Shown here: piece after piece, positions 1 to 64,000 of the stretch | How the letters are laid out: each line of letters begins with the position of its first letter | Position numbering within the stretch: position 1 is the stretch's first letter | Assembly: GCA_030448025.1 (NCBI GenBank) | Contig: JAUJNQ010000004.1 | Coordinates: 53,966-117,965 of the forward strand | Source: Acidimicrobiales bacterium | GTDB lineage: Bacteria > Actinomycetota > Acidimicrobiia > Acidimicrobiales > GCA-2861595 | Length of the DNA stretch: 64,000 bases | Direction: 5' to 3' | The notes under the pieces: generated by a model | The model's input: only the letters and a program-made list of their open reading frames with translations | The model's database searches: none | What the model was told of the DNA's origin: nothing | Translations under genes and position numbers: made by a program

Positions 1-1
1 G

Positions 2-70
2 GACGAAAAGGTCGAAGCCAAGCCTTCTCCCGCGTCTCCCGCGTCTCCCGCGTCTTCAGAGTCTGCGTAA
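2..70 (+). CDS. C-terminal tail of an unidentified protein (partial, enters from left edge)
   Basis: Open frame from base 2 reads DEKVEAKPSPASPASPASSESA then TAA at 68-70; contains a 9-bp tandem repeat (cccgcgtct). Confidence 0.5.
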   Translation, partial: DEKVEAKPSPASPASPASSESA

Positions 71-87
71 GGCGTAGGTCCGGCCGG

Positions 88-1275
88 GTGAGCACCCGCC
101 TCGGGCGGTGGCGCTCCTCGCAGTCTCAACACTGCGAGCGCTCCCAGTCGGGTCAGAGCTCCGGACGACCGTTCCACCACGACGTGGTGGTAGCACTCCC
201 CGCCTGGCTCACGGCCCGGGTTCTGGTGCTGGCCGCCCTTGCGGCCTCCCACCCGCTGCAGCGCAGGTACAGGCCGCTGGAGTCCTCCGCTCGGCGAGTG
301 AGGGAGGGCCTCCTGGCTTGGGACGGGGACTGGTTCCACGACATCGTGGAGCACGGTTATGCCGCGTTGCCACGCCCGGGCCTGCGCTACTTCCCCTTGT
401 TTCCCATGCTCGGCAAGGGACTGTCGGTCCTGTTGTTCGCCAACGCAGGCCTCTCCCTGATCGTGCTGGCCAACCTGTTCGCCCTCCTGGCCGGAGCCGC
501 GCTCCATCGCCTGGTGCTTCAGGAGCGTGGCGACGAGCGCCTGGCCCGCCGGGCGACCTGGATGCTGGCGTTGGCGCCGCCGTCGTTCGTCCTGGTGATG
601 GGCTACACCGAGTCGTTGGCCATCCTCCTGGCCATCGTCACCTTCCTTGCCCTGCGCCAGAAGCGGTGGGGGTGGGCAGCCGTCGGTGGCTACCTCTCGG
701 GCTTGGCCCGGCCCCTCGGCGTGCTGCTGTCGATCCCGGCCGCAATCGAGTCCCTCCCGCAGCTGCGCCAGGGCCCGGCGCGCCAGCGCCTGGCTGCGCT
801 CGTTCCGGTGGGAGCTCCGGTTGCCGGCTGCCTCACCTACCTGGCGTGGGTCGGTGTGCGTTTCGGCGACCCACTACTGCCCTACAGCTCGCAACAGACG
901 CCGGGGTTCCGGGGTGACTTCGCCAACCCGCTCGTCACCCTGGTCAAGACCGCAGGTGACCTGGTGACGGGCCACTTCGCCACCAAGAACGTGCCCCACC
1001 TGCCCTGGGCCCTGGTGTTGATCGCCCTCGTGGTCCTGGTGTGCCGGCGGTGGCCTCTCTCCTACGGCGCCTTCGCCGTGGTCACCCTGACGGTGGCGCT
1101 CAGCACCGAGCGGCTCGGCTCACTCGAACGCTACGGGTTCGCGTGCTTCCCCGTCGTGTTGGCCGCGACCGCCCTGGCCACGAGCGATCGCATGGAGCGG
1201 GTGGTGCTGGTGGTGTCGGGCGGCCTCATGACCATGTACGCCACCCTCACGTTCCTGGCGCTGTACATCCCTTGA
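88..1275 (+). CDS. Multi-TM PIG-V/GT39-like mannosyltransferase family protein
   Basis: Hydrophobic multi-TM protein with WDGDWFHDIVEHGYA...YFPLFPMLGKGLS motif typical of bacterial PIG-V-like glycosyltransferases; exact start uncertain. Confidence 0.65.
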   Translation: MSTRLGRWRSSQSQHCERSQSGQSSGRPFHHDVVVALPAWLTARVLVLAALAASHPLQRRYRPLESSARRVREGLLAWDGDWFHDIVEHGYAALPRPGLRYFPLFPMLGKGLSVLLFANAGLSLIVLANLFALLAGAALHRLVLQERGDERLARRATWMLALAPPSFVLVMGYTESLAILLAIVTFLALRQKRWGWAAVGGYLSGLARPLGVLLSIPAAIESLPQLRQGPARQRLAALVPVGAPVAGCLTYLAWVGVRFGDPLLPYSSQQTPGFRGDFANPLVTLVKTAGDLVTGHFATKNVPHLPWALVLIALVVLVCRRWPLSYGAFAVVTLTVALSTERLGSLERYGFACFPVVLAATALATSDRMERVVLVVSGGLMTMYATLTFLALYIP

Positions 1276-1313
1276 ACCCGAGGACAACCGCGGTCAGGTC
1301 AGGCCCCCGTTCG

Positions 1314-1868
1314 TCACGACCCGGGCTTGTTCTTCCTGTCTCCGCACCGGAAGGTGCCGTCCACGTCGACGCGCATCTTGTCGCCGTTCTCCCACCCGCG
1401 CAGTGAGATGCGGCCCGACCGCTCCGACGCGTCGATGGTGATGGCCCCGCTCGATCCCTGCTGTTCTCCCCACACGAAGGCGTTGTCGATGTCCTTGAAC
1501 AGCAGGAACAGGCCCTCCCCGTCGAACTTGCCGTTCTCGAGCTCGGCGCCCAGGTCATAGGCGCGGGGCCCGCCGTAGTCGGGCGCGACAAAGTCGAACG
1601 AGGTCAGCTTCCTGCCTCCGACCTCCTTGCCCTCGTCGCTGTCCATGCGGACCTGAAGGTTGTCGCCCCTCTCCACGGGCAGGTAGCAAGTGACCTCCAG
1701 GTCGTCGTCGAGGGTGCCCGCGATGGCGCCCGAGAACTGCAGCGTGGCGTGGCCCCCACCAGGGTCCTCCTTGCCGCCACCGCATGCCGCCAGCGACAGC
1801 AGGCCCCCGGCGAGGACGGCGGCGGCTCGACGCCGCCCGGTCGAGCGCAAGCGCCCGAGCCCCCTCAC
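1314..1868 (-). CDS. Putative lipoprotein of unknown function
   Basis: In-frame GTG at 1868 overlaps the stop of the upstream L,D-transpeptidase (GTGA); lipobox-like LLSLAACGGG. Confidence 0.65.
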   Translation of the reverse strand: MRGLGRLRSTGRRRAAAVLAGGLLSLAACGGGKEDPGGGHATLQFSGAIAGTLDDDLEVTCYLPVERGDNLQVRMDSDEGKEVGGRKLTSFDFVAPDYGGPRAYDLGAELENGKFDGEGLFLLFKDIDNAFVWGEQQGSSGAITIDASERSGRISLRGWENGDKMRVDVDGTFRCGDRKNKPGS

Positions 1869-2674
1869 ACCACGATGACCAGAGTGCCGTCGGGTACCAG
1901 GCCGGGGAAGGCGTTGGCCGACCCCATGGGGATGCGGACGCAGCCATGGGACGCGGGGGTGGGCGGTACCGAAGGGAAGCCGTGGATGGCGATGCCGCCC
2001 TTGAAGTACAAGGGGTTGTACAGCCGGCCGAGGTCGCTCTTGCGCCACCCGGATATGCGTCGCTCGACCCGGAAGGAACCCTTCGGGGTCGTGGCGATCC
2101 CGCACTTGCCCTCGTCGCAGTAGCGCTTGCCGGTACCGGTCGACACGGGGAGGACCTTGTTGAGGCTTCCGTTGGTGTAGAGGAAGAGCACTTGGCGGCC
2201 GAGGTCTATCTCCACCCTCGTGGGCTCACCGTCCGGCCTCATGGGCGGAGGAAGCGTGGCCGAGGCCAGGGCGTTGATCACGGCGGGGTCGGACTTGCCC
2301 GTCCTGGGCAGTCCGCTGAGCTTCTGGAAGGCGATCAGGGCCTGGCGGGTGTTGTCGTCCTCCTTGCCGTCGGGTGTGACGTCGAAGCGCAGGTCGGCCA
2401 GCCGCTGCTCGAGTGCCTGGGGCGTGGCCAGCGACGCCGGGCTCACCGCGGCCAGCGCCGGCTGGTTGCCGGCGGGGGCAGCCGGCGGTCCAGTGGTGGG
2501 CGGGGGCGCGGTCGTGGGCGGCAGCGTGGTCGTGGACCCACCCGAGGCTGCCGCTTCGTCCGAGACGTAGCTCTCCTCCGACGCGCCGAGGAAGGACCCG
2601 CACCCAGTGAGGAGCAGGGTGGTGACCACCGACAGGTTTGCCCATCTCCGCCAGCTGATCGCCGACCTGGTCAC
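1865..2674 (-). CDS. L,D-transpeptidase (YkuD) with peptidoglycan-binding domain
   Basis: Lipobox-like LLLTGCGS; PG-binding-like repeat; catalytic motif SHGCVRI. Confidence 0.9.
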   Translation of the reverse strand: MTRSAISWRRWANLSVVTTLLLTGCGSFLGASEESYVSDEAAASGGSTTTLPPTTAPPPTTGPPAAPAGNQPALAAVSPASLATPQALEQRLADLRFDVTPDGKEDDNTRQALIAFQKLSGLPRTGKSDPAVINALASATLPPPMRPDGEPTRVEIDLGRQVLFLYTNGSLNKVLPVSTGTGKRYCDEGKCGIATTPKGSFRVERRISGWRKSDLGRLYNPLYFKGGIAIHGFPSVPPTPASHGCVRIPMGSANAFPGLVPDGTLVIVV

Positions 2675-2772
2675 CGTACCGCTCCCTTCCCCCGTCCGTG
2701 TGGCCCGGACGTCGACGGCCAGAGACTATCCGCCACCATGGCTTCTGCGACTTCGGGGCGCGGTGAGAGGTT

Positions 2773-3330
2773 TCAGCCTGAGCGCGGCGGCGACAGTGGG
2801 GCCAGACGGCGCCCTAGCCGACCGAGCGGGATGCCGACGACCACGCCGGCCAGCACGTCGGAGGCATGGTGGATGCCCACGTACACGCGACTGGTGGCCA
2901 CCACCACGGCAACGGCGTAGTACAGCGGCCACAATGGGTCGTCCTCGGCCAGGAGCCCGGCACCGACGAAGGCCGAGGTGGCGTGACCGCTCGGAAAGGA
3001 ACTGGTCCGAGGCTGGCGCAGGGGCAACGGTCGGCTGGTCTCCGAGGTGGGACGGCTGCGCCGGAAGAGCGATTTGATCCCCAGGTTCACCAGGGCCGAC
3101 TCGATCCCCATCCCCGCCCCGAGGCGCATGGCCGCCCTCCAGTGGTGGTCGGCCCGAAGCCCCCGCAACGCTCCGAGGATCAACCAGATCAAGCTGTGGT
3201 CGCCCAGCGCCGAGGCCCCGTAGAAGGTCCGGTCCACCACCGGGTTGCCTCGCCATCCCTCGAGGACGCTCTCGACGGCGTCGTCGAAGCGGCCGACGAG
3301 CCGCTTCGCCCGGCGAGCGAGGTCTGTCAT
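2773..3330 (-). CDS. PAP2-family phosphatase
   Basis: KSLFRRSRP...SSFPSGHATSAF...SRVYVGIHHASDVLAG phosphatase signature. Confidence 0.9.
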   Translation of the reverse strand: MTDLARRAKRLVGRFDDAVESVLEGWRGNPVVDRTFYGASALGDHSLIWLILGALRGLRADHHWRAAMRLGAGMGIESALVNLGIKSLFRRSRPTSETSRPLPLRQPRTSSFPSGHATSAFVGAGLLAEDDPLWPLYYAVAVVVATSRVYVGIHHASDVLAGVVVGIPLGRLGRRLAPLSPPRSG

Positions 3331-3352
3331 GTCGTCCGTGGCCCTGGCCCGG

Positions 3353-4186
3353 TCAGAGGACCGGCTGGGCGGTGCCCGTGGCAACCGCAGTGCTCGTGGC
3401 AACCGCAGTGCTCGGGTCGCCGCCGAAGGCGGGACAGAATGCCCGGAAGGCGCACCAGTCGCACAGGCGGGAGGGTCGGGGCCGGAAGTCTTCGCTGGCG
3501 CAGGCCCGCTCCACGGCGGTCCACACGGCCGAGGCTCGGCCCTCGAGTCCACGGATCGATTGGGGCGTAGGGACGCTCACGATGGCCAGGGGCTCACCCA
3601 GATGCAGCAGTTGGACCCGCGCCGGCCGGTGCCCCAGCGCCCGCTGGCAGAGGAAGGCATAGAACTGGACGCCGCCCATGCGGCTGTTCTCGAAGGGGAT
3701 GCCGGGCGCTCTCCCCGTCTTGTAGTCGGTGACCACCAGCTCACCGTCGGGATCGAGCTCGAGACGGTCGATGACGCCCCGCAGGCGCATGTCGCCGAGC
3801 TTGGCTTCGAGCATGAGCTCGATGCCCACGGCGCGGACCTGGTTCGGGTCCTCGAGCTCGAAGTAGTTGGTCACCAGGCGGGCAGCGTCGGCGCGGAACT
3901 CAGCCTCGCCGTCCTCGTCGAGATCAAGACCGGCGAGCTCGGGATGGGAGCGGAGGTCGCTCCATGCCAGGTCGAGCTGGTCCATGGCGGCTCCGGGGGT
4001 CCTCTGACCGGCGGGGACCTGGGAGAACAGGCGCTCGAGGGCCCGGTGCACCAGCGTGCCCTTCGACGCCGGTGGCGAAGGAGGCTCGGGGAGGTGGTCG
4101 ATGACCGAGTAGCGGAAGGCCAGGGCGCAGTCCTTGAACGAAGCGACCTTGGAAGGTGAGAGGGACCTCGGTAGCGGCAGGCTCAT
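3353..4186 (-). CDS. PD-(D/E)XK nuclease, RecB-family exonuclease-like
   Basis: LSPSKVASFKDCALAFRYS..., GTLVHRALE, GELVVTDYKTGR, C-terminal CDWCAFRAFCPA Cys cluster. Confidence 0.85.
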   Translation of the reverse strand: MSLPLPRSLSPSKVASFKDCALAFRYSVIDHLPEPPSPPASKGTLVHRALERLFSQVPAGQRTPGAAMDQLDLAWSDLRSHPELAGLDLDEDGEAEFRADAARLVTNYFELEDPNQVRAVGIELMLEAKLGDMRLRGVIDRLELDPDGELVVTDYKTGRAPGIPFENSRMGGVQFYAFLCQRALGHRPARVQLLHLGEPLAIVSVPTPQSIRGLEGRASAVWTAVERACASEDFRPRPSRLCDWCAFRAFCPAFGGDPSTAVATSTAVATGTAQPVL

Positions 4187-4276
4187 GGCTGCACTCCCTC
4201 GGAGCATGGCTGAATCACCAGACCAAGGGTAGAGCCGGCCTGTGACATTGGCGTGGACCCCGGTTGCGAACCAGGG

Positions 4277-4942
4277 TCAGCGGGGTGCGGCCCCCGAGTC
4301 CACCAGCCAGACCACCCGATCGGCCCGCACCCGAGCGGCGGGCAGGTCCTCGCCGTCGGCGATGCGCTGCATGGCGGGCTGCCTGTCCTCCCCGCACACG
4401 GTGAAGATCACGAGGCGACCACGGGCGATCCCGGAGTAGGTGAGGGTCATGCGGAGGAGAGGATTGTTGCCGGTCGGATCCTCGTTCATGACCACCAAGC
4501 GCCCGGGATCGGCGTCGAGAGCGGGCGAGCCGGGGAAGAGCGACGCGGTGTGCCCGTCGGGCCCGAGGCCGAGGTGGACCACGTCGAAGCGGCCCACCTC
4601 CCCAACCCGCAGCTGGTAGGGGTCGGCGCCCTCCTCACAGCGCATGGGATGCACCGAGTTGGCCGCTCCGACCTGCTCGAGCAGTGCTTCCCTCACGAGG
4701 CGCTGGTTGGACTGGGGATCGTCGGGCGGCACGCAGCGCTCGTCGCCCCAGTACACGTCCACCAGCCACCAGTCGATGCGGTCACCGGCGGCGGCGGCCA
4801 GTCGCTGGTAGCACCGGCGGGCCGTCTCCCCACCTGACAGTGCAAGGGAGAACCCCTCGTCCGGGCGCTCCCGGAAGGCCTGGACCACCCGTTCGGCGAA
4901 GGCGCCGGGAACGTCGTCCACGACGAGAAGCTCCCCGATCAT
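4277..4942 (-). CDS. pgl: 6-phosphogluconolactonase
   Basis: LALSGGETARRCYQ, WGDERCVPPDDPQSN, LGLGPDGHTASLFPGSPAL motifs; next to opcA/zwf. Confidence 0.93.
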   Translation of the reverse strand: MIGELLVVDDVPGAFAERVVQAFRERPDEGFSLALSGGETARRCYQRLAAAAGDRIDWWLVDVYWGDERCVPPDDPQSNQRLVREALLEQVGAANSVHPMRCEEGADPYQLRVGEVGRFDVVHLGLGPDGHTASLFPGSPALDADPGRLVVMNEDPTGNNPLLRMTLTYSGIARGRLVIFTVCGEDRQPAMQRIADGEDLPAARVRADRVVWLVDSGAAPR

Positions 4943-4958
4943 GGCCTGCCCGCTCTCA

Positions 4959-5942
4959 TCACGAAACGAAGGATATGGCGTACCGGAGCGTCGGCCCATA
5001 GGAGGGGTGCGGTTCGAGGCGGGACAGGGCCTTGCCGAGTGACCAGGGCAGGGAATCGACTTGGAGGACCATGCGATCCTCGTAGGGCGCCAGGCCGGGA
5101 ACCTCCGCCTTCGAGCGCACGAGGCGCTCCCCGGCCACACGGTCCACCGTGAAGGTCCCGGTGACCCCCTCGTGCTCACAGATCAGGCGAACCACGAGGT
5201 GGCGGGCGTCCGAGAGGGTGAAGGTGGCCGCAGGCAGGCCGAGCCGGGAAGAGAGCCATCCGGCCATCAGCTGTCGGGGACCGGCCTTGCCGTTGATGGT
5301 CACCGCCCGCACCCCGTCGAGGAAGGGCCGGAAGGACTTGACCTCGAAGAGGTTGCCCAGCAGCTCGCGCCACGGTTGGAGCCGGATCCACGACAGGTCC
5401 ATGACGTGGTGGCTCTGGGCCAGCGCCGTGATGCGGGCCATCGACGCGTCGTCGGGCGCATCCTTGGTGTCGACGATGACGAAGCCGGCCGCGGCCAGCA
5501 CCGGGTCGGACGGCCGGGGGAGTCGAGTGAGGAACCACACCGCAACGGGGACGTCGGGAAGCGTGAGCGGCTCCACGAGGGAGTACAGATGATCGCCTAG
5601 CGGGCCCCACACGCGCAGGCGAACGTCCTCCGACCACACGGCATGGCCACCGGCCTCGGCTCCGTGCAGGCTGACCTCGGCGTCGAGCCTCGGGTTCGCC
5701 CTCTCGTCGTCACGAATGAGCACGATGGTCCGACCGGGGTGGCCGGTTTCCAGCCGGTGCATGGCCGAGCAGGCCCGCTCGGCTTCGTCGTCATCGCCCG
5801 CCACCATGACCAGGTTGACCACGCTCGTGCGGGTGGCGGCCCGGGGCTCCCGCCGTCGCAGCTCGCCGAGGGCATCCAGGATCTGGCCCACCCCGACCCC
5901 CTCGCCTCGCCACGAGCCAAGCTCCGACGGGCCGGCGGCCAC
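4959..5942 (-). CDS. opcA: Glucose-6-phosphate dehydrogenase assembly protein OpcA
   Basis: Family-typical sequence (RTSVVNLVMVAGDDDEAERA...DLSWIRLQPWRELLGNLFE); between zwf and pgl; GTG start at 5942. Confidence 0.9.
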   Translation of the reverse strand: MAAGPSELGSWRGEGVGVGQILDALGELRRREPRAATRTSVVNLVMVAGDDDEAERACSAMHRLETGHPGRTIVLIRDDERANPRLDAEVSLHGAEAGGHAVWSEDVRLRVWGPLGDHLYSLVEPLTLPDVPVAVWFLTRLPRPSDPVLAAAGFVIVDTKDAPDDASMARITALAQSHHVMDLSWIRLQPWRELLGNLFEVKSFRPFLDGVRAVTINGKAGPRQLMAGWLSSRLGLPAATFTLSDARHLVVRLICEHEGVTGTFTVDRVAGERLVRSKAEVPGLAPYEDRMVLQVDSLPWSLGKALSRLEPHPSYGPTLRYAISFVS

Positions 5943-5971
5943 GGGCTCTAGGGCCTGGGCCCCCGCGGGCC

Positions 5972-7486
5972 CTAGGGGCTGCGCCACTCGTGCCCGTCCT
6001 GCTCGAGGAGGCGGTCGGCCTCCTCGGGCCCCCACGTTCCGGCCAGGTGGCCGGCCAGCGGCGGGCGGCCCTCCTCGCCCCAGACCTTCAGGATGGGGTC
6101 GACGATGCGCCACGACTGCTCCACCTCGTCGGATCGGATGAACAGGGTGGGGTCGCCGAGCATGGCGTCGAGGAGGAGCCGCTCGTAGGCGTCGGCCGCC
6201 TCCTCCAGGAAGGCGGCCTCGTAGGAGAAGTCCATGGAGACAGTACGCACCCGAAGGACCTGTCCCGGGACCTTGGCGCCAAAGCGCAGCGTTATGCCCT
6301 CGTCGGGTTGGATCCGCAGCACGAGGGCGTTGGAACCGAGCCCCCGCGTCTGGTCCGCTCCGAAGGGCAGGTGCGGAGCCCGGTGGAACTCCATGGCCAC
6401 CTCGGTCATCCGCTTCGGGAGCCGCTTTCCGGTGCGGACGTAGAAGGGCACGCCCGCCCACCTCCAGTTGTCGATGCGGAGGCGCATGGCCACGTAGGTC
6501 TCCGTGCGGCTGTCCGGGGATACGCCCGGCTCCTCGGTGTAAGCCGGTACCTCCTCACCTTCCACCCAACCCCGCACGTACTGGGCGGCGACGACGTTGT
6601 GGGCGACCTCCTCGGGGCTCAGGATGTCGACGGCTCGCAGGGCCTTGACCTTCTCGTCCCGGATGCCGCGGGCGTCCACGGTGGCCGGTGGCTCCATGGC
6701 CGTGAGGGCCAGCACCTGCAGTACGTGGTTCTGCACGATGTCGCGCAACGCCCCAGCGCCCTCGTAGAAGCCACCGCGGGTACCGACGCCGAGGGACTCG
6801 GACACGGTGATCTGCACGTGGCTGACATAGCGACGGTTCCAGATGGGCTCGAAGATGGAGTTGGCGAATCGCAGGGCCAAGACGTTCTGGACCGTCTCCT
6901 TCCCGAGGTAGTGGTCGATGCGGTACACCTGCTCCTCGGCGAAGCCCTCCCGGATCGCGGCGTCCAGGCGGGCGGCGCTCTCAAGGTCCCGGCCGTAGGG
7001 CTTCTCCACGACGATCCGCACGAAGGCGTCCTCGGACAGCGGGCGGGGCAGACCCAGGTCGGCGAGGTAGTGGGCCACGGGGGCGAAGACCTCGGGGACG
7101 GTGGCCAGGTAGTACAGGCGGTTGCCGGCTGTTCCCCGCTCTGCGTCGACGGCGTCGAGCACCCGGCCAAGCTCCCGGTAGGTGGCCGGGTCGTCGTAGC
7201 CGCCGGAGACGTAGCGGAATCCGCTCGCCAGGTCCTGCCAGGCCGCGCTCGGCTTCTCCACGGCGTCCAAGGCGACCTGACGAAAGGATCCGTCGCTCAT
7301 CTGCGTGCGGGCCACGCCCACCAGCACGAAGGCGGAGGACAGCAGGCGGTTGGCGGCCAGAGCCTCGAGGGCGGGCATCAGCTTGCGCTTGGTGAGGTCG
7401 CCCGAGGCGCCGAAGACCACCAGCACGCACGGCGGCGCCCGGCGTTCGCTGTCGAGGTCCTGGAAGAGGGGGTTCGGTTCGGTCAT
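5972..7486 (-). CDS. zwf: Glucose-6-phosphate dehydrogenase
   Basis: VVFGASGDLTKRKLMPAL, EKPYGRDLESA, RIDHYLGKETVQN motifs. Confidence 0.97.
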   Translation of the reverse strand: MTEPNPLFQDLDSERRAPPCVLVVFGASGDLTKRKLMPALEALAANRLLSSAFVLVGVARTQMSDGSFRQVALDAVEKPSAAWQDLASGFRYVSGGYDDPATYRELGRVLDAVDAERGTAGNRLYYLATVPEVFAPVAHYLADLGLPRPLSEDAFVRIVVEKPYGRDLESAARLDAAIREGFAEEQVYRIDHYLGKETVQNVLALRFANSIFEPIWNRRYVSHVQITVSESLGVGTRGGFYEGAGALRDIVQNHVLQVLALTAMEPPATVDARGIRDEKVKALRAVDILSPEEVAHNVVAAQYVRGWVEGEEVPAYTEEPGVSPDSRTETYVAMRLRIDNWRWAGVPFYVRTGKRLPKRMTEVAMEFHRAPHLPFGADQTRGLGSNALVLRIQPDEGITLRFGAKVPGQVLRVRTVSMDFSYEAAFLEEAADAYERLLLDAMLGDPTLFIRSDEVEQSWRIVDPILKVWGEEGRPPLAGHLAGTWGPEEADRLLEQDGHEWRSP

Positions 7487-7511
7487 GGGAGTGGTGGTCG
7501 GGAGGGGTGCT

Positions 7512-8459
7512 TCAGGAGCCGGCGTCGGAGGGCCCGTCATCCGGGGCTGGTTCGCCGGGTGTCGCGGTGTGCAGGCGGTGGCCCCCGAACTGGTTGCGGA
7601 GGGCGGCGATGATCCGCGCCGCGAAGCGCTCGTCGTCCCGGGACGAGAAACGCTCGAACAGCGAGGCCGTGATCACCGGGGCGGGGACAGCGCGGTTCAC
7701 CGCCTCCTCCACAGTCCAGCGTCCCTCGCCGGAGTCCTCCACGAACCCCCGGACCGAGGCGAACTCCTCCGGCTTGCCCAGGGCCGCCTCGGCCAGCTCG
7801 AGCAGCCAGGAACGCACCACGGACCCGTGGTTCCAGAGGGCTGCGAGCTGGTGCAGGTCGAGGTCGAGCTCCGTGGCCGCCTCCAGCAGGGCGAAGCCCT
7901 CGGCGTATGCCTGCAGGAGCCCGTACTCGATGCCGTTGTGCACCATCTTGGTGTAGTGGCCTGCGCCTGCGGGGCCCACATGGGCGTAGCCGTCCGCCGT
8001 GGCCAGGTCGACGAACGCCGGCTCGAGCCGGCGTACCGCCTCCTCCTCGCCGCCCACCATGAGGCAGTAGCCGTCCCTCTCGCCCCACACACCGCCTGAC
8101 ACGCCGGCGTCGATGAAACCGATGCCCTGCTGGGCGAAGTCCTCCCACACTTGCTGGGAGTCGTGGTAGTTGGAGTTCCCCCCGTCGACCACGGTGTCGC
8201 CCGACTCGAGGACGGCGGCCAGCTTGGCCAGCGTGGTGCGGGTCGCCTCGCCGGATGGCACCATCACCCAGACCGCACGGGGTGGCTCCAACTTGGCCAC
8301 CAGGTCCTCCAGGCCGGTGGCGGGCGTGGCGCCGCCCTCGGCCTCGGTCTGGGCCCGCGCCGGGTCGACGTCGTAGACGACCACGTCGTGACCTTTGGCG
8401 ACCAGCCGGCGGGCCATGCTGGCGCCCATGCGGCCCAGCCCGACCATGGCGAGCTGCAT
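7512..8459 (-). CDS. gnd: 6-phosphogluconate dehydrogenase (decarboxylating)
   Basis: MQLAMVGLGRMGASMARRL, VDGGNSNYHDS, FIDAGVSGGVWG. Confidence 0.95.
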   Translation of the reverse strand: MQLAMVGLGRMGASMARRLVAKGHDVVVYDVDPARAQTEAEGGATPATGLEDLVAKLEPPRAVWVMVPSGEATRTTLAKLAAVLESGDTVVDGGNSNYHDSQQVWEDFAQQGIGFIDAGVSGGVWGERDGYCLMVGGEEEAVRRLEPAFVDLATADGYAHVGPAGAGHYTKMVHNGIEYGLLQAYAEGFALLEAATELDLDLHQLAALWNHGSVVRSWLLELAEAALGKPEEFASVRGFVEDSGEGRWTVEEAVNRAVPAPVITASLFERFSSRDDERFAARIIAALRNQFGGHRLHTATPGEPAPDDGPSDAGS

Positions 8460-8504
8460 CAGCGCGCCTGCAGCACTAGCGCAGGCCAGTCCCGACGGGG
8501 TGCA

Positions 8505-9860
8505 CTAGCGGAGCTCCTCGATGTCGTCGACGCATACCCGCATCACCCGACGCTCGTGATCGTGGAGGGTCCGGTAGTCGCCCAGGGCCTGGGCCGCCAC
8601 CATGGTGTTGAAGTCGTACCTGAACCAGGGGATGGGAATGGACGGTGCCGGCGTCCGGGGCACGACCTGCACGGCCAGCACGGTGTTCGGCCCCCCCTTG
8701 TGGAGCTGACCCGTGGAATGGAGGAACCGGGGACCGTACCCGACGGTGACCGCCATTCCCCCCAGCTTGTCGCGGAGCGACCGGCGGACTCGCTCGAGGG
8801 CGTCGTCCTGGCCGTAGGGGAGGTAGGCCTGGATGGACACATAGTCACCGGGACGAGACCGCTCGCCGAGCCACTCGCTGACGGTGGACGGGTCGTGGCT
8901 CACCACGTCGTCCAGGGGAAGGTCGTTCAGGACCTTGGCCACGTTGGCCTTGGTCTCGGCCACGTCGGGCTGGTCGAACGGGTCGATGCCGAGCACATGG
9001 CCGGTGCTGGCCGTGGCCAGCTCCCAGCGGAGGAACTCGGCACCGAGCTCTGTGGGATCGCCGACGTCGAGGGTGATCATATGACGGTCGGGGCCGTCCT
9101 CGCGCTCCGTTGTCGGTACCGGGACACAACCCTTGCCCTGCTTGCCGGTGGATTCGGCGATGAGCTGCTCCACCCACAGCCCGAAGGCCGAGTAGCGCTC
9201 GGGGACGACCACGGTCACCTTGTCCCGCCCCTCCAGCGCCGCTTCACCCATCTTCACGCCGAGCTCCACCGCTTCTTCCCGGTCGGCGCCGATGGCCGAA
9301 TCGCACAGCGCACCCACGTCCAGGCCGCACAGCGCGGCCGGAACCAACCCGAAGTAGGAGAGGACCGAGTAGCGGCCGCCTATGTCGGCGGGGTTGAGGA
9401 ACAGGCGGTTGAAGCCCGCCTCCTCGGCCAGCTCGGCCAGAGCGGTGTCGGGATCGGTGATGGCGGCATACCGGCCGGCGTCGGGCACGCGCTGCCAGCA
9501 GTAGGACAGCAGGGCCTTGACCTCGAAGGTGGTCCCCGACTTGGAGGACACGAGGAAGAAGGCGTCGTCCAGGTCCAGCGAGGCCACCGTCCGGGGCTCG
9601 GTGGTGTCGAGCACCACCAGCCGGTCGGTACCCGCTGCCGCCCGGAGAACCTCGGGACCGAGAGAGGATCCCCCCATGCCGAGGAGCACGATGGTCGAGG
9701 CGTCGATGGTGGAGGCCCAGTGGTGAAGGTCGTCGGCCTCGGCCCGCATGCGCTTGGGGACCTCCAGCCAGCCGAGCCGGGACGGCGCCACGTTGCCTTC
9801 GGGCCAGAGGCCGGCATCGGCCGCAAGGAGCCGCTCCAGCAGGGAATCGCTTTGGCTCAC
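8505..9860 (-). CDS. pgi: Glucose-6-phosphate isomerase
   Basis: VLLGMGGSSLGPEVLR, FFLVSSKSGTTFE, GGRYSVLSYFGLVPA; start assigned to GTG at 9860 inside the longer open frame. Confidence 0.9.
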   Translation of the reverse strand: MSQSDSLLERLLAADAGLWPEGNVAPSRLGWLEVPKRMRAEADDLHHWASTIDASTIVLLGMGGSSLGPEVLRAAAGTDRLVVLDTTEPRTVASLDLDDAFFLVSSKSGTTFEVKALLSYCWQRVPDAGRYAAITDPDTALAELAEEAGFNRLFLNPADIGGRYSVLSYFGLVPAALCGLDVGALCDSAIGADREEAVELGVKMGEAALEGRDKVTVVVPERYSAFGLWVEQLIAESTGKQGKGCVPVPTTEREDGPDRHMITLDVGDPTELGAEFLRWELATASTGHVLGIDPFDQPDVAETKANVAKVLNDLPLDDVVSHDPSTVSEWLGERSRPGDYVSIQAYLPYGQDDALERVRRSLRDKLGGMAVTVGYGPRFLHSTGQLHKGGPNTVLAVQVVPRTPAPSIPIPWFRYDFNTMVAAQALGDYRTLHDHERRVMRVCVDDIEELR

Positions 9861-9867
9861 GCCACGC

Positions 9868-11040
9868 TCACGTCGAGGCCACGGCGGGGGAGTGGCCAGC
9901 CGAGCTGGACGCCTTCTCCGTGAGGGCCGCCATGAGTACCTCGAACGACGCCAGGAACGACGCCACGCCCTGCTGTTCGAGCACCGTGGCCACGTCGCCG
10001 AGGTCAACGCCCACCTCAGCCAACCGAGCAAGGGTGGCACGAGCCTCGTCGGGCGCCGAATCGACGGTGCGGGCCAGGGTGCCGTGGTCGTCGAACGCCT
10101 CAACGGTGGCATCAGGCATGGTGTTGACCGTGTCAGGACCGATGAGGCTGTCCACGTAGAGCAGCTCCGGGTACGCCGGGTTCTTGGTGGACGTGGACGC
10201 CCAGAGGGGGCGCTGGACGCGCGCGCCTTCAGCCCGGAGGGCTTCCCAGCGGGCGCCGGCGAACGCGTCGGTGAACAACTGGTAGGCGGCCCTGGCCTGG
10301 GCCACGGCGACCTTGCCACGCAAGTCCAGAGCGGCCCCCGCGGCGGGATCGTCGGGCACGGCGGCGGCGACCGCTTCCAGGCGCCGGTCGACCTCGGTGT
10401 CGACCCGGCTGACGAAGAACGACGCCACGCCATGGATCCTGGAAACGTCGCCCGCCGGCCCGTTCCCACCGGCGGCGAGGAAGTCCTCGAGGCCGGACAG
10501 GTACGCCTCGATGACGTCGGCGTAGCGGTCGAGGCCGAAGATGAGGGTCACGTTGACGCTGCGGCCCTCGGCCACCATCTGGCGAATGGCGGTGACGCCT
10601 TCGGCAGTGGCGGGGATCTTGACCAACAGGTTGGGGCGGTCGATGGCGCCGTGCATCCAACGGGCCGCCTCCATCGTGGCTTCGGCGTCATTGGCGATGA
10701 CTGGGGAGACCTCCAAGGAGACGAAGCCGTCGCCACCACCGCTCGCGTCGTACAGCGGGCCCAGGACGTCGAGGGCGTCGGTGATGTCGCGCATCACCAG
10801 GCCCCAATAGGCGTCCTGGACGGAATGAGAGCGGACGAGCGAGGCGAACTGCTCCTCGTAATACGGACCGGCCGAGACGGCCTTCTGGAAGATCGTGGGG
10901 TTGGAGGTGACGCCCCGGATCCCCCGGTCCACCAGCGCTTGGAGGCCGCCCTCGGCGATCATGGGGCGGGTGAGGTTGTCGATCCACGGGCTTTGGCCGT
11001 ACTCGGCGAACAACTGACGCAGCCTGGTTCCCTCGGTCAC
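9868..11040 (-). CDS. tal: Transaldolase
   Basis: SPWIDNLTR, GVTSNPTIFQKAV, VKIPATAEGVTAI, VNVTLIFGLDRY. Confidence 0.95.
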   Translation of the reverse strand: MTEGTRLRQLFAEYGQSPWIDNLTRPMIAEGGLQALVDRGIRGVTSNPTIFQKAVSAGPYYEEQFASLVRSHSVQDAYWGLVMRDITDALDVLGPLYDASGGGDGFVSLEVSPVIANDAEATMEAARWMHGAIDRPNLLVKIPATAEGVTAIRQMVAEGRSVNVTLIFGLDRYADVIEAYLSGLEDFLAAGGNGPAGDVSRIHGVASFFVSRVDTEVDRRLEAVAAAVPDDPAAGAALDLRGKVAVAQARAAYQLFTDAFAGARWEALRAEGARVQRPLWASTSTKNPAYPELLYVDSLIGPDTVNTMPDATVEAFDDHGTLARTVDSAPDEARATLARLAEVGVDLGDVATVLEQQGVASFLASFEVLMAALTEKASSSAGHSPAVAST

Positions 11041-11049
11041 GCGCTCACC

Positions 11050-12225
11050 CTATTCGCCGGTGGCGGGAACGCTCAGGTGATCGCCCCGGCGTTCTCGCAG
11101 CAAGGCCACGGAGGCCGTGAACCCGTGGACGAAGTTCCGCCCTCCGATGGGACCGAACTCGCCGGCGGCGAAGAAGCCTCCGGTCGGAGCGCCGACCGAA
11201 TGGTCCATCACCGAGGCATCGTGGTCGGGCGTACCGAAGAGGCGCACGCCACGGCCGTTGCAGGTGAAGAGCAGCGCCCCGTCGGCCTTCCGGGACCCCA
11301 ACAGGTGACGCAGGTCCTCGTCGGCCGTGGTGGCGTCGCGCACGTGGAACTGGACGGTGGTACCCACCTCGACCACGTCGTTGACGGCGATGGCGCCCCC
11401 CTGTTGATCGGCGCCGACCACGTTGCGCACGAGGAAGTCGCCCCGCTCGAAATCCAGCTTGTGCTCGTCGATGACCTGACCAACGTGCAGGCCTCGATTG
11501 ATCAGGGCCACATCCTGTTCGGGCATGCCGGCGTTGGCCATGTGTATCAGCCGCTCAAGGGCGGGCTCACCTGCCAGCTCGTGGACGACGTTGCCCTCGG
11601 CTCTGGTGACCACGTAGGGCTGGCCTATGGGCCGGCAGCCCTGTGAGACCACGGTCTCCACGTCCACGCCGGGGCCGATGAAGGCGCCCACCGCGCCCGA
11701 GCTGAAGCCACGGCCTCCGAGGACGAGGCGGTTCCCGCCGGGGCCATGGGCGGCGGAGGCGTTGCCACCGATGACCGGAAGCCGGCCGTGACGCCGCTCC
11801 AGCTCCTCGTAGAAAGCCTCCACGGGGAAAGAGAAGGGGTCGGCCACGAGCACGAGGGCCTTGGGCTCGAAGGTGAGGCCATCCGGCCATCCCACGATGT
11901 CCATGGTGGGGCCGAGCCGATGGGCCTCGAGCCGCACCGGTGTCACGGGCCCGAACCGCCCGGCCCACAGGCTGACGGCGGGATCCTCCTCGACCTCGCG
12001 GCCGGTCCCCACCACGGAGACGGCGGCGCAGCCGAGCAGGGTCTTCGGCTCCAGCGCGGCGGACACCGCGGCGCCGGCGTCCTCCAGGGCACCGGCATGA
12101 GGAGGCGTCACGAAGAGCAGGGCCAGGTCGGGCGCAGATCCCAACTTCTCGAGGACCTGGCCGACGGTCTCGCCCACGGCCTGAGCCGTGATGGGGTGCT
12201 GCGAGAGGGCGGCAGCGAAGGGCAT
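11050..12225 (-). CDS. FIST N/C-domain protein
   Basis: [17 protein letters not shown]..., [28 protein letters not shown] typical of FIST sensory-domain proteins. Confidence 0.85.
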
Positions 12226-12617
12226 CAGCTCTGGACGGGAGGCAAGAGGGTGAGGGGGACGACGATGGCCTGCCCCTGATCGACCCTGCAGTGGGCCTCC
12301 ACGGTCCCGAGCGTCTCGTAGGTCAGCTCGCCCCGCACGAGCCGGTAGGTGAACTTGCCCGGCTCCACGGTGAACGGCGAGACGTTGCGGGCCACCTCCT
12401 TGCCCTCCTCGTCGGTGAAGACCACTTCCAAGACGCCGTTGCCCACCTCGGCGGGCCGGCAGCGGACGAGCACCACGAGGTGGGGGGTGATGGTGACCGG
12501 GGGATCGCTCGGTGCGGGAGTCGAGAACATGACACCCGAGAGATCGATGCGGGTTGCCGGGCCCGGCACCTGGCGCATGTCGAACCTCTCGCAGAACAGC
12601 GCGGAGACAATGTCCAT
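12225..12617 (-). CDS. Conserved hypothetical (DUF6941-like)
   Basis: ATGA overlap with FIST gene; [18 protein letters not shown]...; start chosen at 12617 because the upstream ATG lies in a hairpin region. Confidence 0.65.
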
Positions 12618-12636
12618 GAGAGAACCGTAGTCAGTC

Positions 12637-12727
12637 AAGTTTCAGCATCGGCACCGATCCGGCTTTGCCGTGTCGGTGCCGATTCCGCTGAGCTCGCCGA
12701 CCAAGCTTCGCTTGGGAGGCGAAACTT
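12637..12727. repeat. Nested inverted-repeat element, copy 1 (two hairpins inside AAGTTTC/GAAACTT arms)
   Basis: ATCGGCACCGA/TCGGTGCCGAT perfect 11-bp stem (12647-12657/12673-12683), then TCGCC-GA-CCAAGC-TTC-GCTTGG-GA-GGCGA (12694-12722). Confidence 0.8.
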
Positions 12728-13466
12728 ATGCTGCGGCGGGTTGTTTGAGCTTGACCTCGTGGTGACGCACTTTGGCCCACCGGAGGCGTTCGAGCATGCG
12801 CACCACCCACCACCCGGGGTCGAATTCCCCCCGATGCAGCGAGAAGCGAGCCGAGGTGGGAGCGGCGTGGTGGTTGTTGTGCAGGCCCTCACCCATCGTG
12901 ACCAACGCCAGCAGCTGGCTGTTGTGTGCGGTGTTGGACTGGGGCTGGATGCCGAAGTAGTGGCCCACGGCGTTCACCGCGGCATTGAGCAACAAGTACG
13001 TCACGGTGTGGATGCCGGCGGCGAGGAGCCCCGGCCAAAAGCCGAGGAAGAACACCATGACGGCGATCCCGATGGCCAGACCGGGGATGGCGTGGTCGAA
13101 GAACAGGCGATCCCACCGGTCGGTCGGCAGGTCCTTGGCATAGCGCCTCACCACAGCCTTGTCGGCGGCCACCCGGCGGTACAGCGCCACGTTGGCGAAC
13201 TGCACCATGGCGAAGCCCTCGAGAAGCGGCGAGTGGGGGTCGCCCTCCACGTCGGTGAAGGCATGGTGCTTGCGGTGCACCGCCACCCACTGGCGGGGTC
13301 GGATGCCCGTTGTCGTCCAGGTGAGGATGCGAAGGAGCCACATCAGCTTGGGGGACAGGGTGAGGGCTCGATGGGCCAGGGTGCGATGGAGGTACACCGT
13401 GGTCACGAGGGTGGCCAACTGGGCCACGGCCAGCCCGGCCATCACGGCGATGGCGACAGAAGTCAT
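12726..13466 (-). CDS. Acyl-CoA/fatty acid desaturase
   Basis: Histidine boxes [27 protein letters not shown]. Confidence 0.93.
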
Positions 13467-13489
13467 GGTGGCAACGGTAGCAGCGCCTA

Positions 13490-13505
13490 CCTACCGGTCG
13501 GTAGG
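13490..13505. promoter_or_regulatory. Putative TetR operator
   Basis: CCTACCG-GT-CGGTAGG, perfect 7-bp arms with 2-bp spacer, between divergent desaturase and tetR start codons. Confidence 0.75.
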
Positions 13506-13547
13506 CAGAACGCCGGATCGCCGGTCGGGCCACTACCGTGGGTGCAA

Positions 13548-14156
13548 ATGGCCGCCCCGGCAACTCCTTCGACGCGCGAGATCATCCTCACCGAGTCCCT
13601 TCACCTCTTCGCCCAGCACGGCTACGAGGGAACGTCGCTCAACGACATTGCCGCCGCCGTGGGGATCCGCCGACCGAGCCTGCTGCACCACTTCAACTCC
13701 AAGGAGTCGCTCTATCGTGAGGCCTTCCAGGCCGCCCTCGCCGACTGGATCATCAGGGTGCAGGAGGCGATCCAGGCACCGAAGGACGGGTGGGCCCAGG
13801 TCGATCGGGTGCTTACGGCCGGTTTTCGGTTCTTCGCCGAGAACCCCGACTTCGTGCGCCTCGTACGACGGGCGGCGCTGGACGACGACAGTGACATCGG
13901 AAACGAGCTCGGCCTGGCCCTGAAGCCGCTCTTCGACCGGGCATCGCAGTTCTTCGAGAAGGAGATGACCGCCGGGCGCTTCCGGCGCCACGATCCCGAG
14001 CAGCTGCTCCTCACCGGTTACGGTGCCCTGCTCAGCTACTTCAGCGACTCACCCTTCCTGGAGGCGCTGCTGGACCGGGACCCACTGGCGGCCGACGCCA
14101 TGGACCAGCGGCTCGAGCACCTGCGCTCGCTGTTCCGGGCTGCCCTGGTTCCCTGA
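13548..14156 (+). CDS. TetR/AcrR-family transcriptional regulator
   Basis: N-terminal [54 protein letters not shown]. Confidence 0.95.
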
Positions 14157-14284
14157 CCCGAGCGAGGCTCGCAGGGGCTCTGTGCCCTGGACCGTCGACT
14201 CGTAAGTGTCACCCGGGCGAGCCGTCACGACGCGAGCCAGCACGACATCGCTGGTGGGCAAGAGGGCCGGAGTGAGCCCGGCTC

Positions 14285-14875
14285 CTAGCGGGCCCGCTGG
14301 TACCGACAGACCTGCACGCCCGTCGCAGCCGTGGTGGCGGACACCAGCTCGAACCGGCGCGCCGCGCCGTCGGTCGGGAAGATGCCCTTGCCGCCACCGA
14401 GCACGATCGGCTCGATCATGAGGCTCAGCTCGTCGACGAGGTCCGCCTCGAGCAACGACCGTACGAGCTGCGCACTGCCCATGACGTTCACGTCGCGACC
14501 CGGTCGCTTGCGCAGAGCGGTCACGGCCGCAACTAGGTCGGCACCGCGGATCAGCGAGGTAGGCGCCCACGTGAGGTCTGCCTCGGACAGCGTGCTCGAG
14601 ACGACGTGCTTCTCGACCGCGTTGATCCAGTCGGCAAAGGCGTCACCGGTCCGCCCGGGCCACGCGCCGGCCATGACCTGCCAGGTGCGCCGACCGTAGA
14701 GGAGCGCGTCGGTCTTCTCGGCTACCTGATCGATGCTCGACCCCATGACCTCGGGGTCGAAGAACGGCATGGACCACCCGCCGTGCTGGAAGCCGCCGTC
14801 CGTGTCCTCGTCGGAGCCGCCGGGAGCCTGCACCACACCGTCGAGGCTGATGAACTCGCTGATGACGATTCGCAT
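14285..14875 (-). CDS. Dihydrofolate reductase / RibD C-terminal domain protein
   Basis: MRIVISEFISLDGVVQAPGG...LLYGRRTWQVMAGAWP...VMGSAQLVRSLLEADLVDEL. Confidence 0.9.
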   Translation of the reverse strand: MRIVISEFISLDGVVQAPGGSDEDTDGGFQHGGWSMPFFDPEVMGSSIDQVAEKTDALLYGRRTWQVMAGAWPGRTGDAFADWINAVEKHVVSSTLSEADLTWAPTSLIRGADLVAAVTALRKRPGRDVNVMGSAQLVRSLLEADLVDELSLMIEPIVLGGGKGIFPTDGAARRFELVSATTAATGVQVCRYQRAR

Positions 14876-15078
14876 GCCGGGTTGACGATTGCACAGACCC
14901 GAACTCATCGCGGTTCTCAAGCGTGGCGAAGGATCTGAGGAGCGTGCTCCGGTGGCGGACAACCGGGCAATGTGAGCGGATGAGTGCATGGGCACTTCGG
15001 CCCTTCCGGAATCAGCGGCATCCGGTGGGTCACCTAGAGTGCGGCGTCGTGGCCGAGCCCCGAGCCGAGCGACCGCAC

Positions 15079-15558
15079 ATGCCTGACTACGGGGTCGACA
15101 CTCCATCGTGGGTGCCACTGCCGTGGTCGTGGGCCGTCGAGAGACTGACCGCCAACCGCAACTTCTGGGTCGTCACCGTCTCGGCCGACGGCCGACCCCA
15201 CGCCTTGCCTGTCTGGGGCGTCTGGGACGACGAGGATGAGCGCTTCGCCTTTTCCTGCTCACCACGGGCGCGCAAGGCCCGCAACCTGGCCGCCAATCCG
15301 CGCACTGTGATCATGATCGACGACACCGTCGAATGCCTCTCAGTGGAGGGGTGGGCCGCCCCACTTCAAGAAGAGAAGCGCCAAGCGCGGTGGATCGAGC
15401 GATACCTCGCCAAGTACCGGCCGATCTCGCCCGGCATCAGCGCCGACTTCCTCCACCAGCACCTCATGGTCGAGGTCCAGCCCGAGCGAGCCTTCGCCAT
15501 CATCGAACGTGAGGAGGAGTTCTCCACGCGGGCCACCCGTTGGGTGTTCGGGACCTGA
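15079..15558 (+). CDS. Pyridoxamine 5'-phosphate oxidase-family protein
   Basis: NFWVVTVSADGRPHALPVWGVWDDE...NLAANPRTVIMIDD. Confidence 0.85.
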   Translation: MPDYGVDTPSWVPLPWSWAVERLTANRNFWVVTVSADGRPHALPVWGVWDDEDERFAFSCSPRARKARNLAANPRTVIMIDDTVECLSVEGWAAPLQEEKRQARWIERYLAKYRPISPGISADFLHQHLMVEVQPERAFAIIEREEEFSTRATRWVFGT

Positions 15559-15755
15559 CGAGGTAAGTGAACGCGCCCCTGGACCGCACCTCGGCGATGA
15601 CCAGATGGACCTCCGGTGGGAGTGAGATGGCCCGGCGATCGAACGAGCGGGTGCCCCCAACCGCCGGCTCGGTCTGCAGATCGGCGATGAGTTCGGGGCG
15701 CATGAGCCGTCAGACTGGATGACAAAGCAACTCACCACTGCTCAGGGAGGATCCA

Positions 15756-16172
15756 ATGGCCTTTCACCCCTACCTGAACTTCGGCGGCAACTGCCGGGAG
15801 GCGTTCACCCGCTACCAGGAGATCTTTGGCGGCGAGCTCGTTCTGTTGTCGATGTCGGACATGCCTCCGGACGAGCCCGCCCCTGCCGACCAGGCCGATT
15901 TGGTCATGCACGCCGCGTTGACGTTCGAGGGCCACCTGCTGATGGCGTCCGACGACCCGACAGGAAACTTCGGCGGAGTGCAAGGGATGTACGTCAACTA
16001 CACGGTTCCCGAAGTCGGTGAGGCCGAGCGAGTGTTCGAGGCGCTGGCAGACGGCGGAGAGGTCATGATGCCGTTGGCTGAGACGTTTTGGTCGCCAAAG
16101 TTCGGAATGTGCGTCGACCGCTTCGGTACGCCCTGGATGGTCAACGCCGAGGCACCGGCGCAGCCCTCGTGA
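15756..16172 (+). CDS. VOC/PhnB-like glyoxalase-fold protein
   Basis: MAFHPYLNFGGNCREAFTRYQEIFGGELVLLSMSDMP...; FWSPKFGMCVDRFGTPWMVN. Confidence 0.92.
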   Translation: MAFHPYLNFGGNCREAFTRYQEIFGGELVLLSMSDMPPDEPAPADQADLVMHAALTFEGHLLMASDDPTGNFGGVQGMYVNYTVPEVGEAERVFEALADGGEVMMPLAETFWSPKFGMCVDRFGTPWMVNAEAPAQPS

Positions 16173-16207
16173 CCCCTTCCGAACAAGGGTCCGCGCATCT
16201 GCGTCCA

Positions 16208-16804
16208 TCACTTCGTTCGCAGGGGCCGACCTCGTCCGATGATCAGGCTCAGACCGGCGAGGTGGAAGCCGCAGTGGCGGCCGGCGAAGCCCTCCAGGTG
16301 AGAGCCAGCGGGCATGTCGATCTCGATGGAGGCGGGATGGAGGCGGCCCTTCAGCGCACCTAGCACCATCACCGGGCTGTCGCTTCGCTGCTGGATGCAG
16401 CACAGCGGCACCACGACGGCAAGGCTCGGCCCGCTCGGCCGGCTGGAGACCTGGATGCTCTGCTCCTCCCACCGAAGTGACGGTCCACCGCTGGTCTTCC
16501 TCCACTGGAGGGTGGCCAGCTCCTTGGGAAAGCCCCAGTTCCGCCGGCCACCGGATCGGGAGTCGGTCGAGTCCACGGCCATGGTGGTGACGCACAAGCC
16601 CAGCCGATACCCGAGGTGGACCGGCCGGGCCACGGCCAACTCCTGGTAGGGGCCGACGGGCGAGGTGACGTACGTGGCAGCTACCAGGAGCGACGGCCCG
16701 GGGAACGGCCGAGCACCGGTGGGCAGCCCGCCTCCGGGCTCAGGGCGCGCCAACGCGACCACACCCTCGCCCCGCAGGCGCCAAGGGGGGCCGGGCGCCA
16801 TCAC
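16208..16804 (-). CDS. Acetoacetate decarboxylase-like protein
   Basis: YQELAVARPVHLGYRLGLCVTTMAVDSTDSRSGGRRNWGFPKELATLQW resembles the ADC-like fold family. Confidence 0.6.
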   Translation of the reverse strand: MMAPGPPWRLRGEGVVALARPEPGGGLPTGARPFPGPSLLVAATYVTSPVGPYQELAVARPVHLGYRLGLCVTTMAVDSTDSRSGGRRNWGFPKELATLQWRKTSGGPSLRWEEQSIQVSSRPSGPSLAVVVPLCCIQQRSDSPVMVLGALKGRLHPASIEIDMPAGSHLEGFAGRHCGFHLAGLSLIIGRGRPLRTK

Positions 16805-16844
16805 AGAACGGCGAGGCTATCGGCACCGATCCCGTCGGGTCGGC

Positions 16845-17174
16845 CTATCGGCGGTCGTCGAGGCGCTGCAGGGCCTCGACCTCCTCGGGGCTCGCCTCCG
16901 GGCCGTACTTGAGCGCCACCGTGCCCTTGGTGCCGCAGCTGGGGCAGATCAAGGCGGCGACGACCACCATGTCGGCGGGATCGGAGGCACCCTCGGTGCG
17001 ACGGAGGAGTTGGATGTGGACGTCGCTCGCCAGGCTGTCCTGACGGCACGTGAAGCAACGGATCACGCCGCCCTCGTTGGCGGCCATCTGGCCGACGTAG
17101 CCATCCTGCTCGAGGCGGCGGATCACCTCCACCAGGGTGGTGCCGTCCGAGGCGTACTCCGGTGTGCTGGCCAT
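16845..17174 (-). CDS. Conserved hypothetical with two CxxC motifs
   Basis: Cys pairs CFTC and CPSC; compact 109-aa ORF. Confidence 0.6.
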   Translation of the reverse strand: MASTPEYASDGTTLVEVIRRLEQDGYVGQMAANEGGVIRCFTCRQDSLASDVHIQLLRRTEGASDPADMVVVAALICPSCGTKGTVALKYGPEASPEEVEALQRLDDRR

Positions 17175-17242
17175 GGCACCAGCGACGCTAGGCGAGCCGG
17201 GCCGACCGAGGTACCCGGGGCGTAGGCCCCTAGTCTCGGGAG

Positions 17243-18637
17243 ATGCGGCGCTGGCTCCTGCCCCTGGTGCTCGTCCTGCTCACCGGCTCGTCGGCGGCGG
17301 TTGCGCTCCGGCCGCAGAAGGCCGATGGGCGGGATGAGGCCACGGCCCCGCTGCGGGTGCCCGTGCTGTCCGCCCGCAGGGTGCCGGGGGTCGTCTCCAG
17401 CCTCGTGTCCGACACCCGGCTGCGCACCGATCTCGAGGTGACCCTCGCCAATCCCGCGCTGGGCGCAGGGCGGGACCGTTCCTGCCTGGTGGTGCATCAG
17501 GCAGGACGGCGGGTCTTTGCTCACAGGCCCTCCGAGCGCCTGGTGCCGGCATCGACGATGAAGGTGCTCACCGCCAACGCCGTACTGAACAAGCTCGGCC
17601 CTGACGAATCCTTTGCGACCGAGGTCAAGACCACCAGTCCGGTGGGTCCAGGTGGAGTGGTGACCGGTCCTCTGTGGCTGGTGGGCGGAGGCGATCCAGT
17701 GCTGGCCACGGCCGACTACGCCGTCTCTCCACCGACCGAGCCGCAGGTACGCACCTCGTTCGAGGCTCTGGCCGACGCCCTGGTGGCCGGCGGCGTCCGC
17801 CAGGTGCTCGGTGGAGTGGTGGGCGACGAGAGCCGCTACGACGCCCAGCGCTTCGTTCCCACCTGGAAGTCCACGTACATCACCAGCGGTCAGGTCGGCC
17901 CCCTCAGCGCTCTCAACGTCAACCGCGGCTTCTCCTCGCTCGGACCGGCCGCCGCCTTCTCTTCCCAGCCCGACCTCCTGGCCGCCGGTGTGCTCACCAC
18001 CCTCCTACGGGCTCGGGGAGTGGTCGTGATCGGCGGACCGGGGGAAGGGGTGGCGCCCGCCGGCGCCGGCGTCGTCGCCCGCGTCGCGTCGCCTCCCATG
18101 CGAGAGGTGGTGGGGTCGATGCTGCGCCACAGTGACAACCTGGCCGCCGAGCTCATGCTCAAGGAGCTCGGGCACCGCTTCGCCAACGCCGGCACCACCG
18201 CAGGCGGACTGAGCGTCCTTCGGGACGCGCTGAGCTCGGCCGGACTGCCCGTGGCAGACCTGACGGCCCTGGACGGCTCGGGTCTCGACCGCAGCGACCT
18301 GGCCACGTGCAGCCTCCTGGTGCGCGCAGTGGAGGCAGGCGGGCCGTCCGGTCCCGTGGCGGCCGGGTTTCCGGTGGCAGGCCGGAGCGGAACGCTCGCC
18401 CAGCGCTTCTTCGGCAATCCGGCGGCTGGGCGCGTGCGGGCGAAGACCGGTTCGCTCGACAACGTGAGCGGCCTCACAGGGTACGTGGACCCGGCCGGCA
18501 GTGGAGGGGCGCTGTCTTTTGCGCTGCTGGCCAACGACGTCCCCAATGACGGTCAGGGACGGGCTCTGCAGGAGCAGGTCGGCGCGGCGCTGGCCCGCTA
18601 CCCGCAGGGTCCTTCGCCTGAGTTGCTGGCCCCATGA
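17243..18637 (+). CDS. dacB: D-alanyl-D-alanine carboxypeptidase/endopeptidase (PBP4 family)
   Basis: LVPASTMKVLTANAVL (SxxK), RHSDNLAAELM (SxN), RAKTGSLDNVSGLTGYV (KTG). Confidence 0.93.
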   Translation: MRRWLLPLVLVLLTGSSAAVALRPQKADGRDEATAPLRVPVLSARRVPGVVSSLVSDTRLRTDLEVTLANPALGAGRDRSCLVVHQAGRRVFAHRPSERLVPASTMKVLTANAVLNKLGPDESFATEVKTTSPVGPGGVVTGPLWLVGGGDPVLATADYAVSPPTEPQVRTSFEALADALVAGGVRQVLGGVVGDESRYDAQRFVPTWKSTYITSGQVGPLSALNVNRGFSSLGPAAAFSSQPDLLAAGVLTTLLRARGVVVIGGPGEGVAPAGAGVVARVASPPMREVVGSMLRHSDNLAAELMLKELGHRFANAGTTAGGLSVLRDALSSAGLPVADLTALDGSGLDRSDLATCSLLVRAVEAGGPSGPVAAGFPVAGRSGTLAQRFFGNPAAGRVRAKTGSLDNVSGLTGYVDPAGSGGALSFALLANDVPNDGQGRALQEQVGAALARYPQGPSPELLAP

Positions 18638-18712
18638 GGGGGTCGCTCCGGGGTGGCGGCCGCACGCCGCTGCTTGCGCCTTTCGGTCGTGGCGGTTAAG
18701 CAGGCGCGCCAC

Positions 18713-19075
18713 ATGCAACAGCCGCGCCTCACCGCCAGCAAGAAGAACAAGCCGGTGTCCACGCTCGTCGGTGAGCTCTGGCAGTTGTTCGTGGCCTACC
18801 TGAAGCAGGAGACCATCGCTCCTGTGAAGGACCTTGGCCGGTTCGTGGCCAAGGGCCTTGCCGGTTCCCTGCTGCTGAGCGTCGGGCTGGTTTTGCTGAT
18901 GCTGGCCGGGCTCCGGGCCCTGCAGACCGAGACCGGCTCGGCTCTGGACGGCACCTGGTCATTCGTGCCGTACCTGATCGTCCTGGTCGCGGCGGTGGTC
19001 ATCGCCGCGCTGGCGGCTCGCGCCATCGGGAGCCACAAGCGGCGGGCGGCGAGAAAGGGCTCGATGAGCGGATGA
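18713..19075 (+). CDS. Actinobacterial phage-holin-superfamily/DUF1469-like membrane protein
   Basis: STLVGELWQLFVAYLKQETIAPVKDLGRFVAKGLAGSLLLSVGLVLLMLAGLRALQ, two TM segments. Confidence 0.7.
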   Translation: MQQPRLTASKKNKPVSTLVGELWQLFVAYLKQETIAPVKDLGRFVAKGLAGSLLLSVGLVLLMLAGLRALQTETGSALDGTWSFVPYLIVLVAAVVIAALAARAIGSHKRRAARKGSMSG

Positions 19076-19284
19076 GCGACATCAAGGGCCCGGTCACCCG
19101 GGACGACATCGAGTCCAAGCTGAGGGAGATCAAGGAGGACGTCGACACCACCACCGGCGCGGCCAAGCCCTATCTTGGCGTGGCGATAACGGTCGCAGCC
19201 GTGGTCGTCGTGGGCCTCGTCTACTTCCTCGGCCGACGCAAGGGGACCAAGACGAGCACCGTCGTCGAGGTCCGTCGTGTCTAG
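19072..19284 (+). CDS. Small single-TM protein of unknown function
   Basis: ATGA overlap with preceding gene; TM segment YLGVAITVAAVVVVGLVYFLG. Confidence 0.65.
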   Translation: MSDIKGPVTRDDIESKLREIKEDVDTTTGAAKPYLGVAITVAAVVVVGLVYFLGRRKGTKTSTVVEVRRV

Positions 19285-19582
19285 ACGCGCCAAGGGCAAG
19301 GGCAAGGGCAAGGCCAAGGGCAAGGGCAAGGGCAAGGGCAAGGCCAAGGCCAAGAAGGACGGGAGGGCGTTCCGTCTTCTGTCGCGGCTTGGCATCTCCC
19401 GCGGCCTCATGGGCGACAGCCGGGCGTGGACGATCGTCGCCGCCTTCACGATCGCCGTTCGGGTTCTCAAGAGGCTGTTCGGGGGTACGCCCCAGACCGT
19501 CTACAGCGAGACGCTTCGCCCCGGCGACTGCCTGGTCATCTCCCACGACCGAGAGGCCCGGGTCGTCAAGGCGCCGTCGTAG
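19277..19582 (+). CDS. Hypothetical protein with Lys/Gly-repeat N-terminus
   Basis: Overlaps previous gene; KGKGKGKAKGKGKGKGKAKAKK tract then ARVLKRLF...ETLRPGDCLVISHDREARVVKAPS. Confidence 0.65.
   Translation: MSRRAKGKGKGKAKGKGKGKGKAKAKKDGRAFRLLSRLGISRGLMGDSRAWTIVAAFTIAVRVLKRLFGGTPQTVYSETLRPGDCLVISHDREARVVKAPS
19292..19354 (+). repeat. AAGGGC/AAGGCC hexamer tandem repeat, in-frame
   Basis: ggcaagggcaagggcaaggccaagggcaagggcaagggcaagggcaaggccaaggccaag read directly. Confidence 0.85.
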
Positions 19583-19659
19583 GCTCTTCCAGCGGCGGTC
19601 AGAATGGGGGACCGTGAGGACACCGTCGAGGTCCGTCCGGTGAGGGCCGCGGCGCCGTC

Positions 19660-20463
19660 GTGACCGGTCCCTTCGTCGCGGGCGACCGAGTTCTTCTCAT
19701 CGACCGCAAGGGGCGTCGCTATCTGGTGACCCTGGTCGCCGGCGGTGAGTTCCACACCCACAACGGCAGGGTTGCCCACGACGATCTGATCGGCCAGGAC
19801 GAGGGTGTCAGGGCCCGTTCCACATCGGGCAGCCGGTTCTCGGCCGTGCGTCCCACGCTTGCCGACTTCGTCCTCGGCATGCCCAGGGGCGCGCAGGTCA
19901 TCTATCCCAAGGACCTCGGTCCGATCCTCATGATGGCCGACGTCTTCGTAGGCGCGCGGATCCTCGAGGCCGGAGTGGGCTCGGGCGCCCTGTCGATGAC
20001 ATTGCTGAGGGCCGGCGCCGAAGTCGTCGGCTACGAGCTGCGCCCCGACTTCGCCGACCGGGCCAGGCGCAACGTGAGCGCCTTCATGGGACCCGACGCC
20101 ATGGAGCGGTACCGGGTGGAGCACCGAGACGCCTATGAGGGGATCGAGGAGACCGGCCTCGACCGGGTGGTCCTCGACCTGCCCGAACCCTGGAAGGTGG
20201 TCAGCCACGCTGGTGCCGCACTCCGTCCGGGGGGCATCCTGTTGGCCTACGTGCCGAGCATCATGCAGGTTGCCCAGCTGAGGGAGGTGTTGGCGGCCAG
20301 CCGATTCGGGATGGCCGAGACTGTCGAAGTCCTGGCGCGGACGTGGCACGTGGAAGGACAGGCCGTGCGGCCCGACCACCGGATGGTCGCTCACACCGGC
20401 TTCTTGAGCTCGGCTCGCCTGATGGCCGACACCTCCCCGGCGACCAGCGAGCCTCAGCCATGA
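19660..20463 (+). CDS. trmI: tRNA (adenine-N1)-methyltransferase (TrmI family)
   Basis: VYPKDLGPILMMADVFVGARILEAGVGSGALSMTLLRAGAEVVGYELR-type motif; DRVVLDLPEPWKVV; GTG start; upstream of mpa as in other actinobacteria. Confidence 0.92.
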   Translation: MTGPFVAGDRVLLIDRKGRRYLVTLVAGGEFHTHNGRVAHDDLIGQDEGVRARSTSGSRFSAVRPTLADFVLGMPRGAQVIYPKDLGPILMMADVFVGARILEAGVGSGALSMTLLRAGAEVVGYELRPDFADRARRNVSAFMGPDAMERYRVEHRDAYEGIEETGLDRVVLDLPEPWKVVSHAGAALRPGGILLAYVPSIMQVAQLREVLAASRFGMAETVEVLARTWHVEGQAVRPDHRMVAHTGFLSSARLMADTSPATSEPQP

Positions 20464-20476
20464 ATCAACCGCAGCC

Positions 20477-21646
20477 ATGAATCTCCTCGACCTGGCGATC
20501 GTCGCCATCGTGGCCGTGGTCGCCCTTGGCGCCTACCGTCTGGGCTTCGTCGCCAGAGCCCTTTCCTGGTTGGGACTGGCTCTCGGCATCTTCTTGGCCG
20601 CCCGCTTCCTCCCGGCGGCGGTGTCGCTGATCGGGGGCAGCTCGGGGGCCAAGCTGCTCACCGCCGTCGGCGTCCTCCTCGGCGGGGCGTTCCTCGGTCA
20701 GGGGCTCGGCCTGCTGCTCGGTGCTTCGCTCCGACGTTTCGTGCCGCGGGGCCCACTGCGCACCGTGGACAGCGTGGTGGGGGCGATGGTGGGTGTCGTC
20801 GGCGTCCTGACCGCCGTGTGGCTGCTGTTGCCCTCGCTGGCCGTGGTTCCCGGCACTGCTGCCAACCAGACCCACAACTCCTCCATCGCCCGGGCCTTGG
20901 ACGCCCTGCCCCAGCCCCCGAACACCCTGCAGTCCCTCCGGCGCCTGGTGGGCGACACGGGCTTCCCCCGTGTCTTCGAGACGCTGCGTCCTGCGCCTCA
21001 GACCGGACCACCCCCGGCTGCCAGCGGTCTGCCGCCGGCGCTGCTGGCCCGTGTGTCCGCCTCGACGGTGAAGGTGACCGGGGTCGCCTGCCAACGGATC
21101 CAGGATGGCAGTGGCTTTGCCGCCGGGCCCGACACCATCGTCACCAACGCCCACGTCGTCGCAGGTGAGCGCCCCGGCCGGACCCAGGTCATCAGGCCCG
21201 ACGGTCGCCGGCTGCCCGCCTCGGTGGTCGTGTTCGACCCCGACCGGGACCTCGCCGTCCTTCGGGTGACCGGCCTGGGCCAACAACCCATAGGGATCGG
21301 CACTGGGTCGGTGGGCTCCGAGGGGGCGGTCTTCGGCCATCCCGGTGGCCAGGAGCAGGTCAGGGCGGCGCCGGCTGCGGTGCGCCGGCGAATAAACGCG
21401 CTGGGCCGGGACATCTACGACGCCAGCTCGACACGACGGGACGTCTTCGTGCTGGCCGCCAGCCTTCGTCCCGGGGACTCGGGAGGGGCGCTGGTGAACC
21501 CGTCGGGCAACGTGATGGGCGTGGCCTTCGCCATTGCCCCGGACCGTCCGGGGACTTCCTACGCCGTCACGGACAAGGAGCTGCGTGCGGTGCTGTCAGT
21601 GCCCAGATCCGGTCCGGTGGCCACCGGGCCCTGTCTTACCGACTAA
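20477..21646 (+). CDS. CvpA-domain trypsin-like serine protease (MarP-like)
   Basis: N-terminal CvpA-like TM region; SGFAAGPDTIVTNAHVVAG, DPDRDLAVLRV, LRPGDSGGALVN triad motifs. Confidence 0.88.
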   Translation: MNLLDLAIVAIVAVVALGAYRLGFVARALSWLGLALGIFLAARFLPAAVSLIGGSSGAKLLTAVGVLLGGAFLGQGLGLLLGASLRRFVPRGPLRTVDSVVGAMVGVVGVLTAVWLLLPSLAVVPGTAANQTHNSSIARALDALPQPPNTLQSLRRLVGDTGFPRVFETLRPAPQTGPPPAASGLPPALLARVSASTVKVTGVACQRIQDGSGFAAGPDTIVTNAHVVAGERPGRTQVIRPDGRRLPASVVVFDPDRDLAVLRVTGLGQQPIGIGTGSVGSEGAVFGHPGGQEQVRAAPAAVRRRINALGRDIYDASSTRRDVFVLAASLRPGDSGGALVNPSGNVMGVAFAIAPDRPGTSYAVTDKELRAVLSVPRSGPVATGPCLTD

Positions 21647-21697
21647 GAGCCCATGGATTGAGGGCCCAGCGACTGGGGGCCCAGCGACCGAGGTAAC

Positions 21698-21934
21698 TCA
21701 GTCGACCTCGATGAAGATGCACTCGCCGGGGCACTCCTCGGCGGACTCGATGGTGGCGTCCTCCATGCCCGAAGGCACCTTGGCCAGACCCTCGGGGCCG
21801 CCCGGGTCGCTGTAGACCTTGTCGCCTTCCTTTACATAGGCGAGCCCGTCGTCGAGCAGCGTGAACACCGACGGCGCGATCTCCTCGCACAAGCCGTCAC
21901 CGGTACAGAGATCCTGATCGATCCAGACCTTCAT
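21698..21934 (-). CDS. Small ferredoxin (Fdx, single cluster type)
   Basis: MKVWIDQDLCTGDGLCEEIAPSVF...SAEECPGECIFIE. Confidence 0.9.
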   Translation of the reverse strand: MKVWIDQDLCTGDGLCEEIAPSVFTLLDDGLAYVKEGDKVYSDPGGPEGLAKVPSGMEDATIESAEECPGECIFIEVD

Positions 21935-22091
21935 TGCACTCGCCTCTCCTGAACGGGGACCCCTCACGCTACCGACCGTCCGGGACCTCCGTCAATAATC
22001 GCGGGCTCGGCGGGTGAAACTCGACTCGGGTCGACCGGGGGGCCGGCCGGGGCGTGTATGGTCGAACCGGTACCGTCCGAGGCGAGAGGAG

Positions 22092-23867
22092 GTGGTCCCG
22101 ATCGCTGACTCCGACGACAGAAGACGGTTTGTCTCCGGTCAGGGTGAGGCCGCTCGGCTCCGGGAGCACGTCAAGGCCCTCGAGGAAGAGATTCTCCACC
22201 TGCGCCGGCGGTTGCAGGAAGCACCGCGGCGAGTGCGCGCCCTCGAGGAGAAGCTGCTCGAGACCAAGGGCCAGCTGGCCCAGGCGGTCTCGCAGAACGA
22301 GAAGCTCACCTACACGCTGCGCGAGGCCCGTGACCACATCACTGCCCTGCGGGACGAGGTCGAGAAGCTCACCCAGCCGCCCTCTGCCTACGGCACGTTC
22401 CTCGGCGTCAACGACGACGGCACGGCCGACGTGTTCTCCGCAGGGCGCAAGATGCGGGTGGCCCTCCACCCTGCCCTCGACGACGAGGAGCTCCGCAGGG
22501 GCCAGGAGGTAGTCCTCAACGAATCGCTCAACATCGTCCTGGCCCGCGAACAGGAGATCGCCGGTGAGGTCGTGACCCTGAAGGAGGTGCTGGAGGACGG
22601 CCGGCGTGCTCTCATCGTCGGCCGCGCCGACGAGGAGCGGGCGGCGGAGCTCTCCGACGTGCTGGTCGGGGAGCGTCTGCGCGCCGGTGACAGCATGCTC
22701 ATGGATCCACGCACCGGCCTGCTCCTCGAGCGCCTGCCCCGACCCGAGGTCGAAGAGCTGGTGCTGGAGGAGGTACCCGACATCTCCTACGAGGACGTGG
22801 GGGGCTTGGACGACCAGATCGAGGCCATCACCGACGCCGTGGAGCTGCCCTTCGTTCACCGTGAGCTCTTCGTCGAGCACGAGTTGCCGGCGCCGAAGGG
22901 GATCCTGCTCTACGGACCGCCCGGCTGCGGCAAGACGCTGATCGCCAAGGCGGTGGCCAACTCGCTGGCCAAGAAGGTCGCCGAGGTGACGGCCGACGCC
23001 AAGACCCGTAGCTACTTCCTCAACATCAAGGGTCCGGAGCTGCTCAACAAGTACGTGGGAGAGACCGAGCGCCAGATCCGCCTGGTGTTCCAGCGGGCGC
23101 GGGAGAAGTCCGAGGAAGGCGTGCCCGTCATCGTGTTCTTCGACGAGATGGACTCCCTCTTCCGCACTCGGGGCAGCGGCATCTCCTCGGACATGGAGTC
23201 CACCGTGGTGCCCCAGCTCCTCGCCGAGATCGATGGAGTCGAGGCGCTGAAGAACGTCATCGTGATCGGTGCCTCCAACCGGGAGGACCTCATCGACCCC
23301 GCCATCCTGCGACCCGGCCGCCTGGACGTGAAGATCAAGATCGAGCGGCCCGACGAGGCGGCAGCAGGCCAGATCTTCTCCCGATACCTCACGGCCGGCC
23401 TGCCTCTGGACGCCGATGAGGTCGATTCCCTCGGGGGCGGAGACCGGCACAAGGCGGTGCGGGTCATGATCGAGCGCACCGTCGAGGAGATGTACCGCGA
23501 CGACGAGGACAATCGGTTCATAGAGGTCACCTATCAAAACGGTGACAAAGAGGTCATGTACTTCAAGGACTTTGCGTCGGGCGCCATGATCGAGAACATC
23601 GTGCGCCGAGCGAAGAAGCTGTCCATCAAGCGCCAGATCGCCAAGGACGGCAAGGGCATCCGCCTGGACGACCTGCTGGTCTCGATCAGGCAGGAGTACA
23701 AGGAGCACGAGGACCTGCCCAACTCCACCAACCCCGACGACTGGGCAAAGATCTCGGGCAAGAAGGGCGAGCGCATCGTCTTCCTGCGGGTCCTGCAGTC
23801 CGAGGGCAGCGGCGAACCCACCGGGGGACGAGCCATCGAGCGGGTGGGGACGGGCCAGTACCTCTGA
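22092..23867 (+). CDS. arc: Proteasome-associated AAA ATPase ARC/Mpa
   Basis: N-terminal coiled coil, OB region, [19 protein letters not shown], ends GTGQYL (20S-docking C-terminus); GTG start at 22092. Confidence 0.95.
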
Positions 23868-23875
23868 GGCCGCCG

Positions 23876-24721
23876 GTGCAGAAGAGGCCGTTGGAGCTGC
23901 CCTCGGGCGGCCTTTCTCCCAGCTTCGAACGCGGTGAGATCACCTTCATCGGTACGGCGACCGTGCTCTTGCGCTACGCCGGGTTCACGATCCTGACCGA
24001 CCCCAACTTCCTGCACGCCGGTGAGCACGCCTACCTCGGTCTGGGCCTGCGGTCCAAGCGGCTCACCTCTCCGGCCATGACGATCGCCGACCTGCCTCCA
24101 CTCGACTTGGTCGTGTTGTCTCATCATCACGGGGATCACTTCGACAGGGTGGCGGCCAAGGGGCTCCACAAGGACGTCCCCATCGTCACCGAGCCCCACG
24201 CCAGCAAGAAGCTGCGCAGCCAGGGCTTTCGGGCACCGGTGGCCCTCGACACCTGGCAGACCCAGGTCGTGGTACGGGGCCAGGCACGACTTCGAGTGAC
24301 GGCCATGCCGGGCAAGCATGCCCCGCAGCCCCTTCGTTTCCTGCTTCCTCCGGTCATGGGCTCGCTGCTCGAGTTCCACGAAGGAGAAGACCTCAAGTTC
24401 GTCCTCTACATCACCGGCGACACGCTGATGGACGAGCAACTGCACGAGATTCCTCGCCGGTATCCCGACATCGACCTGTGCCTCATCCACCTGGGCGGCA
24501 CCAAGGTGGCGGGAATCCTTCTCACCATGGACGCCAGCCAGGGTGTGCGCGCGCTTCAGGTGGTCCGACCGCGCTCTGCCATGCCGATCCACTACGACGA
24601 CTACACCGTGTTCAAGTCCCCGCTGGAGGACTTCAAGCAGGCCGCGGCCGCCGCTGACCTTGGCACGGAGATCCACTACGTCGCCCGAGGGGACACCCAC
24701 CGCTTCGAGATGGCCCGCTGA
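23876..24721 (+). CDS. MBL-fold metallohydrolase (UlaG/COG2220-like)
   Basis: FIGTATVLLRYAGFTILTDPNFLH, VLSHHHGDHFD, VLYITGDTLMDEQ. Confidence 0.88.
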   Translation: MQKRPLELPSGGLSPSFERGEITFIGTATVLLRYAGFTILTDPNFLHAGEHAYLGLGLRSKRLTSPAMTIADLPPLDLVVLSHHHGDHFDRVAAKGLHKDVPIVTEPHASKKLRSQGFRAPVALDTWQTQVVVRGQARLRVTAMPGKHAPQPLRFLLPPVMGSLLEFHEGEDLKFVLYITGDTLMDEQLHEIPRRYPDIDLCLIHLGGTKVAGILLTMDASQGVRALQVVRPRSAMPIHYDDYTVFKSPLEDFKQAAAAADLGTEIHYVARGDTHRFEMAR

Positions 24722-24789
24722 CCGAGCGGCGCGGCGGCCGCGGGACAAGGTGTGTTCCCGCTCCAGGCTGCCGGGGCTAGGGTCGATCC

Positions 24790-26280
24790 GTGGCCATCCC
24801 CAAGGTCTGCGGCATCGAGACGGAGTACGGCATCGTGCTGCGCGGCTCGGGTGATTCCAATCCCATCGCCGCCTCGTCGGTGCTCATCAACGCCTACGTG
24901 AGCGAGCTGCAGCGCAGGGTGGGATGGGATTTCGAGGACGAGTCTCCCGGCAACGACGCTCGGGGGTTCGCCCGCGAGGGGTCAATGCCGCCCGAGGTCG
25001 AGACCCACCTGGTGAACGCCGTGCTCACCAACGGCGCTCGCTACTACGTGGACCACGCCCATCCCGAGTTCTCGACTCCCGAGTGCGCCGATCCTCTCCA
25101 GTGTGTTCGCTACGACAAGGCCGGGGAGCGGATCCTGGCTCGGTCGATGGAGGCGGCGGCGAAGGCCCTGCCGATGGGCCAGGACATCGTGGTCTACAAG
25201 AACAACTCGGATCGCAAGGGAAACTCCTACGGCTGCCACGAGAACTACCTGATGGACCGCCAGGCGCCGTTCCCCCGCATCGTGCGTCACGTCATGCCCC
25301 ATTTCATCACCCGCCAGATCTACACCGGAGCGGGAAAGGTGGGCACCGAGACCCCTCAGCCCCGGGGCCGCGAGGTCTCCTTCCAGCTCACGCAGCGGGC
25401 CGACTTCTTCGAGGAGGAGGTGGGCCTCGAGACCACGCTCAAGCGACCCATCATCAACACCCGCGACGAGCCCCATGCCGACGCCCAGAAGTACCGCCGC
25501 CTCCATGTGATCGTGGGCGACGCGAACCTGGCCGAGGTCTCCACCTTCTTGAAGGTCGGGGTCACCGTCATCGTGCTGTGCATGATCGAGGACGACTGGT
25601 TCGCCGACAAGGACTTCTCCTTCGCCTCACCCGTGCAGGCGCTAAGGCGCATCTCCTGCGACCTCGACCTGAGCGAGGCGCTGCCGCTCGCCGACGGGCG
25701 CACCGCCACTGCTCTGGACATCCAATGGGAGTACCTCGACCTGGCCCGCAAGTACGCCGAGGAGCGCGGGTTGGGCGGGGTGGGAGAAGACGTGGGCGCG
25801 GAGGTGCTGCACCGATGGGAGGGCGTGCTGAGCGGCCTGGAGACCGATCCCATGTCCCTCGCCGACCAGCTGGACTGGGTAGCCAAGTACCGCCTGATCG
25901 ACGGGTACCGTCAGCGCCACGACCTGTCCTGGTCCGATCCCAAGCTGGCGGCCATGGACCTGCAGTACCACGACGTGCGCCCGAGCCGGTCGTTGTTCGC
26001 CAAGCTCCCGATGCAGCGATTGGTCACCGAGGAGTCGGTGATCGAGGCCATCACCGAGCCTCCCCCCGACACCCGGGCCTATTTCCGGGGTCGGTGCCTG
26101 CAGCGCTGGGCATCGTCCATCTCGGCGGCGAACTGGGACTCTTTGGTGTTCGACCTCGGCACCGACCCCCTGCGCCGCGTCCCGATGATGGAACCGCTCA
26201 GGGGCACCGCGGCCATGGTCGATAGCTTGTTGGAGCGATGCTCGGAGCCAGCCGAGCTGTTGGATCTCTTGGGTTCTTAG
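24790..26280 (+). CDS. dop: Pup deamidase/depupylase Dop
   Basis: MAIPKVCGIETEYGIVLRGSGDSNPIAASSVLINAYV; upstream of pup. Confidence 0.97.
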   Translation: MAIPKVCGIETEYGIVLRGSGDSNPIAASSVLINAYVSELQRRVGWDFEDESPGNDARGFAREGSMPPEVETHLVNAVLTNGARYYVDHAHPEFSTPECADPLQCVRYDKAGERILARSMEAAAKALPMGQDIVVYKNNSDRKGNSYGCHENYLMDRQAPFPRIVRHVMPHFITRQIYTGAGKVGTETPQPRGREVSFQLTQRADFFEEEVGLETTLKRPIINTRDEPHADAQKYRRLHVIVGDANLAEVSTFLKVGVTVIVLCMIEDDWFADKDFSFASPVQALRRISCDLDLSEALPLADGRTATALDIQWEYLDLARKYAEERGLGGVGEDVGAEVLHRWEGVLSGLETDPMSLADQLDWVAKYRLIDGYRQRHDLSWSDPKLAAMDLQYHDVRPSRSLFAKLPMQRLVTEESVIEAITEPPPDTRAYFRGRCLQRWASSISAANWDSLVFDLGTDPLRRVPMMEPLRGTAAMVDSLLERCSEPAELLDLLGS

Positions 26281-26294
26281 TCCTTAGGAGGAGC

Positions 26295-26492
26295 ATGACG
26301 GAGAGAGAGCAAAGAAGAAGGCCGACACCCGCCCGGAGGGTCGAAGAGGTTGAGGACGTCGCGCCCGTTCCCTCTGAGCAGGGCGAGAAGATAAAGGCCG
26401 AATTAGACGAGTTGCTGGACGAAATAGATGAGGTGCTAGAGGAGAATGCGGAGGATTTTGTTCGAAGCTACGTGCAGAAAGGCGGCCAGTAG
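26295..26492 (+). CDS. pup: Prokaryotic ubiquitin-like protein Pup
   Basis: 65-aa acidic protein ending ENAEDFVRSYVQKGGQ; AGGAGG Shine-Dalgarno just upstream. Confidence 0.97.
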   Translation: MTEREQRRRPTPARRVEEVEDVAPVPSEQGEKIKAELDELLDEIDEVLEENAEDFVRSYVQKGGQ

Positions 26493-26530
26493 CTACCTCC
26501 ATAGTCTAAAATCCGATCGGTCTTCACTGC

Positions 26531-26559
26531 TTGCTTGCGAACGTGCGTTCGAGTAGCAT
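26531..26559 (+). promoter_or_regulatory. Putative promoter: TTGCTT (-35) - 17 bp - TAGCAT (-10)
   Basis: 26531-26536 and 26554-26559; the -10 ends 6 nt before the GTG start at 26566, predicting a leaderless mRNA. Confidence 0.5.
26537..26552. promoter_or_regulatory. Putative LexA/SOS box
   Basis: GCGAACGTGCGTTCGA matches TCGAAC-N4-GTTCGA except at the first base. Confidence 0.6.
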
Positions 26560-26565
26560 ATCTGC

Positions 26566-27138
26566 GTGAAGCGATGCAAGAAATGTGGAGAGTGGAAGCC
26601 GACAAGTGAGTTTTACCGGTCTGCGGAAATGCGGGATGGCTATCGGAACGATTGCAAGATGTGCAACCTTGCCGCCAAGGCAGCGAGATACAAGGCGGAT
26701 CCCCAGCCGTGCATCGACCGGGTGAAGCGATGGCAGCAGGAGAACCCTGAGCGCCTGAATGCCAGTCGTCGTAGTAGGCGTGAACTGCCCGAGGTCAGGC
26801 GGCGGGAACGAGCTGCCCACCTCATGCGCAAGTACGGCATCACGATAGAGCAGTATGAAGAGATGCTCGAGGCGCAAGAGGGTGGGTGCGCTATCTGCGG
26901 AAGACCGCCTCGCCCCGACGTAGCGCTCCATATCGATCATGAGCACACATCGGGCCGCGTTCGCGGTTTGCTCTGCTTTTCTTGCAATGCGGCTCTCGGG
27001 TATTTCGGTGACGACGGTGACCGGTTGGTGATGGCCGCGGCATACCTGGGCCCGGTAACGAAGGACCCGGAGCTCGTCAAGAGGTTGGCGGAGTTGAAGC
27101 AAGGAGCTCACGGCCAAGGGCGGCTAGCCGGCGTCTGA
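26566..27138 (+). CDS. Recombination endonuclease VII / HNH-family endonuclease
   Basis: [19 protein letters not shown]...[30 protein letters not shown] signature. Confidence 0.92.
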
Positions 27139-27283
27139 CCGACGACGTAGCTGCGGATATTCTCACGAATGCTCCGGCGGTAATGCTCCGTGCGGGCCCA
27201 CGCCCGGTTTCGGGAGAGGACAAGGGCCCGCGCCCTGGACGCCGCCGGAGCCTGTCAGGCCACCAACTAGCCTGCCGCCGGAG

Positions 27284-28075
27284 ATGACGCTTCCTATGTT
27301 CCCGCCCACCGACGACCCCGGGCCGAGCTTCAGCCACCTGCTGCGCCGCCTGCAGGGGGACCCGGCGGCCTTCCAGGTGGACGAGTCGCTGGTGGTGCAC
27401 GCCACCACGATCGTGGCCTTCCGCTACGCCGATGGGGTGGTGATGGTCGGCGACCGCCGAGCCACGGCCGGCTCCACCATCGCCCACCGCCACATGGACA
27501 AGGTGTACCCGGCCGATCGCCACTCGGGCGTGGCCATCGCAGGCGCCGCCGGACAGGCCATGGAACTGGTGAAGCTCTTCCAGCTCCAACTGGAGCACTA
27601 CGAGAAGGTCGAAGGCTCGGCGCTCAGCCTGGAGGGGAAGGCCAACCAGCTGGCCCAGATGATCCGTCAGAACATGCCCATGGCCATGCAGGGCCTGGCC
27701 GTGTTGCCCATCTTCGGCGGCTACGACGTGCGGCGGGGGACAGGGCGCATCTTCGCCTACGACCTCACGGGCGGGCGCTACGAGGAGACCGACTACCACG
27801 CCGACGGCTCCGGCGGCCGGGACGCCCGCACCACCGTCAAGCTCGGCTACAAGGAAGGGATGGAACGCGAGGCCGCCATCGAGCTGGGCATCCAGAGCCT
27901 GTACGAGGCCGCCGAGGAGGACTCGGCCACAGGGGGGCCTGACCCGGTACGAGGCATCTACCCGGTCGTCGCCACCATCACCAGGGACGGCTTCGAGAAG
28001 GTTCCCGAGGAGGACGTGGCCGCCCGGTTCCATGCCCTCATCGAGCGCAGGACGGCCGAGGGGCGCAAACCATAA
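27284..28075 (+). CDS. prcB: 20S proteasome beta subunit (with propeptide)
   Basis: 40-aa propeptide ending VVHA before TTIVAFRYADGVVMVGDRRATAG; predicted Thr1 at codon starting 27404. Confidence 0.97.
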   Translation: MTLPMFPPTDDPGPSFSHLLRRLQGDPAAFQVDESLVVHATTIVAFRYADGVVMVGDRRATAGSTIAHRHMDKVYPADRHSGVAIAGAAGQAMELVKLFQLQLEHYEKVEGSALSLEGKANQLAQMIRQNMPMAMQGLAVLPIFGGYDVRRGTGRIFAYDLTGGRYEETDYHADGSGGRDARTTVKLGYKEGMEREAAIELGIQSLYEAAEEDSATGGPDPVRGIYPVVATITRDGFEKVPEEDVAARFHALIERRTAEGRKP

Positions 28076-28077
28076 CC

Positions 28078-28776
28078 ATGAGCATGCCCTTCTACGTCGC
28101 TCCCGAGCAGATGATGAAGGACAAGGCCGACTATGCCCGGAAGGGCATCGCCCGGGGTCGGTCGCTGATGGGCGTGGTGTACTCCGGGGGCATCCTTCTG
28201 GCGGCCGAGAATCCCTCTCGTACCCTGCACAAGGTGAGCGAGATCTACGACCGCATAGCCTTCGCCGGGGCGGGGAAGTACAGCGAGTACGACCAGCTCC
28301 GGGTGGCCGGGGTGCGTCACGCGGACACCAAGGGCTACGCCTACAGCCGGGAGGACGTGGACGCTCGGTCGCTGGCCAACGCCTACGCCCAGCTCATCGG
28401 ACAGGTCTTCACCCACGACGTCAAGCCCTTGGAGGTCGAGATCCTGGTGGCCGAGGTCGGCCCCGGGGCAGAGAGCTCCAGAGAGGCAACCGGCGGCGAC
28501 CAGCTCTACCACATCCTCTACGACGGCACCGTGGTCGACGAGGACCACCTGAGCGTGCTCGGGGGCGAGTCCGAAGGCATCCAGGAGCGGATGGAGTCCG
28601 CCTACGTCGAGGGATGGTCGCTGGCCGACGCCTTGAACGGCGCCGTGGCCGCGCTAGGGGGGGATGGGCGCAGCATCGAGCCCGCCGACCTGGAGGTTGC
28701 CGTACTGGAGCGGGACAAAGGGCGGCGCGCTTTTCGCCGGATCAAGGACGAGGAGCTCGTCAGCCTGCTCGGGTGA
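28078..28776 (+). CDS. prcA: 20S proteasome alpha subunit
   Basis: MSMPFYVAPEQMMKDKADYARKGIARGRSLMGVVYSGGILLAAENPSRTLHKVSEIYDRIAFA. Confidence 0.97.
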   Translation: MSMPFYVAPEQMMKDKADYARKGIARGRSLMGVVYSGGILLAAENPSRTLHKVSEIYDRIAFAGAGKYSEYDQLRVAGVRHADTKGYAYSREDVDARSLANAYAQLIGQVFTHDVKPLEVEILVAEVGPGAESSREATGGDQLYHILYDGTVVDEDHLSVLGGESEGIQERMESAYVEGWSLADALNGAVAALGGDGRSIEPADLEVAVLERDKGRRAFRRIKDEELVSLLG

Positions 28777-29107
28777 GCGCCAGTAACAGCACCGAAGTCA
28801 GGACCAGGATGGCGAGCGCCAGCCTGGCGGGCGTGCCGAGGAACGGTTGCATCGCCGCCCCGTCATCGGGCCCGCCCATCTCCACAGCGCCGTCGTCGTG
28901 ACTGACCCTTGACTGATACTCGTCGGCGCTGAGGAGTGCCCTGGCCAACTGCACGTCCTCCTCGCCTACGTAGAGGTGGACCTCGCCGGGGAGCGGGTAC
29001 GGACCGCCGAGCGGAGGGCGCACCTCGGTGAAGATGCCGTCCGACCCCAGCCGGGCCGTGATCACTCGAGCGTGGAACTCGTGCTGCACGCAGAGCAAGT
29101 GCACCAT
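28760..29107 (-). CDS. Small tail-anchored protein of unknown function
   Basis: 115 aa, C-terminal [24 protein letters not shown]; opposite orientation between prcA and pafA, 3' end overlaps prcA. Confidence 0.6.
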
Positions 29108-29140
29108 GCGGGTCACGCCCCGAACGGTACCGTGGAGCCG

Positions 29141-30499
29141 ATGGAGCGGCGCATCTTCGGGCTCGAGAACGAATACGGGGTGACCTGCACCCTGCGGGGC
29201 CAGCGCCGGCTCAGCCCCGACGAGGTGGCCCGCTACCTGTTCCGCCGGGTCGTCAGCTGGGGCCGGAGCAGCAACGTGTTCCTGGAGAACGGGGCTCGCC
29301 TGTACCTCGATGTGGGGAGTCACCCTGAGTACGCAACTCCAGAATGCGACTCGATCTACGACCTCGTGGTTCACGACAAAGCCGGTGAGCGCATCCTCGA
29401 GCACCTGCTCATCAGTGCCGAGCAGCGCTTGAGAGAGGAGGGCATCCGCGGGGTCATCTACCTTTTCAAGAACAACACCGACTCGGCGGGCAACTCTTAC
29501 GGTTGCCACGAGAACTACCTCACCAGTCGGCGTGACGATTTCGGTCACTACGCCGAGGTGCTCATCCCCTTCTTCGTCTCCCGCCAGATCTACTCCGGGG
29601 CCGGGAAGGTGCTGCAGACGGCGCGGGGCGCGATGTACTGCATCAGCCAGCGAGCCGAGCACATCTGGGAGGGCGTGAGCAGCGCCACCACCCGGAGCCG
29701 GCCCATCATCAACACGCGTGACGAACCCCACGCCGATGCCGAGCGCTTCCGGCGACTGCACGTGATCGTGGGTGACTCCAACATGAGCGAGTACGCCACC
29801 TTCCTCAAGGTCGGGGCCACGAGCATCCTGCTCCGGATGCTCGAGGACCCGAACGTGGTGCTGCGGGACATGACCCTCGAGAATCCCATCAAGGCCATCC
29901 GCGAGATCAGCCACGATCCCACGTGCAAGCGACGGGTTCGCCTGGCCAACGGCCGAGAGGCGAGCGCGCTCGACATCCAAGGCGAGTATCTCGCGCGGGC
30001 CCAGCGCTACCACGCCCAAAAGGGCCTGAGCCCCCTCGAGGAGCAGGCGCTGATGATGTGGGAGCACTGCCTCACGGGGCTGGAGAAGGACCCCCTGTCC
30101 CTCGACCGCGAGTGTGACTGGGTGATCAAGCATCGCCTGATCGACGGCTACCGAGAGCGGGAGGACGTGCCCCTCACCCACCCAACGGTCTCCCTGCTGG
30201 ACCTCCAGTACCACGACGTGTCCCAGAAGCGGGGCCTCTTCTACCTCATGCAGCGCAAGGGCATGGTGGAGCGGGTCTGCACCGACGAGGCCGTCGAGAC
30301 CGCGGTGGAGCAACCGCCGCAGACCACCAGGGCCCGGCTGCGGGGCGAGTTCATCCGCAGGGCCAAGGAAAAGCGCAAGGACTACACGGTGGACTGGGTG
30401 CACCTGAAGGTCAACGAGCAGCCTCAGAAGACTGTGCTCTGCAAAGACCCGTTCAGGGCCCGTGACGAGCGCGTCGAAAAGCTCATCGCCTCGCTCTAG
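29141..30499 (+). CDS. pafA: Pup-protein ligase PafA
   Basis: [34 protein letters not shown]... Confidence 0.97.
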
Positions 30500-30537
30500 G
30501 CCGGAGGCGGGTCCTGCCTAGCTTCTCGACACACCTC

Positions 30538-31530
30538 GTGAGCGCCCTTCTCTCGGAGAGGGAGGGACTGCAGCGCGTCGCGCTCGAGTCGGGACGCAGG
30601 GCCTACGTGCTCACCGGATTGGTCGGACCCGTAGCGGTGGGCGACCGGGTGGTGGTGAACACCACCGCGGTGGATCTCGAGCTGGGCTCAGGAGGGTGGG
30701 ACGTCGTCCATTGGAACCTGGAACGTGACCGGTGGTCCCAACCGGGCCCGGGCCACGTCATGAAGCTGCGCTATACGAGCCTGCAGGCCGACACCGGCGC
30801 GGCTGAGGAGCGGAGCGGCTTCCAAGGTGACGGAGCGCTCGAGTCCCTGCCCGTCATCGCCTGTTCGCTCCACAGCCAGGTGGCCTGTGTGGCCGCCGCC
30901 TTCAAGCACGCCGCGCCCGGCCGCCGCCTGGCCTACGTCATGACCGACGGCGGCTCCCTTCCCCTGGCCCTCTCCGACCTGGTGGCCGGGCTGGTGGCCA
31001 CCAGGCTGGTGGACACGACCATCACCGCCGGTCAAGCCTTCGGTGGGGAGCACGAGGCCGTCAACGTGCTGTCCGCTCTGTACGTGGCCAAGGGCGGAGG
31101 GCGGGCTGATGCCGTGGTCGTCGGCACCGGGCCCGGCGTGGTGGGCACCAGGACCAAGTACGCCACCAGCGCTCTGGAGGTGGCGTGGGTCATCGACCTG
31201 GCGGGCAGGGGAGGCGGCCGGCCTGTTCTGGCCCTGCGCTACTCAGAAGCGGACCGCAGGGCGCGCCACCAGGGAGTGAGCCACCACTCGCTCACGGCCC
31301 TGGAGCAGGCCCACGAGACGGCGTTGGTTCCCGTTCCCCGTGGTCACTCCCACACCGAGCTCGCCGGACACGATGTCATGGAGGTCGACGTGCCAAACGT
31401 TCCGACGCTCCTCGAAGGACACGGGTTGAGCGTGACGTCCATGGGCAGAGGCCCGTCGGAGGACCCGCTGTTCTACGCTTACGCCGGCGCAGCCGGAGTT
31501 GCCGCGGCGTCGGTAACCTCGTTCGCGTGA
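30538..31530 (+). CDS. DUF3866-family protein
   Basis: Located between pafA and pafB; GDRVVVNTTAVDLELGSGGWDVVHWNL...VMKLRYTSLQ typical of DUF3866. Confidence 0.85.
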   Translation: MSALLSEREGLQRVALESGRRAYVLTGLVGPVAVGDRVVVNTTAVDLELGSGGWDVVHWNLERDRWSQPGPGHVMKLRYTSLQADTGAAEERSGFQGDGALESLPVIACSLHSQVACVAAAFKHAAPGRRLAYVMTDGGSLPLALSDLVAGLVATRLVDTTITAGQAFGGEHEAVNVLSALYVAKGGGRADAVVVGTGPGVVGTRTKYATSALEVAWVIDLAGRGGGRPVLALRYSEADRRARHQGVSHHSLTALEQAHETALVPVPRGHSHTELAGHDVMEVDVPNVPTLLEGHGLSVTSMGRGPSEDPLFYAYAGAAGVAAASVTSFA

Positions 31531-32444
31531 CCCGCCTGGAGCGGTTGATCAACCTGGTGGCGGCCCTGCTGGAGACGGACCGTCCCATCCCCAGGGCCGA
31601 GCTCCAGCAGCGGGTCCCCGGCTACGAGGGATCGGCCCCGTCCGTCAGGCGCGCCTTCGAGCGGGACAAGGACGCGCTCCGGAACATGGGGGTGCCGATC
31701 ACCGTGGAGCCGCTCGATCCTGCCGTCCCCGAGATGGGGGAGGGGTATCGCATCAGGCGGGAGCAGTACGAGCTGGCCGATCCGGGCCTGGAGACCGACG
31801 AGCTGGCCGCTTTGCACCTCGCTGCTTCGGCCGTGCGACTCGAGGGTGCGGGCGGTCAGGAGGCACTCTGGAAGCTGGGGGGCGCTCCCGGCGGGGAAGG
31901 CCCGGATGGGCCGCTCGCCGCCCTCCCGGGCGGCGAGCACCTGCCCACGCTGTTCGCGGCCATGAGCGAGCGGCGGACCGTGAGCTTCACCTACCGGGGT
32001 GTTGAGCGATCGGTGGACCCGTTCTGGTTGACCTTCGCCAACGGCCGGTGGTACCTGGGGGGGAACGATCACCTTCGGGGCGAGGAGCGACGGTTCCGCC
32101 TGGACCGGATCGAGACGCCGCCCGCCGTAGGCGAGCCTGGAGCCTTCGATCGACCGGCGCTGGGCAGGCGTGCCTCCCCCCAGCCCTGGCGACTCGGGGA
32201 TGAGGAGGAGGTGGAGGGGCTGTTGCTGGTGGACGCCCACCAGGCCGATTGGGCGGTGGCCCAGGTGGGGGAGGCATCGGTGCGCGAATCGCGGCCCGAC
32301 GGCGCGGTGGTGCTGGCCCTGCCGGTCTCCAACCGCGAGGCCTTCCGCTCCTTCGCACTGGGTTTCCTCGACCACGCCGAGATCCTCGGGCCGCCGGCGC
32401 TGCGCCGGGACGTTCTGGACTGGCTCGAGGCGGTGCCGGGTTGA
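31527..32444 (+). CDS. pafB: WYL-domain regulator PafB
   Basis: HTH plus WYL region; GTGA overlap with preceding gene; position after pafA. Confidence 0.88.
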   Translation: MTRLERLINLVAALLETDRPIPRAELQQRVPGYEGSAPSVRRAFERDKDALRNMGVPITVEPLDPAVPEMGEGYRIRREQYELADPGLETDELAALHLAASAVRLEGAGGQEALWKLGGAPGGEGPDGPLAALPGGEHLPTLFAAMSERRTVSFTYRGVERSVDPFWLTFANGRWYLGGNDHLRGEERRFRLDRIETPPAVGEPGAFDRPALGRRASPQPWRLGDEEEVEGLLLVDAHQADWAVAQVGEASVRESRPDGAVVLALPVSNREAFRSFALGFLDHAEILGPPALRRDVLDWLEAVPG

Positions 32445-33400
32445 CGACACGACGGCGCGCCAGCGCCGAAGAGAGTCTCCGGCGCCTGCTGGCCCTCGTG
32501 CCCTGGGTGGCCGGCCGCGACGGGCCTCGCGTCGAGGAGGTCTGCGCCCGGTTCGGCTGCACGGAGGCCGAGCTCATGGAAGATCTCGAGCTCCTCTTCA
32601 TGTGCGGCCTCTACCCCTTCACGCCCGACACCCTGGTCGAGGTGACCATGGAGGAGGATCGGGTCTGGATCCGCTACGCCAACTTCTTCTCGAGGCCGCT
32701 TCGACTCACGCCGGCGGAGGGGCTCTTCCTCCTGGCTGCGGGGACCACGCTGCTCGCCCTGCCCGGCACCGACTCGGAGGGTCCCCTCGGCACGGGGCTG
32801 GCCAAGCTCGCCGCCGCACTCGGCGTCAGCCCCGAGGAGGCGGTCGGTGTGGAGCTGGGCCACGCCCCACCCGAGGTCCTGGCCACGCTCCAGCGCGCCG
32901 CCGCCGACCACAAGCAGGTGGTGATCGACTACTACTCCTACGGTCGGGACGGTTGGGGCAGGCGGACCATCGATCCACACCGGGTGTTCAACGCCACGGG
33001 CCAGTGGTATGTCGACGCCTGGTGCCACGACGCTGTCGGCGAGCGCGTCTTTCGGATTGATCGGATGAGGGCCGCCGAGCTCCTCGACATCACCTTCGAT
33101 CCCCGTCCGATCAACGGCACCACGCCGACCTACTCGCCCAGGCCTCATGACCCCGTGGTGGTCCTCGAGCTCGACGATCAGTCCCGGTGGGTCGCCGAGC
33201 AGTACCCGAACGAGGGGGTCGAGCACGTGGGCTCGGGTAAGTGGCGCGTTCGCCTCCGGGTGAGCGAGCGGGCATGGCTCGAGCGCCTCCTGCTCCGGCT
33301 GGGTCCCCGGGCTCGGGTGGTGGACGGGGACGCCTCTGTCGGCGCTGCGGCTGCCGAGCGTGTGCTTGCCCGCTATGGCGTTAGCGTGAGGTCCCAATGA
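32441..33400 (+). CDS. pafC: WYL-domain regulator PafC
   Basis: TTGA overlap start; VIDYYSYGRDGWGRRTIDPHRVFNATGQWYVDAWC WYL domain. Confidence 0.88.
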   Translation: MTTRRRASAEESLRRLLALVPWVAGRDGPRVEEVCARFGCTEAELMEDLELLFMCGLYPFTPDTLVEVTMEEDRVWIRYANFFSRPLRLTPAEGLFLLAAGTTLLALPGTDSEGPLGTGLAKLAAALGVSPEEAVGVELGHAPPEVLATLQRAAADHKQVVIDYYSYGRDGWGRRTIDPHRVFNATGQWYVDAWCHDAVGERVFRIDRMRAAELLDITFDPRPINGTTPTYSPRPHDPVVVLELDDQSRWVAEQYPNEGVEHVGSGKWRVRLRVSERAWLERLLLRLGPRARVVDGDASVGAAAAERVLARYGVSVRSQ

Positions 33401-33419
33401 GCCCCCCGAGCCGGCGACG

Positions 33420-34196
33420 ATGACGTTGCCTCCCGAGATCCACCCGCAGAAGTCGCCGACGTCCGGCCCGTACCCTGTGTGCAACGATGCCGACACAGCG
33501 TCTCTCGGCGAACCGACGGTGGACATCCCGGCTGTGGACGCCCCCGCCTCGAGCGCGCCGGCCGTGAACGAGGCCGCAGTAGGAGAAGTCGCACAGGACA
33601 CGATCGTCGTCGAAGAGCCGGTCGTCGAAGAGCTCGTCGTCGAAGAGCCGGTCGTCGAGGAGCCGGTGGCCAAGCAGAGTGTCCTGCGAAGCATCACCGA
33701 GTGGGTGGTAATTCTGGGTGTGGCCCTCGTCGCGGCCATCGTCATTCGCCAGTTCCTGCTTCAGGCGTTCTACATCCCGTCCGGATCCATGGAGCACACC
33801 CTCGAGATCAAGGACCGGGTTCTCGTCAACAAGCTGAGCTACCGGCTTCACGAGGTGCACAGGGGCGACATCATCGTGTTCGAACGCCCCGCCGACGACG
33901 GGAGCGGGAGCAAGGACCTCATCAAGCGAGTCGTGGGCCTGCCGGGAGAAACGGTGGAAGGTCGCGACAGCGCCGTCTTCGTCAACGGCCAGCGCCTCAA
34001 CGAGCCCTACCTCGCGAAGGGCGTGACGTCGAGCTCCTTTCCCGCGCAGCGGGTGCCCCCCGGGCACGTGTGGATGATGGGCGACAACCGCTCGAACTCG
34101 AGGGACAGCCGGGTCTTCGGAGCCGTGCCCCAGTCCAACGTGAAGGGGCGAGCCTTCATCCGGGTCTTCCCGATCAGGTCGATCAGTCTCCTGTGA
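33420..34196 (+). CDS. lepB: Signal peptidase I with acidic repeat N-terminus
   Basis: FYIPSGSMEHTL, DRVLVNKLSYRL, KRVVGLPGETV, MGDNRSNSRDSR. Confidence 0.93.
   Translation: MTLPPEIHPQKSPTSGPYPVCNDADTASLGEPTVDIPAVDAPASSAPAVNEAAVGEVAQDTIVVEEPVVEELVVEEPVVEEPVAKQSVLRSITEWVVILGVALVAAIVIRQFLLQAFYIPSGSMEHTLEIKDRVLVNKLSYRLHEVHRGDIIVFERPADDGSGSKDLIKRVVGLPGETVEGRDSAVFVNGQRLNEPYLAKGVTSSSFPAQRVPPGHVWMMGDNRSNSRDSRVFGAVPQSNVKGRAFIRVFPIRSISLL
33606..33668 (+). repeat. 15-bp tandem repeat gtcgtcgaagagccg (about 4 units) in lepB
   Basis: Encodes VVEEPVVEELVVEEPVVEEP. Confidence 0.85.
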
Positions 34197-34908
34197 TCGA
34201 CTGGCGGGCCACCGCCGCCATCATCGCCTCCACGTGGTCGGAGTAAACGGCGTCGATGCCGGCGGCGAGGCTGGCGGCCAGTACCCGCGGGTGCTGGCAG
34301 TCCCAGGCCAGGCAGTAGCGGCTGAAGCGGTGGAAGAGGGTGGTGAGGCCGCCGGTCCAGTCCGTGTAGTGGAGATTGACGGCGTCGACACCCGCGTCGG
34401 CGAGGGCCGCCGCACGCCGCTCAGGGCCCTCCTTGATCCGGCGCAACCGAGTGGAGTCCACCAGGTGGACGTCGTCCGAAAGGACCCGCCAAAGCGCCAC
34501 CTGCCGCCAGTCCGGGTGGCAGAGCCACAACCGACCAGGAGCCTCGCCGAACCGGCCGGCCACCGCCACCACCGGTCCGGCCGCGTTCGGGTCCTTGATG
34601 TCCAGGGACAGCTCGTAGCCCGTCCCGCACTCCTCGTACAGGCGCTCCAAGCTGATGATGTGCGAAGGGAGCGCTGCGAGGAGAACGTCGGCGATGGCGC
34701 GCCGGCGCAGCCAGGCACGCACGAAGCCGTCGTGGTTGAGCACCGGCACCCCGTCGGCAGTGAGCCACACGTCGCTCTCCAGGCCAGTGGCGCCCAGCTC
34801 GAGACCGAGACGGAACGCCTCCAGCGTGTTTCCGGGCGCGTCACCACGTGCGCCCCGGTGTGCGAAGGCGATGGGCGGACGGAGCAGAGACGGTTGAGAA
34901 CCGCTCAA
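34183..34908 (-). CDS. Glycerophosphodiester phosphodiesterase
   Basis: AFAHRGARGDAPGNTLEAFRLGLELGATGLESDVWLTADGVPVLNHDG. Confidence 0.93.
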   Translation of the reverse strand: MSGSQPSLLRPPIAFAHRGARGDAPGNTLEAFRLGLELGATGLESDVWLTADGVPVLNHDGFVRAWLRRRAIADVLLAALPSHIISLERLYEECGTGYELSLDIKDPNAAGPVVAVAGRFGEAPGRLWLCHPDWRQVALWRVLSDDVHLVDSTRLRRIKEGPERRAAALADAGVDAVNLHYTDWTGGLTTLFHRFSRYCLAWDCQHPRVLAASLAAGIDAVYSDHVEAMMAAVARQSITGD

Positions 34909-34920
34909 GTTTCTGGACCG

Positions 34921-35352
34921 ATGGTGCCGATGCTATTGGGGACGAAGGGAGGCGCTGTGGCGTGGATCAGGGCAAGCTGTACGACATGTGGGGACGTCGA
35001 GCTCAGCATCGATGAGGTGCAGCTCTTGATGTGCGCGTCGACGAGCGAGGGCTCGTACGTCTTCCGTTGCCCGGCGTGCCGCCTGATCGTCTCCAAGGCG
35101 GCCGAGGAGAACGTGGTCGACGTACTCGTGGCCTCGGGCGTGCGCCTCTCGGTGTGGCATCTTCCCGCCGAGCTGGACGAGCCGCACTACGGGTCTCCGA
35201 TCGGCTACGACGAGCTGCTCGATTTTCACTTCCAGCTACGTGACGATGCCTGGATGGAGGAGCTCGACGCCATGGCTCTGCCACGGAGCCCTCGCCCAGG
35301 CGCCTCGAGCCCGCCAGACCGCACGGTCAGCAGTGACGCAGTGACGCAGTGA
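34921..35352 (+). CDS. Conserved hypothetical with CxxC zinc-ribbon-like motifs
   Basis: ASCTTCGDVELSIDEVQLLMC...YVFRCPACRLIVSK. Confidence 0.7.
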   Translation: MVPMLLGTKGGAVAWIRASCTTCGDVELSIDEVQLLMCASTSEGSYVFRCPACRLIVSKAAEENVVDVLVASGVRLSVWHLPAELDEPHYGSPIGYDELLDFHFQLRDDAWMEELDAMALPRSPRPGASSPPDRTVSSDAVTQ

Positions 35353-35370
35353 CCAAGTGACGCAGTGACA
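35331..35370 (+). repeat. 8-bp tandem repeat (GTGACGCA) at gene 3' end/intergenic boundary
   Basis: cagtgacgcagtgacgcagtgaccaagtgacgcagtgaca. Confidence 0.75.
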
Positions 35371-35384
35371 CGGTTCGTCCGCCG

Positions 35385-35597
35385 ATGATCTGGCTGTTGC
35401 CGGCCCTGGTCGCAGTTCTCGGCCTCGTTGCCGTGGCCGTCGTCACCATGCGAGCCGCCGAGGAGGCGCGCCGCCTGGTCTGGGAGCTTCGCAAGCTGGG
35501 GACGGTGCGTCCCGCTCTGGTGGAGGTTCGAGCCGCCGGCCAGAGCTTGGGAGCGGCCGTTCGAAGCGCGTCCCTCCGGGATGGGAGCCGGACCTAG
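35385..35597 (+). CDS. Small single-TM protein of unknown function
   Basis: MIWLLPALVAVLGLVAVAVVTMRAAEEARRLVWELRKL; co-directional just upstream of tatA/B. Confidence 0.6.
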   Translation: MIWLLPALVAVLGLVAVAVVTMRAAEEARRLVWELRKLGTVRPALVEVRAAGQSLGAAVRSASLRDGSRT

Positions 35598-35606
35598 ACT
35601 CTTCCT

Positions 35607-36017
35607 GTGGGAAGCATTGGTCCTATCGAGATCCTCGTCGTCCTGGTAGTGGCTTTGCTGGTCCTCGGCCCCCAGAAGCTTCCCGACGCCGCTCGGTCCG
35701 TGGGTCGGGCCATTGGTGAGGTCCGCCGCTACACCTCCGGCTTCCAGGCTGAGATGCGTGACGCGTTCGCCGAGCCCACGCCGTCCACTCGCCCCCCTCC
35801 GGCCACGGCCGGCGAAACCCTCGGCCCGACCGGCGAGAGCGCCAGCGCGACGAGCGAGGCGACCAGCGCGACCGGCGCGACGAGCGAGACCACCAGCGCG
35901 ACGAGCGAGACGACCGTGGTCCCTGAGCCCACCGACGTGGTTCCGGCCGGCGAGCGGCCCATGGTGGCCGACGACCTCCCCCCGGTCACCGGCAACGGCG
36001 ACACCCCGTCGGCGTAG
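35607..36017 (+). CDS. Twin-arginine translocase TatA/TatB subunit
   Basis: MGSIGPIEILVVLVVALLVLGPQKLPDAARSVGRAIGEVRRYTSGFQAEMRD. Confidence 0.93.
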   Translation: MGSIGPIEILVVLVVALLVLGPQKLPDAARSVGRAIGEVRRYTSGFQAEMRDAFAEPTPSTRPPPATAGETLGPTGESASATSEATSATGATSETTSATSETTVVPEPTDVVPAGERPMVADDLPPVTGNGDTPSA

Positions 36018-36041
36018 GGAGCCGTCATCGCTCTCAAGCTG

Positions 36042-36797
36042 ATGAAGCGAGGTGCCCGGCGCCGGTCTGCCTCGGGCGCAGCCATGTCGCTCGTCGACCA
36101 CCTGAGCGAGTTGCGCAGGCGCCTTGTCATCTCCATCGTGGCGGTGGCGACGGGTGCAGTGGTGGCCTTCGCCTTCTACAACCAGATCCTGGACTTCCTG
36201 ATCGGTCCCTACTGCGAGCTTCCTCAGCCACCGCGGCCGCCCGGGCCGTGCAGCCTGTTCATCACCGATCCCCTGGAGGGATTCGCCACCCGGCTCAAGG
36301 TGGCCACCTACGTGGGGCTCTTCCTGGCATCACCCGTGGTGCTCTACCAGCTCTGGCGCTTCATCACCCCGGGGCTCAACCCCAACGAGAAGCGCTACGC
36401 CATCCCCTTCGTGGTGTCGTCGATCGCCCTCTTCTGCCTGGGTGCCACCCTCGCCATGGTCACCTTCCCGAGGGCTCTCGACTTCCTCGTCGGCGTCGGT
36501 GGTCCGGACATCACCGCCATCTTCAGCCCCGCCAAGTACCTGCGCCTCATCACCTTGATGGTGCTGGCCTTCGGCGTGGCCTTCGAGTTCCCCGTGCTGC
36601 TCGTGTTCTTGCAGCTGGCGGGCGTGCTCACCAGCCGGCGCCTGGCGTCGTGGCGCCGGGCGGCCATCGTCGTCATCTTCGTGGTGGCGGCGGTGATCAC
36701 GCCGAGCCAGGACCCGTACTCGCTCCTGGCCATGGCCGGTCCCATGTACGTGTTCTACGAAGCGTCCATCCTCATCGGACGACTGCTCAAACGCTGA
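36042..36797 (+). CDS. tatC: Twin-arginine translocase subunit TatC
   Basis: MSLVDHLSELRRRLVISIVAVATGAVVAF; multi-TM. Confidence 0.96.
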   Translation: MKRGARRRSASGAAMSLVDHLSELRRRLVISIVAVATGAVVAFAFYNQILDFLIGPYCELPQPPRPPGPCSLFITDPLEGFATRLKVATYVGLFLASPVVLYQLWRFITPGLNPNEKRYAIPFVVSSIALFCLGATLAMVTFPRALDFLVGVGGPDITAIFSPAKYLRLITLMVLAFGVAFEFPVLLVFLQLAGVLTSRRLASWRRAAIVVIFVVAAVITPSQDPYSLLAMAGPMYVFYEASILIGRLLKR

Positions 36798-36813
36798 GCG
36801 TCCCCGCGCCTCG

Positions 36814-39474
36814 ATGAGCGCCGAAGGGATCGAACCAATGAGCACATCCAGCTCTCGGGACCGGTTCCTCGCCTCGCTGGGCTTCGAGCCGGACGGCTTC
36901 CAGGTTCGGGCCTTCGACGCCCTCGACGCCGGCCGCTCGGTGCTGGTGGCCGCCCCGACCGGATCGGGCAAGACGGTGGTGGCCGAGTACGCCATAACCC
37001 GGGCCCTCGACGCCGGCCGGAAGGCCTTCTACACCACCCCCCTGAAGGCGTTGTCCAACCAGAAGTACGCCGACCTCGTTCGGGCCCATGGAAGTGGGCG
37101 CGTGGGCCTGTTGACGGGCGACAACAGCGTCAACGCCGATGCTCCCGTCGTCGTCATGACCACCGAGGTTCTCCGCAACATGATCTACGCCGGTTCTCCG
37201 GCCCTGGAAGGGTTGCGCTACGTCGTCCTGGACGAGGTGCACTACCTGCAGAACCCCTACCGGGGCGCGGTCTGGGAAGAGGTCATCATCCACACCGCGC
37301 CCGAGGTGGACCTGGTGTGCCTCTCGGCCACGGTCTCAAACGCGGAGGAGGTGGCCAGCTGGATCCAGACCGTGCGGGGCGCCACCACGACCGTGATCGA
37401 GGAACGCCGTTCGGTGGAGCTTCGCCACCTGTACCTGGTGGGCGATCGGGCCGCGGACGAGCTGCGGCTGCTCCCCACGTTCGTGGACGGCCGGCCCAAC
37501 CCCAAAGCCGAGGCGCTCGACGGTCGTTCGGCCGGCCACTCCCATGATCGTGGCCGACCCCGGGGTGGGCGGCTCTACGCGCCGCGCCGAGCCGAGGTGG
37601 CCGAGGTCCTGGCCGGCGAGTCGATGCTGCCCGCCATCTACTTCATCTTCAGCCGGGCGGCCTGCGACGACGCCGTGCGCCAGTGCGTCTCATACGGGCT
37701 GCGCCTGACGACACCGGAGGAGCGCAGCCAGATCCGGGTCATCGCCGAGGCCAAGGTTGAGGCCCTGTCCGACGACGACCTGGCCGTGCTCGACTACGGC
37801 CAATGGCTCACAGGCCTCGAGGCCGGGGTGGCGGCTCACCACGCCGGCATGGTCCCTCCCTTCAAGGAGGCGGTTGAGGCGTGTTTCAACGCCGCTCTGG
37901 TGAAGGTCGTGTTCGCCACCGAGACGCTCTCCCTCGGGATCAACATGCCGGCCCGTTCAGTCGTGATCGAGAAGCTCACCAAGTTCAACGGCGAGCGCCA
38001 CGAGCCTCTGAGCCCCGGTGACTACACCCAGCTCACCGGCCGGGCCGGACGGCGGGGGATCGACGACCTGGGCTTCGCGTGCGTGCTCTGGTCACCGTTC
38101 GTTCCCTTCGACCAGGTGGCCGGTCTGGCTTCCAGACGCACCTACGCGCTCACCTCGTCATTCCGGCCTACGTACAACATGGCCGCCAACCTCGTGCGTC
38201 GCTACCCCCCGGAGGAGGCCCACCACCTCCTCAACCTGTCCTTCGCCCAGTACCAGGCCGACGCCGACGTGGTGCGCCTGGAGGCGGAGCTGGAGCGCAG
38301 CAACCAGAACCTGCGCGCCGCCGAGGCCGGAGCTGGCTGCGAGCTGGGCGACGTGGGGGAGTACCGCACCCTGCTGCGAGCCAAGCCGCGGGGTTCGCCC
38401 GAGCGCGCCGTGGTCGAGGCCCTCGGGCGCCTCCGCCCGGGCGACGTGGTGGTCGTGCCGGGACAGAGGTCGGGCGGGCGGGCCGCGGTGCTGGCCACCT
38501 CGCAGCGCCGAGGCGGCGACGTGCGCGTCACCGCCCTCACCGTGGACCGCCGGAAGCTGTCTCTTGCCCCCCGCGACTTTCCCGCGCCCCCGCGGTCTTT
38601 GGGCCGTGTCCCGCTCCCGACCCCGTACGCCCCGACCAGCCACGGCTTCCAGCGGGCCGTGGCCCAGGCCCTGGCCAGGGCCAAGCTGCGGGGCCAGCCG
38701 GTGGTGCGAGGCGGGCCGCCGCCGGCGGCCGCCGATGAGCATCCGGTGGCAGCCTGCCCCGATGCCGCCGCTCACGTGCGCCACGCCGAGCGGGCCGAGC
38801 GCCTGCGGCGGCAGGCTGAACGGCTGGAGCGCCAGGTGCGCGGGCGCACGGAATCCCTGGCCCGCCAGTTCGACCGCGTGCTCCGGGTGCTTCAGACGTG
38901 GGGCTACGTGGATGGTTGGAAGCTGACCGGTGCCGGATCGCGCCTCGCCCGCTTCTACCACGAGGCCGACCTGTTGATCGCCGAAGCCCTGGGCGAGGGC
39001 CACTTCGACGGCCTGGACCCCCCATCCCTCGCCTCGCTCACCTCGGTGTTCACCTTCGAGCAGCGCGGCTCGGCGCCGGCCCCGGCGCCGTCGTTCCCCT
39101 CGAAGGGCCTGCGCCAGCGGTGGCTCGCCATCGAGCGCCTCTGCGCCGAGCTGAACCTGGCCGAGGAGGAGGCGGGGCTGCCCCTCACCAGGCAGCCGGA
39201 CCCGGGATTCATGACCATGGCGTACGACTGGGCCAAGGGCAACGACCTCGACTCGGTGCTGGCCGACGAGGACATGTCGGGTGGGGACTTCGTGCGCAAC
39301 GCCAAGCAGCTCATCGACCTCCTCCGCCAGCTGGGCGACGTGGCCCCCGACCCCGGAACGTCGGGCAGCGCGCGGGCCGCCGCCGAGGGATTCTTCCGCG
39401 GCCTGGTGGCCGCTTCATCGGTCATCGGCACGGCTTCTGCGTCGCCGTCGCCGTCGCCGGCCGCGTCCGCGTGA
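36814..39474 (+). CDS. DEAD/DEAH-box RNA helicase (Mtr4/HelY-like)
   Basis: APTGSGKTVVAEYAI, VVLDEVHYLQNPYRG, QLTGRAGRRGIDDLG. Confidence 0.94.
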   Translation: MSAEGIEPMSTSSSRDRFLASLGFEPDGFQVRAFDALDAGRSVLVAAPTGSGKTVVAEYAITRALDAGRKAFYTTPLKALSNQKYADLVRAHGSGRVGLLTGDNSVNADAPVVVMTTEVLRNMIYAGSPALEGLRYVVLDEVHYLQNPYRGAVWEEVIIHTAPEVDLVCLSATVSNAEEVASWIQTVRGATTTVIEERRSVELRHLYLVGDRAADELRLLPTFVDGRPNPKAEALDGRSAGHSHDRGRPRGGRLYAPRRAEVAEVLAGESMLPAIYFIFSRAACDDAVRQCVSYGLRLTTPEERSQIRVIAEAKVEALSDDDLAVLDYGQWLTGLEAGVAAHHAGMVPPFKEAVEACFNAALVKVVFATETLSLGINMPARSVVIEKLTKFNGERHEPLSPGDYTQLTGRAGRRGIDDLGFACVLWSPFVPFDQVAGLASRRTYALTSSFRPTYNMAANLVRRYPPEEAHHLLNLSFAQYQADADVVRLEAELERSNQNLRAAEAGAGCELGDVGEYRTLLRAKPRGSPERAVVEALGRLRPGDVVVVPGQRSGGRAAVLATSQRRGGDVRVTALTVDRRKLSLAPRDFPAPPRSLGRVPLPTPYAPTSHGFQRAVAQALARAKLRGQPVVRGGPPPAAADEHPVAACPDAAAHVRHAERAERLRRQAERLERQVRGRTESLARQFDRVLRVLQTWGYVDGWKLTGAGSRLARFYHEADLLIAEALGEGHFDGLDPPSLASLTSVFTFEQRGSAPAPAPSFPSKGLRQRWLAIERLCAELNLAEEEAGLPLTRQPDPGFMTMAYDWAKGNDLDSVLADEDMSGGDFVRNAKQLIDLLRQLGDVAPDPGTSGSARAAAEGFFRGLVAASSVIGTASASPSPSPAASA

Positions 39475-39484
39475 CTCTCGGGAA

Positions 39485-40126
39485 GTGACCATCAAGAAGG
39501 GCCAGAGCTGGGGCCATGCCGGTCCGCTGCCCGCCGGGGGAGTGGTGGTGCACAGCGACGCCGACGCCCGGGCCGCCCTGGAGGACGCCCGGCGCCGCGG
39601 CGTCGCCTACCCGCCGCTGGGCCTTTTGGGCGGCGACCTTTGCCGCACGCTCGGAGGCACGGGGGACGAGGCCCGGCTGCGCTCCGGCGAGGCCACCACG
39701 TTCACCGTGGACCTCGGCCAGGCCCTGGTCGACGGGAGCCTTCACCTCTTCGTCGCTCACCTGGTCGCGCGGACGCGGTTGTGGACGCGGGCCTACGTGG
39801 TCATGAACGCTCAGTGGTACTCCGGGGAACGTTGGCACGGTCGAGCTGGCAGCAGGGACTGGAACCTCGGTCCCCGGGCCCATCCCGGAGACGGCCTGGT
39901 CGACGCCTACGACGTCTGCCTCACCGTTGGCGACCTCCTCCGCGTGCGCCCCCGACTCCACCATGGGGCCCACCTGCCGCACCCGGGCATCAAGGAGCGG
40001 AGGGCATCGGCGGTCCAGGTCGAGCTGGAACGGCCGCTACCGGTCCGCCTCGACGGCGTGCCCATCGGCCGGGCCCGGTCCCTGTCGGTCAGGGTCGAGC
40101 CCGACGCCCTGACCGTGGTCGTGTAG
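39485..40126 (+). CDS. Protein with diacylglycerol/lipid kinase C-terminal-like domain, no catalytic N-domain seen
   Basis: NLGPRAHPGDGLVDAYDV...HPGIKERRASAVQVELERPLPVRLDGVPIGRARSLSVRVEPDALTVVV. Confidence 0.6.
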   Translation: MTIKKGQSWGHAGPLPAGGVVVHSDADARAALEDARRRGVAYPPLGLLGGDLCRTLGGTGDEARLRSGEATTFTVDLGQALVDGSLHLFVAHLVARTRLWTRAYVVMNAQWYSGERWHGRAGSRDWNLGPRAHPGDGLVDAYDVCLTVGDLLRVRPRLHHGAHLPHPGIKERRASAVQVELERPLPVRLDGVPIGRARSLSVRVEPDALTVVV

Positions 40127-40144
40127 GCGTCTGGTGCCCGTCAG

Positions 40145-40627
40145 TTAGGCGGCGTGGGCACCGGTGAGGACGAGGAGGGCAAGGGGCAGGACTACGACCC
40201 ACCCCAGAGCGAGCAGAACGCCGACCAGCCGCCGCGCCCATCGTCGACGGACGAACCTGGCCGCGATGATTGGTGTCACCGCCAGCACCAGAAGCACGGC
40301 GGTGACTGCAAGCGTCTCTCGCACGCGCTCCCCGGCAGCCGGTCGACAGTCTGCTTGGCCGTAGGCCTGGACGAGGACCCCACAGCGGACACTGCCTGCT
40401 CCATAGGTGATCCGGATGGGAAGCAGCACGAGGGCGGCAAAGCCCACGAGAACAGCAACGGCCACTCCGACGACTGTGGTGAGGATGGCCGCGGGCCACG
40501 GCGACTCCGCCGATCCGATCAGGCCCTGAGAAGCGGGCCGAGATTGCACAGCCAGTGACCGTAGCCACCCCGGTCCACTGATCAAACTGATCCCGAGCGG
40601 CAAACGGATCGACCCATCCGAGGCCAT
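40145..40627 (-). CDS. Hypothetical multi-TM protein
   Basis: Hydrophobic segments LTTVVGVAVAVLVGFAALVLLPI, LLVLAVTPIIAARFV, LVGVLLALGWVVVLPLALLVL. Confidence 0.6.
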   Translation of the reverse strand: MASDGSIRLPLGISLISGPGWLRSLAVQSRPASQGLIGSAESPWPAAILTTVVGVAVAVLVGFAALVLLPIRITYGAGSVRCGVLVQAYGQADCRPAAGERVRETLAVTAVLLVLAVTPIIAARFVRRRWARRLVGVLLALGWVVVLPLALLVLTGAHAA

Positions 40628-40681
40628 CTAGCCAGCGGTCCGCCACTGGGGGGCGGTGCGAGCCGTACGCTCGGGCTCCGC

Positions 40682-42289
40682 ATGTTCTACGTCACCGAGG
40701 CCTTCTCCGCCGAGGAGCAGGCGGTCCTCCGCCGCTACTTCACCAACCTCGACCGCCCGGTGTTCGCCCTGGTCAACCTGCCCGAGGTGGTGAAGGGGGC
40801 GCTGTTCGCCCGCTACTCCCGCTCGTCCAAGAGCCTGCGGCGGCTCTTCCTGGACGAGTTCGTGGGAGAGCTCGACATGTCCGGCGACCTCACCGTGGAC
40901 GCCACCGTCGGCCTGGAGCGGGCCGAGCAGCTCTACGACCGGGTCTTCAACGAGTACGGCGACGATTCCGTGGCCCAGCTGGGCGGCGTCCACCTGGCCT
41001 GTGAGCAGGCGTCCAACCTGCTCACCAAGGTCCTCGAGCGCGGCCGGCTCATGGCCTACCTCGAGCAGTCCACCCGCTACATCGCCTACAACACCCGCTT
41101 CGCCAACGGCCACTACCGCTACCACCGAGACCCCGCGGTCCTGGACTCGCCGCTCGGCGCTCGCTACGTGGGGGACCTGGACCGCCAGTTCGACACCTAC
41201 GGCCAGCTGCTCGGCCCCATGCAGGAGTGGCTCACCAGCGCGTATCCCAAGAGCGTAGGGGACTCCGACTTCGTCCACCGTCAGTCCGTCCGGGCCAAGG
41301 CCTACGACGCGCTCCGAGGGATCCTTCCCGCCGCGGCGCTGTCCAACGTGGGCATCTACGGCACGGGCCAGGCCTACGAGGCCCTCCTCCTGCGCATGCG
41401 AGCCCATGCCCTGCCCGAGGCGCGGTCGTACGGGGCCATGATGCTGGAGGAGCTGCGCAAGGTCATCCCCTCGTTCCTGAAGCGGGTCGACCAGCCGAAC
41501 CGGGGCGTGGCCTGGGCCGCCTACCAGGAGGCCAACCGGGGCGCGATGGAGGAGGTCGCCGAGCGGCTCATGGCAGGGGAGGAGCCCGAGCCCCGGCCCA
41601 TGGTCACCCTCGTCGACTACGACCCCGACGGCGAGGACAAGCTCGTCGCCAGCATGCTCTACCCCTACGGCGACCTGCCCGAGGACCAGGTGCTGGCTCG
41701 GGTGCGTCGCCTGTCGGTCGAGGAGAAGATGCACGTGGTCCGGGCCTACACAGGGGAGCGGTCGAACCGCCGCCACAAGCCCGGTCGGGCCCTCGAGCGG
41801 GTGGGCTACCGCTTCGACGTGCTGTCCGACTACGGCGCCTTCCGGGACCTCCAGCGCCACCGCCTCCTCACCATCGAGTGGCAGGCCCTCGCCCCTCGGC
41901 ACGGCTACGCCCGGCCCGAGTCGTTGGAGGCGGCCGGGCTGGTCGGGCCCTTCGAGGAGGCCATGGCCCGCTCGGCGGCCCTCCACGACGCCCTGGCCGA
42001 TTCCTTCCCGGCCCAGGCTCCCTACGCCGTGGCCCTGGCCTACCGGGTCCGCTACGCCATGCAGCTCAACGCCCGGGCCGCCATGCACCTGCTCGAGCTG
42101 CGCACCGGCCCCCAGGGCCACCCCGAGTATCGCCAGGTCTGCCAGGAGATGCACCGCCTCATCTCCCACCAGGCCGGCCACCACGCCGTGGCCGAGATGA
42201 TGCGCTTCGTGGACCACGGCACCTACGACCTCGAGCGCCTGGAGGCCGAGCGTAGAGCCGAGGCCCGCCGCAGCACCCGAGTCCCATAG
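40682..42289 (+). CDS. Double-length ThyX-like (FAD-dependent thymidylate synthase family) protein
   Basis: First half ERGRLMAYLEQSTRYIAYN; second half DYGAFRDLQRHRLLTIEWQALAPRHGY; 535 aa. Confidence 0.8.
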   Translation: MFYVTEAFSAEEQAVLRRYFTNLDRPVFALVNLPEVVKGALFARYSRSSKSLRRLFLDEFVGELDMSGDLTVDATVGLERAEQLYDRVFNEYGDDSVAQLGGVHLACEQASNLLTKVLERGRLMAYLEQSTRYIAYNTRFANGHYRYHRDPAVLDSPLGARYVGDLDRQFDTYGQLLGPMQEWLTSAYPKSVGDSDFVHRQSVRAKAYDALRGILPAAALSNVGIYGTGQAYEALLLRMRAHALPEARSYGAMMLEELRKVIPSFLKRVDQPNRGVAWAAYQEANRGAMEEVAERLMAGEEPEPRPMVTLVDYDPDGEDKLVASMLYPYGDLPEDQVLARVRRLSVEEKMHVVRAYTGERSNRRHKPGRALERVGYRFDVLSDYGAFRDLQRHRLLTIEWQALAPRHGYARPESLEAAGLVGPFEEAMARSAALHDALADSFPAQAPYAVALAYRVRYAMQLNARAAMHLLELRTGPQGHPEYRQVCQEMHRLISHQAGHHAVAEMMRFVDHGTYDLERLEAERRAEARRSTRVP

Positions 42290-42392
42290 GCGGACGCGCT
42301 CCGTCTGGTCGTCTCATCTACGAGTTCGACGTCGTGCGCTCCTACGGCATGCGCTGACCGCCATCTGCCCCGGCCAGCCCGGCATAGGTGTC

Positions 42393-43934
42393 CTACGTCG
42401 GCAACACCACCGTCTTGAGCACGGTGCACTCGTCGATCGAGTACCCGAGGCCCTCCCTGCCGATCCCCGAGTCCGGCTTGCGGCCTCCGAAGGGGAAGTG
42501 GCCCACCCCGTGCTTGGGGGCGTCGTTGACGTGCACCTGGCCACACTGAAGGGCGCGGGCCACATGCCAGGCCTTGTCCAGGTCGGTGGTGAACACCGCC
42601 GAGTCGAGCCCGTAGCGAGAGCGGTTGGCCACCTCCAGGGCGGCGTCGGTGTCGTCCACGCGAACCACGGCCAGCACCGGACCGAAGGTCTCCTCCCACA
42701 CGATGTCAGCGTCCAGGGGCACGTCGACCAGGACCGTGGGCTGGTGGTAGGCGGCGTGAGCCTCACCACCGGAGAGGAGCTTGGCGCCCTTGCCCACGGC
42801 GTCGCCCACCAGCTCGTTCACTCGGGTCGCGGCGCGCTCGTTCACCATGGGCCCGACCCTCACACCCTCTGCCCGGGGGTCACCCACCGGCCACTTGTCG
42901 GCCTCTTTGGCGGCCGCTTCGACGTAGGCGTCGTAGATGGGGGTCTCCACCAGCACCCGGCTGACGGCGTCGCAGCGCTGGCCGGCGTTGTTGAAGGCGC
43001 CGAGGACTGACTTCTCCACGGCGTTGTCGAGGTCGGCGTCGGCCAAGATGATGGCGGCGGCGTTGCCTCCGAGCTCCAGGTGCAAGGGCTTGGGCCCGGC
43101 GGCGGCCGCCATGCTGTGGCCGGCTCCGGTGGAGCCCGTGAAGGAGATCATGGAGATGTCGGGGTGGGAGGCCATCAGCTCGCCGATCTCACCGCCCGGG
43201 CCGGTTACCACGTTGAGCACCCCGGGCGGCAGGCCCGCCTCTTCGAAGACCCGGCCGAACAACAGGAGCGGCAGCGGATCGTCCGAGGGCGCCTTGGCCA
43301 CCACCGTGTTCCCGGCGGCGAGGGCGGGGATGATCTTGGACGCGGACAGGAACAGCGGGTAGTTGAAGGGCCCCACGGTGGCGACGGTGCCCACGGGCTC
43401 TCGGAGGACGATCCCCGACTTTCCGACGGTGTCGGGGATCCAGTCGCCGGGCAGGTACTCGCCGAAGATCTTGCGGACCTCCTCGCGCACGAGGCCGAGG
43501 CGCATCCTGGTGGCCTTCACCTCGCTCTGAGCCTGCTCGGGCGTCTTGCCCAGGTTGACCACGATGGCGGACACGAAGGTGGAGGCGCTCTGGTCAAGGA
43601 TCTCGCCGGCCCGCTCGCAGATCGCCAGGCGCTCGGCGGCGGGCATGAGGGCGAACCCCGACCTTGCCTTGGCCGCCGAGGCGATGGCGGCCTTCACGTC
43701 GTCGGTCCCGCCCTTTTGGACCCGTGCGATCAGGCTCCCGTCGATGGGTGAGCGGACCTCGAAGGTCTCGCCCGTGCCGGCGGGTCGCCACTCTCCGTCG
43801 ATGTACAGCTGAAACGTGGGGAGGCCCTGGGCACCCTCGGACAGCAGGGGAGCGAAGCGGTCGGGCAGCTCCACGGCCAGCGGCTCGTCGGACACGTGCT
43901 CGACGAAATAGGGAGCCCACTGAGGCACGTTCAC
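42393..43934 (-). CDS. Aldehyde dehydrogenase, GapN-like (NADP-dependent glyceraldehyde-3-phosphate dehydrogenase type)
   Basis: GPFNYPLFLSASKIIPALAAGNTVV, LELGGNAAAIIL, NNAGQRCDAVSRVLVE. Confidence 0.88.
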   Translation of the reverse strand: MNVPQWAPYFVEHVSDEPLAVELPDRFAPLLSEGAQGLPTFQLYIDGEWRPAGTGETFEVRSPIDGSLIARVQKGGTDDVKAAIASAAKARSGFALMPAAERLAICERAGEILDQSASTFVSAIVVNLGKTPEQAQSEVKATRMRLGLVREEVRKIFGEYLPGDWIPDTVGKSGIVLREPVGTVATVGPFNYPLFLSASKIIPALAAGNTVVAKAPSDDPLPLLLFGRVFEEAGLPPGVLNVVTGPGGEIGELMASHPDISMISFTGSTGAGHSMAAAAGPKPLHLELGGNAAAIILADADLDNAVEKSVLGAFNNAGQRCDAVSRVLVETPIYDAYVEAAAKEADKWPVGDPRAEGVRVGPMVNERAATRVNELVGDAVGKGAKLLSGGEAHAAYHQPTVLVDVPLDADIVWEETFGPVLAVVRVDDTDAALEVANRSRYGLDSAVFTTDLDKAWHVARALQCGQVHVNDAPKHGVGHFPFGGRKPDSGIGREGLGYSIDECTVLKTVVLPT

Positions 43935-44094
43935 GGCATCACTCTCCTGCTGGCGGGGCGCTCCAGCCTATTGACGCGGCGGGGCCCGAGGAGATTGGAC
44001 ATTCCACGATGTTGCCAACGGGGTAGCCGGGGTTGCTGAGACTGATGTTGCACAAGTACCCTCGTGGTTGCGGAGTGGCAGGAGGTGATGGGGT

Positions 44095-44946
44095 ATGCGC
44101 CATTGGCGCGTCGCGGCAGGGTTAACGGCGCTGGTGATGGCCGGGCAGGCGCATGTCAGTGGGCCGTGGTCGCGCACGGGCACCTACACCGTGCGCCGGG
44201 GTGAGAGCCTCTCCCTCGTGGCCAGGAAGACGGGTGTTCCCGTCGGTGAACTGGCCCGGGCCAACGGGATCTCCAACCGCGACCGCGTTCGGCGGGGACA
44301 GATCCTCAGCATCCCTGCGGAACGCAGTGCTCCCAGCCGGCGGCCGATCCCCATCGCTTCATCGCGACCGCTCCCGCCGCTGCCATCCCCCGTAGTAGTG
44401 GTCGACGGGGCTCGCAGCTACCGGGTACGCCGAGGCGACACGTTCGCCGCCATCGCCTCCCGCACTGGCACCTCGGCGGGGGCGCTCATGCGGGTCAACG
44501 GCATCAGGAGGGGGAGCTCGCTCCGGGCCGACACGGTTCTGAAGGTGCCCGGGCAGCCGTGGTTGTGCCCCGTCCAGGGCGGACGAGTGGACTTCTCCGA
44601 CGGGTGGGGTGATCCGCGCCCCGGTGGGCGGCGCCACGTGGGCACCGACCTCTTCGCTTTCCGGGGGACCCGGGTCGTCGCCAGTGTGGGGGGCACGATC
44701 GAGCACGAGCCCGGCAGCAACGCAGGCCTCGCCTACCGCTTGCACGGCGACGACGGGAACACCTATTTCGGCGCCCACCTAGACAGCCTTGCCACCAAGC
44801 CGGGGCGCATCGAGCGGGGCGCGCTCATCGGCACCGTGGGTAGCACGGGGAACGCCCGGGGCACCACGCCCCACCTGCATTTCGAGATCCATCCAGGCGG
44901 AGGAGGACCGGTGAACCCGATCTACACGGTGAAGCGATGGTGTTGA
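44095..44946 (+). CDS. LysM + M23 peptidase
   Basis: Two LysM repeats (YTVRRGESLSLVARKTGVPV; YRVRRGDTFAAIASRTG), RHVGTDLFAFRGTRVVA, GTTPHLHFEIHPGG. Confidence 0.92.
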   Translation: MRHWRVAAGLTALVMAGQAHVSGPWSRTGTYTVRRGESLSLVARKTGVPVGELARANGISNRDRVRRGQILSIPAERSAPSRRPIPIASSRPLPPLPSPVVVVDGARSYRVRRGDTFAAIASRTGTSAGALMRVNGIRRGSSLRADTVLKVPGQPWLCPVQGGRVDFSDGWGDPRPGGRRHVGTDLFAFRGTRVVASVGGTIEHEPGSNAGLAYRLHGDDGNTYFGAHLDSLATKPGRIERGALIGTVGSTGNARGTTPHLHFEIHPGGGGPVNPIYTVKRWC

Positions 44947-45674
44947 CGCGGCCGCGGGCGATCCTCGCCCTGGTGGCCCTGCTGGCCCTCGTGGGCAGCA
45001 CTCAGGCCGCGGCCGTTCGCCCGGCACGGCGCTCCGGTGCCCACGTGGTGGCCAGGGGCGAGACCCTCACGGAGGTGGCCGGCCGCCTCGGCTTCAGCGT
45101 GGCCGAACTGGCCCGAGCCAACGGCATCGCCAACCCCGACCGGATCCGGGCGGGACGGCGCCTGGTGGTCCCCGGTCGGGCCGCTTCGTCGCCGTCCGGT
45201 CGGGTTGTGGCCGCCAGGGTCGGTGCCCCGAGCGCCAAGCCCTCGGGCCGACCCGGTCCCGAGGCGCTTCGTCGCCAGCCGGCCCGCCGCGCGCTGGCAT
45301 CGCGTTTCGACGCCGCCGCTCGCAACTATGGCGTTCCGGCGGACCTGCTCAAGGCAGTGGCGTGGCAGGAGTCGGGATGGCAGAACGACAAGGTGTCGTC
45401 GACCAACGCCCTTGGCATCGGCCAGCTCATGCCCGACACCGTCACCTTCGTGAACGACCGGCTGCTCAGTGCTCGCCTCGATCCCCGTCGACCCGAGCAC
45501 AACATCGACATGTCGGCCCGGTTCCTGCGTTACCTGCTCGACTCCACGGGTGGGAACGTGGCCATGGCCGTGGCCTCGTACTACCAGGGGCTGGCCTCGG
45601 TGCGGCGCGACGGAGCCCTCCCGGTCACGGAGCACTACGTTGCCAACGTGCTCGCCCTTCGGGCCAAATTCTAG
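44937..45674 (+). CDS. LysM + lytic transglycosylase (SLT)
   Basis: LysM HVVARGETLTEVAGRLGFSV; SLT YGVPADLLKAVAWQESGWQNDKVSSTNALGIGQLMPDT. Confidence 0.93.
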   Translation: MVLTRPRAILALVALLALVGSTQAAAVRPARRSGAHVVARGETLTEVAGRLGFSVAELARANGIANPDRIRAGRRLVVPGRAASSPSGRVVAARVGAPSAKPSGRPGPEALRRQPARRALASRFDAAARNYGVPADLLKAVAWQESGWQNDKVSSTNALGIGQLMPDTVTFVNDRLLSARLDPRRPEHNIDMSARFLRYLLDSTGGNVAMAVASYYQGLASVRRDGALPVTEHYVANVLALRAKF

Positions 45675-46146
45675 GAAGGCATCGGGACCGCCGAGGACCC
45701 TCTTGACCTGCGGTGACGCGTAAAGGCCCAGGTCAGAGCGCCCTTGACGGGCCGGGGCAGCTTCTCGAAACTAGGGGCCGTCCCTAGACGCTCCAGACGC
45801 CTGGTCGTGGGCCTCCGGGTCTCGTTGATTCGGAGGGGGTAGTCCTCGGGGCAACGCAGGGGGTACCGGGAAGCCAAGTAGAGAACGTCCCAATAACTCA
45901 TCGTCCGCTTGCGGTCGGTCGAGCCAACGGACGGCCCCAACGGCTTCCTGGCCTCCTTGCGCCTCTGCGCCGCCTTGCGCCTGCCGTTCGCTCTGCCGTG
46001 GGCTCATATGGTCGCCTCCCCTTTTCGCTCGCGCCGAGGTCGCTCGGCATGTCCACCCCCTGCGCCCCGTGCCCTGTATGGTTCCGGCGCGAACCGCACC
46101 CTCCTCCCACGGCGGGCCCCAAGGGCCCCAACCGGACCTAGGACTC

Positions 46147-46650
46147 ATGGCAGAAGAACAAGTTGACGAAGAGCTCCTCGAGAGCAGCGAGGAGGGCGAG
46201 CCCGAAGAGCTGGACGAGGCCGATGAGCTGGACGACTCCGATCTCGACGAGCTGGACGAGGCCGACGACCTGGCGCACGTCGATGACGAAGAGGGCGACG
46301 AAGTGGTAGTGGGCGCAGTCGAGGAAGCGGGCGAGGTCGAGGCGCCCTCGGTGACCGTCAAGCAGTCGCCGGCCGCGCCAGCCGCTGCTGACGACGAGGA
46401 AGAGGAAGAGGATGAGGACGAGGAGGACGACGTGGAGGCCAGCCTCGACGTCATCTTGAAAGAGAAGCTGGTCGTCGCCGACGAGGAAGCTGACGAGGAG
46501 ACGCCCGATCAGGAGGACCGGGTGGAGAGCTCGGTCAACCGGGTCTTGCCCAAGCAGCCCGACGAGTTCGTGTGCAGCTCGTGCTTCTTGGTCAAGCACC
46601 CGAGCCAGCTCGCACCCGGCGAGACGGTGCTCTGTCGAGACTGCGTCTGA
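46147..46650 (+). CDS. DUF4193-like acidic protein with C-terminal zinc-ribbon-like motif
   Basis: Long Asp/Glu-rich region then VNRVLPKQPDEFVCSSCFLVKHPSQLAPGETVLCRDCV. Confidence 0.85.
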   Translation: MAEEQVDEELLESSEEGEPEELDEADELDDSDLDELDEADDLAHVDDEEGDEVVVGAVEEAGEVEAPSVTVKQSPAAPAAADDEEEEEDEDEEDDVEASLDVILKEKLVVADEEADEETPDQEDRVESSVNRVLPKQPDEFVCSSCFLVKHPSQLAPGETVLCRDCV

Positions 46651-46699
46651 TCTGTTGGGCGCGGCAGCACTCTGCCTGCGTCCGTGGGAGTATCACACC

Positions 46700-47299
46700 A
46701 TGTCCAAGACTCCTCTCGATCGCGCCCTGGACCTGTTCGTGTTCGCTCCCCTGGGCATGGCCCTCAGCGCTCGAGACGCGCTGCCCGAGCTCATAGACAA
46801 GGGCCGGGACCGCTTCACCGGCCAGGTGAGCATGGCCCGCATGATGGGCCAGCTGGCCGTCTCCCAGGGCCAGCGGGAGGCGGAGAGAGCCGTGACCGAG
46901 GCCGCCCACCGGCTGGCCGGGCTGGGCCTGATTCCCGACAACCGGCGGTGCTCGTCCGAGGCCGCCCCGGGATCGGCAGCCCCTTCGGATGCAACGGCGG
47001 CGGCACCTGCTCCCGATTTCGTTGCTGACTCCAAGGGCACAGTGGCTACGGCGACAGTGGCTCCGGTGGAAGGATCGCAGGCGCCCTCGGCACCCTCAGA
47101 GCCCTCGGCGCCCACCGCCTCAGCCGAAGACCTCGCCATTCCCGGCTACGACTCCTTGTCGGCGCCCCAGGTGGTCCAACGCCTGGCCGGACTGTCCAGC
47201 GAGGAGTTGGACGCCGTGCGCTCCTACGAGGCCGCCACCCGCCACCGCAAGACCATCCTCACCCGGATCTCACAGCTTCAAAATCCGTCGCAGCCCTAG
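46700..47299 (+). CDS. Conserved hypothetical (helical N- and C-termini, Ala/Pro linker)
   Basis: MSKTPLDRALDLFVFAPLGMALSARDALPELIDKGRDRFTGQVSMARMMGQLAV...YDSLSAPQVVQRLAGLSSEELDAVRSYEAATRHRKTIL. Confidence 0.75.
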   Translation: MSKTPLDRALDLFVFAPLGMALSARDALPELIDKGRDRFTGQVSMARMMGQLAVSQGQREAERAVTEAAHRLAGLGLIPDNRRCSSEAAPGSAAPSDATAAAPAPDFVADSKGTVATATVAPVEGSQAPSAPSEPSAPTASAEDLAIPGYDSLSAPQVVQRLAGLSSEELDAVRSYEAATRHRKTILTRISQLQNPSQP

Positions 47300-47335
47300 C
47301 CGACTCACCGGCCGAGCCTTCACGAGCTTCACCCC

Positions 47336-47812
47336 ATGGTCAGCGCCAGGCCTGCGGCGGTCGCCGACGTGCCCCGGCTGGCAGAGCTCTGCCGTCGCAA
47401 CCAAGCCGAGCTCGGACGCCAGGAGCGGGGCGGGGCCGTCTTCGTGGCCCGTGAGGCCCGCCCCGAGCCCGTGGAGGACAGCCTCCTGTCGGGCGTGCGC
47501 GAGCCCGATACAACCGTCGTGGTGGGCACGATCGAGGGCACGGCCATCGGCTACGCCACGGGTAGAACGGAGTCCCTTCGCGACGGAAGCACCCTCGGTG
47601 TCATCGACGACCTCTACGTGGAGGAGGAGGCTCGGGCCGTTGGTGTGGGAGAGGCCATGATGGACGCCCTCCTGGAATGGTTCCGGGACCAAGGTTGCGC
47701 CGGCGTGGACTCCATGGCTCTCCCCGGGGCCCGAGCGACCAAGAACTTCTTCGAGGAGTCGGGCTTCACCGCCCGCCTTCTCGTCATGCACCACCGGATG
47801 GCGAGCGGCTGA
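47336..47812 (+). CDS. GNAT-family N-acetyltransferase
   Basis: LGVIDDLYVEEEARAVGVGEAMMDALLEWFRDQGCAGVDS...ATKNFFEESGF. Confidence 0.9.
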   Translation: MVSARPAAVADVPRLAELCRRNQAELGRQERGGAVFVAREARPEPVEDSLLSGVREPDTTVVVGTIEGTAIGYATGRTESLRDGSTLGVIDDLYVEEEARAVGVGEAMMDALLEWFRDQGCAGVDSMALPGARATKNFFEESGFTARLLVMHHRMASG

Positions 47813-47853
47813 GGTCAGGAGGCGCCTCGCCCGGGCCGCCACCGCAGCTCTGC

Positions 47854-48234
47854 GTGGGCGCGGTGGTGGTGAGTGACGACCGCCTGCTGATGGTGCGACG
47901 GGGACGCAGCCCGGGGGCAGGCAAGTGGTCCATCCCGGGCGGTCGCGTCGAGCCGGGCGAGACCCCGCCGCAGGCGGCGGTGCGGGAGCTGATGGAGGAG
48001 ACCGGAGTTCGGGGGGAGTGCGAGGCCTTGATGGGCTCGCTCGAGCGCTGCGGCGCCGACCACCACTTCGTGATCCTGGACTACTGGATGAGGCTGGTCG
48101 GCAGCGAGGATCCGGTGGCGGGAGACGACGCCGCCGAGGTGGCCTGGGTCCCGCTCGCCGAGGTGACGCAGCGCCCGCTGGTCGAAGGTCTGGCCTCGTT
48201 CCTCGCCGGCCACGACGTCATCACCGGGCGCTGA
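47854..48234 (+). CDS. NUDIX hydrolase
   Basis: GKWSIPGGRVEPGETPPQAAVRELMEETGV; GTG start chosen, could differ. Confidence 0.9.
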   Translation: MGAVVVSDDRLLMVRRGRSPGAGKWSIPGGRVEPGETPPQAAVRELMEETGVRGECEALMGSLERCGADHHFVILDYWMRLVGSEDPVAGDDAAEVAWVPLAEVTQRPLVEGLASFLAGHDVITGR

Positions 48235-48278
48235 TCTCTTGGGCTGTTCCCCCGCCGAGCACCCTCTCGGGTGGGCAA

Positions 48279-49643
48279 CTATGCCGGTGGGCGCTGCTCG
48301 CCCTCGCCGGCCTTGGAGGGGCCCACCTGCTGGCGCCGTCCTGACCGAAGCGGTGGTGGCTGGAGCCGGCGACGGGGAGGGCCCGGCGGCGGCGGCATGT
48401 CGATCCCCAGAAGGGGAGCAAGGGCCGGGACCCGGCCGCAGGCCTGTCGGGCCGCGTGCAGCAGCTCATCGCCCGCCAGCTCCGGCAGCCCGGCAGGCTT
48501 GACCGATCGCCGCACTGGCGACTCGACCACCGCGGCTAGCAACGCCGACCAGCGGTCCGGTGGAACAGCGGGGGCCATGGCCGTCCCCGCAGCCTCGCTC
48601 AGACGAACGGCCAGCTCGGCGGGGAAGCGCGTGGCCGGGTCTGGGGGCCGTCCCGCCAGCCGGAGGGCTTCGACCACACGACCCTCTTCCAGCGCCGAGG
48701 TGATGTCGCGCTCCCAGCGTCCTCGCAGGTCGGCGAGGCGGGCTTCGAGGGCCTGGCGCAGCGTGCTGGCCAGCAGCCGGGTCTGGTCGTCGCGCGCCGC
48801 GGCATCGCCCCCGGTCACCACCGAGCGCAGGTCTCGGAGAGAGACCTGGTCGATGTCCTTGGCTGCCGCCTCGGCGCGGTCACGCCACTCGGCGGCCTTC
48901 AGCTGCGAGAGCAGGCCCTCGGCCATGGCCACCAGGGCGTCGGCCCTGATGGCGGCCTCACCTTGCTTGCGCCGCTCGGCGTTCTGGATCTCCACGGCCT
49001 GGCGAACGGCGGCGATGCCGCCGCGGAGCACCTGTTCGGCGACGGGACGCTGCTCGGGGGGAAGTGCGGCCAAGGCGGCGGCCCGGTGCTCGTTGCCGGG
49101 ACTGAGCCGCTTGGGCCCGCGGCGGGAGGCGGGCGCGTTGGGGTCCGATGCCCGTGGACGACGCTCCCGGCCGTTGCGCCGGTCACCCTCCGCTCGAGCC
49201 GGCCGGCCTCGCTCACCCTGTCCCCGTCCCGGCCCGCGGCGGGGGTCGGGCGGGCGCGCCCGGTCGCCGCGGGGTCCTCGTTCTCCGCGCCCGCCCCCCG
49301 GGCGGACCCCCGAGCCGTCGCCCGGGAACCGGCGAGGTGGGGTCTCGGTGTCCCGATCACCCATTGAGCTCGACGGCGGACGGGGAGGCGGCACCGGCGG
49401 CCCGATCACCTCGAGGCGCCGGGGCGCGGACCGGTTCTTGTCCTTGGGCGGGAGGACGGAGGTCACGGAGATGCCATCCATCTCAACGTCGGCCTCCACC
49501 CGGACCACGTCGCCCAGCCGGGCGCCCTTGTACAACAGCGCGGCGTCCAACACGCCCTTGGGTTGCTTGGCCCCAGCAGCGCGCCACGTCCACGTGCCGT
49601 CGTCACGCTCGCTGGTGAGCTCCACGTCCATCCGGTGGGGCAT
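48279..49643 (-). CDS. Hypothetical protein with Arg/Pro/Gly-rich disordered region
   Basis: MPHRMDVELTSERDDGTWTWRAAGAKQPKGVLDAALLYKGARLGDVVRVEADVEMDG, then RG/RP-rich linker and helical C-terminus. Confidence 0.75.
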   Translation of the reverse strand: MPHRMDVELTSERDDGTWTWRAAGAKQPKGVLDAALLYKGARLGDVVRVEADVEMDGISVTSVLPPKDKNRSAPRRLEVIGPPVPPPRPPSSSMGDRDTETPPRRFPGDGSGVRPGGGRGERGPRGDRARPPDPRRGPGRGQGERGRPARAEGDRRNGRERRPRASDPNAPASRRGPKRLSPGNEHRAAALAALPPEQRPVAEQVLRGGIAAVRQAVEIQNAERRKQGEAAIRADALVAMAEGLLSQLKAAEWRDRAEAAAKDIDQVSLRDLRSVVTGGDAAARDDQTRLLASTLRQALEARLADLRGRWERDITSALEEGRVVEALRLAGRPPDPATRFPAELAVRLSEAAGTAMAPAVPPDRWSALLAAVVESPVRRSVKPAGLPELAGDELLHAARQACGRVPALAPLLGIDMPPPPGPPRRRLQPPPLRSGRRQQVGPSKAGEGEQRPPA

Positions 49644-49785
49644 TGGGCTTCACAACCTAGCCCGCCGCACTAAAGCGACCCCGGGCCACGTCCTGGACAA
49701 TACCTACATAATCACTCTTTAGCAGGGAGAGTCCCTAGCGTGCACATCTTCCGCGAGTAGGTAGTTTCCTGGCGGCCGCCTGGGT

Positions 49786-50481
49786 ATGTTGACCCCGGTG
49801 GAGCCCAAGCAGGGACGCCGGGACGCGCACGGCGGTGGCAGGGGTACGTCGGGCGACGACGGCGACCGTCACCCGAGCGTGGTGATCGAAAGCAGCGGCG
49901 CCTCGCCCAAGGTCAGCTGCGAGTTGCCGATCGACGGCGCCGACGGTTGGTACGTGAGCGCCATCTTCCTCGAGGAGGGCGGGCAACTGGTCATGGCCGA
50001 GTTGAAGGTCTTCCCCGGCCCGGGTCCGAGGACCGACAGCAAGCGAAGCGCTCGGCGCAGGCCCGGCGAGTGGTCGGGGCGCCAGGACGCCCTGCAGGAG
50101 GTCCCCGACGGCGGGGTGAGCGCCCGGCTCCTGCGCTGCATCCGTCTTACCGATCTGCAACAACTCGTGATGGCTGAACTGACCACCACCCCCAGCTCCG
50201 AAGGCCAGGGCGCCCGGAGCGCCCGGGTGGGGCGTCCCGGCAGCGCGGGCCGGCCCGACCGCCAGTACGCCGAGTGGGCCTTCCGGTACGCCAAGAAGCT
50301 GGCGGAGGGAAGCAGGTCTCCGATCAAGGACCTGGCCGCCGAGCACGAGCGCAGTCCTGGCCAGGTCCGCGACCTGATCCACGACGCCAGAGTTCGAGGC
50401 CTGCTTTCCAAGGAGCGCCAGGGGCGGGCGGCCGGGTCGCTGACACCGAAGGCCATCCAGCTCCTGAGGGGCGAGGACTGA
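49786..50481 (+). CDS. Hypothetical protein with C-terminal HTH-like region
   Basis: RPDRQYAEWAFRYAKKLAEGSRSPIKDLAAEHERSPGQVRDLIHDARVRGLLSKERQGRAAGSLTPKAIQLL. Confidence 0.65.
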   Translation: MLTPVEPKQGRRDAHGGGRGTSGDDGDRHPSVVIESSGASPKVSCELPIDGADGWYVSAIFLEEGGQLVMAELKVFPGPGPRTDSKRSARRRPGEWSGRQDALQEVPDGGVSARLLRCIRLTDLQQLVMAELTTTPSSEGQGARSARVGRPGSAGRPDRQYAEWAFRYAKKLAEGSRSPIKDLAAEHERSPGQVRDLIHDARVRGLLSKERQGRAAGSLTPKAIQLLRGED

Positions 50482-50552
50482 ACGCCGCCGCCAGGTGGCC
50501 GCGGTGGCTTGGGCGTTGTGCGGATTGACCAGTCACCACTTTTGGCGCCCTC

Positions 50553-51668
50553 GTGGGCCAGGCTGGACCCGTGCCCGTTCCCGTCTCCTATGCCGCCACC
50601 GTCGAGCGCTTCCTCCAGCGCCTGAGCAACGAGGGTCGTTCCCCCCGCACCCTGGCTGCCTACCGGTACGACCTCGACGACACCATGGTGGACGTGGCCT
50701 CGACCTGCGGCCTGCTCCCCTCTCGGGCCAACCTCGAGCGTCTCGCTCCCGACGAGCGCGAAGGACGCGTGTGGAAGGCCTTCGAGGAGCTGGACGTGGC
50801 CGCCATCACCGCCGACCAGCTCGATGAGGCGGTGGCCGACTTCCGCACCCGGCCCGATCCTCGCTTCCTCCGCCATCCCGAGCGGGCCCCCGAAGAGCGC
50901 TCCCCCGCCACGGTCGCTCGGCGTATGGCGGCCATCCGGTCGTTCTTCGCCTGGTGCTACCGCACGGGACGGATCGCGTCCGATCCGGCCGCGCTCCTGC
51001 AGGCGCCCAAGAAGCGCAAGCGCCTGCCCCGTGGCATCGACCAGCCCACGGCCATGAAGGCCCTCGACATGGCTCGCCAGTCCTCCTGGCCCGAGCGCGA
51101 CCTGCTCATCGTGGCCCTTGCCCTGGCGTGCGGGCTGCGCCTCGACGAGGTGGCCAGGCTCCAGATGAGCGACGTGGAGGGTGACCCACCCCTGGCCGTC
51201 GTTGTGCGGGGAAAGGGCGACAAGGAGCGCCGCCTCGGGCTGCCGCCCGTGGTGCAGGAGGCGCTGCGGACCTATCTCCCCACCAGGAAGGCCAAGCTCG
51301 ACGCGCTGGGTCTCGAAGCCCGGACAGTGGTCGTCTCCAGCCGGGCCCGCCCGGTGAAGAACCGCAGCGGCGAGGTGGTGAGCACCAGCGTGGAGGCCAG
51401 CCGGGAGAGCGTGATCTACGTGGTGGACCGCGTCCTGCGCCTTCTCGGGGTGCGACGCCAGGGGATGCGGGTGCACGCTCTGCGCCACACCTTCGCCACC
51501 CTGGGCCTGCGGGAGGGCGCCTTCAGCCTACGCCAGCTGCAGGTGGCCCTGGGCCACTCCAGCCTGGCCACCACCCAGATCTACACTGAGGTGGCCGACG
51601 AGGAGATCGCCGCCGCCATGCTGCTCCATCCCTTGGGTGGTGGGCCGAGCACTGGAGCCGGGCGATGA
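50553..51668 (+). CDS. Tyrosine recombinase / phage-type integrase
   Basis: ACGLRLDEVARLQ, MRVHALRHTFATLGLREG, QLQVALGHSSLATTQIYTEV catalytic box; start uncertain (50553 or 50571). Confidence 0.92.
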   Translation: MGQAGPVPVPVSYAATVERFLQRLSNEGRSPRTLAAYRYDLDDTMVDVASTCGLLPSRANLERLAPDEREGRVWKAFEELDVAAITADQLDEAVADFRTRPDPRFLRHPERAPEERSPATVARRMAAIRSFFAWCYRTGRIASDPAALLQAPKKRKRLPRGIDQPTAMKALDMARQSSWPERDLLIVALALACGLRLDEVARLQMSDVEGDPPLAVVVRGKGDKERRLGLPPVVQEALRTYLPTRKAKLDALGLEARTVVVSSRARPVKNRSGEVVSTSVEASRESVIYVVDRVLRLLGVRRQGMRVHALRHTFATLGLREGAFSLRQLQVALGHSSLATTQIYTEVADEEIAAAMLLHPLGGGPSTGAGR

Positions 51669-51896
51669 GCTCGGGAGGGTCGGCGGCAATTGCCGGAGAT
51701 CTTGACTACTGCTACCTCACCACCACCGGCCGGCCGCCAGCACCCCGCTGTGGCCAGGGTGGTTCTTGAAGAAGGTGAAGCCGGCCGGGCCCGCCGGCTC
51801 CTCTACGAAAAGTACAGCCGTCGCTTCGAGGGCAGCCTTGAACGCTGGCGGGACTCGGCCCTGCCCGTGGCCGTGGACCTGCGGGAGGGTCCGTAG
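51665..51896 (+). pseudogene. Internally deleted F420/PPOX-family (deazaflavin nitroreductase-like) gene remnant
   Basis: N-terminal DLDYCYLTTTGR (frame at 51665) and C-terminal EAGRARRLLYEKYSRRFEGSLERWRDSALPVAVDL (other frame) with no core between. Confidence 0.7.
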
Positions 51897-51907
51897 ACTT
51901 GTCGCCC

Positions 51908-52276
51908 ATGACGACCGACTCGATCCCCAAGTCGCTGAGAGGCACGCCAGCCCTGCGTTCCGCCTACGGGCGCAAGCACGTGGTGATCGTGTGCGACGAC
52001 GACCCGTCGACCTTCGAGACAGCGGCCGACCAGCTCTCGGCCATGAACGCCACTCTGGTGGTCGAGCGGGAGCCCGGGCCGCTGTCGGCTCTGCTCGGGC
52101 GACCGTCGGTCACCGCGTGCGACCGCTATCTCGATGTGGGCCTCCGCGCCGAGCAGGCGGAGGTGGCCCGGGTGGTCGAGGCCCTGCGCGGCTTCGACAT
52201 GCGCTGCGAGGAGTGTCCCCAGGCCGCTGACGAGGTGGGGAGCCCCTGGTTGGCCGCCCGTGAGGTGCGCACATGA
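51908..52276 (+). CDS. Conserved hypothetical
   Basis: MTTDSIPKSLRGTPALRSAYGRKHVVIVCDDDPSTF...; ATGA overlap with next gene. Confidence 0.65.
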   Translation: MTTDSIPKSLRGTPALRSAYGRKHVVIVCDDDPSTFETAADQLSAMNATLVVEREPGPLSALLGRPSVTACDRYLDVGLRAEQAEVARVVEALRGFDMRCEECPQAADEVGSPWLAAREVRT

Positions 52277-53061
52277 GCTCGACGCCGGAGGCACCCGAGC
52301 ACCCGGTCCGGGAGTTCCCCGAGCCGCCCGTGTTCACCACTGCGGAGGAGGAGCGGCTGCATCGCAAGCAGCGGCTGGCCGCCGGCCTCCGCCTGTTCTC
52401 CCGCTTCGGGTTCGACGAGGGTATCGCCGGCCACATCACCGCCCGGGATCCCGAGCACTGCGACCACTTCTGGGTGAACCCGCTCGGGATGCACTTCGGC
52501 CACGTGCGGGTGTCCGACCTGATCCTGGTCAACCACCAGGGCGAGGTCGTGGAGGGCGCCGGTCCGGTGAACGCCGCCGCTTTCGTGATCCACTCCCAGG
52601 TGCATGCCGCCCGCCCAGACGTCATGGCCGCGGCCCATGCCCACAGCACCTATGGCAAATGCTGGTCCGCCCTGGGCCGCCCCCTTGCCCCCCTCACCCA
52701 AGATGCCTGTGCCTTCTACGACGACCACACCGTCTTCGACGACTACGCCGGGGTGGTGCTCGACCTCGAGGAGGGAAAGCGCATCGCCCACGCCCTGGGT
52801 GACACCAAAGCCGTGATCCTGCGCAACCATGGGCTCCTCACGGTGGGGGGTTCGGTAGACGAGGCCGTGTGGTGGTTCATCACCATGGAGCGCTCCTGCC
52901 AGGTACAGCTAATGGCCGAGGCGGCCGGAAGCCCGGTTCGCATCGACGACGAGACGGCGAAGCGCGCGCATAGCCAAGTCGGCCCGTCGCGGTCCGGCTG
53001 GTTCAGCTTCCAGCCCCTCTACCAACGCATCGTCCGGGAGCAGCCGGACCTGCTCCAGTGA
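52273..53061 (+). CDS. Class II aldolase/adducin-family protein
   Basis: GFDEGIAGHITARDPEHCDHFWVNPLG, AAAHAHSTYGKCWSALGRPL, AVILRNHGLLTVG. Confidence 0.92.
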   Translation: MSSTPEAPEHPVREFPEPPVFTTAEEERLHRKQRLAAGLRLFSRFGFDEGIAGHITARDPEHCDHFWVNPLGMHFGHVRVSDLILVNHQGEVVEGAGPVNAAAFVIHSQVHAARPDVMAAAHAHSTYGKCWSALGRPLAPLTQDACAFYDDHTVFDDYAGVVLDLEEGKRIAHALGDTKAVILRNHGLLTVGGSVDEAVWWFITMERSCQVQLMAEAAGSPVRIDDETAKRAHSQVGPSRSGWFSFQPLYQRIVREQPDLLQ

Positions 53062-53144
53062 CCTGACTTGCCTCCGGCGTGATGACATGAGCCACGGGCC
53101 GGGGTACCGTCGGGTCTCGCCCGGCCAGCACACCGGAGGTCCCG

Positions 53145-53621
53145 ATGACCAACGTCCCCCCGAACGAGCGGCCTCCGCGCACCGCATGGCGCCCGCCTCC
53201 CGGCGGGTACCAGCGCCCGGGTAGCGCGCCGCCCCCTCCGCCCCCTCCTCCTCCCCAGCAGCCTCCCCCCACGCAGCAGGCTCCCGGGTGGCAGCAGCAG
53301 CCGCCTGCCCCAGGCGGATACGGCTACCAGCAGCAGCCCAGCTACCAGCAACAACCCTACGGCTACCAGCAGCCCTACGGTCAACAGTACCCGCCGCCTC
53401 CGCAGAACCCGCCGGGCCGCGTGCTCAGCATCATCGCCTTCTCCCTGGCTGGCGTGGCGCTCATCTTGCTCCCCCCGATCTTCATGATTGCGGGGGTCGT
53501 CCTGTCGATCATCGCCATCACCAAGGGGGACTCGCTGGGAAAGTGGGCACTCGGCGCCTCCATCGCCGGCGGCGTGCTCGGCATGGTCATCGCCTTCCTC
53601 GTGTTCGGGTCGATGGACTGA
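53145..53621 (+). CDS. Pro/Gln/Tyr-rich N-terminus membrane protein (DUF4190-like)
   Basis: MTNVPPNERPPRTAWRPPPGGYQRPG..., YQQQPSYQQQPYGYQQPYGQQ, two TM segments. Confidence 0.75.
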   Translation: MTNVPPNERPPRTAWRPPPGGYQRPGSAPPPPPPPPPQQPPPTQQAPGWQQQPPAPGGYGYQQQPSYQQQPYGYQQPYGQQYPPPPQNPPGRVLSIIAFSLAGVALILLPPIFMIAGVVLSIIAITKGDSLGKWALGASIAGGVLGMVIAFLVFGSMD

Positions 53622-53675
53622 GTCGGGACAGGCTCCGGCTCCTGGGCGAGAAGCACGATGGCGGGTAGGGCACCT

Positions 53676-54536
53676 GTGAGCACCGCTGCACCCGGCTGGT
53701 ATGCGGATCCCGGGGACGGCCGGCAGTACCGCTACTGGGACGGCCAGGGCTGGACCGCCGGCGTGGCCAGGGATGCTCAGGTTCGAGAGCAGCCGATCAC
53801 CGCCCAGTCGGCGGCGCAGGTGTGGGCCGAGCGCGAGGACCACAGGGCCGAGTGGCCGGCGCGAAGCGTCTTCATCGGCGTGGGCGGTGCACTGGGGGCG
53901 ACGGCGCTGGCCGCCGGCGTCAGCGTCGCCGTCGACGCCGTGCTCGGCGACGAGCCGCTCGTAACGTTCGTCGTCGCCCAGCTGGCCCTCTGGGCCGGCC
54001 TCCTGCTCACCTGCGTCTTCGTCAGTCGCCGGTACGCCAGTGCTCGGCTGCTGGAGGACTACGCCGTGAGCTTCCGAGCCCTCGACCTCGGCCGGGGTGC
54101 GGTGCTGAGCATCATTGCCCGCGTGGCGGCCATTCCGTTGATAGTGCCGTTGGTCATCCTGCTCGAGCTGGACTCGAGCGAGTCCTTGAACGACCTGGGC
54201 GAGGTGGCGCGAGGGCCGGCGGGAGTCACGTTCACCTTGATCTTTCTGCTCATCGGGGCCCCGTTGGTGGAAGAGCTGTTCTTCCGGGGCTTGCTCCAGC
54301 GTTCCCTCGAGTCCCGGTTCGCGCCACCGGTGGCCATCGCCATCCAGGCCCTGCTGTTCGGCATGGCCCATCTGAGCGTGCCACTGGGGGCGGCCAACGC
54401 CGTGATCTTCGCCGGCACCGCCATGGCGGGCGTCGTCCTCGGCATCTGCGCCTGGCGCTATCACCGACTGGGTCCGGGGATAATCGCCCACGGCTTCTTC
54501 AACCTCGTCCCAGCGATCCTGATGGTTCTGGGCTGA
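53676..54536 (+). CDS. DUF2510 + CPBP-family intramembrane metalloprotease
   Basis: APGWYADPGDGRQYRYWDGQGWT (DUF2510); EELFFRGLLQ and HGFFNLVPA motifs. Confidence 0.9.
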   Translation: MSTAAPGWYADPGDGRQYRYWDGQGWTAGVARDAQVREQPITAQSAAQVWAEREDHRAEWPARSVFIGVGGALGATALAAGVSVAVDAVLGDEPLVTFVVAQLALWAGLLLTCVFVSRRYASARLLEDYAVSFRALDLGRGAVLSIIARVAAIPLIVPLVILLELDSSESLNDLGEVARGPAGVTFTLIFLLIGAPLVEELFFRGLLQRSLESRFAPPVAIAIQALLFGMAHLSVPLGAANAVIFAGTAMAGVVLGICAWRYHRLGPGIIAHGFFNLVPAILMVLG

Positions 54537-54653
54537 ATCCCCAGAGGGATCGGACGGCCCGGATCGGTGCTTTTGACAGGTGACACAGGTCATCACTACG
54601 AGTAGCGTCGGCGTTCTCCTAACAGGAGCTACACGGGAAGGTAGAGATCGCAC

Positions 54654-55112
54654 ATGTCCAACGTTCCCCCCGGCAGCCGACCACCCGGGAGCGGCTGGCA
54701 GTCTCCCCCGGGTGGCTACCAGCCGTCCGGCAGCTCGCAGCCTCCTCCGGGCCCGGCCTGGCAGCAGCAGCAATCGTCCCCGCAGTGGTCTAGCGGACAG
54801 AGCGGACCATCTGGACAGAAGACCAATGGGCTCGCGACCGCTGCCCTGGTTCTCGGGATCATCAGCATCCCCCTCGTCTTCTTCTGGCCGGTGGGCGTCC
54901 CGTGCGCCATCCTCGGGATCGTGTTGGGCTTCGTAGGGCTGCGCAAGGCCTCCGAGCTCGGAGGCAGCGGCAGGGGCATGGCCATTGCTGGACTCACTTG
55001 TGGAGCGGTCTCGCTGCTCCTCGTCATCGTCTTCGTGATCATCGTCGCCAGCGTCATCAACGACACCGAGAACTTCTTCGAGAGCATCCAAGCCCTCCGG
55101 CCGTTGGTGTAG
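54654..55112 (+). CDS. DUF4190-like membrane protein, paralog of 53145-53621
   Basis: MSNVPPGSRPPGSGWQSPPGGYQPSG; ATAALVLGIISIPLVFFWPVGVPCAILGIVLGFVGLRKA. Confidence 0.8.
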   Translation: MSNVPPGSRPPGSGWQSPPGGYQPSGSSQPPPGPAWQQQQSSPQWSSGQSGPSGQKTNGLATAALVLGIISIPLVFFWPVGVPCAILGIVLGFVGLRKASELGGSGRGMAIAGLTCGAVSLLLVIVFVIIVASVINDTENFFESIQALRPLV

Positions 55113-55162
55113 GTCACCGACTGGTTCCCCCACTCGCTCAGGGGCTCCACCGGTCTCATCCC

Positions 55163-56323
55163 CTGCCTCTCGGCTTCGGTGTCTTCCTGGCGCCGTTCCA
55201 TCCCGCGGGTCAGAATCCCACCCTCGCCCTCCAGCGTGACCTCGAGCTGATCGTGAGGCTCGACGAGCTGGGTTTCGATGAGGCTTGGATCGGCGAGCAC
55301 CACTCCGCCGGCGCCGAGATCATTGCCGCGCCCGAGGTCTTCATTGCCGCGGCCGCCGAACGCACGCGCCGCATCCGCCTCGGCACGGGGGTCGTGTCGC
55401 TCCCCTACCACCACCCCTTCGTCGTGGCCGATCGCATGGTCTTCCTCGACCACCTGACCCGGGGCCGGGTCATGCTGGGCGTGGGGCCGGGCGCGCTCCC
55501 ATCCGACGCCGCCATGCTCGGCATCGAGCCCGATCGGCAGCGGACCATGATGGAGGAGGCGCTCGAAGCCATCGTCCTGCTCCTCACCAGCGACGGGCCG
55601 GTCACCTACCAGAGGGAATGGTTCACCCTCCGCGACGCCCGCCTCCAGCTGCGCCCCTATCAACAGCCCTGCTTCGAGCTGGCGGTGGCGGCGCTCGTGT
55701 CACCTGCCGGGCCCCGGGCCGCCGGCCGGTTCGGCACCGGCCTGCTCTCGATCGGCGCCACCCACGCCGGGGGCTTCGACGTGCTCGCCAACCACTGGCG
55801 CATCGCCGAGGAGCGGGCGGCGGCGCACGGCACGGCGGTGGACCGCAGGCGTTGGCGCCTGGTGGCGCCCGTGCACCTGGCCCAGACGGACGAGGAGGCC
55901 CGGCGTGAGGTGGCGTTCGGGCTGCCGGCCTGGGTCGACTACTTCGGCCGGGTGGCAGCCCTGCCCCTGGCGCCCGACACCGACGACTCGGCCGAGATGG
56001 TCGACGCCCTGAACGCCAGCGGCTTCGCCGTCATCGGCACGCCCGATGCGGCCGCCGCCCAGATCCAGCGCCTCATGGACCAGTCCGGCGGCTTCGGCAC
56101 CTACCTCCTCATGGCCCACGAGTGGGCCGATCGAGAGGCGACATTGCGTTCGTGCGAGCTGTTCGCCAGCGAGGTCATGCCCCGGTTCCAGGGCTCTGCC
56201 GAGCGCGCCATCCAGTCACAGGAGTGGGCGGCCGCCAACCGGGACCGCTTCTCCATGAAGACCATGGGAGCGGTGGCCAAGGCCGTCCAGGACCACTACG
56301 CCGCCCCCGACCGCCTCCCCTGA
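55163..56323 (+). CDS. LLM-class (luciferase-like) flavin-dependent oxidoreductase
   Basis: GFGVFLAPFHPAGQNPTLALQRDLELIVRLDELGFDEAWIGEHHSAG; no ATG/GTG/TTG in frame, CTG 55163 chosen. Confidence 0.85.
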   Translation: MPLGFGVFLAPFHPAGQNPTLALQRDLELIVRLDELGFDEAWIGEHHSAGAEIIAAPEVFIAAAAERTRRIRLGTGVVSLPYHHPFVVADRMVFLDHLTRGRVMLGVGPGALPSDAAMLGIEPDRQRTMMEEALEAIVLLLTSDGPVTYQREWFTLRDARLQLRPYQQPCFELAVAALVSPAGPRAAGRFGTGLLSIGATHAGGFDVLANHWRIAEERAAAHGTAVDRRRWRLVAPVHLAQTDEEARREVAFGLPAWVDYFGRVAALPLAPDTDDSAEMVDALNASGFAVIGTPDAAAAQIQRLMDQSGGFGTYLLMAHEWADREATLRSCELFASEVMPRFQGSAERAIQSQEWAAANRDRFSMKTMGAVAKAVQDHYAAPDRLP

Positions 56324-56434
56324 GCGAGCTGCCCCGAGAGAACTGCCCCCGAGCGAACTGGCGACGGTTTGCGGTGGCATATGGCGGAAAGCGTCGCCAG
56401 AACGGCGGGGTTCGGCAGTCGACGCCCGGGCGCC

Positions 56435-58000
56435 TCAGTAGCGGGCGCTCGGGGCTTGCATGTGCTCGGCAGCGGCATCTGTGGCGGCCAGGGGGCGGGC
56501 GTCCCAGGTGGGGATGAGCCGCCGGGCGGCGCGGGCCTCGTCCACCCGGCCCACCGGCGTGGTGCGGGGAGCCTCCTTGGCACCCTCGGGAGACGCGCCG
56601 ATGCGCTCGAGGGCCTGGGCCAGGGCCTCGAGGGTCTGAGGGCTCTCGGTCTCGGTGGGCTCGATCATGAGGGCCTCGTCCACGATGAGCGGGAAGTACA
56701 CCGTGGGGGCGTGGAATCCCTCCTCCAGGAGGCGCTTGGCCACGTCCAGCGCCCGAAGCCCCGAAGCCTTCTTGAGCGACGTGGTCGACACCACCAGCTC
56801 GTGCATGTTGGGCCGGTCGAAGGGGACGTCGTAGCTGGCCCGCAGCCGGTGGCGGAGCCAGTTGGCGTTGAGCACGGCCACCTCGGCCACCCGGCGCAGG
56901 CCGTCGGCTCCGTTGGCCAAGATGTACGAGTAGGCCCGGGCCAGGGCGAGGGCGTTGCCGTGCCAGGAGTGCACTCGGCCGATGGAGCGCTCGGGCATCC
57001 GCCAGCGGTACTCGCCGTCCTCGCCACGCTCTGGGAGCGGCCCCGGAAGGTACGGCGCCAGGCGCTCGGACACCGCCACCGGTCCTGCCCCGGGTCCCCC
57101 GCCGCCGTGGGGCACGGCGAAGGTCTTGTGCAGGTTCATGTGCACGATGTCGAAGCCCATGTCTCCAGGGCGGGTGACGCCGAGGATGGCGTTCAGGTTG
57201 GCGCCGTCGTAGTAGAGGAGCCCGCCCACCTCGTGCACGGCGGTGGCCATCTCGGCGATGTCCTCCTCGAACAGACCCAGGGTGTTGGGGTTGGTGAGCA
57301 TGATGCCGGCCACGTCTTCGTCCAGGCGCTCTCGCAGGGCAGCCAGGTCCACACAGCCCCGGTCGTCGGAGGGCACCGTCACCGTCTGGTAGCCGCCGAG
57401 CGTCACCGACGCTGGGTTGGTGCCATGCGCAGAGTCGGGGATGATGACCTTGGTTCTCTGCCGCCCCGCCTCCGCGTGCCAGGCCCGCATCAAGAGCAGT
57501 CCGGTGAGCTCGCCGGCGGCGCCGGCCGGTGGCTGGAGCGTGGCGTCGTGCATTCCGGTGATGCGGCACAGCCGGTCCGCCAGGTCGGCCAACAGCTCCA
57601 ACCACCCCTGGGCCAGGTGGGCCGGCGTGGCCGGGTGGGCCCCGGTGAGGCCGGGCAGCGAGGCGGCGTCGTCGCAGAGCTTGGGGTTGTACTTCATGGT
57701 GCACGACCCGAGGGGGTAGGCGCCGAGGTCCACCGAGTACTGGCGGTGGGTGAGCCGGGTGAAGTGGGCCACCAAGTCGCGCTCCGACGCGTCGGCGATC
57801 GGCGCCGGCTCGGAGCGCAGGTGCTCGGCGGGCACCAGTTCGGCGGCGTCCCACTCCGGCAGGTTGGTGGTGCGGAACGACCATGCGCTGCGTCCGGGTG
57901 AAGAGAGCTCGAAGAGGGTGGGCTCTTCGTCGCGTCCCATGAGCGGGGCGCTGGTGGCCCTCCCACCGGCAGCCGGCACCCCTGCAAGGGGGGCGGTCAA
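56435..58000 (-). CDS. gcvPB: Glycine dehydrogenase (decarboxylating) subunit 2
   Basis: GSCTMKYNPKL, DSAHGTNPASV, NLHKTFAVPHGGGGPGAGPV; TTG start overlapping gcvPA stop, alternative ATG 57940. Confidence 0.94.
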   Translation of the reverse strand: MTAPLAGVPAAGGRATSAPLMGRDEEPTLFELSSPGRSAWSFRTTNLPEWDAAELVPAEHLRSEPAPIADASERDLVAHFTRLTHRQYSVDLGAYPLGSCTMKYNPKLCDDAASLPGLTGAHPATPAHLAQGWLELLADLADRLCRITGMHDATLQPPAGAAGELTGLLLMRAWHAEAGRQRTKVIIPDSAHGTNPASVTLGGYQTVTVPSDDRGCVDLAALRERLDEDVAGIMLTNPNTLGLFEEDIAEMATAVHEVGGLLYYDGANLNAILGVTRPGDMGFDIVHMNLHKTFAVPHGGGGPGAGPVAVSERLAPYLPGPLPERGEDGEYRWRMPERSIGRVHSWHGNALALARAYSYILANGADGLRRVAEVAVLNANWLRHRLRASYDVPFDRPNMHELVVSTTSLKKASGLRALDVAKRLLEEGFHAPTVYFPLIVDEALMIEPTETESPQTLEALAQALERIGASPEGAKEAPRTTPVGRVDEARAARRLIPTWDARPLAATDAAAEHMQAPSARY

Positions 58001-59391
58001 CGGATGACCTTCTCGAGGGCGGCGGCGTAGGCATCGATCTGGTCGCGTGTACGGCGTTCGGTGACCGCCACCAGCAGGCCTACCCCGTACTCGTCCCCAA
58101 GGGCGATGCCGGCCAAGAAGCCCTCGTCGGCCATGCGCTCGACGGCCATCTCGGCGGGAACCGGGAGGCGCACGGCGAACTCCCGGAGCACCGGTGTCCC
58201 GACCAGCGGCTCCACTCCGTCGAGGCGGAGCAGGGCCTCTCTCGCGTAGCGGGTGCCGCGGGCACAGCGCAGGGCCAGCTCTCGAAGGCCGGTGGTCCCC
58301 AACCATGCCAGCTGCACGGCGCAGCACACGGCGATGAGGGTCTGGTTGGTGCACACGTTGGACGACGCCTTCTCCCGCCGGATGTCCTGCTCGCGCGTGC
58401 GCAGCGTGGTGACGTAGGCCCGTCGGCCCTCGGTGTCCACCGTCTCGCCCACCAGGCGGCCGGGCAGGCGCCGGACGTGGTCCTTGCGGCAGGAGAACAG
58501 GCCGAGGTAGGGGCCGCCGAAGGACAGCGGGGTGCCGAAGGGCTGCCCCTCCCCCACCACCACGTCGGCGCCGAGGGACCCCGGGGAGTGCAGGAGGCCG
58601 GCGGCCACGGGGTCGAAGGCCACCACCAGCAGCGCCCCGAGCTCGTCGGCCAGCCGCCGGGCTCCGGCCAGGTCCTCCAGGCAACCCAGGTAGTTGGGGT
58701 ACTGCACCACCACGGCGCCGGGCTGCTGGGTCCGATCACCGGAAGAGGTGGCGGTTGCAGTGTCCGGCCAGCGGGTCACACCGTCGTGCAGGTCGACCTC
58801 CACCACCTCGTGCCCGCTCCCGGCGGCGAAGGTGCGCACCACATCCCGCCAGTTGGGGTTGACCCCGCGGCTAACCCACGCCGTGGACCGCCCGGTGGCG
58901 GCGGCGGCCAGGTTCACCGCCTCCACGCAGGCGCTGGCCCCGTCGTACAGGGAGGCGTTGGCGATCTCCACGCCCGTGAGGCGGGCCAGCATGGTCTGGT
59001 ATTCGAACAGCGCCTGGAGCACGCCCTGGGCCACCTCAGGCTGGTAAGGCGTGTAGGCGGTCACGAACTCCGACCGCATGGCCACCCGCCGGACGGTGGC
59101 GGGCACTTCGTGGTCGTAGGCGCCGCCGCCGGCGAAGCACAGCAGCTCGGCGCCGACTGCGTTGCGGGCCGCCAGGTGCTCCATCTCCGCCGCCACGTCG
59201 GGCTCGGAGAGACCGTCGGGAATGTCGAGGTGGCGGGGCCCTGCCTGGCCACCACCCCCCTCACCATCTTCCCCTACGGCGAGGCGCAAACCCTCGGGGA
59301 CGACGGCGAACAGCTCGTCGAGCGACGACAGGCCCATGAACTCGAGCATGGCGTCGATCTCGGCGTCGGTATGGGGGACGAAGTGGCCCAT
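57997..59391 (-). CDS. gcvPA: Glycine dehydrogenase (decarboxylating) subunit 1
   Basis: FVTAYTPYQPEVAQGVLQALFEYQTMLARLTGVEIANASLYDGASA. Confidence 0.95.
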   Translation of the reverse strand: MGHFVPHTDAEIDAMLEFMGLSSLDELFAVVPEGLRLAVGEDGEGGGGQAGPRHLDIPDGLSEPDVAAEMEHLAARNAVGAELLCFAGGGAYDHEVPATVRRVAMRSEFVTAYTPYQPEVAQGVLQALFEYQTMLARLTGVEIANASLYDGASACVEAVNLAAAATGRSTAWVSRGVNPNWRDVVRTFAAGSGHEVVEVDLHDGVTRWPDTATATSSGDRTQQPGAVVVQYPNYLGCLEDLAGARRLADELGALLVVAFDPVAAGLLHSPGSLGADVVVGEGQPFGTPLSFGGPYLGLFSCRKDHVRRLPGRLVGETVDTEGRRAYVTTLRTREQDIRREKASSNVCTNQTLIAVCCAVQLAWLGTTGLRELALRCARGTRYAREALLRLDGVEPLVGTPVLREFAVRLPVPAEMAVERMADEGFLAGIALGDEYGVGLLVAVTERRTRDQIDAYAAALEKVIR

Positions 59392-59397
59392 GGCGCT

Positions 59398-60450
59398 CTA
59401 CGCGCCCTTCTTGGCCAGGAACGGCAGCTTGGTGACGCTGGCCGGAAGGCGACGGTTGCGCACGTCGACTTCCACGGCGGTTCCCACCTCCACCTGAGGA
59501 GGCAGGAAGGCCAAGGCGATGCCGCGCTCGAGCATCGGGGAGAAGTTGCCGCTGGTGACCACGCCTTCAGGCGCATCGTCCATCATCACGGCGCAGCCTT
59601 CCCTGGGTGGCTGGCGGCCTTGCATGGCGAGCCCCGCCAGCAGCCGCTTGGGTCCCCGCTCGCGCTCGTCCTCCAAGGCGTCGCGGCCCTGGAACGGGCC
59701 CTTGTTCCACGCCACCACCCAACCGAGCCCGGCCTGAAGAGGGGTGATGCCGGGGCCGAGCTCGTGGCCGTGGAGCGGGAGGGCGGCTTCGAGTCGAAGC
59801 GTGTCACGGGCGCCGAGCCCGGCGGGCACCACGCCTGCGTCGAGCACCGCGCTCCACAAGGCCTCGGCGGCATCGACGGGCACCGCGAGCTCCACCCCCT
59901 GCTCGCCGGTGTAACCGGTGCCGGCCACCAGCACGGGGGTTCCCCGCCAATCGATCTGGCGTACCGCGAAGCGGGGAACCTCGGCCGCCTCGGGCGACAC
60001 GGCCTGGAGGCGGCGGCGGGCCTCTGGGCCCTGCACGGCCACGATGGCCCGAGTGTCGGTGACGTCCTGCCCACCCACCGCACCCATCACCCGGGCGGTG
60101 TTGGAGGCGTTGGGCATCACGTCGAAGCGCTCCTCCGCCACCCACCACACGATGATGTCGTCCAGCACCGAGGCGTCGGCCTCGTCGAGCAGGTGGGTGT
60201 ACTGGGCCCGGCCGGGGGCGATGCGCCCCAGGTCGTTGGTGAGACTGGCATTGAGGGTCTCGAACGCCTGGGGGCCGGCGACGCGCACGGTGCCAAGGTG
60301 GCTCACGTCAAAGGCCACCGCGGACGTCCGGCAGGCCCGGTGCTCGGCCAGCGTGCCGCCCGGGTAGGACAGCGGCATCTCCCAGCCTCCGAAGGGCACC
60401 ATCTTGGCTCCGAGGGCCCGATGGGCCGCGTCGAGGGGCGAGGTCCGCAT
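59398..60450 (-). CDS. gcvT: Aminomethyltransferase (glycine cleavage T protein)
   Basis: PLDAAHRALGAKMVPFGGWEMPLSY, FDVSHLGTVRV, DTLRLEAALPLHGHEL. Confidence 0.95.
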   Translation of the reverse strand: MRTSPLDAAHRALGAKMVPFGGWEMPLSYPGGTLAEHRACRTSAVAFDVSHLGTVRVAGPQAFETLNASLTNDLGRIAPGRAQYTHLLDEADASVLDDIIVWWVAEERFDVMPNASNTARVMGAVGGQDVTDTRAIVAVQGPEARRRLQAVSPEAAEVPRFAVRQIDWRGTPVLVAGTGYTGEQGVELAVPVDAAEALWSAVLDAGVVPAGLGARDTLRLEAALPLHGHELGPGITPLQAGLGWVVAWNKGPFQGRDALEDERERGPKRLLAGLAMQGRQPPREGCAVMMDDAPEGVVTSGNFSPMLERGIALAFLPPQVEVGTAVEVDVRNRRLPASVTKLPFLAKKGA

Positions 60451-60478
60451 GGCTCACCGGGAGACTAGTTGGGGAGGG

Positions 60479-60904
60479 CTAGTAGTCCTGGGGCTCCTTC
60501 AGCTCGAGGTCCAGGGGCCGGGGCTCGACGGCGTCGAGCTGGTCGGCCGCCAGCTGGGACGGCTCCTCCAGCCCGTACTTCACCAGGAGATTGAGGTAGT
60601 CCCGCTGGTAGAACAGCTTGATCTTGACGTCCGGGTACAGCTCCCGGAGGCGTCGGGCCTTGCGGTTCTTCTTGGTCACCAGCTTCTGGTTCAAGGTGGT
60701 GATCTCGATGTAGAGGTCGTAGACGGGCAGGTAGAAGTCGGGGCAGAAGCCCTGAACCGGCTTGTCGTCCTTGTCCCACTCGAGGGGGAACTCTCTCGGC
60801 TCGTACTCCCAGGTGATCCCGTAGAAGTCGAGCAGCTTGGCGAACTGGCGCTCCGAGTTGTGGGCGAAGCGGACCCGCTCGTGAGGGAGCTCCTGATCTT
60901 CCAG
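60479..60904 (-). CDS. Conserved hypothetical, possible nuclease-like (PDFYLP...IEITT)
   Basis: Open frame upstream of the ATG at 60694 reads LEDQELPHERVRFAHNSERQFAKLLDFYGITWEYEPREFPLEWDKDDKPVQGFCPDFYLPVYDLYIEITTLNQKLVTKKNRK; no ATG/GTG/TTG start upstream, CTG 60904 proposed. Confidence 0.6.
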   Translation of the reverse strand: MEDQELPHERVRFAHNSERQFAKLLDFYGITWEYEPREFPLEWDKDDKPVQGFCPDFYLPVYDLYIEITTLNQKLVTKKNRKARRLRELYPDVKIKLFYQRDYLNLLVKYGLEEPSQLAADQLDAVEPRPLDLELKEPQDY

Positions 60905-60906
60905 GG

Positions 60907-61452
60907 CTAGGCCCCTCCACCGGTGTGGGCCAGGCCACCCTCCGCCTGCCCAGCCGGACCACTTTGGGCAGGGCCTGAGTTGGGAGCCAGATCGTGGATG
61001 GCGGCGTCGAGCTCCTGCACCACCCCGGCCAGCGCCACGATGTTGAGCACGCCCTGGCCTCCTTGGAGCAGGTCGATGATCTCCTCGCCCGAGTGAGCCA
61101 GCACCGACTGGGCGCCGTTGAGCACCAGGTTGGCCGTGGCCACGTCCTCCCCGCTCTTGCGGAGCACCTCGATGGCCCGACGAGCCGACTGGAGGGAGAC
61201 GCCGGCGTCGAGTAGGCGCTTGATGACCTTGAGCTCCAGCAAGTCACGGTAGGAGTACCGGCGCTGCGTGCCACTGCCCCTGGCCTCGCTGATGGACGGC
61301 CGCAGGAGGTCGGTGCGAGCCCAGTAGTCGAGTTGGCGGTAGCTGATGCCCACGATGGAGCAGACCTGCGGACCCCGGTACCCCGCTTCGGGCACGCCTT
61401 CTGACCAGAGGCCTTCTTGTCGAAGCTCTCCTTGCCCAAGCTCTTCTTGCAT
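60907..61452 (-). CDS. MerR-family transcriptional regulator
   Basis: YRGPQVCSIVGISYRQLDYWARTDLLRPSISEARGSGTQRRYSYRDLLELKVIKRLLDAGVSL. Confidence 0.92.
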   Translation of the reverse strand: MQEELGQGELRQEGLWSEGVPEAGYRGPQVCSIVGISYRQLDYWARTDLLRPSISEARGSGTQRRYSYRDLLELKVIKRLLDAGVSLQSARRAIEVLRKSGEDVATANLVLNGAQSVLAHSGEEIIDLLQGGQGVLNIVALAGVVQELDAAIHDLAPNSGPAQSGPAGQAEGGLAHTGGGA

Positions 61453-61588
61453 CGTGGGGAAGTGCCTCCTTGTCGGTTGAACCAACCTGTCGGTGCAACC
61501 CATCGGTTCACACCGAAGGAATTACAACAGTGTGGACCAAGAGTACGACGGCCCTGTGGAAAGGTCAACGACCGGTGGTCAGGGCGGA

Positions 61589-61657
61589 GGGCGGTCCGGC
61601 TCTGCCGGCCGCCCGGAGCACGATTGGATTCGCCGAGCAAGCTTCGCTTGGAGGCGA
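61589..61657. repeat. Two-hairpin repeat element, copy 2
   Basis: GGGCGG-T-CCGGC-TCT-GCCGG-CCGCCC (61589-61614) followed by TCGCC-GAG-CAAGC-TTC-GCTTG-GA-GGCGA (61630-61657). Confidence 0.75.
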
Positions 61658-61687
61658 GTCACCCGAGGCGCTGTGCGCCGAGGGCGA

Positions 61688-62200
61688 CTACCCGCCGAAG
61701 TCCTCGGGGCGCACGCCCTCGATGAACTGGCGGAACTCCGACACCAGCTCCTCGGGCGCGGCCTCATCCTCCTCGTCGGTGTCCATCATCAGGCCGGCCT
61801 CGTCGAGGAGGTCCTCCTCGGCGTAGATGGGGCAGGAGATGCGGGCGGCCAGGGCGATGGCGTCCGACGGTCGACTGGACACGACCTGGGACTGCCCGCC
61901 GTAGCGGAGGTGGAGCTCGGCGTAGTAGGTGCCCCCCCTGCCGTCCTCCGACATGCGCAGCTCGGTGACCACTACCCGCTCGAGCACGACCCCGAGGGCG
62001 GTGAGGAGGTCTCGCATGAGGTCATGGGTCATGGGCCTGGAGGTGGGGACCTGCTGGTGGGCGTAGGCGATGGCCGTGGCCTCGGGGGGGCCGATGAAGA
62101 TCGGGAGGGTGCGCCGGGCGCCCTCCACCTCCTGGAGCAGCACCACCGGGTTGTTGGTCGGCAACTCGACTCGCACTGCGGCCAAACGCATCTCGACCAT
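61688..62200 (-). CDS. Bifunctional nuclease-family (DUF151) protein
   Basis: VVLLQEVEGARRTLPIFIGPPEATAIAYAHQQVPTSRPMTHDLMRDLL...SRPSDAIALAAR. Confidence 0.93.
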   Translation of the reverse strand: MVEMRLAAVRVELPTNNPVVLLQEVEGARRTLPIFIGPPEATAIAYAHQQVPTSRPMTHDLMRDLLTALGVVLERVVVTELRMSEDGRGGTYYAELHLRYGGQSQVVSSRPSDAIALAARISCPIYAEEDLLDEAGLMMDTDEEDEAAPEELVSEFRQFIEGVRPEDFGG

Positions 62201-62250
62201 GGGCCAAACCCTACCGTGCGTCGCCCGCTGTCAGGTAGCCGTCGCTTCCC

Positions 62251-62799
62251 TCAGGAAGGGCCTGCGTAGAGCCCATCGACGTAGGCCCGGGGATCTTCCC
62301 GGAGTGTGCCGAGGTCACCTACGGCGACCAGGTCGAGGTTGCGGTAGTACCCGGCGTAGTCGAGCCCGTATCCGAGGACGAACTCGTCTCCCACCCTGAA
62401 GCCCGTGAAGCGTAGGGCGAGGGGGGCGATGCGCCGGGCCGCCTTGTCGAGCAGGGCGCAGACCTCGAGGGAGCCGGGGCCGCGCCGGGCCAACTCCCCC
62501 AGCACGTAGGTGAGAGTGAGACCGGTGTCCACGATGTCCTCCACCAGCACCACGTGGCGGCCGGCGATGTCGACGTCGATGTCCTTGACGATGCGGACCC
62601 GACCACTGCCCTCGCCGTACGAGGAGATGGCAAGGAAGTCCACCTCGGGCACGATGGTCAGAGCGCGGATGAGGTCGGCCAGGAACAAGACGCTGCCCTT
62701 GAGCACGGCCACCAGCACCACGCCGTCCTGGTAGGCCGAGGAAAGCTCCGCTGCCAGCCGCCGGACCCCGTCACCAAGGTTCTCCTTGGTGATGAGCAC
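62251..62799 (-). CDS. hpt: Hypoxanthine phosphoribosyltransferase
   Basis: VAVLKGSVLFLADLIRAL, ISSYGEGSGRVRIVKDIDVDIAGRHVVLVEDIVDTGLTL. Confidence 0.94.
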   Translation of the reverse strand: MLITKENLGDGVRRLAAELSSAYQDGVVLVAVLKGSVLFLADLIRALTIVPEVDFLAISSYGEGSGRVRIVKDIDVDIAGRHVVLVEDIVDTGLTLTYVLGELARRGPGSLEVCALLDKAARRIAPLALRFTGFRVGDEFVLGYGLDYAGYYRNLDLVAVGDLGTLREDPRAYVDGLYAGPS

Positions 62800-62834
62800 C
62801 CGGGGCGAGCTCGGGCGTGGAGACCCGTGAAGGC

Positions 62835-63893
62835 TCAACCCCCGGTGAGGCCCTTGATGGCTTGGCGCAGCATGGTGGTGCGGAGGCGCTCGCCCAACTG
62901 GGACAGTTCCTCCAGCGCATCGATGGCTCGCTGGCGGGCCTCGGGATTGCGCTGCTTGAGCAGCGGCACTATGACCTGTTGGAACAGGCCGGCTTCTCGC
63001 TCGGCGGAGTTCTTGTAGATCCGCAAGTGGCGCGGCTCGATGCCGAAACGGGCGAAGCCGCCCATCAGCTCGGCGACGCTCAAGCACTCCTCGTCGTAGT
63101 ACACCACGTCGGCCACGCTCCGGCCCATGATGAAGCCGGCTCGCTCGAGGTCTCGGATGTGGTCGGGGGACTGCCCACTGGCGGACGCCAACTCCTCGAG
63201 GGTCAGGCTGGCCCCGGAGAGCGGGAGCGGAAGGTCCGTGACGCTCAGCCGGCGCCTCGGTGGCTGGTGACGGAGCTCCCGCGCCGGCGGCCCTGCCTGG
63301 GGCTCGGCTGCCTTCGGCTCGTCGGGTGCCCGTGGCTCGGCTGCCTGGGGCTCGACCTCCACGGCTTTGGTCTGGCCTTGGACGGTTTGTGCTTGCACGA
63401 CCGGTGCCTTGGCGGGGAGAACCTGCCCCGCCTCAGCCCTGACCGGCTCGGCCGCGACCGGCTCGGCCACGACTGGTTCTGGTGCGACTGGTACGGCCGC
63501 TGCTGGTGGGCTGGCGGCTGGCGCTGTGGCAGGTGATTCTGGTGCCACGGGCTTTGCCGCTACCGCAGTCGGGTCTACCCCGACCGGTCCTTCCCCGGCT
63601 GTATCGGGCTGAAAACCGTCGCCGTCGCCGCCGTCCTCGGAGTCGTCGCGTTGACCGAGGAGGCGGCCCTTGATGACCTTGAGGGGCAGGAAGTTCTCCC
63701 GTTGCTGGCGCAGGATCCAGCGCAGGCGCTCGACATCGGTGTCGTAGAACTTGCGATATCCCGAAGGGGTGCGTTCGGGGTCGAGCAGGCCCTGGCTCTC
63801 CAGGAAGCGGATCTTGGAGATGGTGACATCGGGGAACTCGGCCTGGAGGAGCGAGAGCACCTCACCGATGGACAGGTAGGTCCGCTCCGCCAT
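62835..63893 (-). CDS. MerR-family regulator (FtsR-like) with long Ala/Pro linker
   Basis: YLSIGEVLSLLQAEFPDVTISKIRFLESQGLLDPERTPSGYRKFYDTDVERLRWILRQQRENFLPLKVIK; next to FHA gene. Confidence 0.88.
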   Translation of the reverse strand: MAERTYLSIGEVLSLLQAEFPDVTISKIRFLESQGLLDPERTPSGYRKFYDTDVERLRWILRQQRENFLPLKVIKGRLLGQRDDSEDGGDGDGFQPDTAGEGPVGVDPTAVAAKPVAPESPATAPAASPPAAAVPVAPEPVVAEPVAAEPVRAEAGQVLPAKAPVVQAQTVQGQTKAVEVEPQAAEPRAPDEPKAAEPQAGPPARELRHQPPRRRLSVTDLPLPLSGASLTLEELASASGQSPDHIRDLERAGFIMGRSVADVVYYDEECLSVAELMGGFARFGIEPRHLRIYKNSAEREAGLFQQVIVPLLKQRNPEARQRAIDALEELSQLGERLRTTMLRQAIKGLTGG

Positions 63894-63901
63894 CAGACGG
63901 C

Positions 63902-64000
63902 TTACGCATCCCCGCCGGTGAAGAAGACCAGCTTGAACTTGCCGATCTGCACCTCGTCGCCGTGGCTCAGCGGCGACTGCTCGATGCGTTCGCGGTTGAC
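63902..64000 (-). CDS. FHA-domain protein (GarA-like), C-terminal part only
   Basis: Minus strand reads VNRERIEQSPLSHGDEVQIGKFKLVFFTGGDA*; truncated by window edge. Confidence 0.8.
   Translation of the reverse strand, partial: VNRERIEQSPLSHGDEVQIGKFKLVFFTGGDA

Follow-up and report, generated by a model that had tools for sequence, protein, structure and literature searches.

A dispersed hairpin repeat behind stop codons in Acidimicrobiales genomes, probably a mobile REP-like element

The 64,000-nt stretch of an Acidimicrobiales contig analysed here (the window) carries, between a DUF151/bifunctional nuclease (BFN) gene and the gene of a MerR-family regulator, an element that consists of three hairpins recognised from sequence and predicted fold (Table 1). 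Hairpins 1 and 2 fold on either strand, and a covariance model built from both of them matches positions 61580–61658 (85.1 bits, E 3.7e-15 in the window). Hairpin 2, whose 3' internal loop is one base short, faces the DUF151 stop codon (61688–61690), which adjoins the element, and the third hairpin ends directly at this codon. Neither the third hairpin nor the orientation of hairpin 2 towards the stop codon was part of an earlier, sequence-only reading of this DNA, whose positions, letters and 15-nt spacing for the first two hairpins are correct upon re-reading. The region of the third hairpin (61655–61700) folds on the − strand with a z of −2.4, and its class of hairpin (class b, see below) is also found in copies L050, L054, L056, L057 and L126.

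Table 1. Features of the element and its surroundings in the window
Feature	Position	Strand	Description	Basis
Hairpin 1, window copy	61589..61614	+	GGGCGG-T-CCGGC-TCT-GCCGG-CCGCCC; 6-bp outer stem, bulged T61595, 5-bp inner stem, triloop TCT	Sequence, fold, model match
Linker, hairpins 1–2, window copy	61615..61629	+	15 nt, GGAGCACGATTGGAT; partly conserved among copies	
Hairpin 2, class a, window copy	61630..61657	+	TCGCCGAGCAAGCTTCGCTTGGAGGCGA; TCGCC-GAG-CAAGC-TTC-GCTTG-GA-GGCGA	Sequence, fold, family alignment
Third hairpin (hairpin-2 type, class b)	61659..61687	+	TCACCC-GA-GGCGC-TGT-GCGCC-GA-GGGCGA	Sequence, fold
DUF151/bifunctional nuclease (BFN) gene	61688..62200	−	PF02577, E 9.5e-36	ORF
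MerR-family regulator gene	60907..61503	−	Far side of the element; PF13411, E 7.9e-15	
Copy 1 of the element	12643..12723	+	83.5 bits, E 7.4e-15	Model match
Fatty acid desaturase gene beside copy 1	12726–13466	−	PF00487	

A gap of 2 nt separates another copy in the window (copy 1, L036) from the stop codon of the neighbouring fatty acid desaturase gene. As the sequence-only reading had it, hairpin 2 differs between the two copies by one substitution and one missing G, and hairpin 1 has an entirely different outer stem (ATCGGCACCGA/TCGGTGCCGAT in copy 1), with its CCGGCTYTGCCG core preserved. Positions 61500–61575, in front of the MerR gene, hold a promoter-like block (GTTGACC...GTACTCT; GTGTAATTnC...CACTGTGA) that is possibly the MerR promoter and operator. 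The block is kept in the orthologous loci of genomes G001, G003 and G005, even though the latter two lack the element there.

Both copies belong to a large family. The hairpin 2 pattern, with up to three mismatches allowed, gives 15 matches in the genome and none for a reversed control pattern. The genome-wide search that the sequence-only reading had proposed was carried out with the covariance model of hairpins 1 and 2 (R1), which finds 48 matches at E≤0.1 in the 2.7-Mb genome of the window (G000), 36 of them strong, full matches at E<1e-5. The spacing between hairpins 1 and 2 is almost constant, and about half of the copies carry an additional 5' hairpin 0 (CCGGCGGCCG...GCCGCCGAAGGCGGC...CGGCTGCCGG), so that the full unit, hairpin 0–hairpin 1–hairpin 2, is about 150–165 bp long. 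A lone hairpin elsewhere in the window (3417–3431, CGCCGCCGAAGGCGG) resembles the core of hairpin 0. Hairpin 2 comes in three classes: class a, TCGCC-GA-GCAAGC-TYY-GCTTGC-GA-GGCGA; class b, TCGCCC-GA-GGCGC-TYY-GCGCC-GA-GGGCGA; and class c, with alternating two-base stems and tandem GA mismatches. This last class was seen in a recently amplified subfamily of G003 (L196–L211, TCGACCGAATGGAGTGAGCGAAGCGAACGAATGAGGTCGA) and once in the genome of the window (L058). No Rfam family matches the element above its gathering score. One copy gives a weak match to the Actino-pnp RNA (RF01688, 32.5 bits), which is judged to be a chance match, being below the gathering score of 47.7, limited to one copy and outside any pnp context.

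Base pairing in the element is strongly supported. Among 95 distinct copies from the genome of the window and its relatives, aligned by fitting to the covariance model, which favours pairing, 95.8% of cells are paired and 21 of the 24 pairs show double changes; none of 500 shuffles reaches any of five measures, and sliding the partner by 1–3 columns leaves only 27–42% of cells paired. An unfitted MAFFT alignment of 13 copies is still 90.6% paired, and its 11 pairs with double changes were reached by none of 500 shuffles. In 13 orthologous pairs of copies, there are 35 compensated base pairs where shuffling predicts 5.2, and 21 broken pairs where 70.6 are expected. The repeated two-hairpin element with pair-preserving changes, proposed on the strength of two copies, is thus real, and both further copies and structural conservation in related genomes exist. 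The "selected structure" of that proposal is by itself an incomplete account. The copies form a dispersed mobile repeat family, and two copies can differ by compensatory changes simply through belonging to different sub-lineages. Covariation can also be imitated by the correction of palindromes in the DNA itself. One could therefore suppose that the repeat is real and that its compensatory changes stem from template switching during replication instead of structural selection. Many of the double changes are G-C to C-G flips within palindromes, which template switching can produce, and some copies (L038, L114) are now perfect palindromes. However, most copies have retained the GA/GA loop and the triloop uncorrected, often together with the bulged base, while the flanking pairs change. 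Palindrome correction could explain part of the covariation; as an account of the compensatory changes as a whole it appears rather unlikely.

The internal loop of hairpin 2 distinguishes the two strands. The GA/GA loop is kept exactly in 56 of the 95 copies, and in about 20 more it has one neighbouring inserted base. In 46 of the 56 exact copies, the loop reads pyrimidine-GA-purine on both sides, a context known for stable sheared G-A pairs. RNA energies give hairpin 2 the greater stability on the GA/GA strand in 82 of 95 copies, and class c folds with −12.4 kcal/mol on the GA strand and with −6.9 kcal/mol in the gene sense. In the usual orientation of the element, the GA/GA strand is antisense to the upstream gene. 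Since the mismatches thus lie on the strand opposite to the mRNA of the upstream gene, it is this strand asymmetry that favours a folded single-stranded DNA over an mRNA element.

The placement of the copies is strongly biased. With genes called by a codon-usage script rather than taken from curated annotation, the copies in G000 are intergenic. In 29 of 36, a gene whose transcription runs towards the element has its stop codon on the side of hairpin 2; for 19 of these 29 the distance to that stop is −2 to +8 nt, and in several of the others an additional hairpin 2 lies between the two. At co-directional sites of three genomes, a stop lies that close in 16 of 19, 13 of 16 and 11 of 11 cases (5.1, 3.2 and 3.0 expected under uniform placement in the same gaps). 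Of 25 co-directional copies, 20 have hairpin 2 on the side of the upstream gene. The types of stop codon next to the copies are mixed. A few copies contain the end of the upstream gene; in L027, L039 and L044 the coding sequence seemingly runs into the element, which would give element-encoded C-terminal tails. Many copies are within operons, with the next start codon 5–30 nt further on, and many are in essential ones (rplK-rplA, rpoC, rpsL-rpsG-fusA, sdhAB, atpHA).

GC-rich hairpins that follow stop codons immediately, in convergent gaps as well, look like intrinsic transcription terminators, but they lack a T-run (there are no sites with the terminator-like combination of hairpin and T-run in 61400–61800), their linkers are conserved, the unit is duplicated as a whole, and many copies sit inside operons just in front of the next start codon. 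Terminators are a most improbable explanation. A second possibility is a host-selected cis-acting RNA, in which the hairpins behind the stop codon would make the mRNA more stable, determine the relative output of neighbouring genes or halt ribosomes at termination. The position 0–8 nt behind stop codons, the orientation bias, the compensatory changes in orthologous copies and the many copies in essential operons all agree with such a role, and there is a precedent: in E. coli, REPs within 15 nt of the stop codon stall ribosomes (PMC12306157). This explanation is nevertheless unlikely, as the copies are spread over functionally unrelated genes and the mismatch-stabilised fold is antisense to the upstream gene, with class c being clearly weaker in the gene sense. 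Moreover, the sites are mostly not conserved between genera, and the orientation differs at some orthologous sites.

All five genomes of the same family carry the element (4–39 matches each). Within the order it also occurs in a minority of the other families, with at least seven further carriers in a set of 53 genomes. A class-wide sample of 148 genomes gave matches only in the genome of the window and in two already known carriers. Exact-pattern matches in named genomes are almost all in uncultured Actinomycetota/Acidimicrobiia MAGs. About 17 of the 24 copies in G001, a genome of the same genus, are at sites that are also occupied in G000, as expected for old insertions, but also for functional elements that have been kept. 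At these shared sites, the elements differ by ~20%, although the flanking proteins are mostly 80–97% identical. Compared to other genera, the sites are mostly empty. The sdhA/sdhB junction is TGATG in G001, G003 and G005 and contains the element in G000; rpsL/rpsG is empty in G003 (TAGGGATG) and G005, and atpH/atpA is empty in G003. The site in the window is filled in G001 and empty in G003 and G005. The DUF151/MerR position is one among dozens of insertion sites.

Many copies are incomplete or rearranged. Solo hairpins 2 and units with internal deletions represent remnants (L140, L142, L147), with solo hairpin 2 remnants of G001 at uppS/recO and at L147. The uppS/recO site also features an inverted pair (L037/L043), and L119 is a mosaic of the form hp1-hp2-hp1'. 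In-place inversion was considered for the orientation flips at orthologous sites and rejected: the mosaics L119 and L027 hold remnants of both orientations, so it is simpler to assume that an inverted pair has lost one of its arms. Recent copies are found in G003, where L135 and L139, flanked by unrelated genes, share a 153-bp unit with 93% identity (99% in a 77-nt core), and where a second subfamily of ~165 bp is represented by 16 near-identical fetched copies (L196–L211), most of which again end just before stop codons. In G000, no two copies are more than 90% identical, which suggests that mobility in this genome is old. Presence and absence at orthologous sites, the remnants and the near-identical copies at unrelated sites of G003 are best explained by mobility. 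The element is therefore most probably (with a probability of about 0.8) a non-autonomous mobile palindromic repeat that behaves like REP/BIME sequences.

REP/BIME repeats are the nearest model. Like them, the element is a short, GC-rich, extragenic palindrome with dozens of copies per genome (36–48 in G000), forms mosaics of inverted modules in alternating orientation (L037/L043; L119), has a conserved mid-stem mismatch and strand asymmetry, and lies near the 3' ends of ORFs in co-directional and convergent gaps, sometimes supplying the stop codon. REP copies are likewise found near the 3' ends of ORFs (PMC3733652), and the REP transposase binds one folded strand, with the E. coli system requiring a mid-stem mismatch and a GTAG tag (PMC8266576). 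Unlike REP/BIME, the element occurs in Actinomycetota, combines three dissimilar hairpins and tandem GA/GA mismatches in its unit, and has neither a general GTAG tag nor a Y1 transposase in the genomes that carry it. GTAG is found at 3 and 10 of 75 ends (about 4 by chance), and none of GTAG, CGTC and GGAG is general at the feet of the hairpins. The Y1 transposase domain (PF01797) was detected in 0 of 11 carrier genomes, including G003 with its recent amplification, while the controls were detected. A classical RAYT-type REP whose Y1 transposase gene has been missed or lost would account for the mid-stem mismatch, the strand-specific features, the inverted mosaics and the location at ORF 3' ends (PMC3733652, PMC8266576), and loss of the REPtron is known from many E. 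coli strains (PMC3733652). Given the outcome of the tag and enzyme searches and the atypical three-hairpin unit, this explanation does not seem likely, and the element is described here as REP-like, not as REP.

Other known repeats are more distant. CGTC-tagged REPs and Rickettsia palindromic elements are also palindromic repeats without a dedicated transposase, but the family described here has no fixed CGTC (11 and 8 of 75 ends) and is mostly extragenic, not within ORFs. Mycobacterial interspersed repetitive units (MIRUs) share with the element a mobile appearance, hosts in the Actinomycetota and a location at operon junctions with translational coupling. Their insertions are at start codons and include a coupled ORF (PMC12548453), whereas the present element places hairpins behind stop codons, requires no ORF and has no internal ORF coupled to a start codon; it was therefore not assigned to the MIRUs.

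In the most probable reading, the repeat spreads as a non-coding unit and lands a few bases behind stop codons, preferably with hairpin 2 towards the stop of the upstream gene, and the landed units then decay into partial units, solo hairpins, tandem arrays of hairpin 2 and inverted pairs. Copying would be carried out in trans by an enzyme. The strand with the GA/GA mismatches would supply the selected fold, most probably in the form of single-stranded DNA. Any effect on the mRNA would come second, be it intercistronic stabilisation or the braking of ribosomes close to the stop codon. A more specific version, in which the family propagates as folded single-stranded DNA held by stacked tandem GA mismatches, makes use of an enzyme that is not of the Y1/HUH type and is directed behind stop codons in one orientation, is conceivable and still doubtful. 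As the carrier genomes are mostly MAGs, an enzyme may be missing from them. Inspection by eye of empty/filled pairs of sites revealed no consistent terminal inverted repeat or target-site duplication, the two marks of a MITE. Retro-copying by a reverse transcriptase is not favoured, because PF00078, present in G000, G001 and G005, is absent from G003, which has the clearest recent copies; it is also absent from G012 and G029. The single reverse transcriptase gene of G000 (L213, PF00078) is located at C4:471225-471872.

The usual explanation for REP-type repeats is a RAYT transposase that acts on hairpins with a GTAG tag. In the lineage studied here neither was found, yet it has a repeat family with just as much structure and with recent amplification, so bacterial palindromes may have another route of spreading. 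Insertions behind stop codons, in essential operons and at former TGATG junctions amount to natural experiments on the separation of coupled genes. For uncultured Acidimicrobiia, the element represents a missing annotation class.
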